A stretch of 36,356 nt of DNA from Acidobacteriota bacterium. Lineage in GTDB: Bacteria > Acidobacteriota > Terriglobia > Terriglobales > Acidobacteriaceae. Each line of letters begins with the position of its first letter. Position 1 is the first letter of the stretch. This document shows positions 1-36,356 of this stretch, piece by piece. The notes beneath the pieces are model-generated. The model ran no database searches. It was given only the letters and a program-made list of their open reading frames with translations, and was not told where the DNA came from. The stretch spans positions 1 to 36,356 of the forward strand of contig JAFAUE010000092.1 of the NCBI GenBank assembly GCA_019243475.1. The letters run 5' to 3'. A program made the position numbers and the translations under genes.

Positions 1-497
1 ATTCGCTCATCGTCTTCCGGTTGAGCTTTTCCAGGGGTGAGGCCGGTCGCCAGGAAGACCTCCATCGTCTCGTCCAGGATTCCGGGGCTGACGTAAAAGT
101 GGAGAGCTTTACGCCAGACTTTAGCTGTGAGGCCAGTCTCTTCCAGCAGCTCTCTTCTGGCTGCCTTGGCGGGAGACTCACCGGGATCGACGTGTCCAGC
201 CGGCAGCTCCCAGAGATATTTATCGGCGGCATAGCGGTACTGCCGCTCCAGCAGAACACGCGGGGGAGAAGTTGAGTCATCCACAGCCAGTATCACTACT
301 GAGCCATGATGACGAATGACTTCGCGCAGCGCGGTAACGCCCTTCGGCTCGCGCACGCGATCGACCACCACTGCATAGACGCGGCCACGATACACAACTT
401 TGCGGGAGAGTATTTTGGCGCGCTTTGCACGAGGAATCTTCCCGTTATATTTCTGCGAGGCTGCTTTCCCGGCGGACATCAAGCGATAGGGTAACAT
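1..497 (-). CDS. NUDIX hydrolase, ADP-ribose pyrophosphatase-like (3' end truncated by window edge)
   Basis: Hand translation from ATG at 497: MLPYRLMSAGKAASQKYNGKIPRAKRAKILSRKVVYRGRVYAVVVDRVREPKGVTALREVIRHHGSVVILAV..LLERQYRYAADKYLWELPAGHVDPGESPAKAARRELLEETGLTAKVW..; contains a Nudix box GX5EX7REXXEEXG. Missing from the ORF track because it runs off the edge. Confidence 0.93.
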   Translation of the reverse strand, partial: MLPYRLMSAGKAASQKYNGKIPRAKRAKILSRKVVYRGRVYAVVVDRVREPKGVTALREVIRHHGSVVILAVDDSTSPPRVLLERQYRYAADKYLWELPAGHVDPGESPAKAARRELLEETGLTAKVWRKALHFYVSPGILDETMEVFLATGLTPGKAQPEDDER

Positions 498-516
498 TCT
501 GCCCGGTCGCGCTCGA

Positions 517-1401
517 ATGTCTTCCTCGCCCAATTTCCCAAAACGAAAGAAGCCGGAGATCGCCGTGATCGGAGCCGGAACTTGGGCAACGGCGTTAGCG
601 CTCAATCTCCACAGAACTGGCTACACGATCTCGGCGATCATCAGTCGCGACGGCTCAGGGTCATTAATGCGCGCGCGGAAACTCGCGAAAAGAGTGAACG
701 CCCGATGGATGAGTTTGAGCAAGGTCCAATTCGCTGCAAACATCACTTGGATATGCGTGCCGGATGATGCCATTGCGAGCGTTGTCCAGCGATTGCTCAC
801 GCGAACGAGTTGGACCGGCAAGTTTGTCGTGCACTCGAGCGGTGCTCTTGGGGCGGAGGTTTTGCGCCCGCTGCGCGACGCAGGCGCATGCACTGCGTCG
901 GCGCACCCCTTGATGACCTTTGTGAGCGCTAGTGAAACTGCTCTGACAGACGTTCCCTTTGCCCTGGAGGGCGATGCCCGCTGTCTTTCCGTGATTGCCG
1001 CTCTCGTACGCGACATGGAGGCAAAACCATTTCGCATCGGATCGCAGTTCAAGCCGGCATATCATGCTTTCGGTTTTTTCTCTTCGCCGGCGATCGTTAC
1101 GCTCCTGGCTGCAGCACAGCAGGTAGGCAGCCTCGCCGGATTGTCGTCTGCCACCGCGCGCAAACTCATGGAGCCGATCGTGCGACAGACGATCGAGAAC
1201 TGTTTAGGTCTGGATCCACCGGCAGCGTTTAGTGGCCCGCTAAAGCGCGGGGATGCTGCGACTGTGCGAAAGCACCTGGAGGTCCTGAAGCAGAGGCCTG
1301 AACTGTTGAACCTTTATAAAGCGTTGGCGCAGATCGCTGTCCAAGAGCTGCCAGTGACTAACATGGAAAAACTGAAGACGATTCTCAACACAACGACGTG
1401 A
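517..1401 (+). CDS. Rossmann-like / DUF2520 domain-containing protein
   Basis: N-terminal dinucleotide-binding IAVIGAGTWATALALNL; HSSGALGAEVLRPLRDAG, SAHPLMTF, FSGPLKRGDAATVRKHLEVL are characteristic of Rossmann+DUF2520 proteins. Confidence 0.85.
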   Translation: MSSSPNFPKRKKPEIAVIGAGTWATALALNLHRTGYTISAIISRDGSGSLMRARKLAKRVNARWMSLSKVQFAANITWICVPDDAIASVVQRLLTRTSWTGKFVVHSSGALGAEVLRPLRDAGACTASAHPLMTFVSASETALTDVPFALEGDARCLSVIAALVRDMEAKPFRIGSQFKPAYHAFGFFSSPAIVTLLAAAQQVGSLAGLSSATARKLMEPIVRQTIENCLGLDPPAAFSGPLKRGDAATVRKHLEVLKQRPELLNLYKALAQIAVQELPVTNMEKLKTILNTTT

Positions 1402-1422
1402 AGCAGCCGCGTCTTCGAACGA

Positions 1423-3783
1423 CTATTGTCGGCGAGGGTCCGTTGGAGGCGAGGCGCTAATCGGCTTTGGCAACGGCTTGCCTTGAGGTCCCACACGCGC
1501 CGGCGTTGTGCCGATCATGCCGTCGACCCTACCGCGAAGATCCTTGAGCACCGTTTGTCGATCGCGCGCGTAATCTGCAGCCAGCCGAGTGAGCGCAAGC
1601 GTCACGATGTCATGGTGATGCAGTTCTTCCGTGCCGGCCTGCCGCCGGGCATCGAGCCACAAGCGATGCACCAGCATGACGTCTTCTGAAGTGAGATCGG
1701 GATTATGTGGTCCAATGCGGAAGTTCTGCACTTCCGGTCCTGGCTTCACCACCTGGAAAACGAACTGGTGCTTCGGTGGAGGCGCAGCTTCCCACGCCTG
1801 GCCCATGCGAAAGCCTTGCTCGTCGGCCGTCATCTTTGTAGAGAGGCCTGCAACCACTCGCGCCGCGCCAAGCGAGTTGGCCGTCTGCACGATGGCGGAG
1901 AACACGTCGCGCGCCGGCACGACCATCAGCGATATGTGCTTACCGTAGCTTTCAGCGATGCTCACGCATTTTGAGAACAACGTTTGCTCGTGGTCGCTGA
2001 AGATCTGTTCGGTCGAGAGATCGATTTCGCCGCTGCCCGGTCCCGTCAGCCTAGCAGCTAAGACGACTACGTCATATTCCGTGGTGTCAGTGTTCTGCAG
2101 GACCCAGCGCAGCTGCAGCAGCGTGTTGTAGTCACGGACAGTAACGATCGTGCAGTCCGGACGGACTCCAACAGCCTCGCGCTCGATACGCTCTTCGTGA
2201 AGCAGTTGGAAGTGCTCAGTCATTTCCTTTTTGACGTGTTTGAACTTCCGCCTGTTCGTTTGTTCGGAAACGCTGAATATCACAAAAAAAGCAGCAGCAA
2301 AGATGATGCCGGTAAGGGTCGCCACCTCCTTGGTGGCCAGGTTCACCAGAGCGGTAATCAGCAGTACAAGAAAAACTGAAGTGAGGCCAATGGGAATCTC
2401 TCTGCCGAAAACGGTGATATTAGGAGGAACTTTCCAGCCGCGCTCGCCTTTGTACTTGAAGCGAAGTACGAGCATCGCAAGACTGTTGAACGTGAAGCTC
2501 CAGATTACGCCGAAGGCATAGGCCTCGCCCAGCACGTTTACATCCCCGCGACTGAGCAAAATTGTGATCACCTGCAAACCGACGATGAGGTTGACGATCC
2601 GATAGCTGGTTCCGTACTTCTTCTGCGGCTTGCGGAACCAATCGGTGAGCACTCCGTCTTCAGAGACTCGGTTCAATACGCCGTTCGAACCGATGATGGA
2701 AGTGTTAATTGCGCCAGAAAGAATCAGGAAACCAACCACAACGACGAAGGTTCGAAACAGCAGCCGCAGCAAGAGGGGACCGCTGAACCACATAACCAAC
2801 TCGGCGAGCAGGTTGTTTTCGTAACTGACCACCGGTACCTTGCTCGGAATCAGCATTACCGCGACAAGCGTTCCGAGCCCCGTGAATACAAAGCTGTAAA
2901 TGGCAACAATGATGGCCGCGCGCTTCAGATTCTTGAGCTTGGGATGCGCGATCTCGCGGTTGACCTGGGCGAGTGTCTCCTCGCCGCTCATCGCCAGCAC
3001 AGAGTGTCCGAAGGCCATGAGAATCCCGAAGAGTCCAAAGACATGAGCGAGACTGGTGTGCTTTAGAAATCCAAGGGACGTTTCGCTGAAATGCAGATTG
3101 GATGGTGTGGGCCAGGGCGGCAAGCCCTCGCCTCGTCCTTTGAGCAGACTTACAACAGCCCAGCCGAGCAGGATGACCACCATTACAGTTGTCACCTGCA
3201 TTACGCGCAAAGCTTTGTCGCTCGACTCCTCGATGCCCTTGATGTTCTCCCACCAGTAGTACAGCGTGACGGCCAGACAAATGACTACCGACACCGCATT
3301 TACATTCACCTGTGGCACGCCATGGAAGACGGTATGCAAGTGCGGCGGGATCCAGCCATGTGAATCAGCCTTACTGATCAGCTCGTTCGTCAGTCCGCCG
3401 ATGTACTGACCGGCAGCGATTCCCGAAATCGGACCCGTGAGTATGTAGTCAAACATCAGCGCGGAGACGCTGAGCTTGGCCAGCGTGCCGCCCAGGGCTT
3501 CTTTCACGACGCGATACACGCCTCCGCGCACGAACATCGAGCAGCTCTCGACGTAAACGGCGCGGACAGCGAAGGAAAACAGCATTACTCCGAGAATGAA
3601 CCAGGGGGCAGAGCGTCCGAATGCGTCTTCGGCGATGCCGCCGGCGTAGTACGCCGATGAACCGAGATCGTTCAGGACGATTGCGGCGGCCCGCCAATAC
3701 GAGATAAACGTAAGGGCGACCGAAGAGGCGACGACGATTCGTACTCGGTCGGAGGGTAGTAAGCTCTGGGAGCGAGAGGACAT
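1423..3783 (-). CDS. APC-superfamily permease (KimA/amino acid permease-like) with C-terminal USP-like cytosolic domain
   Basis: About 12 hydrophobic segments; FVRGGVYRVVKEALGGTLAKLSVSALMFDYILTGPIS resembles the KimA/APC core (GGGAYxVxKENLG...DYILT); soluble C-terminal ~250 aa with alternating beta/alpha USP-like pattern (DCTIVTVRDYNTLLQLRWVL..YDVVVLAAR). Confidence 0.8.
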   Translation of the reverse strand: MSSRSQSLLPSDRVRIVVASSVALTFISYWRAAAIVLNDLGSSAYYAGGIAEDAFGRSAPWFILGVMLFSFAVRAVYVESCSMFVRGGVYRVVKEALGGTLAKLSVSALMFDYILTGPISGIAAGQYIGGLTNELISKADSHGWIPPHLHTVFHGVPQVNVNAVSVVICLAVTLYYWWENIKGIEESSDKALRVMQVTTVMVVILLGWAVVSLLKGRGEGLPPWPTPSNLHFSETSLGFLKHTSLAHVFGLFGILMAFGHSVLAMSGEETLAQVNREIAHPKLKNLKRAAIIVAIYSFVFTGLGTLVAVMLIPSKVPVVSYENNLLAELVMWFSGPLLLRLLFRTFVVVVGFLILSGAINTSIIGSNGVLNRVSEDGVLTDWFRKPQKKYGTSYRIVNLIVGLQVITILLSRGDVNVLGEAYAFGVIWSFTFNSLAMLVLRFKYKGERGWKVPPNITVFGREIPIGLTSVFLVLLITALVNLATKEVATLTGIIFAAAFFVIFSVSEQTNRRKFKHVKKEMTEHFQLLHEERIEREAVGVRPDCTIVTVRDYNTLLQLRWVLQNTDTTEYDVVVLAARLTGPGSGEIDLSTEQIFSDHEQTLFSKCVSIAESYGKHISLMVVPARDVFSAIVQTANSLGAARVVAGLSTKMTADEQGFRMGQAWEAAPPPKHQFVFQVVKPGPEVQNFRIGPHNPDLTSEDVMLVHRLWLDARRQAGTEELHHHDIVTLALTRLAADYARDRQTVLKDLRGRVDGMIGTTPARVGPQGKPLPKPISASPPTDPRRQ

Positions 3784-3856
3784 TTCTTGGCGGAACTACT
3801 GCTGCGGTCCCGTTGGGACGCGGGACAAACGGTCAGGAGCTCAAAAGAACTAAACT

Positions 3857-4021
3857 CTACGCCCACGTTCCCGTACCGTCAACGGCGGGCTCGTCGTCAG
3901 CCTGCAGGAGCAGCTCAAGATCGACAACGAAGCTAATGACGACCACCACCATTGACCCAATCACCCCAATGAAAAAGAGGACGACGAGGATCCTGGCGAG
4001 CGTTTGCAGCAGCGAGTCCAT
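3857..4021 (-). CDS. small single-pass membrane protein (54 aa), upstream of the permease
   Basis: Hand translation: MDSLLQTLARILVVLFFIGVIGSMVVVVISFVVDLELLLQADDEPAVDGTGTWA*; one strong TM helix; below the ORF-track length cutoff; same strand, 73 bp upstream of the permease start. Confidence 0.5.
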   Translation of the reverse strand: MDSLLQTLARILVVLFFIGVIGSMVVVVISFVVDLELLLQADDEPAVDGTGTWA

Positions 4022-4215
4022 CAGAACGTAATTCTATCGAAACCACCGTCTGTTGTGTTTTCTCTGTATCTTCGGCGGCATAAACCACTGAAATTCGTAG
4101 GTTCGCAGTCCCAGCGATTTCGTGATTTGAAGCACTGAAGTGAACCGCGCAACTGCTCTGGTTCGGGCACGCTGCGGAGACCTCCTGCTCTCATATCTCC
4201 AATCAATTAAATTTA

Positions 4216-4243
4216 TTGTGAGCTTGGCGCGCAGCGCGATAAT
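4216..4243 (+). promoter_or_regulatory. candidate sigma70-like promoter upstream of glutamine synthetase
   Basis: TTGTGA (4216-4221), 16-bp spacer, GATAAT (4238-4243), about 48 bp before the GS start codon. Confidence 0.35.
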
Positions 4244-4290
4244 CTACTGCTTCACTGCTGCGCTCTGTAATTCCATCCAAAAGGAAATCC

Positions 4291-5721
4291 ATGTCCAACG
4301 AATTGCGTAATTTTTTGGCCATTCCCTATGACGAGTTGGAGGACCTGAACCTTCAAGCCAAGGAGCAACGCAAGAGCCGGATCGCGCTCGACAAAATCCA
4401 GGACGAACGCCTGCGCTACTTGACCGACGAGAAGCGCATCAAGGCCGTCACCGTCCTATTCAGCGACCTTGAAGGCCGCCTGCACATGCTGGACTACGAC
4501 AAGAAGTTCCTGCTGCGCAGCTATGACAACCTGACCTTCGATGGATCTTCCATTCGCGGCTTTACCGCGCAGCGTGAGAGCGACCTGCGTCTTGGAGTGG
4601 ACTGGAGCGCTTTCTACTGGGCGCCCGCAGACATATTCGGTGCGGGCAAAGTGCTCGTTTTCGGCGACGTAATCGACAAAAATGGCTCGCCTTACACCGC
4701 CGATATTCGCGGCATGTTCAAGCAGTGGGCTGCGGAGATTTATCAGAGTAAGGGTTACACGCTGAATGCCGCCAACGAAATTGAGGGATTCTTATTCCAA
4801 GGCCCTGACGCGGAGCGCCGCTACAACGAGACCGGCAAGTTCGATTACGTAAATACCGGCGGCTATTACCATTCGCTGCCCGGTGACCCGCTTCGCACGT
4901 TCATCGACACTACGGCCGAAGTTCAGCGGGCGATGGGATTTCAGAACGAAAAAGACCATCCGGAGGTGGCGCCTTCGCAATTTGAAATCAACTACAGCTA
5001 TGGCGAAGCGGTTGCCGCCGCCGATCAGATCCAGCTTTACAAGCTCATTTGCCGCCAGGTCGCCACCAAAATGGGATTCACCGCTTCCTTTCTTCCAAAG
5101 CCTGTAGTGGGCGTGAACGGAAGCGGCATGCACACGAACGTTTCCGTCAGCAAAGCCGGCAAAAACCTGTTCTGGGAACCGAGAGGGGAAGAGAAGCTGG
5201 CGAAGGTGGCTTGGGACTTTGTGGACCGAATCCTTACACATGGCAATGACATTTGCCTGTTGCTGAATGCCAGTGTGAATGCCTATCGACGTCTGGATCC
5301 GCATTTCGAGGCCCCGAACCAGATCAAAGCCTCCCCGGTCGACCGAGGATCGATGATCCGCATTCCCATCGGCAATGAAAAAACTGCGCGGGTCGAGGTC
5401 CGTTCTGTGAGTCCGGACGCCAATCCTTACATGGTGATGTACACAGTTTTTCGGACTGGACTTGAGGGCCAGATCGCGAAGATCAAGAATTTGCGGCAGG
5501 CCGAGCGATATCTGCCCGACAACATCTACACTGCCATCGACAACTTCTTGGCCTCGGAGTGGACTACAACCCTACTGAGTGCTGACGTGAAGGGGCGCTA
5601 CGCGGATCTTAAGAAAGCTTCAGCCGATCGCTGCCCAAGGCTATTGGGCACATTCGTGAAAGTTCCGGAGGTCCAATACCACCACGACGTGTACAACCAG
5701 TATCTTTGGAACCTCTTTTAA
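4291..5721 (+). CDS. glnA: glutamine synthetase family protein
   Basis: FDGSSIRGF, NEIEGFLF, VAPSQFEINYSY, GSGMHTNVSVSK, NAYRRLDPHFEAPNQIKASPVDRGSMIRIP, ARVEVRSVSPDANPY: canonical GS motifs. Confidence 0.92.
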   Translation: MSNELRNFLAIPYDELEDLNLQAKEQRKSRIALDKIQDERLRYLTDEKRIKAVTVLFSDLEGRLHMLDYDKKFLLRSYDNLTFDGSSIRGFTAQRESDLRLGVDWSAFYWAPADIFGAGKVLVFGDVIDKNGSPYTADIRGMFKQWAAEIYQSKGYTLNAANEIEGFLFQGPDAERRYNETGKFDYVNTGGYYHSLPGDPLRTFIDTTAEVQRAMGFQNEKDHPEVAPSQFEINYSYGEAVAAADQIQLYKLICRQVATKMGFTASFLPKPVVGVNGSGMHTNVSVSKAGKNLFWEPRGEEKLAKVAWDFVDRILTHGNDICLLLNASVNAYRRLDPHFEAPNQIKASPVDRGSMIRIPIGNEKTARVEVRSVSPDANPYMVMYTVFRTGLEGQIAKIKNLRQAERYLPDNIYTAIDNFLASEWTTTLLSADVKGRYADLKKASADRCPRLLGTFVKVPEVQYHHDVYNQYLWNLF

Positions 5722-5763
5722 CCAGTGGGAGCGCTCCGATATCTTGCTGATGATCTTTCTTGC

Positions 5764-6126
5764 TTATTGAATCACTGCTTCTTTCACTGGTGGAACAACC
5801 CAGATCCGGCAGTCCCGGCTCAGCAGCGTAAACAATTCGTTGGTCGGCTGGTGCAAGTATCTGACAGCATCACGTACCAAAGCTACCTTGCTTTGCTGAC
5901 GTGCAACATCAATGAGAAGTATCAGTCCGATTAGCTGACGGTGTTCGAGTCCCGTATCCTCCAAGAAGACAGGGATTGGTCTGCCTGGCAATCCAGAATT
6001 CCAAGCTGCGACAAAGCGGGCAGACGTGCGTAGTTCCTCCCATTGTGTGGAGGTAAGTACTTCCGCCGCCTGGACCACTGAGTCCGGTGTAATAACAAGC
6101 ACCGATTCTTCGCCGTATACCTTCAT
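5764..6126 (-). CDS. hypothetical protein (~120 aa)
   Basis: ORF 5764..6150 on minus strand; preferred start ATG at 6126 preceded by AGAGGGG; MKVYGEESVLVITPDSVVQAAEVLTSTQWEELRTSARFVAAWNSG..; no family recognised. Confidence 0.5.
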   Translation of the reverse strand: MKVYGEESVLVITPDSVVQAAEVLTSTQWEELRTSARFVAAWNSGLPGRPIPVFLEDTGLEHRQLIGLILLIDVARQQSKVALVRDAVRYLHQPTNELFTLLSRDCRIWVVPPVKEAVIQ

Positions 6127-6214
6127 CCGCCCCTCTGCTCTGTAAGGCAAAGTGCCGAACGTTATTATGTTCTAATCCGGCCTTCAGTCAGCAAAGCATT
6201 GACCGCACCGAAAA

Positions 6215-7330
6215 TCACCGTTCTGACTCTTGCAGCAGCTCCTGCAAATACTGCTTCCAAAACACCGCCCAGGTGTGGGTACCATGTCCATGCGTCCGCT
6301 CTGAAGTTGGAATCAGCACAAACATCCCCCGCTTCACGCGCTTGATCTCGCGTTCCGCGATTCCCAATTCGGGAGGATTGATGAAGTCATCGGCCGAGTT
6401 TACGAACATCACCGGCACAGAGATCTTGTCGAGCTGCGGCGAAGGGTCGTAGTTGCGTGAGGAACTTACTGCATACAGGAAGTCATTCGCGTCCAAGGCT
6501 GCGGTGACGCGTTTGACATAGTCGTCAAGGTATTTGTCGGCGGAGTCGCGCGTCGGATATTGGATCTGCATCGGCAGCGGCGTACTGCCGGCAATGAGGA
6601 GAAAGTCGGTCACCACTTGCAGCGCGGCTCTTGGTTCCGTGGCGTAGTCGCCATTTTTCCATTCTGGGTCCTGACGTATGCCTTCGATTGTCATCTTTCG
6701 CCAAATGCGATTGCGTCCTGCAATCTGGACGGGAAGGCACGCGAGAGGCATGCCGGCATCCATGAAGTCGGGAAAGCTTTCCATCCAGACCCAGGAGTGC
6801 ATGCAGCCCATCGACGTGCCCATCACCAGACGCAGATGGTTCACGCCTAGGCCTTTCTGCAGGAGGTCATGTTGCGCCGCGACCATGTCGTCGTAATCGT
6901 ACTGCGGGAAATGCGCATGCATACCGTCGCTGGGCTTGCTCGATTTGCCATGGCCCACGTTGTCCGGCAGGACAATGAAGTATCGACCGACATCGAGCGG
7001 CTGTCCGGGGCCGAAAAGTTCATTTGCAAACTGCGGCTGCAGAAACTGGCGTCCAGAGCCACCGGTGCCGTGCAGAATCAAGATCGCGTTGGTGGTTCGG
7101 CCCTCGGCGTCACGCTGTGGCTTGCCGAATGTCAAGTAGTGCAAGCGAAGCTCTGGGAGCGTTTCGCCGGAGCGGAAATGGAAGTCATGGGCGATATAGT
7201 CACCTTCTGCAGGCTGAAGGAGCTTATTTGGAACTTGCTGGCCCCAGCAGGCAAAGGCAACGAATAAAAATGAAACCAAAAGAAGAAGCAGAGCTTTCTT
7301 AAAGTCCAACTGCGGCGCAAGGGAAATCAT
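6215..7330 (-). CDS. secreted alpha/beta hydrolase, homoserine O-acetyltransferase (MetX)-like family
   Basis: ILILHGTGGSGRQF, LPDNVGHGKSSKP, nucleophile elbow GTSMGCMHSW, VNSADDFINPPE, THGHGTHTW; N-terminal hydrophobic signal LLLLLVSFLFVAFACWGQ. An upstream ATG at 7375 is possible. Confidence 0.82.
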   Translation of the reverse strand: MISLAPQLDFKKALLLLLVSFLFVAFACWGQQVPNKLLQPAEGDYIAHDFHFRSGETLPELRLHYLTFGKPQRDAEGRTTNAILILHGTGGSGRQFLQPQFANELFGPGQPLDVGRYFIVLPDNVGHGKSSKPSDGMHAHFPQYDYDDMVAAQHDLLQKGLGVNHLRLVMGTSMGCMHSWVWMESFPDFMDAGMPLACLPVQIAGRNRIWRKMTIEGIRQDPEWKNGDYATEPRAALQVVTDFLLIAGSTPLPMQIQYPTRDSADKYLDDYVKRVTAALDANDFLYAVSSSRNYDPSPQLDKISVPVMFVNSADDFINPPELGIAEREIKRVKRGMFVLIPTSERTHGHGTHTWAVFWKQYLQELLQESER

Positions 7331-7427
7331 GGCCACAAATCCTACAACGTCGGAGATGCATAGGTGGTCATGCACGCCCAGTCTTCCATGCAGCCCACCT
7401 TCTTGATCCTGGGATAGACTGGCGAAT

Positions 7428-8312
7428 ATGGACGACCTTTCTCTTGTCCATCAGCCTCTCCGCAATGAACTCTGCAAGCCGCCCGGGGGCGAGATTGTGC
7501 GCCTAACTGAGTGCCAGATTGCTTTTTTTCACGAGCACGGCTACCTCAGCGGCATAAGGATCTTGAGTGATGAACAGGTTGAAATCCTTCGCGCGGAACT
7601 GGCGCAGCTTGTAAATCCCAATCATCCGGGTAACAAATTCTTTTACGAATACCACTCGAATGAATCGGCCGATCCCGCCACTGTTCTCTTTCACGCACTC
7701 GGTGCCTGGCGAATCGCGTCTGGATTTCACGATCTTCTTTGGAACCCGGCGTTTACCGTTCCCTCATCGCAGTTGCTGAACGGAGATGTCCGCTTCTGGC
7801 ATGACCAGCTTTTCTGCAAGCCTGCGCATCATGGTGGCGTAGTCGCGTGGCATCAAGACTATTCCTACTGGACGCGCACCCGGCCTCTAGCCCATCTCAC
7901 TTGCTGGATCGGTCTGGATGACTCGTCGCGCGAGAATGGCTGTCTGCAATACATAGACGGGAGCCATCGCTGGCCGGATCTTCCCATTACGGGTTTGGCA
8001 GGCGACATGAACGCGATCAGTGCCGTGCTCGACCAAGAACAGCGCCAGCAATTCCAGAACCCCGTTCCAGTAGAGTTGAAGAAGGGAGAAGCCTCATTCC
8101 ATCACCCGCGGCTGGTGCACGGCTCATTTGCGAATTGCTCCGACCGCGCCAGGCGAGCAACAGTCATTAATGTCATCCGCGACGGCGTGCATTCGGCAAG
8201 CGATGAACCTTTGCTTGCGGGTGTTCCAGTCATTCCAGCGGGTAAGAAGATTGAGGGGCAGTTTTTCCCGCTCCTGCTGAGTCAGAACCATTCGCTGGTA
8301 AGGAACGGGTAA
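7428..8312 (+). CDS. phytanoyl-CoA dioxygenase (PhyH) family protein
   Basis: [92 protein letters not shown]: Fe(II)/2OG PhyH motifs. Confidence 0.88.
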
Positions 8313-8331
8313 GGGTGCGGAGCGGCGTCAA

Positions 8332-8373
8332 CCGAAAACAGCTAAACCGACCCGCAAACGGCGAACAGCTGAC
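8332..8373. repeat. weak degenerate heptad patch in convergent intergenic gap
   Basis: Units ccgaaaa|cagctaa|accgacc|cgcaaac|ggcgaac|agctgac; only the last 3-4 are clearly similar. Confidence 0.25.
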
Positions 8374-8380
8374 AGGAGCC

Positions 8381-11300
8381 TCATTGCCCGCCAGCCCGTA
8401 GAGTATTCGTCTCTCTTGGTCGCCCGGGTGGGTCATTCGTCACGGTGTAGAGCTGCCCATTGCGCAGATACATTCGCTGCATTTCTTCCAACGTAAACGG
8501 ACGCGCGCCGCGTCGTCCGAAGACTGTTAGTTGATTGCCGCTCTCATCGACGGCGCGATCGCGATCCACTCCTTTTGACACGGCTAGCGCCGGACCCTTG
8601 GTCTTGTATTTCGCAATCAGTTTCGGCGTAGGCGGCGGACTGAAGCCGTAGAACTTGTCGTTGTCGGCGGGTGAGAAGAGTTGCACAATTTTGAAACCTG
8701 CCTCGCCATCCGCCACGAAGGCAAACTGGCTGGAGCTGACCATGCCGATCTTCAAGTCGCGTGTGTCTTTCAATGCGCCGTTCGCATTGAACATCCGCGC
8801 CAGCCTCGGTTCTTCAGGCCGTTCGACGTCGACTATTGCGATCCCGTCCTTGCCGTCTGATACGTACGCATAGGTGCGGGCAACGTAAACGTTGCGTGCA
8901 TCTGAGAGTGGGACTCTTGCCGATTCAACCAGCTTCGGTTCGTCCAGCCGCGTTACGTCGAGGACCTTCAATCCGTCGTGATCCGTAACAAACGCATAGC
9001 GGAACTGCACGGCGATGCCAGTCGGACCATTCAGTAGGGGTTTGCCGATTTCCGCAGTAATCTTCGGATGCAATGGATCATCGAGGTTGACGACCTCAAG
9101 GCCGCGATCACACAGAATATATGCATAAACTCCAGCAATCGTGATTCGCCGAGCACCGTTCAGCTTGCCTTCAGGATTAAACGTGAGCGCGCGATGGATG
9201 AAGTTGTTGGCCGGATTGCCGTCGAGCAGCGTCCCGACACCGGGAAAATCTTTTTTCTCCTTCAGCCCGTTGCCGATGACGATGAGTCCCTCATATTGGT
9301 CCGTCCCATAAAGGAACCCGTACAGCAGGTGGATTTTCTGCTCCTCATTTTCGGGATCTTGCGTGCGTAAAGGATCTACGCCCAGTGTGGTTGGGCTGGC
9401 GATGGCCGTCGCATACTTGCTCTTCACGTAAAACTTCTGCCCAAACGGAGAGACCGGAGCAGTGACGATCTTCTCGGAAAAGTCTTTGTTGTCAATTTGG
9501 GCGACATCGTAAATGCGATAACCGCCTTTGCCGAGAGCGGCGTACAAGTACTCGCCGCGAAGCTGCACGTCGAGAACTTCTTCTCCTCCCAACTTCGCGC
9601 GCACCGGATGCTCATCGATATCGTCCAATACGCGCTTGTGTTTCACGAACTCTTCATAGTCGCGAGGATAGGAGACTTTTTGGAAATCGCTGCCGTAGAT
9701 TGCCGGGGGCTCATCGTGCTCCGCTACGGCGACTGCGTTAAATCCATCGCCGCCGGTCGCTACATAGATGTAGCGGCCCATGAAGTTCAGGAAGTTGGTT
9801 CCTTGAACAAGCACCTGCGCCATCCAGGCGTTGTTGTCTTTCTGCTGCGAGATGTGGCAGTCGGTGCACTGCTTTGTCTCTTTCGCGCGGACCGTGTGGG
9901 GCACATATGGACTGAATGCTTGTCCGCTGAAGCCAGAGGCAGAGACGGTCTGCTGTTGGTAATAGAGCCAATCCCGCTGAGCGTTTTGCGAGCTTACGAC
10001 CACTGCACATGCTGAACGCACTGGGGAAACGCGATTTCCAGTAACCGTGCCGTCGATTCCCAGCATGTACACGTCATCGCGCAGGACCATAAAGTCATAA
10101 TTCGTGTAATTGCGCGTCAGCAGGCCCTCGTTGTGCAGCATGGGCATGCGCTGATTGGCAGTCATCCCGAGATGGCAGCCAAAACAACTTGTTGTCCATG
10201 ACGTGTGGCAGCTTTGGCAACTCATGCGCGTGGATGAGTGCGCCAGCTTGGTGAGATCGTTCTGGTCCATCACCACGCCCCAGGTGACGCCGTCCTTCTG
10301 AATGGTTTTTGCCAGTCGCGATTTCTCGCTATAGTGCGGGTTGCCGGGAGTGATGCTGTCGATGACCTGCACGACCTCCCATTCGATCTTCGGATCCATG
10401 ATGGACCGCTGATAGAGACGATCCCCACGCCAATAAAACTGCTTCTCTCTGAATGGCGTGTTCTTGAGTGCCAGGTTAATGCCGTGTTCAGGCGCAGCGG
10501 GACCATCAGCGATGAGCGAAGCTCGCGCCGTTACGTCGCCGTGGCAGGATTCGCAGCGTACGACGATGGCATTGCGACTTTCGCCATAAAGGTTGCCGTT
10601 GCCGTGTGCATCCTGCTCGAAATGACAGTCGGCGCATTGCATCCCTTTTTCCAGATGGATGTCGGCAAGATGTACGGCCTTCTTGAACTTGTCAGCGTCC
10701 TTCCATTCGATGATGTGGTCATCTGCGTCGAGCAGATTTCCCTCGCGGTCGTGCTTGTAGACAGCCCGGAAAATCCAGCCGTGGCTATGGAAGTCGGCAA
10801 ACTGAGTTTTGTCGAGCTGCTTGTTGAACTCAGGCGTCCCAACCTGGCTGAGGAAACTCACATCCCGCCATTTGCCGCGATCGGTGGCGCCCTCAGGATC
10901 GCGGACCTGCGCTACGTACGCTTCCTTAGCAGATGGATCGTGCTGCCTCGGCGGATACATCTTGTCGCCGTTGATCTCGTTGTCCCACCATGTGTAGCCG
11001 TAATAGGTGGTGACCATGTTCGTGCCGGGGTGCATGTGGCAGACCATGCATTGGCTCGAGGGTATGGCGAGCGTGAACACGTGCTGAAGAGGATGGCCGG
11101 GTTCATTTTTGGGAATCGTCGGGTCTGCCTGTTGTGAGAACCCCTGATTGCCATAAACCGCGTACTTGCCTGAGTGGGCCGGGTCACGGTCGTTGGCGTA
11201 AATAACGTGGCAGCCGCTGCAGCCGCTCTGACGATAGTCGCCCGGCTCGTCATTTGTACCCGGAAATGAGAGCAGAGGATCGAAGAGGCGCGTCTTCTGC

Positions 11301-12244
11301 AGCCCAAGAAACACGGGATCGGTACGCAGCTCCGTGCCAAAGCCTCGGGTGGAGAGCTTGACGTCGGGATGTCCGGGATCTTCTTCCGAAATGGGATTGC
11401 CGATTTCGCCTTTCTCCTGACCTCCGCGCTCGAAGACGCGGAGCACGTTGCCAGGCTCGGAGATCTCCCAGCGCTCGAGCGGATCAAGGAAGGGAAGTAT
11501 GCCTTTCTTCTTTGTCTCTTCTGCTGTCGGGGGAGGCCACGTGATCAGCCGCTGCGGCTGGCCGTCGCGCGAGTAACTCTCGCCGAAGCGGGCATTCTTC
11601 ATGGGATAGCCGCCATTGTTGTAGAGAGCGGCCTCCCACAGCATGGCGCCGTGGGTCATCATGCTGGTGCGCACCTGATGAACTTCCTCGGAGTGACAGC
11701 CGGCGCGCCCGCACGTCTCCGATGAGATGCGGTTGTCACCTGGATTCACGAACTTGATCCATTCGGCGCTTTCTTTGAGCCAGCGCGCCCCGAAGTTTGC
11801 ACGAAGGGGATTGGCCGACGAACGCTCATCCTCGCGGTAACGAGCGCGGACGTGCGCTTTGTATTTGTTGGCGGTGTATTCTGCCGAGTCCTTCGAGGCG
11901 GAGTTCATCACAGATGCGTCGCCGCCATGGCAGTCGGTGCAGCCGAGGCGCACTGTCCCGGGCTCGTGCATAGTCTGGCTGTCAACCGTCGTATGACAGC
12001 TCATGCATCCGCGCGTCTTGGCATCTGCCTCTTCCTGCGTCTGGCGGATTAGCAGCTGAGAGCCGCGGCGCTCCGTGCGCTCCGAGATTGATTCGCTCTG
12101 ATTGTTCGATTGAACCTGACCGGCTTGCTCTTGTTCGGCATTCGCGCGCACACGGAGTGGCGCGTCGAATACCAGGCCGGCCGCTAGGGCGAACGAGCCG
12201 ATTCGGAAGAGCGATCTTCTCACTCGAAGACTGGTTAAGTACAT
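8381..12244 (-). CDS. secreted decaheme c-type cytochrome with C-terminal LVIVD-type repeat region
   Basis: 1287 aa with N-terminal signal sequence; heme motifs CMSCH, CTDCH, CGRAGCH (CX4CH), CSGCH, CMVCH, CADCH, CESCH, CQSCH, CFGCH, CTDCH; C-terminal repeats such as YIYVATGGDGFNAVAV, YAYILCDRGLEVVNLDDPLHPK, YAFVTDHDGLKVLDVTRLDEPK, YAYVSDGKDGIAIVDVERPEEPR, FAFVADGEAGFKIVQLF. Confidence 0.9.
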   Translation of the reverse strand: MYLTSLRVRRSLFRIGSFALAAGLVFDAPLRVRANAEQEQAGQVQSNNQSESISERTERRGSQLLIRQTQEEADAKTRGCMSCHTTVDSQTMHEPGTVRLGCTDCHGGDASVMNSASKDSAEYTANKYKAHVRARYREDERSSANPLRANFGARWLKESAEWIKFVNPGDNRISSETCGRAGCHSEEVHQVRTSMMTHGAMLWEAALYNNGGYPMKNARFGESYSRDGQPQRLITWPPPTAEETKKKGILPFLDPLERWEISEPGNVLRVFERGGQEKGEIGNPISEEDPGHPDVKLSTRGFGTELRTDPVFLGLQKTRLFDPLLSFPGTNDEPGDYRQSGCSGCHVIYANDRDPAHSGKYAVYGNQGFSQQADPTIPKNEPGHPLQHVFTLAIPSSQCMVCHMHPGTNMVTTYYGYTWWDNEINGDKMYPPRQHDPSAKEAYVAQVRDPEGATDRGKWRDVSFLSQVGTPEFNKQLDKTQFADFHSHGWIFRAVYKHDREGNLLDADDHIIEWKDADKFKKAVHLADIHLEKGMQCADCHFEQDAHGNGNLYGESRNAIVVRCESCHGDVTARASLIADGPAAPEHGINLALKNTPFREKQFYWRGDRLYQRSIMDPKIEWEVVQVIDSITPGNPHYSEKSRLAKTIQKDGVTWGVVMDQNDLTKLAHSSTRMSCQSCHTSWTTSCFGCHLGMTANQRMPMLHNEGLLTRNYTNYDFMVLRDDVYMLGIDGTVTGNRVSPVRSACAVVVSSQNAQRDWLYYQQQTVSASGFSGQAFSPYVPHTVRAKETKQCTDCHISQQKDNNAWMAQVLVQGTNFLNFMGRYIYVATGGDGFNAVAVAEHDEPPAIYGSDFQKVSYPRDYEEFVKHKRVLDDIDEHPVRAKLGGEEVLDVQLRGEYLYAALGKGGYRIYDVAQIDNKDFSEKIVTAPVSPFGQKFYVKSKYATAIASPTTLGVDPLRTQDPENEEQKIHLLYGFLYGTDQYEGLIVIGNGLKEKKDFPGVGTLLDGNPANNFIHRALTFNPEGKLNGARRITIAGVYAYILCDRGLEVVNLDDPLHPKITAEIGKPLLNGPTGIAVQFRYAFVTDHDGLKVLDVTRLDEPKLVESARVPLSDARNVYVARTYAYVSDGKDGIAIVDVERPEEPRLARMFNANGALKDTRDLKIGMVSSSQFAFVADGEAGFKIVQLFSPADNDKFYGFSPPPTPKLIAKYKTKGPALAVSKGVDRDRAVDESGNQLTVFGRRGARPFTLEEMQRMYLRNGQLYTVTNDPPGRPRETNTLRAGGQ

Positions 12245-12314
12245 TTTTCGCAGAATATCCGCTCACCGATTCGCTAATGCGAATGGGTGATGACGAGTCA
12301 GCTGACTGCATGTC

Positions 12315-14606
12315 TCAAAATACAAACTTCACCAGCGCGAACGAACTCACCAGCGTCTTGCCTGTGTACACGTCGCGAAGCCCTCGCGCCGGAGTGAGGC
12401 CCGTGATGCCGCCTTCGAGCACGATGTTCTCCGACAATGGCGGACGATAAATGAACCCGGTTCCGTAATCGCCGCCTATGCCCTTATGAATGTGATTCTG
12501 AAAAAGCACGAGTTCAAGTGGTTCGGTGTGCACGAACTGCAGGTAATTAAAGTTGACTACCCAGCGCATCTTCGGCGTGATGTCGAAGTCTGCGCCGACG
12601 TTATACACGTAGGCCCCGGGATTCACATAGTTCGCCTGACCTTCATTCTTGCTGGCACGCAAGTCCGGGAAGAGCGCATTGTCCGACTTGAGTCCAATCA
12701 GCGTGCTGGTCAGGCGGATGCCCTCGCGGTTCCAGAAGCTGAAGTCACCACCGGCAAAGCTTTGCGATTCGTCGATCGAATCGAAGCCACGGGCAATTCC
12801 GTCACGCGGATGCTTGTCGCCTGACGCATAAAAGAACGAAGTGCGCAGGCGCAGCCAGTCTTTGTCCAGCGAGAGCTCCAGCGCAGCCAGTTGCGCGTTG
12901 ATGTCCACGCGATCGCATTTTCCGAAACCTGCTGGACAGGGTGTGACATTGCGCCGGGAGGCGACCTGATTGTCCGTGTCGTAACCGAGTACCTGATAGA
13001 AGGCGTGCGAGACGTTGATGCGCTTGATGTGTCCGTTGCTCGCCCAGCCGACGTAGTGCGATCGGATGCCATGCGGCGCGACCACGCCGATCGGTTCAGG
13101 TCGCGTGATCACTCCGTTGTTGTTGTAGTAGATCGTCGGGTCGTCTTTGTCGAAGTGATAGCTGAACTCAGTGGTATAGCCCTTGAAAAAAAAGTCCTGA
13201 ATAAAGAAGTTGGCGATTGCCACCTGCTGATGGCGGTCATTGAAGGTATTCAGACCGCTGTTGGTGTCTTTCTCCAGATGGTAGAAGTAGGCAAGGTTGT
13301 ACTCATAGCGATCCGAACGCAGGTTGCCGAAGATGCGCAACCCGGGCTGCTCTTCTGAATAGATGAAGCCGCGGAAATCGCTTTGGAACTGCTGAATGCC
13401 GGCACGAACGGAAATGAAATCGTAGTTGGGGCTGAGGTCGTGAATCTTATATTCGACAAATGCCTGCTGCAGTCCCACGTGATCGTCAAAGCGATTCGTC
13501 CCGCGCTGGGGATTGATGTTGACGATGCCGCGCTCCTGCGTCGCCAGATAGTTCACATCAAACGCAGGGGTGAATACGACTCGCCAGTCTTTCGGACGGA
13601 AGCCGGCGTCGCCATGATAAAGCTCGCCGGTAAACCGAAAGAGCTGACTTAAAAACAACTGCCCGCCTTTGCCAAAAAACGTGAACTCCCCAGGATTCCG
13701 CGCCGCTACCAGGCTTGGGGTAGGCAAGCGCCGGCCGTCGAGGGCAGTGACCGCACTACCGGTGAAAGAGAAAAAGGTTTGTTTTCCGAAAATCGGATAG
13801 TCGCCCTTCAACTTGTTGCGGTTGAACGGGTCCCACCAGTGGCCGCTGGTGTAGTCGTACTCTCCTCCGACGTTATAGCGTCGGTAAGAATTCAGCGGAT
13901 CGTGCGGATCGCCTCCGGTCACGTCCCACCGGTAGGTTCTTTTCTCGAAGTTCTCGTTCTCCGTAGGAGGAGTAGCGGGAGTGGTCACGGTCTGCTCCGG
14001 CATCGCCGTTTCATTAGGGCGCCGGCGCAGTTCGCGATACGGCTGCTCATCAGCTTCCGTAGCAGCCGGTGGAATCGCTCCGGCTAGAGGCCGGTCGAGC
14101 GGACCAGTGGCTGCAGCTTTATTCTCCGTTGCGCGCAGCTTAATCTCGATGCTCAAGACCTCGCTTGAGCCAAGCTGAATGCTTTCGCGAGTGAAGTCGG
14201 CGAATCCCTCGCGCCGCAAATCCAGACTGTAGGCGCCTGAATTCAGATCGCTGATGCGAAAAACTCCATCACCGTTTGTCGTCGCGTCGTGAGACTTGCC
14301 TTCGGCGTCTCGCAGCACAACGCGGGTGCCCGCTAAACCGCGGCCGTCTTCATTGGTGACCAGTCCTTCGATGGAGCTGGTGGTAATCACCCGCTGATGA
14401 GGCAGACGACGTTGCGGACCGGGCGTGATGGTCTCATTCGTTTGCGGTTTATTCTGATTTTGCGCGTTTGGCAATTGCGGCGACACCATTCCGTTCGTAC
14501 TCTCGTCGTTGGAAGAGACGGATTGGGCTCGCGAAGGCATCGCGCCGATCGTCAGGCATAACCCGACCGCGGCGGCACCGCGCAAAACTTTCCAGCCAAT
14601 CGCCAA
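12315..14606 (-). CDS. outer-membrane beta-barrel protein with N-terminal carboxypeptidase-regulatory-like domain
   Basis: Signal peptide (VLRGAAAVGLCLTIGAMPSRAQ); SIEGLVTNEDGRGLAGTRVVLRDAEGKSHDATTNGDGVFRISDLNSGAYSLDLRREGF; many amphipathic aromatic strands; terminates in SSFALVKFVF (C-terminal Phe). TTG start at 14606 with upstream GAGGG. Confidence 0.8.
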   Translation of the reverse strand: MAIGWKVLRGAAAVGLCLTIGAMPSRAQSVSSNDESTNGMVSPQLPNAQNQNKPQTNETITPGPQRRLPHQRVITTSSIEGLVTNEDGRGLAGTRVVLRDAEGKSHDATTNGDGVFRISDLNSGAYSLDLRREGFADFTRESIQLGSSEVLSIEIKLRATENKAAATGPLDRPLAGAIPPAATEADEQPYRELRRRPNETAMPEQTVTTPATPPTENENFEKRTYRWDVTGGDPHDPLNSYRRYNVGGEYDYTSGHWWDPFNRNKLKGDYPIFGKQTFFSFTGSAVTALDGRRLPTPSLVAARNPGEFTFFGKGGQLFLSQLFRFTGELYHGDAGFRPKDWRVVFTPAFDVNYLATQERGIVNINPQRGTNRFDDHVGLQQAFVEYKIHDLSPNYDFISVRAGIQQFQSDFRGFIYSEEQPGLRIFGNLRSDRYEYNLAYFYHLEKDTNSGLNTFNDRHQQVAIANFFIQDFFFKGYTTEFSYHFDKDDPTIYYNNNGVITRPEPIGVVAPHGIRSHYVGWASNGHIKRINVSHAFYQVLGYDTDNQVASRRNVTPCPAGFGKCDRVDINAQLAALELSLDKDWLRLRTSFFYASGDKHPRDGIARGFDSIDESQSFAGGDFSFWNREGIRLTSTLIGLKSDNALFPDLRASKNEGQANYVNPGAYVYNVGADFDITPKMRWVVNFNYLQFVHTEPLELVLFQNHIHKGIGGDYGTGFIYRPPLSENIVLEGGITGLTPARGLRDVYTGKTLVSSFALVKFVF

Positions 14607-14990
14607 GCTGACCCTCGCGGTTTAAAACACTTAAGTAATTAACAAACCCGCTGCAAATTTCGTCAGCAGGCTACGTTGCGACCGTTAGTTGGGCAACCGC
14701 AGACCAGTTAAATATCGAAACACGGCTCTGGGGGAATTCTGGAGTCCGTCTTTGGTATCACATTGGGGGCGGAGCTTCAAGCGGCAGGGCAGTGACACTT
14801 CTGGGTGAAGAACGTGCCGGCTGACACGCTGGATTGAGTAGGCAGGATGATTTCCACTACAAATCGTGCGGGAAAGCCAGCGGGGCCCGTACGACCCAAC
14901 GACGACAATGATCCTCGATCGCTTCCAACTCAATACCCTGGTCGCAAAGGTCAGACTCAGTTCAATTAGGATCGTATAAGGAGCTCACTC

Positions 14991-15470
14991 ATGTCTGAAG
15001 GGCAGCGCATGGCGGAGTTATACCGCAGCATTTACGAAGGCGATAGGCAAGGTGAAGCGTGGCACGGTCCGGCCCTGAAGCCGCTCTTGAAGAATGTAAC
15101 TGCGGACCAAGCCGCGCAACCGCCCAAAGTAGGAAGTCATTCCATCCTGCAGCTCGTTCTGCACATGGCCTACTGGGAAGAGGTGATGCTGCGGCGCTTC
15201 AACGGCGAAGACGTCATTGCGCCGCTCAATTCGCCCGACGACTGGCCTTCGAACCGCAAAGTCACAGCCGAAGAATGGCAAGCCGCGCTGCGTCGGCTCG
15301 ACTCATCGCATCACGCCATGCGGGCTGCCATTGCAAACTGCCCGGATGAGAAGCTTGATCAAATCGTGCCCGGGAAAAATCACAACTTCTACGCCGTTCT
15401 ACACGGAATCATTCATCACTGCGTCTATCACAGCGCGCAAGCCGCAATCTTGAAAAGATCGTTGGCCTAA
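14991..15470 (+). CDS. DinB family protein
   Basis: LVLHMAYWEEVMLRRFNG and HGIIHHCVYHSAQAAILKR provide the DinB-type His positions; AAGGAG upstream of ATG. Confidence 0.82.
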   Translation: MSEGQRMAELYRSIYEGDRQGEAWHGPALKPLLKNVTADQAAQPPKVGSHSILQLVLHMAYWEEVMLRRFNGEDVIAPLNSPDDWPSNRKVTAEEWQAALRRLDSSHHAMRAAIANCPDEKLDQIVPGKNHNFYAVLHGIIHHCVYHSAQAAILKRSLA

Positions 15471-15505
15471 GCAGCGGCAATATCTATAGGTTCCGCCCGT
15501 TCCTC

Positions 15506-15521
15506 TGTGACGCCGGTCACA
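15506..15521. promoter_or_regulatory. CRP/FNR-family-like operator
   Basis: TGTGACGCCGGTCACA: exact match to TGTGA-N6-TCACA; about 90 bp upstream of the tonB start. Confidence 0.55.
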
Positions 15522-15525
15522 ACCC

Positions 15526-15545
15526 CCAGTGAGATCGCTCACTGG
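15526..15545. promoter_or_regulatory. 8-bp inverted repeat, candidate operator
   Basis: CCAGTGAG-ATCG-CTCACTGG, perfect arms, immediately downstream of the CRP-like site. Confidence 0.4.
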
Positions 15546-15612
15546 CGTCTGTTCTTTCTCTTGTCACAATGCAGGTGGGTCGAACAAAGTCCCGCGACGG
15601 TGGAGGCACGTC

Positions 15613-16476
15613 ATGAGCAACACAGCATTTGCGGAGGCTGAGGAGCAATTTGTGATAACGGAAGCCGCGCCTGAGGCCGTTGCGGAAGAACGCCCAGAGC
15701 GAATTGCGGCGATGAACTTGCACATGTTCGTTGATTGCCTAGTCGAGCCGGATACCTCCGATCGTAAGCGAAAGCGCTGGACTACCTTTACCTCGCTCAC
15801 GGTGCAATGTCTCATGCTCGGGGTGGCCATCCTCATTCCACTGATGTTCACCGAGGTGTTGCCTACTCAACAGCTCGTCACCTTCCTTGTTGCGCCGCCG
15901 CCGCCTCCGCCACCACCTCCGCCTGCAGTCGTGGCCTCTGCTCCAATAAGGCACATACTTACCGAAGTCGTCAGTGGACGGCTGACTGCACCGACAAAGA
16001 TTCCCGATAAGATCAAGATGATCAAAGAAGACGAAGCTCCGCCTGCAATTGGTTTCGGCGTGGTTGGAGGCGTGGTGGGCGGAACGTCAGGCGGACAACT
16101 GGGCGGCGTGATAGGTGGAATCATTGCCTCCACCAATTCTCATCCAACGGTGCTTGCGTCTGGGCCTGCGCCGGCGAAGCGACTGCGAATATCACAAGGG
16201 GTGGCTCAAGGCCGGTTGATCAATCGGGTCGTGCCGGAATATCCCACGATCGCCAAGCTCGGCCGCATCCAGGGCACAGTCCAACTCAGCGCGTGGATTG
16301 GCAGAGATGGGAGCGTTGAGAGACTGACTGTGTTGAGCGGAAATCCACTCCTAGTAACTGCGGCCATTGATGCCGTAAAACAATGGCGATATAAACCGTT
16401 CTTGCTGAACGGCGAGCCCATTGAGGTGGAGTCCACGATCGAGGTCAACTTCTCCTTCAACGGAAACGGCAGCTAA
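15613..16476 (+). CDS. tonB: energy transducer TonB
   Basis: Single TM (TSLTVQCLMLGVAILIPLMF), PPPPPPPPPP spacer, TonB C-terminal domain (RVVPEYPTIAKLGRIQGTVQLSAWIGRDGSVERLTVLSGNPLLVTAAIDAVKQWRYKP). Internal ATG 15613 preferred over ORF start 15529. Confidence 0.88.
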   Translation: MSNTAFAEAEEQFVITEAAPEAVAEERPERIAAMNLHMFVDCLVEPDTSDRKRKRWTTFTSLTVQCLMLGVAILIPLMFTEVLPTQQLVTFLVAPPPPPPPPPPAVVASAPIRHILTEVVSGRLTAPTKIPDKIKMIKEDEAPPAIGFGVVGGVVGGTSGGQLGGVIGGIIASTNSHPTVLASGPAPAKRLRISQGVAQGRLINRVVPEYPTIAKLGRIQGTVQLSAWIGRDGSVERLTVLSGNPLLVTAAIDAVKQWRYKPFLLNGEPIEVESTIEVNFSFNGNGS

Positions 16477-16637
16477 GCCAAGCCCTCGCAGAATGACAGC
16501 AATCAAGTGCTCAACCTTCGTAGCCCCACGAATCGGCCGTTTTTCCACAAGCTTGGGTTCTCATTAACAATGCGCTGTAATAATGCGCTGTTGCATACGT
16601 CTTCATTGCGGAATGAAAAATCAGCGGGAGGGCGGCC

Positions 16638-16802
16638 ATGATTCTTCTGCTCTGGGCATTCATATGCATCGTGCTCGGTTCGGACAGCGGGTCCGCGATA
16701 CTCGCTACTGTTGTCTTCCTCGGCGGGATCGCAGGCTCCGAAATCGGATTGAAGGTCGCCAGTAAGATCTCCACACTTTTCAAGTTTTCGGTCGCCAACT
16801 AA
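16638..16802 (+). CDS. possible small membrane protein (54 aa)
   Basis: Hand translation: MILLLWAFICIVLGSDSGSAILATVVFLGGIAGSEIGLKVASKISTLFKFSVAN*; GGGAGG upstream; below ORF-track cutoff. Confidence 0.35.
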   Translation: MILLLWAFICIVLGSDSGSAILATVVFLGGIAGSEIGLKVASKISTLFKFSVAN

Positions 16803-16903
16803 AGTCCTGCCTTTCGACAGGCGTTTCTGCACAAACCCAATCCCGAAATGGAAGATCCTTTGCCGCCGAGTGCCGCGCGGGCAACAGGGCTATAGTTCTG
16901 TGC

Positions 16904-18499
16904 ATGATTCCGTCGAAAAGAACTCGCTTAGGGGAGCTCTGCTCTCTCGTCATCCTGGCGGTTGCGACAACCTCGCTCGTTGCTCAAAGCCCGGCGTTCA
17001 ATCCGAGCAAACTTCCGGTTGTTGCCACCATCGATGAACGCTTCCAGTCCTACAACATCGAGATGGTGGAGGTGACCGGCGGCCGGTTTTGGAAGCCATA
17101 CGGCAGTTCTTCAACCAGCGCGGACGCCGCAAACCAGTCGAAGCCATCAGCCGGTACTCCGACCGGGCTTAATGCCGACCTTTTTCAATATCGTCCACCC
17201 ATCGATCTTGCCAACCGACGCCTGCGAAAACTCGCCACTGCGCTCGGCCCCGCGTACGTTCGTGTAAGCGGCAGCTGGGCCAATAACGTCTATTTCCACG
17301 ATTCAGACGCTCCTCCTCCAGCCAACGCACCTTCCGGCTTCGGAGCTGTACTCACGCGGCCTGAGTGGAAGAGCGTGATTTACTTCGCTCATGACGCCAA
17401 CGCAGACATCGTCACCTCCTTCGCGATCAGCAGTGGAACGCGAGACGCGAACGGAGTCTGGACGACTGAGCAAGCCGGCAAAATCCTCGCGTACACGAAG
17501 TCAACCAGGGGACACATTGCTGCCATTGAATTCATGAATGAGCCGAATCTGCCAGGATTCGGCAGCGCGCCCAAGGGATACGACGCCAAGGCCTACGCAC
17601 GCGACCTCGCGATCTTCGAACCATTTCTGAAACAGAACTCGCCAGGCACCCTTCTGCTTGGTCCTGGATCGACGGCGGAGGGTGCCCACAACCAGCCACC
17701 GGCCATTCCCGGAATCCTCACGACGGAGGATTTGATGACAGCTATAGGCCCGGCCTTCGACATCTTTGACTACCATCTCTACGCCGCTGTTTCCCAGCGT
17801 TGTGCGAACAGGAGCCCGGAGCGGCAGATCACAGCGGGAGATGCGCTCTCCGCGGACTGGCTTTCGCGCCCCCAAGCTATAAATACGTTCTACTCCAATC
17901 TTCGCGATCGTTTCGAACCGGGCACGCCAATTTGGATCACCGAGACGGCGGATACCGCATGCGGCGGTAATCCCTGGGCCTCAACTTTCCGCGATACATT
18001 TCGCTATGTAGTGGAACATGCGGAGCTCGCGCGAGCTGGCGTAAAGGTAGTCATGCATAACACTCTGGCCGCGAGTGATTATGGACTTCTTGACCAGAAG
18101 ACGTTCCAACCGCGTCCCAACTACTGGGGCGCGCTCCTTTGGCGCACTCTCATGGGCACCACGGTACTGGATCCGCAGCTGCCGAAAACAGAGAACGTCT
18201 ATACCTACGCGCACTGCATGCGCGAGCATCCAGGTGGAGTCGTCTTGTTGGTGGTGAATGCGGATCAAGAACGGCCGTATCACATCGAGTTGCCTCTGGC
18301 GGCCGAACGGTACACACTGAGCGCGACCACGCTTGATCAGACAGGAGTAAAGCTTGACGGCTCGCAGCTCGCCTTAGGCAATCACGACGAGATCCCGCAA
18401 CTAAAAGGCAAGGCAATACACAAAGGTCCCATCGGCTTCGAGTCTAAGACGATCACTTTCCTGGCGATACCTGACGCAAACAATGCAGCCTGCCGCTGA
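16904..18499 (+). CDS. secreted glycoside hydrolase, GH79/heparanase-like
   Basis: Signal peptide; FMNEPNLPGFG (acid/base Glu), WITETADTACGG (nucleophile Glu), GVKVVMHNTLAASDYGLLDQKTFQPRPNYWGALLWRTLMGTTVL parallels heparanase [40 protein letters not shown]. Confidence 0.82.
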   Translation: MIPSKRTRLGELCSLVILAVATTSLVAQSPAFNPSKLPVVATIDERFQSYNIEMVEVTGGRFWKPYGSSSTSADAANQSKPSAGTPTGLNADLFQYRPPIDLANRRLRKLATALGPAYVRVSGSWANNVYFHDSDAPPPANAPSGFGAVLTRPEWKSVIYFAHDANADIVTSFAISSGTRDANGVWTTEQAGKILAYTKSTRGHIAAIEFMNEPNLPGFGSAPKGYDAKAYARDLAIFEPFLKQNSPGTLLLGPGSTAEGAHNQPPAIPGILTTEDLMTAIGPAFDIFDYHLYAAVSQRCANRSPERQITAGDALSADWLSRPQAINTFYSNLRDRFEPGTPIWITETADTACGGNPWASTFRDTFRYVVEHAELARAGVKVVMHNTLAASDYGLLDQKTFQPRPNYWGALLWRTLMGTTVLDPQLPKTENVYTYAHCMREHPGGVVLLVVNADQERPYHIELPLAAERYTLSATTLDQTGVKLDGSQLALGNHDEIPQLKGKAIHKGPIGFESKTITFLAIPDANNAACR

Positions 18500-18524
18500 T
18501 TGGTTTTGCTCGACTTCGAGGTTC

Positions 18525-19610
18525 TCAATTCTGAGCAGCTGGAGTTGGCGGAATGCAGGTCGTCGTCATGCCAAGTGGACTTCTGATTGAGTGGCCTTCG
18601 ACTTCGCTATAGTCCCAAACGGCGGATCTCCGTAATTGCGAAATGATTTCCAGGCAGTGTCCTGCCTGCGCACTACGTTGGAATTTCCATTGCTCAAGCA
18701 AGCTGTAGGCCTGATCGCCAATCTCGACGTTCGGATCTGCCATGGCTGAAGCGAGTAGCTGGCGAATAGCGCTGTCATCCGCGGACCCGCCATCGCTTGC
18801 GGCACGGAAGATGATTGGTTCCATCCATAACAGTGCCTCGTATCGCTCGGTTGCGTTTTTGCTCTGGAGAAGCTCGCTAGTGCGAACGACCAGAGCTTGC
18901 CTACAGGTTGGCGAAGCGCTGCATTTGCCGTAATCGGTGAGCCGATGCGCCGCAACATCACGAATCCATGGAATCGGCTCATTCAGGGCGGCAATGAAAG
19001 GGTCGAGGTTCGAATTACCAGTGGCTGCATCAATAGCAAGGAAATGCTGAACCTGCGCTAGCAGCTCTCCTTGCCCGGGCACGCTCAAATCGATAGCGCC
19101 AGGCACGTAGGCGTGATTTCCAAAGTCGCCGTAAGTGTGGAGGTTGTAGCCGATGATGTAATGTCCTCCGAGCTCTGGCTTTTTGCGATCAAGGGCGGTT
19201 GGTCGCTGGCTGTTGAAGATTATGTACACTCCTTCTCGAACTGGCCTCCACAGTGATTCCGTTTCGATCTCCTTCTTCTCCGAACTACCGCGCAGGAACT
19301 GTTCGATCTCAAGACTAACGCTGAGATTCGCGCCTTTCTGCTGTCGCGAAATGGCGGTGACTCTCGCCACGGCGATCAGATTGTTCGGATCCAACAATGC
19401 ACCGGCCAAGTCAGGCCAAGCAAATTGATCATGATCTTTAAAAATTTCCTTCTGGGCATTGGCCCGAGACAGTTGGATTGCCTGGACTTCTGCTTCCGGC
19501 ATCGAGGGGAGGACCTTCCATGTTAAGAGAGGTTCCTGAGCTCCGATAAAAACAGGACCGAAGAAAACAGCAAGCAGAGTGATAACTTTTGCGCGCGACA
19601 TCATTCCCAC
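18525..19610 (-). CDS. secreted hypothetical protein, possible HEAT-like C-terminal helices
   Basis: N-terminal signal AKVITLLAVFFGPVFIGAQ; long well-formed ORF; helical repeats around DPFIAALNEPIPWIRDVAAHRLTDYGKC. Confidence 0.65.
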   Translation of the reverse strand: MGMMSRAKVITLLAVFFGPVFIGAQEPLLTWKVLPSMPEAEVQAIQLSRANAQKEIFKDHDQFAWPDLAGALLDPNNLIAVARVTAISRQQKGANLSVSLEIEQFLRGSSEKKEIETESLWRPVREGVYIIFNSQRPTALDRKKPELGGHYIIGYNLHTYGDFGNHAYVPGAIDLSVPGQGELLAQVQHFLAIDAATGNSNLDPFIAALNEPIPWIRDVAAHRLTDYGKCSASPTCRQALVVRTSELLQSKNATERYEALLWMEPIIFRAASDGGSADDSAIRQLLASAMADPNVEIGDQAYSLLEQWKFQRSAQAGHCLEIISQLRRSAVWDYSEVEGHSIRSPLGMTTTCIPPTPAAQN

Positions 19611-19721
19611 TCTTACATTCAGAGTACTAGCTTTCGGATTCGCGATGCCTCTGCGGGCCGCCGCAGCTTCGTCCCAGGGTGGTATGCTTTTTGGTTTCCA
19701 CTTCCCTCCAGGAGATTGACT

Positions 19722-20324
19722 GTGAAGAGCTACAAAGCAGTTGGCCTCATTGTTGCACTCTGTTTTGGGCTGACGTTGAGCGCGGTGGCGCAGGGCGGAG
19801 GACAGTCGTCATCCGAACCTCCAACCATCGCTTCGGTACTGAACCGGCAGTTGGGCAGCATTGAACGCGAGGTCATGGGCGCCGCCGAAGCCATTCCGGA
19901 GGACAAGTACGACTTTTCCCCAGCCACGGCAAACATTCCCGGCGACTTCAAGACTCCCAACCCGGTGCGCACGATGAGCGAGCAGTTCAAGCACATCGGA
20001 GACGCTCTCGAATCCTATTCGGCCTCTGTGCTGGGGCAGAAGCACGAAGGTTCGTCAGACGAAAACGGTCCCAAGAACGTCAAAACGAAGGCCGAAGTGA
20101 TCAGCTTCCTGAAAGCGGAATTTGCCAAGGCTCACAGTGCTATCGACACCATCAACCAGCAAAACGTGGTTGAACCAATCGCCACGTCTTCGGGGAAGGG
20201 CAAGACCACTCGCTTGTCCGGAGCGATAAGCATGATCGGCCACACCAATAATCACTACGGACAGATCATCGAGTATTTGCGTATGAATGGCATGGTGCCC
20301 CCGGAGAGTCAGCCCCGGAAGTAA
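19722..20324 (+). CDS. secreted DinB-like protein
   Basis: GTG start 7 nt after AGGAG (alternative TTG at 19716); signal KSYKAVGLIVALCFGLTLSAVAQ; MSEQFKHIGDALESYS and MIGHTNNHYGQIIEYLRMNGMVPPES. Confidence 0.8.
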   Translation: MKSYKAVGLIVALCFGLTLSAVAQGGGQSSSEPPTIASVLNRQLGSIEREVMGAAEAIPEDKYDFSPATANIPGDFKTPNPVRTMSEQFKHIGDALESYSASVLGQKHEGSSDENGPKNVKTKAEVISFLKAEFAKAHSAIDTINQQNVVEPIATSSGKGKTTRLSGAISMIGHTNNHYGQIIEYLRMNGMVPPESQPRK

Positions 20325-20507
20325 GATCCTGAAGTGCCGGTTTGGTAACTGTTATTTCCGATTCTCTTCCGCTAACTCTCCTCTTTTCTTGCCGTCAGAA
20401 TGAGGGGAAGGGAACTGGAGCGGCTTGGCAACCGTAACAAATCTTTGGGAGACGAGGCTCTTCTGGCCCGGCTCGAACCTCCTCCTAACCACTCCCCTCG
20501 AGGGCAG

Positions 20508-21689
20508 ATGCTGTCATTAAGCAGTAAAGCGTCCGGTATTGCGCAGTCCGAGATTCGCGTCATGTCCATCGAGTGCGACAGGGTGCGGGGCATCAATTTG
20601 GCGCAAGGGATTTGCGACACCGAAGTGCCTGAACCGGTACAGCGGGCGGCGATCAACGCGATCCGCAGCGGAAGTAATTCTTATACGCGGCTCGATGGTA
20701 TCGCTACTCTCCGCCATGCGATTGCGCGCAAAATGCGCGACTTCAACCACGTGAACGTCGATCCGGATCGGGAAATCGTGGTGACCGCTGGATCCACCGG
20801 CGCCTTCTACTCCGCATGCATGGGCCTGCTCAACCCCGGCGACGAAGTGATTGTCTTTGAGCCGTACTACGGCTATCACGTGCACACACTTATGGCGCTC
20901 GATTGCGTGCCGGTGTACGTGACCATGCATCCGCCGAAATGGATCTTCAGTCGCGAGCAGTTTGAGCACGCAATTACTCCGCGGACCCGGGCCATTATCC
21001 TCAACACGCCGGCGAATCCATCCGGCAAAGTATTTAACCGCGAAGAGCTCGAGTTCGTAGCCGGACTGGCGATTCACCACGATCTCTTCGTGATCACCGA
21101 TGAGATCTACGAATATTTTGTCTACGACGACAACCAGCACACCAGCCCAGCCTCGTTGCCGGACATGGCGGGACGCACAATTACCATTTCGGGATTTTCA
21201 AAGGCATACAGCATCACCGGCTGGCGCATTGGATATGCCGTTTGCGACCGGCGCTGGGCGCAGGCTATTGGCTACTTTCACGATCTTGCTTATATCTGCG
21301 CGCCTTCGCCATTCCAGCACGGAGCTACGGCCGGACTAGAGGAGCTCGCGCCTGACTTCTATCAGTCACTGGCGGCCGAATACTGTGCCAAGCGCGACCT
21401 ACTCTGTACCACTTTGGAACAAGCTGGGTTACCTCCATCCTGGCCACAAGGATCGTATTACGTCCTCGCCGACGCTTCGGGTCTTCCAGGACAGAACAGC
21501 AAGGAGAAAGCCATGTACCTCCTGGCCCAGGCAGGAGTCGCCGCTGTTCCCGGCGAGGCTTTCTTCAACGGAGGCGGGCGCAATCTGCTGCGCTTCTGCT
21601 TCGCCAAAAAAGAGACCGACCTTGAAGAAGCGTGCCGTCGGCTGAGCAGGCTGGAGATCTCTGCTCCAACGGCCGGCAGCCGCTGCTAG
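20508..21689 (+). CDS. PLP-dependent aminotransferase, class I/II
   Basis: GINLAQGICDTEVPEPV, SNSYTRLDGIATLRHAIARKM, LNTPANPSGKVF, VITDEIYEYFVYD, TISGFSKAYSITGWRIGYAV (PLP Lys). ORF start 20400 probably extended; ATG 20508 preferred. Confidence 0.92.
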   Translation: MLSLSSKASGIAQSEIRVMSIECDRVRGINLAQGICDTEVPEPVQRAAINAIRSGSNSYTRLDGIATLRHAIARKMRDFNHVNVDPDREIVVTAGSTGAFYSACMGLLNPGDEVIVFEPYYGYHVHTLMALDCVPVYVTMHPPKWIFSREQFEHAITPRTRAIILNTPANPSGKVFNREELEFVAGLAIHHDLFVITDEIYEYFVYDDNQHTSPASLPDMAGRTITISGFSKAYSITGWRIGYAVCDRRWAQAIGYFHDLAYICAPSPFQHGATAGLEELAPDFYQSLAAEYCAKRDLLCTTLEQAGLPPSWPQGSYYVLADASGLPGQNSKEKAMYLLAQAGVAAVPGEAFFNGGGRNLLRFCFAKKETDLEEACRRLSRLEISAPTAGSRC

Positions 21690-21704
21690 CCAGACCTGCT
21701 TAAG

Positions 21705-23261
21705 CTACTGGCTGCTTCCGTGGTTTTCGTGCAGCAGCGTCGGATTGCGCGGGAACTTGAAATAGGGAAGGCGGACGTTGTCGATCTGGATCTGATCAGC
21801 ACGCTTCGCTGGATCAGGGAGGAAATTGGCCGCCGCCTGTGCGGTGTCGAAGTCGTCCTGATCGACGCCATCGCCGCTCACTCCAAAGCCGCCCACCATC
21901 ACGCCGTTCTTGTACAAAGGCGTGCTTCCGGGAAAGAAAACAATTCCGTTCTGGAACTGACTGGGAGGCTGATGTCCGTTGGTGCAAGGATGGGCCGTGT
22001 CGTAAAGGTACAGATTGAAGAACGGACCGGGCGGATTTGCGTCGATTCCCGGCGGAAAGAACGGCTGGGAGCCGAAGCTGATGGTGCGGTTGGAGACAGC
22101 CGTTCCGGGAGGCACGCCTGGCATGTCCTGTGCGTCCACCGACGCGCTGGAGAAATAGATTACGTTGCGGGCTTTTGCAACCGCCACGTCGGCCGAGAAG
22201 ATCGTCGCGTCGGGCATGCGATAGAAAGCCAGCAGGTCTCCATTCAGGTCCGAAACCGCGAAGGCGAAACGTGCGGGCGAACCGCTGGGCAAGCGAATCA
22301 CTGCGCGTTCAGTGTTGGCGACGCTGATCGCGGTATTCACAATTGAGTTCACGTCATCCAGCGTCAAGCCGCCAGTGCCGGCTCTTCGTGTAATGAGGTC
22401 ACCGTCAGGAGCGGGCCCTGGACTGGGTAGCGGACCAACAACGAATGCACCGTTGGCTGTCCCGGTGGTGATCCCAGCAGGCGCAACCTGGTTTTGCACG
22501 AAGGGCAAAGCGATACCGCCGATGATCACAACTCCCGGTGGCGCCGGATTGGGAACGAGACCGGTCCCGGCGATGCCATTAAAGGCGGCATATTCGTTCA
22601 CATCGTTGGTCGAACCGGCCACTCCCACTCCACCAGCTAGATGGCCGTTCTTGAATATTGGTACTCCGCCTCCGTTCGCTGCGTTGGGATCTGAATCAAA
22701 GACATCGGCCTTGCCGGTGACGATCCCAGTTCCGGTTGTGCTTCCGTCGATGGAGCGCGACTGTGGCAATGCCTGGCCAGGCAGGTAATTGCTGGTGAGA
22801 AAGCAGCCGCGGTTGGTGTTCTCAATGCCGTAGAGGTCCGCGTTAGGAACGTTGGTGATTCCAGGAGGGAAGTGAACCCCGCTGATGTACCGAACCGTAC
22901 GCGAGGAGAGCGGCGCCTGATCATTCGAAAAGAACGAAGCGGTGCGAGCCAACCCAACCGCGAGCTCCTCCGTGTTTACGGCCTGGCTAAAGTTGCCGAT
23001 CGAAGTGGCCGGTGTCCCCGGTTTCACATAAACGGCGAGAATATTTCCCTGACGGTTCGTTACTGCCACAGCAACGGGAACGTTCACCGATGCAGCGGCA
23101 GCCTGAGCCACAGCTTGCACATCGGCCGTCGTGAGTTGATTCACATTCGTCTGCAGACCTGGCGGAGGTGCGCCCGGCGGATTTGGTGTTGTGCCCCCGC
23201 AGGCGAGGAAATACAACAGAAGCAGGGAAGTACCGGCCGCGGCGAGTATGCGCTGGTTCAT
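21705..23261 (-). CDS. lipoprotein with two GlcG/HbpS-like heme-binding domains
   Basis: Signal with lipobox-like LYFLAC|GG; domain 1 LTTADVQAVAQAAAASVNVPVAVAVTNRQGNILAVYVKPG; domain 2 LTLDDVNSIVNTAISVANTERAVIRLPSGSPARFAFAVSDLNGDLLAFYRMP; repeated PLYKNG..VGGFGVSGDGVDQ / PIFKNGHLAGGVGVAGSTNDVNE. Confidence 0.8.
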   Translation of the reverse strand: MNQRILAAAGTSLLLLYFLACGGTTPNPPGAPPPGLQTNVNQLTTADVQAVAQAAAASVNVPVAVAVTNRQGNILAVYVKPGTPATSIGNFSQAVNTEELAVGLARTASFFSNDQAPLSSRTVRYISGVHFPPGITNVPNADLYGIENTNRGCFLTSNYLPGQALPQSRSIDGSTTGTGIVTGKADVFDSDPNAANGGGVPIFKNGHLAGGVGVAGSTNDVNEYAAFNGIAGTGLVPNPAPPGVVIIGGIALPFVQNQVAPAGITTGTANGAFVVGPLPSPGPAPDGDLITRRAGTGGLTLDDVNSIVNTAISVANTERAVIRLPSGSPARFAFAVSDLNGDLLAFYRMPDATIFSADVAVAKARNVIYFSSASVDAQDMPGVPPGTAVSNRTISFGSQPFFPPGIDANPPGPFFNLYLYDTAHPCTNGHQPPSQFQNGIVFFPGSTPLYKNGVMVGGFGVSGDGVDQDDFDTAQAAANFLPDPAKRADQIQIDNVRLPYFKFPRNPTLLHENHGSSQ

Positions 23262-23373
23262 GTCTGCGCTGGGGGTTCGGAAAGTGTAGCCAGTGTATTG
23301 GCAATCGACAAGAGGCGGGATTGCGATCGGATTTTTATGGTCCTGTGATTCTCATCATTTACCATCGCTGACC

Positions 23374-26151
23374 ATGAACAAACGTCTGCTTCGGATCGCA
23401 CTCATGCTGTGTACGCTGTTCATCGGATTTCGGATGGTTCGCGCATACCAGGAGCGCAGCGGACGTGTCTCGCTGCCCAGCAGCAAACTGCTGCTGCAGT
23501 CCGTTCCTGGCAATCCGCAGCGCACGAACAGTTTTCCCGCCGCGATGGCCCTCTCGCCGGACGGCAAGTTTGCCGCGTTGCTCAACGACGGCTACGGCAC
23601 GTTCGAGTCGCAGTACGAACAGTCAATCGCGATCCTGGATCTTGCCAGCAATACACTCAGCGACTTTCCGGACACTCGATTCCAGCGCAGAGCCAGGCAG
23701 ACATATTTCTACGGGTTGACGTTCAACGGAGACGGCTCCAAGCTCTTTGCGAGCGTTGGATCGATCACGGACCCAACAGGCACAGAGTCCGGCGACACGG
23801 GTGACGGCATCGCCGTTTATGACTTCGAGAACGGCAAGGTCCGACCAGCTGACTTTATCGCCTTTCCGCCTTCCACCCGACCGGCGCAACCTAAGCGTCC
23901 TCCGGAAGACCCTTCTATGGAGCCTGAACCAGTTCAGAAGACAACCGTACGCTTTCCCGCGGGACTTAGCCTTTTCAAGCGCGAGGGGCGGGAGATGTTG
24001 CTGGTCGCCGACAATCTGTCCGATGTTGCGGAGATCGTCGATCCTAGTTCCAAAAAGGTTACTCAGACGATCGATCTGGCTGTTTATCCGGTCGTGCCCG
24101 GCTCTTATCCGCTCGCTACCTGCGTGACCAAAGACGGAAACACAGGATATGTGAGTCTGTGGAACGCATCGCGCGTTGCCGAAATGGATCTCGCGGCCGG
24201 CAAACTGCGCCGCATGATCGAACTTCACACGCCAAAATCGAATGTCGCACCCGGCTCGCATCCGACCGCCTTATTGCTGAGTCCGGATGAAAGTAAGCTC
24301 TACGTCGCGCTTGCGAACACGGATGAGGTAGCGGTAATTCCGCGTCCAAGCGGCGAACCGTTCTACCTGAGCACCAAGCTGCCTGGACAACAGTATGGCG
24401 GAAGCTTCCCCATTGCACTTGCCCAGACTGCCGATGGCCGACATTTGTTTGTTGCCAACGCCAGCTCTGATGCTATTGCGGTCTTCAATCGCATCGCCCC
24501 GAACGTAACTGCTCAGGGATTTGTCCCCACGGAGTGGTATCCAACCGCTGTCGGCGTCAGCAACGGGGAACTCCTTATCGCAACCGGAAAGGGAAGGGGA
24601 ACCGGACCCAATCCGGGATTCAAGGGCAGTTCCACCGCTCCCGGACAGAACTATTACATCGCTTCACTGGTGTATGGCTCCATCGCGCGGATTGCCCTCG
24701 AAGATATCGACGGGAATCTGACCGCCTGGACGGAGCAAGTGATGGCGAGCAATCTCATGCGCGGCAATTCCGATCGGATTTCGTTTTCCTCGGGAAAGAA
24801 CGAAATCAAACATGTGATCTACGTAATCAAGGAAAATCGAACCTACGACCAAATCCTTGGGGACCTTGGCGTCGGTAACGGCGATCCTTCCATCACCATG
24901 TACGGCGAACAGATCACCCCTAATGAACACAAGCTGGCCCGGCAGTTCGGCGTGCTCGACAATTTCTATGATAGCGGCGAGGTTTCCGGCGACGGACATC
25001 AATGGTCAAATGCCGCTATCAGCAGTGACTACAACGAACAGACGTGGGAGATCGCCTATCGCGGCAAGGAGCGCTCGTACGATTTTGGCGGGATCGTTGA
25101 CGATCGTTATCCGGTGCGGGAGCATATTCCCGACGCGGATGATCCCGGAACGGGATTCCTATGGGGCGATCTGCAGAAGAATGGACTCACTTATCGCGAC
25201 TACGGGGAGTTCATCTCCACGGAATTTTGTGATCAAAATATTACGAATGAAATGCCGCAAATGGGAACGCCGCTCATGGCCGGTCCGAAATGTGGTCGTA
25301 ATGCAGTGGCTCAAGGCGAGCCCCTGCCCGATTACCTTGGCCAGCCCCACGGCGCGAAGAGTCCATGGCCGTGGCGGATCCCGCTCATAGGCAGGAGTGT
25401 AGCCACGAAGCCCGAACTGGAAGGGCACTTCGATCCTCGTTACCCCACTTTCAATTTGACCTTCCCCGATCAACTTCGCGCCGACGAGTTCCTCAACGAG
25501 TTCTCCCAATTTGTGGCCAGGTCTAAAGCTGGAGCGGCCGCTCTGCCGCAGTTCATCCTGCTTTATCTGCCGGACGACCATACTTCGGGAACGAAGCCGG
25601 GAGTCGCCACTCCATCGGCGGCGGTCGCCGACAACGATCTTGCTTTAGGCCGCGTGGTTGATGCAGTCTCGCATAGCCCATTTTGGAACAACACGGCCAT
25701 CTTCGTCCTCGAAGACGATGCGCAGAACGGCGCAGATCACGTAGACGCTCATCGCAGCACGGCTTTGGTAATCAGCCGATTCTCACCGCGGCAGCCGGAG
25801 GGCAAGCCGTTTGTCGATCACACCTTCTACACAACAGTAAACACCGTGCGGACGATGGAAGCTTTACTCGGCCTACCCCCGATGAACAATAACGACGCGC
25901 ATGCTGCAGTAATGGCTCCGTTATTTTCCGGCGCAGGCACTCAAGCCGCTTTTGCCGCCGACACTCGGAACCGTGACAACGGTCTGATCTATAAGATCAA
26001 TCCACCTAAAGGGCCCGATGCGAAGCAGTCTTCCCGGCTCGACTTCAGTCATCCAGATGCTGCCGACGCCGGCATTCTGAATGCAATTTTGTGGCGCGAG
26101 CGATTTGGGAACAGACCATTGCCGAAAGCTCCTGGAGCAGAGTTTCGCTGA
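23374..26151 (+). CDS. YncE-like beta-propeller fused to phosphoesterase (alkaline phosphatase/phospholipase C superfamily)
   Basis: Propeller repeats (MALSPDGKFAALLNDGYGTF, ALLLSPDESKLYVALANTDEVAVIPRP, ALAQTADGRHLFVANASSDAIAVFNR) then KHVIYVIKENRTYDQILGDLG..HKLARQFGVLDNFYDSGEVSGDGHQWSNAA..FVLEDDAQNGADHVDAHRS. ATG 23374 preferred. Confidence 0.88.
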   Translation: MNKRLLRIALMLCTLFIGFRMVRAYQERSGRVSLPSSKLLLQSVPGNPQRTNSFPAAMALSPDGKFAALLNDGYGTFESQYEQSIAILDLASNTLSDFPDTRFQRRARQTYFYGLTFNGDGSKLFASVGSITDPTGTESGDTGDGIAVYDFENGKVRPADFIAFPPSTRPAQPKRPPEDPSMEPEPVQKTTVRFPAGLSLFKREGREMLLVADNLSDVAEIVDPSSKKVTQTIDLAVYPVVPGSYPLATCVTKDGNTGYVSLWNASRVAEMDLAAGKLRRMIELHTPKSNVAPGSHPTALLLSPDESKLYVALANTDEVAVIPRPSGEPFYLSTKLPGQQYGGSFPIALAQTADGRHLFVANASSDAIAVFNRIAPNVTAQGFVPTEWYPTAVGVSNGELLIATGKGRGTGPNPGFKGSSTAPGQNYYIASLVYGSIARIALEDIDGNLTAWTEQVMASNLMRGNSDRISFSSGKNEIKHVIYVIKENRTYDQILGDLGVGNGDPSITMYGEQITPNEHKLARQFGVLDNFYDSGEVSGDGHQWSNAAISSDYNEQTWEIAYRGKERSYDFGGIVDDRYPVREHIPDADDPGTGFLWGDLQKNGLTYRDYGEFISTEFCDQNITNEMPQMGTPLMAGPKCGRNAVAQGEPLPDYLGQPHGAKSPWPWRIPLIGRSVATKPELEGHFDPRYPTFNLTFPDQLRADEFLNEFSQFVARSKAGAAALPQFILLYLPDDHTSGTKPGVATPSAAVADNDLALGRVVDAVSHSPFWNNTAIFVLEDDAQNGADHVDAHRSTALVISRFSPRQPEGKPFVDHTFYTTVNTVRTMEALLGLPPMNNNDAHAAVMAPLFSGAGTQAAFAADTRNRDNGLIYKINPPKGPDAKQSSRLDFSHPDAADAGILNAILWRERFGNRPLPKAPGAEFR

Positions 26152-26327
26152 TCGGCTAACTTGGCCAGTAGCGAATAAGTTGAGTACGCAAAGCCAAGAA
26201 TGCGAAGCCTTGCTCTGCGCTTTCGCAGGGAATGTCATAGATTGCTGGTGACATTGCATGAAGAAGCTGGCGTAAGCAGCCAGCGCTAGTATGTAGAATA
26301 AAAAACATATAACGGAGGACCTAATTC

Positions 26328-26753
26328 ATGTACCCAGAACTTATGGTTTTGCCGATGCGCGAAGAGCTGACTCGTCTCGGCATCAGGGAGACAAGAACGG
26401 CCGAAGACGTAGACCAGGCCTTAAGGCATCCAGGCACGACGATGGTAGTGGTGAACTCAATGTGTGGATGTGCCGCAGGGAAGATGCGTCCGGCAGTACG
26501 CGCGGCGCTGCAAAATGAAGTCAAGCCCGACCAAAGCATCACCGTCTTCGCCGGCCAGGACCGCGAAGCTACTGAAAAAGCTCGTGGCTACTTCACCGGA
26601 TTTCCGCCATCTTCCCCTTCGATCGGAATTCTGCGCAATGGCGAGCTCGTTTACATGATGCAGCGCTCCGATATTGAAACCAATGATCCTCGCAGCATCG
26701 CCTTGAAGCTGGCGCAGGCGTTCAATCAATTTTGTGCGAAGGCTCAAGTGTAG
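26328..26753 (+). CDS. BrxA/BrxB (YphP/YqiW) family bacilliredoxin
   Basis: MYPELMVLPMREELTRLG..VVNSMCGCAAGKMRPAVR..VFAGQDREATEKARGYFTGFPPSSPSIGILRNGELVYMMQRSDIE: CGC redox motif; ACGGAGG upstream. Confidence 0.92.
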   Translation: MYPELMVLPMREELTRLGIRETRTAEDVDQALRHPGTTMVVVNSMCGCAAGKMRPAVRAALQNEVKPDQSITVFAGQDREATEKARGYFTGFPPSSPSIGILRNGELVYMMQRSDIETNDPRSIALKLAQAFNQFCAKAQV

Positions 26754-26827
26754 TCAGTCGCGGCCATGTTCCCGCCCCGAGAGACATTAGGGGCTTCTGC
26801 CATGGCCAATAGACTGCTGCAACAGTT

Positions 26828-28618
26828 TTAGAATCCTCGCGGCCGCTGTGCCGCTACTCCGAAGCTGCGTTCCAAAGCCAGACCTGCGCGCGCAAGCGTT
26901 CCTTCCTCGAATAGTCTTCCAATCAGCGTCACAGGATGCGGGACGCGTCGCGGCGGAGAAAACTTCGGCAGTGGATTTTTGGGGTCTGGCGCCCAATCGC
27001 TGCGTGCCTCCGAAACCTCCACGAATCCGGCACGCAAAGTCAACGACGGATGTCCTGTGAAGTTCGTAATCGTGAGCGTTTCATCCCGCAGTGAAGGTAC
27101 GAGCAACAGGTCTACTTGATTGAAGATTCGAGCCATTTCGCCAGCCACTATGCGGCGGAAGCGATCGGTCTGCACGAAATCGACTGCTGACAAGAATCGC
27201 GATTGGCGAAACGTGTTCGGCCAGGCGTCGGGGACCTGCATGCGGAGCTGATCGACTTGTCCGCTCAACGTGAGTTCCTCAAATGCAGCGGCTGCTTCCG
27301 CAAAGAGGATCACGTTCAGGCAGTCATACGGCCAGCTGGGCAGCGATACTTCGACCAGCGTCATGCCGACTTTTCGTATTGTGTCCAGCGCGGCTCGATC
27401 GACGTCCGTTGCGGGGGCTTCCTTCATGTACTGCGGAATGTAGCCGACGCGAAGGCTGGTTACGGATGCGTTCACGTCATATTCCAGCTTGCTCGGCACG
27501 CTGCAGAGGTCGCCGGCATCGGGTCCCGAAATGGCACGGAGCACCAGCATCGTGTCCTCAACACTGCGCGCCATCGGTCCCAGTTTATCGAGCGACCAAC
27601 AAAGTGTCATCGCGCCCGTACGCGGAACGCGTCCATAGGTGGGACGCAGTCCAGTGATGCCGCAGCGTGCGCTGGGCGAGACAATGCTTCCTTCAGTCTC
27701 GCTTCCAATGGAGAAGCCTACGAGTCCCGCTGCCGTGGCAGCGCCGGGCCCGGCGCTTGAACCCGACGAACCTTCTTCGAGCAGCCATGGATTCATCGTT
27801 TGGCCACCGAACCAAACATCGTTCAACGCCAGCGCGCCCAGACTGAGCTTTGCAATCAACACGGCGCCAGCGTCGTTTAGGCGCCTGGTCACCGCAGCGT
27901 CGTCGCTCGGCACTCGATTGCGGAACGGTTCTGCTCCATACGTGGTGGGAATGCCGGCAGTATCGAGCAAGTCTTTCGCGCCCCAGGGAACTCCATGCAG
28001 CGGACCGCGATAGTTCCCGCCCGCGATCTCCTGATCGGCCTTCCGCGCCTGCTCGACTGCATGTTCCTCAGTAAGCGTGATCACGCAGTGCAGCTTTGAG
28101 TCGAAACGCTTCAACCGCTCGATATAGATTTGCGTCAATCTCTCTGAGGTGATTTGCCTGGACTCGATCCAGCGCGCCAGATGGCTTACTGAAGCGAAAG
28201 CAATATCGGCATCATTGCCGGGCAGCGTTCCCGGATCGGGTCTACTCCAGATGAACTCGTCACGGAGCGAAGGATGCCGCATGCCGGGCAACATCGGGTT
28301 CCAGAGCGAATAAGGCGCGACATCTGGACCAATGCTGACTTTGTGCTTGCCGGCCCGCCGCTCGTAGAGCGGAGCCATAGAGTTCCGCCAATTTCCGGCG
28401 GCTTCCATGCGATGCTCGGGCGTGAGCGCAACCTGCACAAGTTTCTCAGCCTCGAGAAACGTAGTTGATTCAACCGGCGGTCCAACTGGGGGCGCAGTTC
28501 CAAACGCCGGCGGTTCACCGGGAGGCGGCTCTTGCTGGCCAGTGGCAAAGGACGTGAGCGAAGTGACAAAACAACCTGCCGCCATGTTCACTAGAAACTG
28601 CCGACGCGAATGTGACAT
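26828..28618 (-). CDS. secreted amidase (amidase signature family)
   Basis: RRQFLVNMAAGCFVTSLTSFATG (Tat-like signal); GVPWGAKDLLDTAGIPTTYGAEPF (Lys), GSSGSSAGPGAATAAGLVGFSIGSETEGSIVSPSARCGITGLRPTYGRV (Ser-cisSer-Lys amidase signature). Confidence 0.9.
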   Translation of the reverse strand: MSHSRRQFLVNMAAGCFVTSLTSFATGQQEPPPGEPPAFGTAPPVGPPVESTTFLEAEKLVQVALTPEHRMEAAGNWRNSMAPLYERRAGKHKVSIGPDVAPYSLWNPMLPGMRHPSLRDEFIWSRPDPGTLPGNDADIAFASVSHLARWIESRQITSERLTQIYIERLKRFDSKLHCVITLTEEHAVEQARKADQEIAGGNYRGPLHGVPWGAKDLLDTAGIPTTYGAEPFRNRVPSDDAAVTRRLNDAGAVLIAKLSLGALALNDVWFGGQTMNPWLLEEGSSGSSAGPGAATAAGLVGFSIGSETEGSIVSPSARCGITGLRPTYGRVPRTGAMTLCWSLDKLGPMARSVEDTMLVLRAISGPDAGDLCSVPSKLEYDVNASVTSLRVGYIPQYMKEAPATDVDRAALDTIRKVGMTLVEVSLPSWPYDCLNVILFAEAAAAFEELTLSGQVDQLRMQVPDAWPNTFRQSRFLSAVDFVQTDRFRRIVAGEMARIFNQVDLLLVPSLRDETLTITNFTGHPSLTLRAGFVEVSEARSDWAPDPKNPLPKFSPPRRVPHPVTLIGRLFEEGTLARAGLALERSFGVAAQRPRGF

Positions 28619-28763
28619 GCATTCTTCTCCGAATCGCGCATTATAGCGGCGTGGAATGTGCCTGAGTTCATCTCGCGGTACGACGACAATTAGTCCCAGC
28701 GGGTTCGCATAATCTTTCCGTAACTCGGAAACCTCGATTCAAAAGGAGTCGAGAGGTGTGCAT

Positions 28764-29748
28764 ATGAAAGCTATCGTGTACTACGAAGCTGGTTCGCTCA
28801 ATGCTCTTCAATTCATCGAGACCGATAAACCGGCTCCCGCCGGCGACGAAGTGCTGGTTAAGATCCACTCGGCGTCGCTGAATCCGCTCGATTCACACAT
28901 GCTCCTCGGCATGCCGCAGCTGCTGCGCAAATTAATAGCGCGTAAGTCGCCCAAAATGAAAGTACCGGGCGTTGACCTCGCCGGCGTTGTAGAAGCTGTG
29001 GGCAGCAGCGGTTGTGGCGTTCAGTCCAGGTGACGCGGTGTTCGGCGTTGGGAAAGGAACGCTCGCGGAATACGCATGCGCGCGCGAGTCGGCACTCTGC
29101 AGCAAACCTGACGGTGTAACGTTCGAAGAAGCAGCTTCTGCACCGGTGGCCGCAGTCACCGCGCTTCAAGGTCTGCGGGACCAGGGAGGCATTCACGCCG
29201 GCCAGAGTTTGTTGATCAATGGAGCGGCCGGCGGTGTAGGCACCTTCGCGGTCCAAATCGCAAAGATATATGCAGCACAGGTGACCGCGGTGTGCAGCAC
29301 AAAAAACGTAGAACTGCTGCGATCGATAGGCGCGGACCGCGTGATCGACTACACGCAACAAGATTTCACCAGACTTGGCGAAAAATACGATCTCATTTTT
29401 GATCTTGTGCTCAATCACTCCCTCCTGGAATTCAGACGCGCATTGAAGCCGCATGGAAAATATGTGAGCGCGGGCGCCCTGGGTGGGTCTATCCCGGGAT
29501 TCTTGACTGGATTTTTTCGTGGACCGCTACTGTCGAAATTCGTCACCCAGCGCTTTGTGACATTTATTGCCAAGATAAAAGCAACGGACCTTGCTTACCT
29601 TGGAGAACTGATGACATCAGGTCGCGTTCGGCCTGTAATCGAGAATCGCTATCCGCTTTCTGACGGGCGCCGCGGGATCGAGCTCGTTGCCGCCCGCCAT
29701 GTTCGTGGAAAAGTGTTAATAAACGTCGTTCCAGGCAGTCAGGACTAA
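28764..29748 (+). pseudogene. zinc-type alcohol dehydrogenase/quinone oxidoreductase family, interrupted by a +1 frameshift near 29010
   Basis: ORF 28758..29033 gives MKAIVYYEAGSLNALQFIETDKPAPAGDEVLVKIHSASLNPLD..VPGVDLAGVVEAVGSSG|CGVQSR*; ORF 29014..29748 continues AFSPGDAVFGVGKGTLAEYACA..LLINGAAGGVGTFAVQIAKIY. Removing one G at 29010-29011 restores VEAVGSSVVAFSPGDAVFGVG. Confidence 0.85.
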
Positions 29749-29856
29749 CAAGAAGCTCGTGTTCCTGCTTTCGCCTGCACGGGCGGAACTGCGGAACGGG
29801 CTATCACGTATCTGGCAATAGGCACCCGACAAGCGCAGGTACACCTGGAGAGACCA

Positions 29857-31503
29857 ATGTCCAAGCTCGTGCGCGTCTGTTTTTTTGTAATCGGCTTATT
29901 GCTGACCATGCAACATTCGTTCGCCGAAGAAGGTGTGCGCGGCCGACTCGTGGATACATCATGGCTCGCCAGGAACCTGAAAAGTTCCGATCTCGTCCTC
30001 CTCGACGCCTCGCCTGAGACATACGGTAAGGGCCATATCCCCGGAGCGCAGAGCGTCAACATCTATGACTTGTTTGCGTATGGCTTCGGCGGAATCTCCG
30101 ACTCCAAGATCGAAGAGGATTTCCGCTCGTGGGGGGTCGGGCCGGAGAAGAAAATTGTCATGTACGATTCCGGCGGCCAGGAACTTGCCACCCGCCTGTT
30201 TTTCGATCTCGATTACCATGGCGTTCCAGAACAGAACCTATTCATTCTCGATGGCGGCCTGTCCAAGTGGAAGAAAGAAGCATTACCGCTGAGTACAGAA
30301 CGGGTGCCTTCTCCTAAGAATGGCACATTCAAGCTTACGAAATTAAACGAAGACCTGCGTGGCGGACTTCCCGAAGTGCTCGACGCCACCGGCGACACTA
30401 CCCACAACGCCCTGCTCGAAGGCTTAGGTCCAGACTGGCACTACGGGCAAATCGCCCCGTTTAGCAAAGCCGGTCATATCCCGACAGGAATTCTGACGCC
30501 GGTTGGAGATTTTTACAATGCGGACAAGACCTTCAAGTCTCCCAAAGAAATCCGGCAGATGCTCACATTTCTCGGCGTGAAGGAGGAACAGCAGATCTAT
30601 ACATACTGCGGCGGAGGAGTGGCGGCGACGGTTCCTTATTTCGCAGCCAAGTACGTAGCCGGATATCCCAAAGTGAAGCTCTATCCCGAATCGGAACTCG
30701 GCTGGCTTAACGACGAAAGAGGACTTCCGTACTGGACGTACGATGAGCCGTACCTGATGCGCGAGACCAACTGGCTGCAGTTCTGGAGCAGCCAGATGAT
30801 TCGCAGTTTCTTAGGGGCTCCGGTGAGCGTGGTCGATCTCCGGCCGCAAGCCGAGTTCAACCAGGGACACATTCCATACTCGCTCAACATTTCGAGTGAA
30901 GTTTTCCGAGCTAATGTGACTACTCCGGAAAAGTTGGCCGAGATACTCGGGCCGGCCGGTGTACACGCATCCGATGAAGCCGTGGTTGTTTCCGGCGCTG
31001 GACTCACAAAAGACTCCGCTCTCGCCTACGTCATGCTGGAAAATCTCGGCCAGAAAAAAGTCTCAATGTTCATGGACTCGATGGACACATGGACCAAACG
31101 CGGACAGCATCTGGTGAAAGACCCGACTGTAGTGGGACCAAAGAAAGCTCCGCACGACCCTGCTATTGTGCCCATCTCCTATCCGAGCAATGCCGGAACG
31201 GACGTGCTGATTAACAGTCCCCGCGCAGGCCAGGATCCGTATCCGGTGGTGTTCGTTGCATCGGGCAAAGAACTTGCAGCGAAGTCTCAGAATGGGAAAA
31301 CGGTGCATGTGAACTATGCCGATCTCTTGAACGCCGACGGCACGCCCAAAGCGGCCAAGGACATCTGGACTGCTCTCGAGAAAGCCGGGGTTCCGCGCTA
31401 TGCCCAGCTGATCTGCGTGTCAGACGATCCCGGCGAGGCAGCGGTGAACTATTTCATTCTGAAACTCATGGGATTTCGCGACGTGAAGGTGCTGGTCAGT
31501 TAG
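29857..31503 (+). CDS. secreted multi-domain sulfurtransferase (three rhodanese-like domains)
   Basis: Signal peptide; GKGHIPGAQSVNIYD..IVMYDSGGQELATRLFFDL; AGHIPTGILTPVGDFYN..QIYTYCGGGVAATVPYFAAKYV; VVDLRPQAEFNQGHIPYSLNI..AVVVSGAGLTKDSALAYVML. Confidence 0.87.
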   Translation: MSKLVRVCFFVIGLLLTMQHSFAEEGVRGRLVDTSWLARNLKSSDLVLLDASPETYGKGHIPGAQSVNIYDLFAYGFGGISDSKIEEDFRSWGVGPEKKIVMYDSGGQELATRLFFDLDYHGVPEQNLFILDGGLSKWKKEALPLSTERVPSPKNGTFKLTKLNEDLRGGLPEVLDATGDTTHNALLEGLGPDWHYGQIAPFSKAGHIPTGILTPVGDFYNADKTFKSPKEIRQMLTFLGVKEEQQIYTYCGGGVAATVPYFAAKYVAGYPKVKLYPESELGWLNDERGLPYWTYDEPYLMRETNWLQFWSSQMIRSFLGAPVSVVDLRPQAEFNQGHIPYSLNISSEVFRANVTTPEKLAEILGPAGVHASDEAVVVSGAGLTKDSALAYVMLENLGQKKVSMFMDSMDTWTKRGQHLVKDPTVVGPKKAPHDPAIVPISYPSNAGTDVLINSPRAGQDPYPVVFVASGKELAAKSQNGKTVHVNYADLLNADGTPKAAKDIWTALEKAGVPRYAQLICVSDDPGEAAVNYFILKLMGFRDVKVLVS

Positions 31504-31510
31504 AAAGCCG

Positions 31511-31669
31511 CAATAGGCAATAAGCGATAGGCAATAGGCGAATTCATGGCTGGCTAAAAGATGTTCAGAAGGCCGAACCTAAACGACTATTGTCTATTGC
31601 CGACCGCCAACCGCCAAGTTGCTTAGTGCCTATCGCCTATCGCTTATTGCCTATCGCTTATTGCCTTTG
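31511..31669. repeat. degenerate 7-bp tandem repeats in inverted arms
   Basis: Left arm caatagg|caataag|cgatagg|caatagg (31511-31538); right arm gcctatc|gcctatc|gcttatt|gcctatc|gcttatt|gcctttg (31628-31669); arms reverse-complementary at about 26/28 positions; between the + strand rhodanese gene and - strand genes. Confidence 0.85.
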
Positions 31670-31670
31670 C

Positions 31671-31982
31671 CTAACTCGCTCGCGCCGACTTTTCTTTTTG
31701 CGGGCGCACATCAAGACCAAAATCCCGTTGCACCCGGTCGTACCATGCAGCGTCGTCCAAAGCTCCCCAACTCGCCCATTCTTCATCATTCATCGAGTCA
31801 CGCCATGCGAGGAAAGGCTCGGCTGTCGGCCCGACGGGGTGGCGAAGTTTCAGTCGCGGATAGCAGATAGGTAAGTAGTAGCGAGGCCCAAAGGCTGCAG
31901 ATTCGAGGCCACCGCTTAGCTTACTGGCAATTGCGTCTGGGTTACTCGCCCAGATATTCAAGTTCGACCGTGGTGCAGTCAT
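31671..31982 (-). CDS. small hypothetical protein overlapping the 3' end of the phosphatase gene
   Basis: Within ORF 31671..32102; likely start ATG 31982 or TTG 31961; ..NPDAIASKLSGGLESAAFGPRYYLPICYPRLKLRHPVGPTAEPFLAWRDSMNDEEWASWGALDDAAWYDRVQRDFGLDV.. reads like real protein. Confidence 0.45.
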   Translation of the reverse strand: MTAPRSNLNIWASNPDAIASKLSGGLESAAFGPRYYLPICYPRLKLRHPVGPTAEPFLAWRDSMNDEEWASWGALDDAAWYDRVQRDFGLDVRPQKEKSARAS

Positions 31983-33615
31983 CCGATGGCGGGGCGCCCT
32001 GGGCAAAATCGCTGACGGCGGCGAACAGATCCTGACCGGCAAGGACCGTGGACTCCAGGCGCTCGTCTCCGAAGAACTCGCCTTCATTATTTTGAGCTTC
32101 ATTCACTCCGTCGCTTACCAGCACGATGCGATCGCCGGGCTTCAACACGAAGTTGTAAGTTTCAAATTCCGCCGTTGGAATAAGACCAAGCGGTAGATTG
32201 CCCTCGCTCGGCCGCAGAATCTGGCGATCAGCAACGCGCACTGCTGGGACGTGTCCACAATTCAGGAATTCGCATTCCCCGTTGGGCATTACTTTCAGCA
32301 CGTTGCAGGTTGCATACTTTTCGCCGAGCTTCTTCACGCAAAGGAACCTGTTGACGGCGGATGCGATCTCCGCAAGCGGCACGTGAGAGACCAGCTGCGA
32401 GTAAATCATGCCCTGGAGAATCGAAGCGAGAATCGCCGCCGAGACTCCCTTGCCGCAGATGTCGGCAAGAACCAGATACAGGTTTCCATCGGCAAGAACC
32501 GCGTCATAAAAATCCCCACCGATCTCCTGGCAGGGCAAACTTCGGGCCCGCAGGCGCGCGAAATGCACCTCAGGAATTACGACGGTCATTAGCCGCTGCT
32601 GAATGGTGGCGGCGATGGCAAGCTCTTTTTGGTACAGCCTTGCGTTCTGCTCAGACTGTGCCAGTTGCGCAGTCTCGATCAGCGCCGCGGCTTCGGTTGC
32701 GACCGTATTCAAAATGTCGCGGCTGAGACTGGAAAGCCCGCGTGAAGCCAAACGGCTATCGAGATACAGCACGCCATTGATCGCGCGCTGGGCTTCGGGG
32801 CTTTGCGACTGCTGCTGCCCTTGCGCGATATTGCTGCGGAACAGAGGCATGCAGATCACCGTCCGCAGATCGTGGGCAACGATGCTCTGCCGCGCAGCCA
32901 GGTCGGAGTGACTCGCCGTGTCGGTGATGATCACACGCGACGCCGAAGTCATGGCGTCTTTGAGGATGGAGTGCGAGATGGTGCTGTCATCTCTTAGTTC
33001 ATCGCCGAGCGAATTCCGGCCCACAGCGAGTTGGAGCTCGCTGTCCTTCTGCACAAGAAAAACAAAACCACGTTCAGCGCCGGTGATACGCAGAGTGGCT
33101 TCGACCAGTGTGACCAGTACGTCGTCCAGCGCGCCGCGGCTATTCAGCTTGCGCGCTACTTCAAGAAAGAAGGCCAGCTTTTCGAGGTCCGAAGCTTCCT
33201 TTTCAACCTGGAGGCCAGAGATCTGGCTGAGGAGCTCGCGGGCGGCGCTGCTGGCCGGAGCCCCTGTACCCCACTGGAAAATTGCGAAGCTGCGATCGTT
33301 GCTGCTGCCAAACTGCAGTCGGTCGTTATTGCTGAGCTTGTGCCGTTTGACCGGAGCGCCATTTACGAATGTCCCATGCTTGCTTCCGAGGTCGAGGAGA
33401 TAATATTCGCCGCCCATCTGGACGATCTCGGCATGATCGCGCGAGGCCATCGGGTCGGTGATGACAAGGTTCTTTTCTGCGCGCCGTCCGATGGTAAAAG
33501 GGAAGTGGTTGAGCGGGAGCGCCTGCTGCTTGTCGCCTTCGATGCGCAACAGCACAGGGACCTCCTGAGGACCTCCAACCATCGTGTTGTGGACTGACGA
33601 TAACTGAGTAGCCAT
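31942..33615 (-). CDS. FHA-GAF-SpoIIE/PP2C serine phosphatase
   Basis: FHA: FTIGRRAEKNLVITDPMASRDHAEIVQMGGEYYLLDLGSKHGTFVNG; GAF-like middle; SpoIIE: YQKELAIAATIQQRLM..QEIGGDFYDAVLADGNLYLVLADICGKGVSAAILAS..LKPGDRIVLVSDGVNEAQNNEGEFFGDERL. Start 33615 (internal ATG) preferred over 33645. Confidence 0.9.
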   Translation of the reverse strand: MATQLSSVHNTMVGGPQEVPVLLRIEGDKQQALPLNHFPFTIGRRAEKNLVITDPMASRDHAEIVQMGGEYYLLDLGSKHGTFVNGAPVKRHKLSNNDRLQFGSSNDRSFAIFQWGTGAPASSAARELLSQISGLQVEKEASDLEKLAFFLEVARKLNSRGALDDVLVTLVEATLRITGAERGFVFLVQKDSELQLAVGRNSLGDELRDDSTISHSILKDAMTSASRVIITDTASHSDLAARQSIVAHDLRTVICMPLFRSNIAQGQQQSQSPEAQRAINGVLYLDSRLASRGLSSLSRDILNTVATEAAALIETAQLAQSEQNARLYQKELAIAATIQQRLMTVVIPEVHFARLRARSLPCQEIGGDFYDAVLADGNLYLVLADICGKGVSAAILASILQGMIYSQLVSHVPLAEIASAVNRFLCVKKLGEKYATCNVLKVMPNGECEFLNCGHVPAVRVADRQILRPSEGNLPLGLIPTAEFETYNFVLKPGDRIVLVSDGVNEAQNNEGEFFGDERLESTVLAGQDLFAAVSDFAQGAPPSDDCTTVELEYLGE

Positions 33616-33659
33616 GGGAGTACTGGGTGCCCATAAGCGTAGCACTCTTTCGGGTGCGC

Positions 33660-33760
33660 GTAGCTGCTGGCTGCCACGACCAGCTACCGGCTAGGGGCGC
33701 AGAAACAGAGAGCCTGGGGGCCAACTCCTGGCAGCCGGCAGCGAGCAGCTGGTCGGGACT
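33660..33760. repeat. degenerate 7-bp repeats in two arms between divergent genes
   Basis: gtagctg|ctggctg|ccacgac|cagctac|cggctag (33660-33694) and tcctggc|agccggc|agcgagc|agctggt|cgggact (33726-33760); arms partly reverse-complementary (shared agctggtcg, tggcagcc). Confidence 0.55.
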
Positions 33761-33791
33761 AGTTGTCGCCGTTACAATCGGCGAGTTCATT

Positions 33792-34490
33792 ATGGCCAAG
33801 CGGGTAATCGTCTCCTGGAGCGGCGGCAAGGATAGCGCCTGGACACTCCATGTCTTGCGGCAGCAGCCGCAGAGGTATTCGGTAACCGGGTTACTGACGA
33901 CGATCAACCAGGAATTCAACCGGATTGCCATGCATGGCGTACGCCGCGAGCTGCTCGAGGCGCAGGCAGCAGCCGCCGGATTACCGCTCTGGGTGGTGCC
34001 TCTCCCATTTCCCTACGCGAACGAACACTACGAACGCCGGATTGGGAACGCATTGCACTTCATCCGCAATCTCGGGATCGAGGCGCTTGCCTTCGGCGAC
34101 CTGTATTTACAGGACGTGCGCGATTACAGGGAAAAACAGTTTGCCAACTACGGCCTTGAGCTGCTCTTCCCAATTTGGGGCATCCCCACAGACGCTCTGG
34201 CCCAGGACATGCTACGAGGAGGACTGAAGGCGCGACTCAGCTGCATCGATCCGCGAGTTCTTTCGCCTGAATTCGCCGGGCGAGACTATGACAGCCGCTT
34301 GCTCCGCGATTTGCCGCCGGGAACTGATCCATGCGCCGAGAAAGGGGAGTTCCACACCTTCGTCTATGCCGGGCCAATGTTCCGGCAAGCGATCTCTGTC
34401 GTCAATGGGGAAATCGTGGAGCGCGACGGCTTCGTGTACGCCGACCTGCTCCCTGTTGCAGGTACCGGTTCTCAGCCGCAACTTGGATAG
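33792..34490 (+). CDS. Dph6-like (COG2102/DUF71) ATP pyrophosphatase
   Basis: MAKRVIVSWSGGKDSAWTLHVLRQQPQRYSVTGLLTTINQEFNRIAMHGVRRELLEAQAAAAGLPLWVVPLP: PP-loop SGGKDS and MHGVR; IDPRVLSPEFAGRDYD; CAEKGEFHTFVYAGPMF. ATG 33792 preferred. Confidence 0.88.
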   Translation: MAKRVIVSWSGGKDSAWTLHVLRQQPQRYSVTGLLTTINQEFNRIAMHGVRRELLEAQAAAAGLPLWVVPLPFPYANEHYERRIGNALHFIRNLGIEALAFGDLYLQDVRDYREKQFANYGLELLFPIWGIPTDALAQDMLRGGLKARLSCIDPRVLSPEFAGRDYDSRLLRDLPPGTDPCAEKGEFHTFVYAGPMFRQAISVVNGEIVERDGFVYADLLPVAGTGSQPQLG

Positions 34491-34525
34491 CGCCGGTCCA
34501 GCCGCTAGACTCCAGACCCGCACTT

Positions 34526-35380
34526 CTAGCGCAGAAGATCTTCGAGTTCGATTGACTGATCGGTCTTCTCGTCTCGGTACTTCACGAGGACCGGCGTATA
34601 CAGCGACAATCCCCACTCCTTGCCCATGCCTCGAGTAACTGCGCGCGAGCCGGGCACGACGACCGCATTTTCGGGAATCTCTAGTGGACGATCACCGGAA
34701 GAGCGAAGCACCTGGCCGCGTACCAGGTCATAGACCGGCGTAGAGCGGGTGAGCATAGTGCCTGCTCCAAGCACTGCACGGCTGTGGACTAGTGTCCCTT
34801 CGTAAACACCACAATTGCCACCTACCAAGACATCGTCTTCGATGATGACAGGCGAAGCGTTCACTGGTTCGAGCACGCCGCCGATTTGTGCTGCGGCGCT
34901 CAGGTGCACGCGCTTCCCGATTTGGGCGCAGGATCCCACTAAGGCATGAGAATCGACCATCGTGCACTCATCTACATAAGCGCCGGCGTTGATGAACATC
35001 GGCGGCATGCAGATGACCGTCGGCGCGACGTAGGCTCCTGTGCGAATAGATGAGCCACCGGGGACAATCCGAACCTTATCGTTGGCTTCGAAGTGGCGGG
35101 GAGGGTAGGTTCCTTTATCGACAAACGAAAGGACCCCGCCGTGCCACTCGCGCAAAGTCCCAATGCGGAATCCGACGAGAATTCCTTGCTTCACCCAGGA
35201 ATTTACCTGCCAGCGCCCGTCGATCTTCTCTGCCGCTCGAATCTCGCCATGAGTGAGCGCTTCGCGAAAACGCTCGAAGGTCGCGTGTGCAAGAGGCACT
35301 TCATTTGCACGCGCGCCTGCTTCGTAAAGCCGCTCGATTTCCTCGCGCAAACTTGCGATCACCGGTGAGGTATGGGACAT
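34526..35380 (-). CDS. dapD: 2,3,4,5-tetrahydropyridine-2,6-dicarboxylate N-succinyltransferase
   Basis: [30 protein letters not shown]; left-handed beta-helix hexapeptides: [77 protein letters not shown]. Confidence 0.93.
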
Positions 35381-35440
35381 TTGCTGTTGGAGTATAAATC
35401 GAAAAACGCGGCCGCATTTTGCGGCAAGGCTCGCTTGTAC

Positions 35441-36223
35441 ATGGAATCATCACTGCTTCCGCTTCTTGGGCGTACGCTTGTGATCGTTGCCCATCCTGAC
35501 GACGAGTCCATCTCCTGCGGCGGTGTGCTGCAGCGGATGAGAGAGCCGTGCGTCGTCTTTGCGACCGACGGCGCGCCGGAAGATGAATACTTCTGGCGCA
35601 GATACGGTACACGCGAGTGCTATGCCGCGTTGCGCGAAGAGGAAGCACGAGCGGCGCTGGGTGAGGTTGGGGTGCCCGACGTCGAGTTTCTTGCCCGGCA
35701 GGCCGAACTGCCTTTAGTCGACCAGCGTCTCTATGCCGCGTTGCCGCCTGCATTCTCTGCTTTGGCGAGGCTCATCGAGAAGCGGCAGCCGGAGTGCCTA
35801 TTGACACTGGCTTACGAAGGGGGTCATCCCGACCACGACGCTGTCAGTTTTCTTTCGGCTCAGCTTGGCCGCGCGTTCTCTCTCCCGGTTTGGGAAGCCC
35901 CGCTTTACCATCGCAGCACCACAGGCGAAGGTGTCTATCAGCAGTTTGTGGAAGAAGGGGACGAAGTGATAGAGCACAACGTGATAGGTGACGAGTTGCA
36001 GGCCAAGGTGCGAATGCTGGGCTGCTACAAATCGCAGTTCAATGCGCTACCGTCGTTTTCGACGGAGCGCGAACGCTTTCGTCCGCAAGCCGCCTATGAT
36101 TACAGCCAGCGTCCTCATTCGGGAAACCTCAATTACGAGATATGGCAATGGCGGATGAAACCAGAGGAAGTGTGTGCCGCGTTTGTCGATTTTGAAAGGT
36201 CGACTGCTCCGTTACAGAAATGA
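35441..36223 (+). CDS. PIG-L family deacetylase
   Basis: [73 protein letters not shown] and HPDHD metal motifs. Start 35441 preferred over 35372. Confidence 0.9.
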
Positions 36224-36356
36224 CTGCAGGCCAATGGGACGCGAACCGCAAGCTGCGCATCTTGTACGTTGCTTACTCGCTGTTGCCAGTTTCGGAAAAC
36301 AGCGCCGGCGGGGCAGAGCAAGTTCTCTGGACGCTGGAGCGAGAGATTCACGCTCG
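36220..36356 (+). CDS. glycosyltransferase family 4-like protein, N-terminus only (truncated by window edge)
   Basis: ATG overlaps the preceding stop (ATGA). [45 protein letters not shown]..: GT4 N-terminal (L)ILYVAYSLLPV..AGGAEQVLW. Not in ORF track. Confidence 0.7.
   Translation, partial: MTAGQWDANRKLRILYVAYSLLPVSENSAGGAEQVLWTLEREIHA

Follow-up and report, generated by a model that had tools for sequence, protein, structure and literature searches.

Conserved pairing of an outer-membrane barrel with a decaheme cytochrome-propeller protein marks a candidate outer end of a bacterial electron export pathway

BAR and CYT, neighbouring genes for an outer-membrane beta-barrel protein and a large exported decaheme c-type cytochrome, are kept together in at least ten phyla, supporting BAR-CYT as a conserved unit. 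The unit appears to form the outer terminus of a pathway, little described so far, by which electrons travel from the cell interior towards the surface. We analyzed the pair in a 36,356-nucleotide stretch of an Acidobacteriota genome (contig JAFAUE010000092.1), referred to as the window. Re-reading of the open reading frames confirmed a preliminary description of this DNA, which had placed both genes on the minus strand (Table 1) with BAR directly upstream of CYT across a 70-bp gap (12245-12314). BAR begins with a TTG codon, and its exact start is uncertain. A TonB-like gene lies upstream of BAR (15529-16476), and Rfam gave no match anywhere in the window.

Table 1. Positions of BAR, CYT and associated features in the window
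Feature	Coordinates	Strand	Basis
CYT, 1287-aa exported decaheme c-type cytochrome with C-terminal beta-propeller	8381..12244	-	ORF; Cytochrome_C7 and LVIVD Pfam matches
Predicted beta-propeller region of CYT, ~aa 800-1213	8606..9847 (limits approximate)	-	LVIVD match, Foldseek, model strands
Ten-heme region of CYT, aa 80-797	9854..12007	-	Motifs; invariant ligands; NF040943 ExtM match
CX4CH heme site CGRAGCH of CYT, aa 178-184	11693..11713	-	Motif; alignment; heme counts
BAR, 763-aa outer-membrane beta-barrel protein with signal peptide and C-terminal Phe	12315..14606	-	ORF, AF2, Foldseek
18-stranded barrel domain of BAR, ~aa 271-763, conserved part	12318..13796	-	AF2 strand list
CarboxypepD_reg accessory domain of BAR, aa 78-157	14136..14375	-	Pfam E 1.7e-15
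HbpS-like protein (cluster c0)	21705..23261	-	PF03928 E 2.4e-26; cluster membership; locus counts

Homologues of CYT, with 45-84% identity over ~1200 aa, occur in Acidobacteriota, Pseudomonadota, Nitrospirota, Planctomycetota, Verrucomicrobiota, Desulfobacterota, KSB1 and other groups, including a Troglogloeales MAG (L076). The adjacency of BAR and CYT noted in the preliminary description is kept far outside the Acidobacteriota, with BAR as the immediate upstream neighbour of CYT at 115 of the 117 testable loci. Among close relatives, BAR is present in exactly the ten genomes that carry CYT. No BAR-CYT fusion was found in seven loci with long CYT frames, where the two proteins lie on different open frames. 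In the Sphingobium plasmid records listed, the family is annotated as “hypothetical protein.”

The window CYT contains nine CXXCH motifs (aa 80, 102, 342, 399, 537, 564, 676, 687 and 793) and one CX4CH site, where most homologues carry CXXCH instead. Every one of the ten C/C/H sets is unchanged across an alignment of 51 CYT sequences, and ten plain CXXCH motifs are present in 63 of 74 homologues, which justifies the earlier label “decaheme” for CYT provided that the nonstandard site is counted. That description had overlooked the C-terminal beta-propeller region, which includes an LVIVD repeat (PF08309, E 4.2e-13, at 8801-8902). In Foldseek searches with the CYT AF2 model (pLDDT 84, pTM 0.88), propellers dominated the best 50 PDB folds, which do not inform the heme core, and no sequence relatives of CYT were found in the PDB. 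A lipobox-like motif occurs in only 7 of 74 CYT proteins, so that surface anchoring is not predicted.

ExtM (NF040943) was the top NCBIfam match in all eight CYT family members scanned, with a best score of 94.5 of 800 bits, which does not reach the curated cut-off. In one CYT, ExtM segments 12-51, 258-305 and 372-502 were matched in order, showing that the heme region is distantly and colinearly related to Geobacter ExtM. CYT combines this distantly ExtM-related heme core with a predicted beta-propeller, at twice the length of ExtM. The 51-sequence alignment also revealed more than 100 invariant residues outside the heme motifs, and conservation of CYT (51%) exceeds that of BAR (41%) and of the remaining system parts (23-35%).

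As described earlier, BAR has a signal peptide, a carboxypeptidase-regulatory-like domain and a C-terminal Phe. The N-terminal domain is accessory, since Pfam detected it in only 18 of 57 family members, and all invariant columns of BAR fall at aa 226 or beyond. The AF2 model is a plug-free barrel of 18 strands, and Pfam found no plug or TonB-receptor domain in the window BAR or its 56 homologues. With 18 strands versus 22 in receptors, these results rule out a TonB-dependent receptor, as the preliminary description had argued. The nearest fold in Foldseek was the alginate exporter AlgE (E 9.6e-15, TM 0.66 by target length), likewise an 18-strand single-chain barrel, with OprD-family channels lower in the list. 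BAR differs from AlgE in sequence (~11% identity) and in being almost always paired with a cytochrome, and no alginate genes were recognized near BAR. A PDB sequence search with BAR returned one weak, irrelevant match.

The preliminary description had compared the pair to porin-cytochrome systems, and a conserved barrel gene beside a large multiheme cytochrome gene is indeed what the 115 loci contain. MtrCAB, OmbB-OmaB-OmcB and ExtABCD likewise have a barrel gene adjoining a large decaheme cytochrome gene, a plug-free barrel and periplasmic multiheme partners encoded in the genome. The preliminary description had also stated that neither protein resembles MtrB, MtrA or OmcB, which holds, as neither matched MtrA, MtrB, MtrC or OmcB models. 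No BAR among the 57 members matched MtrB/PioB or another named conduit porin in Pfam or NCBIfam, MtrB was not among the best 50 folds for BAR, and CYT had no NCBIfam match to MtrC/OmcA or OmcB. Membership in the MtrB and MtrC families was thus ruled out by family models and fold. Unlike the named conduits, BAR-CYT is a two-gene core with most CYT proteins lacking a lipobox and the other carriers encoded elsewhere, and its barrel has 18 predicted strands versus 26 in MtrB. No other part of its system is as well conserved as CYT, whereas the outer cytochrome is the least conserved part of named conduits; outer-surface proteins of Geobacter conduits show the pattern opposite to that of CYT (PMC6148476). 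Verrucomicrobial porin-multiheme cytochrome clusters, for which electron transfer to humics was proposed and homologues were reported within Verrucomicrobia, also place an unnamed porin beside multiheme cytochromes, but their 8-heme periplasmic cytochromes and barrels of at least 20 strands set them apart from BAR-CYT by description (He et al. 2017, PMC5615132).

At loci elsewhere, BAR and CYT belong to a larger cluster encoding an NAD(P)H-type flavo/iron-sulfur protein with cyclic-nucleotide-binding (cNMP) domains, a predicted di-heme b protein with a weak b561-like match, an inner-membrane decaheme cytochrome with ten hemes, a c554-like tetraheme cytochrome with four and an HbpS-like protein. 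The first of these occurs in two forms, either Pyr_redox_2 with two cNMP domains and a 4Fe-4S domain or 2Fe-2S/4Fe-4S domains with three cNMP domains and a NuoEF-like partner. Over 57 loci of at least 15 kb, BAR was found in 57, the HbpS-like protein in 49, the inner decaheme cytochrome in 37, the flavo/FeS-cNMP and b-type proteins in 36 each and the tetraheme cytochrome in 33, with all six in 26. The window's own genome encodes every member. The two-gene unit of the preliminary description stands, but that account missed the HbpS-like gene, a member of the set ~7 kb upstream in the window.

The inner decaheme and tetraheme cytochromes are encoded in 12 of 12 CYT-bearing relatives (the window's own genome counted; contigs C206 and C495) and are absent from all three relatives without CYT. 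Across 396 Acidobacteriota, CYT and the inner decaheme cytochrome occur together in 25 genomes versus ~3.4 expected, by a Fisher test that ignores shared ancestry. The larger cluster and co-occurring genes supply an electron source and thereby greatly strengthen the case for electron transfer beyond what the pair by itself could offer.

These computational findings lead us to propose that BAR-CYT terminates, at the outer membrane, an electron pathway that spans the envelope, is fed by NAD(P)H and is probably regulated by cyclic nucleotides, a reading that we consider evenly poised. We infer that electrons would enter from NAD(P)H in the cytoplasm. The entry point in the window's genome would be a NuoE/NuoF-like fusion together with a NuoG-like iron-sulfur protein that bears cNMP domains, and in most other phyla a one-piece flavin/cNMP/4Fe-4S protein. 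The predicted di-heme b protein would carry the electrons across the inner membrane to the anchored decaheme cytochrome and, via the tetraheme cytochrome in the periplasm, to CYT, which may dock with or in the BAR barrel and reduce an acceptor at or beyond the outer membrane. Flow is probably outward, given the strength of NADH as a donor and the lack of any ion-pump gene in the cluster. The cNMP domains, together with CHASE2 cyclases at some loci (one such gene adjoins BAR in relative L178), suggest that cyclic-nucleotide levels switch electron flow. The earlier proposal of an extracellular electron conduit is supported in part, by the conserved, non-TonB pair and now by an electron source in the cluster; CYT may lie outside the cell, and electrons may cross the outer membrane.

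Several observations weigh against this pathway. Within the genus of the window, the inner module lies apart from the pair, ~45 kb away in one species and on other contigs here, and at the threshold used no inner decaheme cytochrome was detected for 17 of the 42 Acidobacteriota with CYT. BAR is narrower than MtrB, which holds a whole decaheme cytochrome, and, with lipobox-like motifs so rare, surface anchoring is not predicted. The degree of CYT conservation resembles that of a specific enzyme more than that of a generic surface cytochrome. Several named hosts are aerobes, and no acceptor is indicated.

Such conservation, with the many invariant residues outside the heme motifs, favors an alternative that we consider a substantial possibility, though one that falls short of even: CYT would be a substrate-specific multiheme oxidoreductase at the outer membrane, on its periplasmic side or just beyond it, fed by the inner module, with BAR as a substrate or product channel. 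The 18-strand, single-chain barrel nearest AlgE would suit such a channel. The Geobacter extHIJKLMNOPQS cluster for selenite and tellurite reduction likewise joins porin-like ExtI to multiheme cytochromes and a b-type/FeS pair (PMC5877670), and by analogy a chalcogen oxyanion would fit as the substrate of CYT, whose heme core is colinear with ExtM. However, the ExtM scores (up to 95 of 800 bits) are far under the family cut-off, and none of the 57 BAR members had an NCBIfam match named ExtI or matched a known porin model at cut-off. Where the Geobacter cluster has a Rieske protein, that of BAR-CYT has flavo/cNMP proteins of NAD(P)H type, and neither ExtKL-like proteins nor a rhodanese ExtH-like protein appeared among recurring neighbours. 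No substrate transporter or resistance gene was recognized among these neighbours. The reverse direction, with Fe(II), Mn(II), reduced humics or another donor outside the cell feeding electrons inward through the unit, seems to us unlikely. Inward-running multiheme conduits exist (MtoAB/PioAB), several hosts are aerobes and the Troglogloeales, with a CYT homologue in L076, include Mn(II) oxidizers, but the NuoEF-like or Pyr_redox_2 modules point to an NAD(P)H partner, and NAD+ reduction by such donors would need energy input in a cluster without an ion pump. Chance proximity of CYT to a TonB-dependent receptor or plain porin, which the upstream TonB-like gene and the frequency of CarboxypepD_reg domains in Acidobacteriota receptors might suggest, is highly improbable and already contradicted by adjacency across phyla and co-occurrence in relatives, along with the plug-free, 18-strand barrel.

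We found no description of the BAR-CYT cluster in the open-access papers searched, a scope that makes this weak evidence of absence, and no mention of Acidobacteria, Koribacter, Solibacter or a propeller in the part of the text of Shi et al. 2014 (PMC4245776) that was consulted. We tentatively suggest, with less conviction than for the pathway itself, that BAR-CYT represents an undescribed, cross-phylum form of trans-envelope electron export: an NAD(P)H dehydrogenase gated by cyclic nucleotides would feed a b-heme and multiheme chain, which would end in an outer-membrane barrel-cytochrome-propeller complex. Named isolates carry the unit, among them the cultured hosts Silanimonas lenta (DSM 16282), Parahaliea mediterranea (DSM 21924) and Pseudohalioglobus lutimaris, so that its role can already be tested. 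Most knowledge of extracellular electron transfer comes from a few metal-respiring lineages and quinol-fed conduits. Kept together in ten or more phyla, with soil Acidobacteriota and culturable aerobic bacteria among the hosts, and coupled to a dedicated NAD(P)H input under apparent control by cyclic nucleotides, the BAR-CYT unit would extend both the range of bacteria that direct electrons towards their surface and the reasons for doing so, and, if our suggestion is true, would place extracellular electron transfer under second-messenger control in bacteria regarded as plain aerobes.

Directly downstream of the gene for BAR, a predicted outer-membrane beta-barrel protein, and separated from it by 70 bp, we found the gene for CYT, a decaheme c-type cytochrome, on the same strand. 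By eye, both proteins have signal-peptide-like N termini; BAR also carries CarboxypepD_reg as an accessory domain and ends in Phe. All hemes of CYT (nine CXXCH motifs and one CX4CH motif) lie within aa 80-797, and its C-terminal end is an LVIVD/propeller region. Since the alignment of CYT homologues contains at least nine invariant His residues outside the heme motifs, nearly all of these hemes could be bis-His. The preliminary description of a barrel gene beside a decaheme cytochrome gene was confirmed and had been understated. The opposite (plus) strand upstream of BAR encodes a DinB-like protein and a protein with a TonB C-terminal domain (14991-16476); the DinB-like gene (cluster c34) also lies close upstream of BAR in congeners.

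Features of the BAR-CYT pair and of the proteins recurring beside it (loci, profile counts over 57 loci at least 15 kb long)
Feature	Type	Position in the window	Strand	Length	Loci
BAR	beta-barrel	12315-14606	minus	763 aa	
CYT	decaheme	8381-12244	minus	1287 aa	
c0	HbpS-like	21705-23261			49/57
c1a	flavo/FeS-cNMP				36/57
c1b	b-type				36/57
c2	decaheme				37/57
c3	tetraheme				33/57

The BAR model (mean pLDDT 82) forms 18 barrel strands at model residues 250-735 (aa 277-762) and lacks a plug domain. Its best PDB fold match was AlgE (E 1e-14; TM by target, 0.66), followed by other porin-type channels. None of 57 BAR homologues matched a Pfam barrel family, and 18 contained CarboxypepD_reg. The CYT model (pLDDT 84, pTM 0.88) matched propeller proteins for the most part.

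Of the 396 Acidobacteriota genomes sampled, 42 had CYT homologues (E 1e-30 or better), and a wider scan across bacteria and archaea confirmed 249 CYT stretches. The best 80 of these (46-83% identity) carry record titles, some possibly from misbinned MAGs such as "Mycobacteriaceae" (L129), that name Acidobacteriota, Desulfobacterota/Deltaproteobacteria, Binatia, Nitrospirota, Planctomycetota, Verrucomicrobiota, Myxococcales, Ignavibacteriae, Caldithrix, KSB1, Zixibacteria, Marinimicrobia, Bdellovibrionales, and Alpha-, Beta-, and Gammaproteobacteria. Named isolates with CYT include Silanimonas lenta, Parahaliea mediterranea, and Pseudohalioglobus lutimaris. CYT is also encoded on Sphingobium megaplasmids, annotated as "hypothetical protein"; on one (L169:2020-9563), the cluster adjoins genes for a ShlB-type two-partner-secretion transporter and a protein of 1909 aa.

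When all open frames were searched with profiles, 115 of the 117 loci with enough room had BAR immediately 5' of CYT in the same orientation. In one exception BAR is a fragment, and in the other it overlaps CYT, failing the distance rule only. Among close relatives, the same ten genomes hold both proteins. The adjacency of BAR and CYT is not due to chance. In a same-genus genome, G003, two open frames make up CYT downstream of an intact BAR (L055:10001-13740; also L009 and L014), representing a pseudogene or an assembly error. Other multihemes were observed near CYT in Blastocatellia (9-heme; L059, L062, and L065), and a 548-aa, 21-heme cytochrome follows CYT in a Myxococcales MAG (L083).

Neighbor clustering and profile counts revealed five other proteins recurring beside the pair, and BAR and all five occurred together in 26 of the 57 loci. 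c1a contains Pyr_redox_2, two cNMP-binding, and 4Fe-4S domains; the Terriglobia form is NuoG-like, with 2Fe-2S/4Fe-4S and three cNMP domains, and is encoded next to a NuoE-NuoF fusion. c1b, with predicted membrane helices, four His at conserved columns, and a below-threshold b561 match, is presumably a di-heme b protein. A single transmembrane helix is predicted for c2, which has ten invariant hemes and, in many phyla, an N terminus that looks FHA-like by eye rather than by Pfam; c3 resembles cytochrome c554 and carries four hemes. Some loci add CHASE2-adenylate/guanylate cyclase, Ser/Thr kinase, PP2C, or FHA protein genes (L124:19410-20924, L124:14856-16937, and L178:650-3010), hinting at layered signaling control. 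In the window, the HbpS-like gene is divergent from a gene (23293-26151, plus strand) whose 952-aa product matches a lactonase-type propeller.

In the same genome as the window, contig C495 encodes c2 and c1b together with the C-terminal half of c1a, and contig C206 encodes the N-terminal half of c1a, a NuoEF-like protein, and c3. Because the two c1a parts overlap in sequence, these contigs probably join. On C495, the inner decaheme gene is followed by genes for a TPR protein and a ClC-type chloride channel (L173:3752-6642); in two congeners (L174 and L179), the genes after it are of similar size and their starts match. In one congener, a single contig holds both BAR-CYT and, ~45 kb away, the inner module (the set including c2). 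Both c2 and c3 were present in 12 of 12 tested genomes with CYT and in 0 of 3 without. Among the 396 Acidobacteriota genomes, 25 contained CYT and c2, 17 CYT alone, and 7 c2 alone (Fisher P = 2e-22, in a test that ignores shared ancestry).

The ExtM model, from the Geobacter selenite/tellurite ext cluster, was the top NCBIfam match of the CYT heme region in all eight members scanned; it matched in colinear pieces, with a score of at most 94.5 bits against a required 800. NCBIfam gave no ExtM match for c2 or c3, so the CYT match is not a general heme-motif effect. Given these sub-cutoff yet colinear matches and their absence in c2 and c3, CYT is, judged by sequence, a distant relative of ExtM and not a member. 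Passages of earlier reports describe impaired selenite and tellurite reduction upon loss of the ext porin ExtI (PMC5877670), extHIJKL also tested as a putative conduit (PMC6148476), Acidobacteriota Fe reducers proposed from decaheme surveys (PMC3669403), and MtrB- and ExtB/E-type conduits in Holophaga (PMC7399161); these passages contain no description of the BAR-CYT pair.

It is plausible that electrons cross the outer membrane via BAR and CYT. The alternative, that CYT is a substrate-specific multiheme oxidoreductase, stays alive mainly because of conservation. Over the same genome pairs, mean identity was 51% for CYT, 41% for BAR, 35% for c0, 29% for c1a, 25% for c2 and c3, and 23% for c1b, the reverse of Geobacter conduits, whose outer-surface proteins are those most often replaced according to passages of PMC6148476.

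Domain content suggests that electrons from NAD(P)H pass via flavin, Fe-S, and b hemes to c2 and c3 and then CYT. Export is the favored direction, given the donor strength of NADH and the lack of an encoded ion pump. Electron flow may be under cNMP control, given the cNMP domains and nearby cyclases; by eye, the cNMP domains of the protein from this genome retain a seemingly canonical phosphate-binding motif, FGEMTCMSFYPRSATV. The same-pair identity pattern also shows BAR-CYT to be the stable module, with an exchangeable electron input of the Pyr_redox_2 or NuoEFG type.
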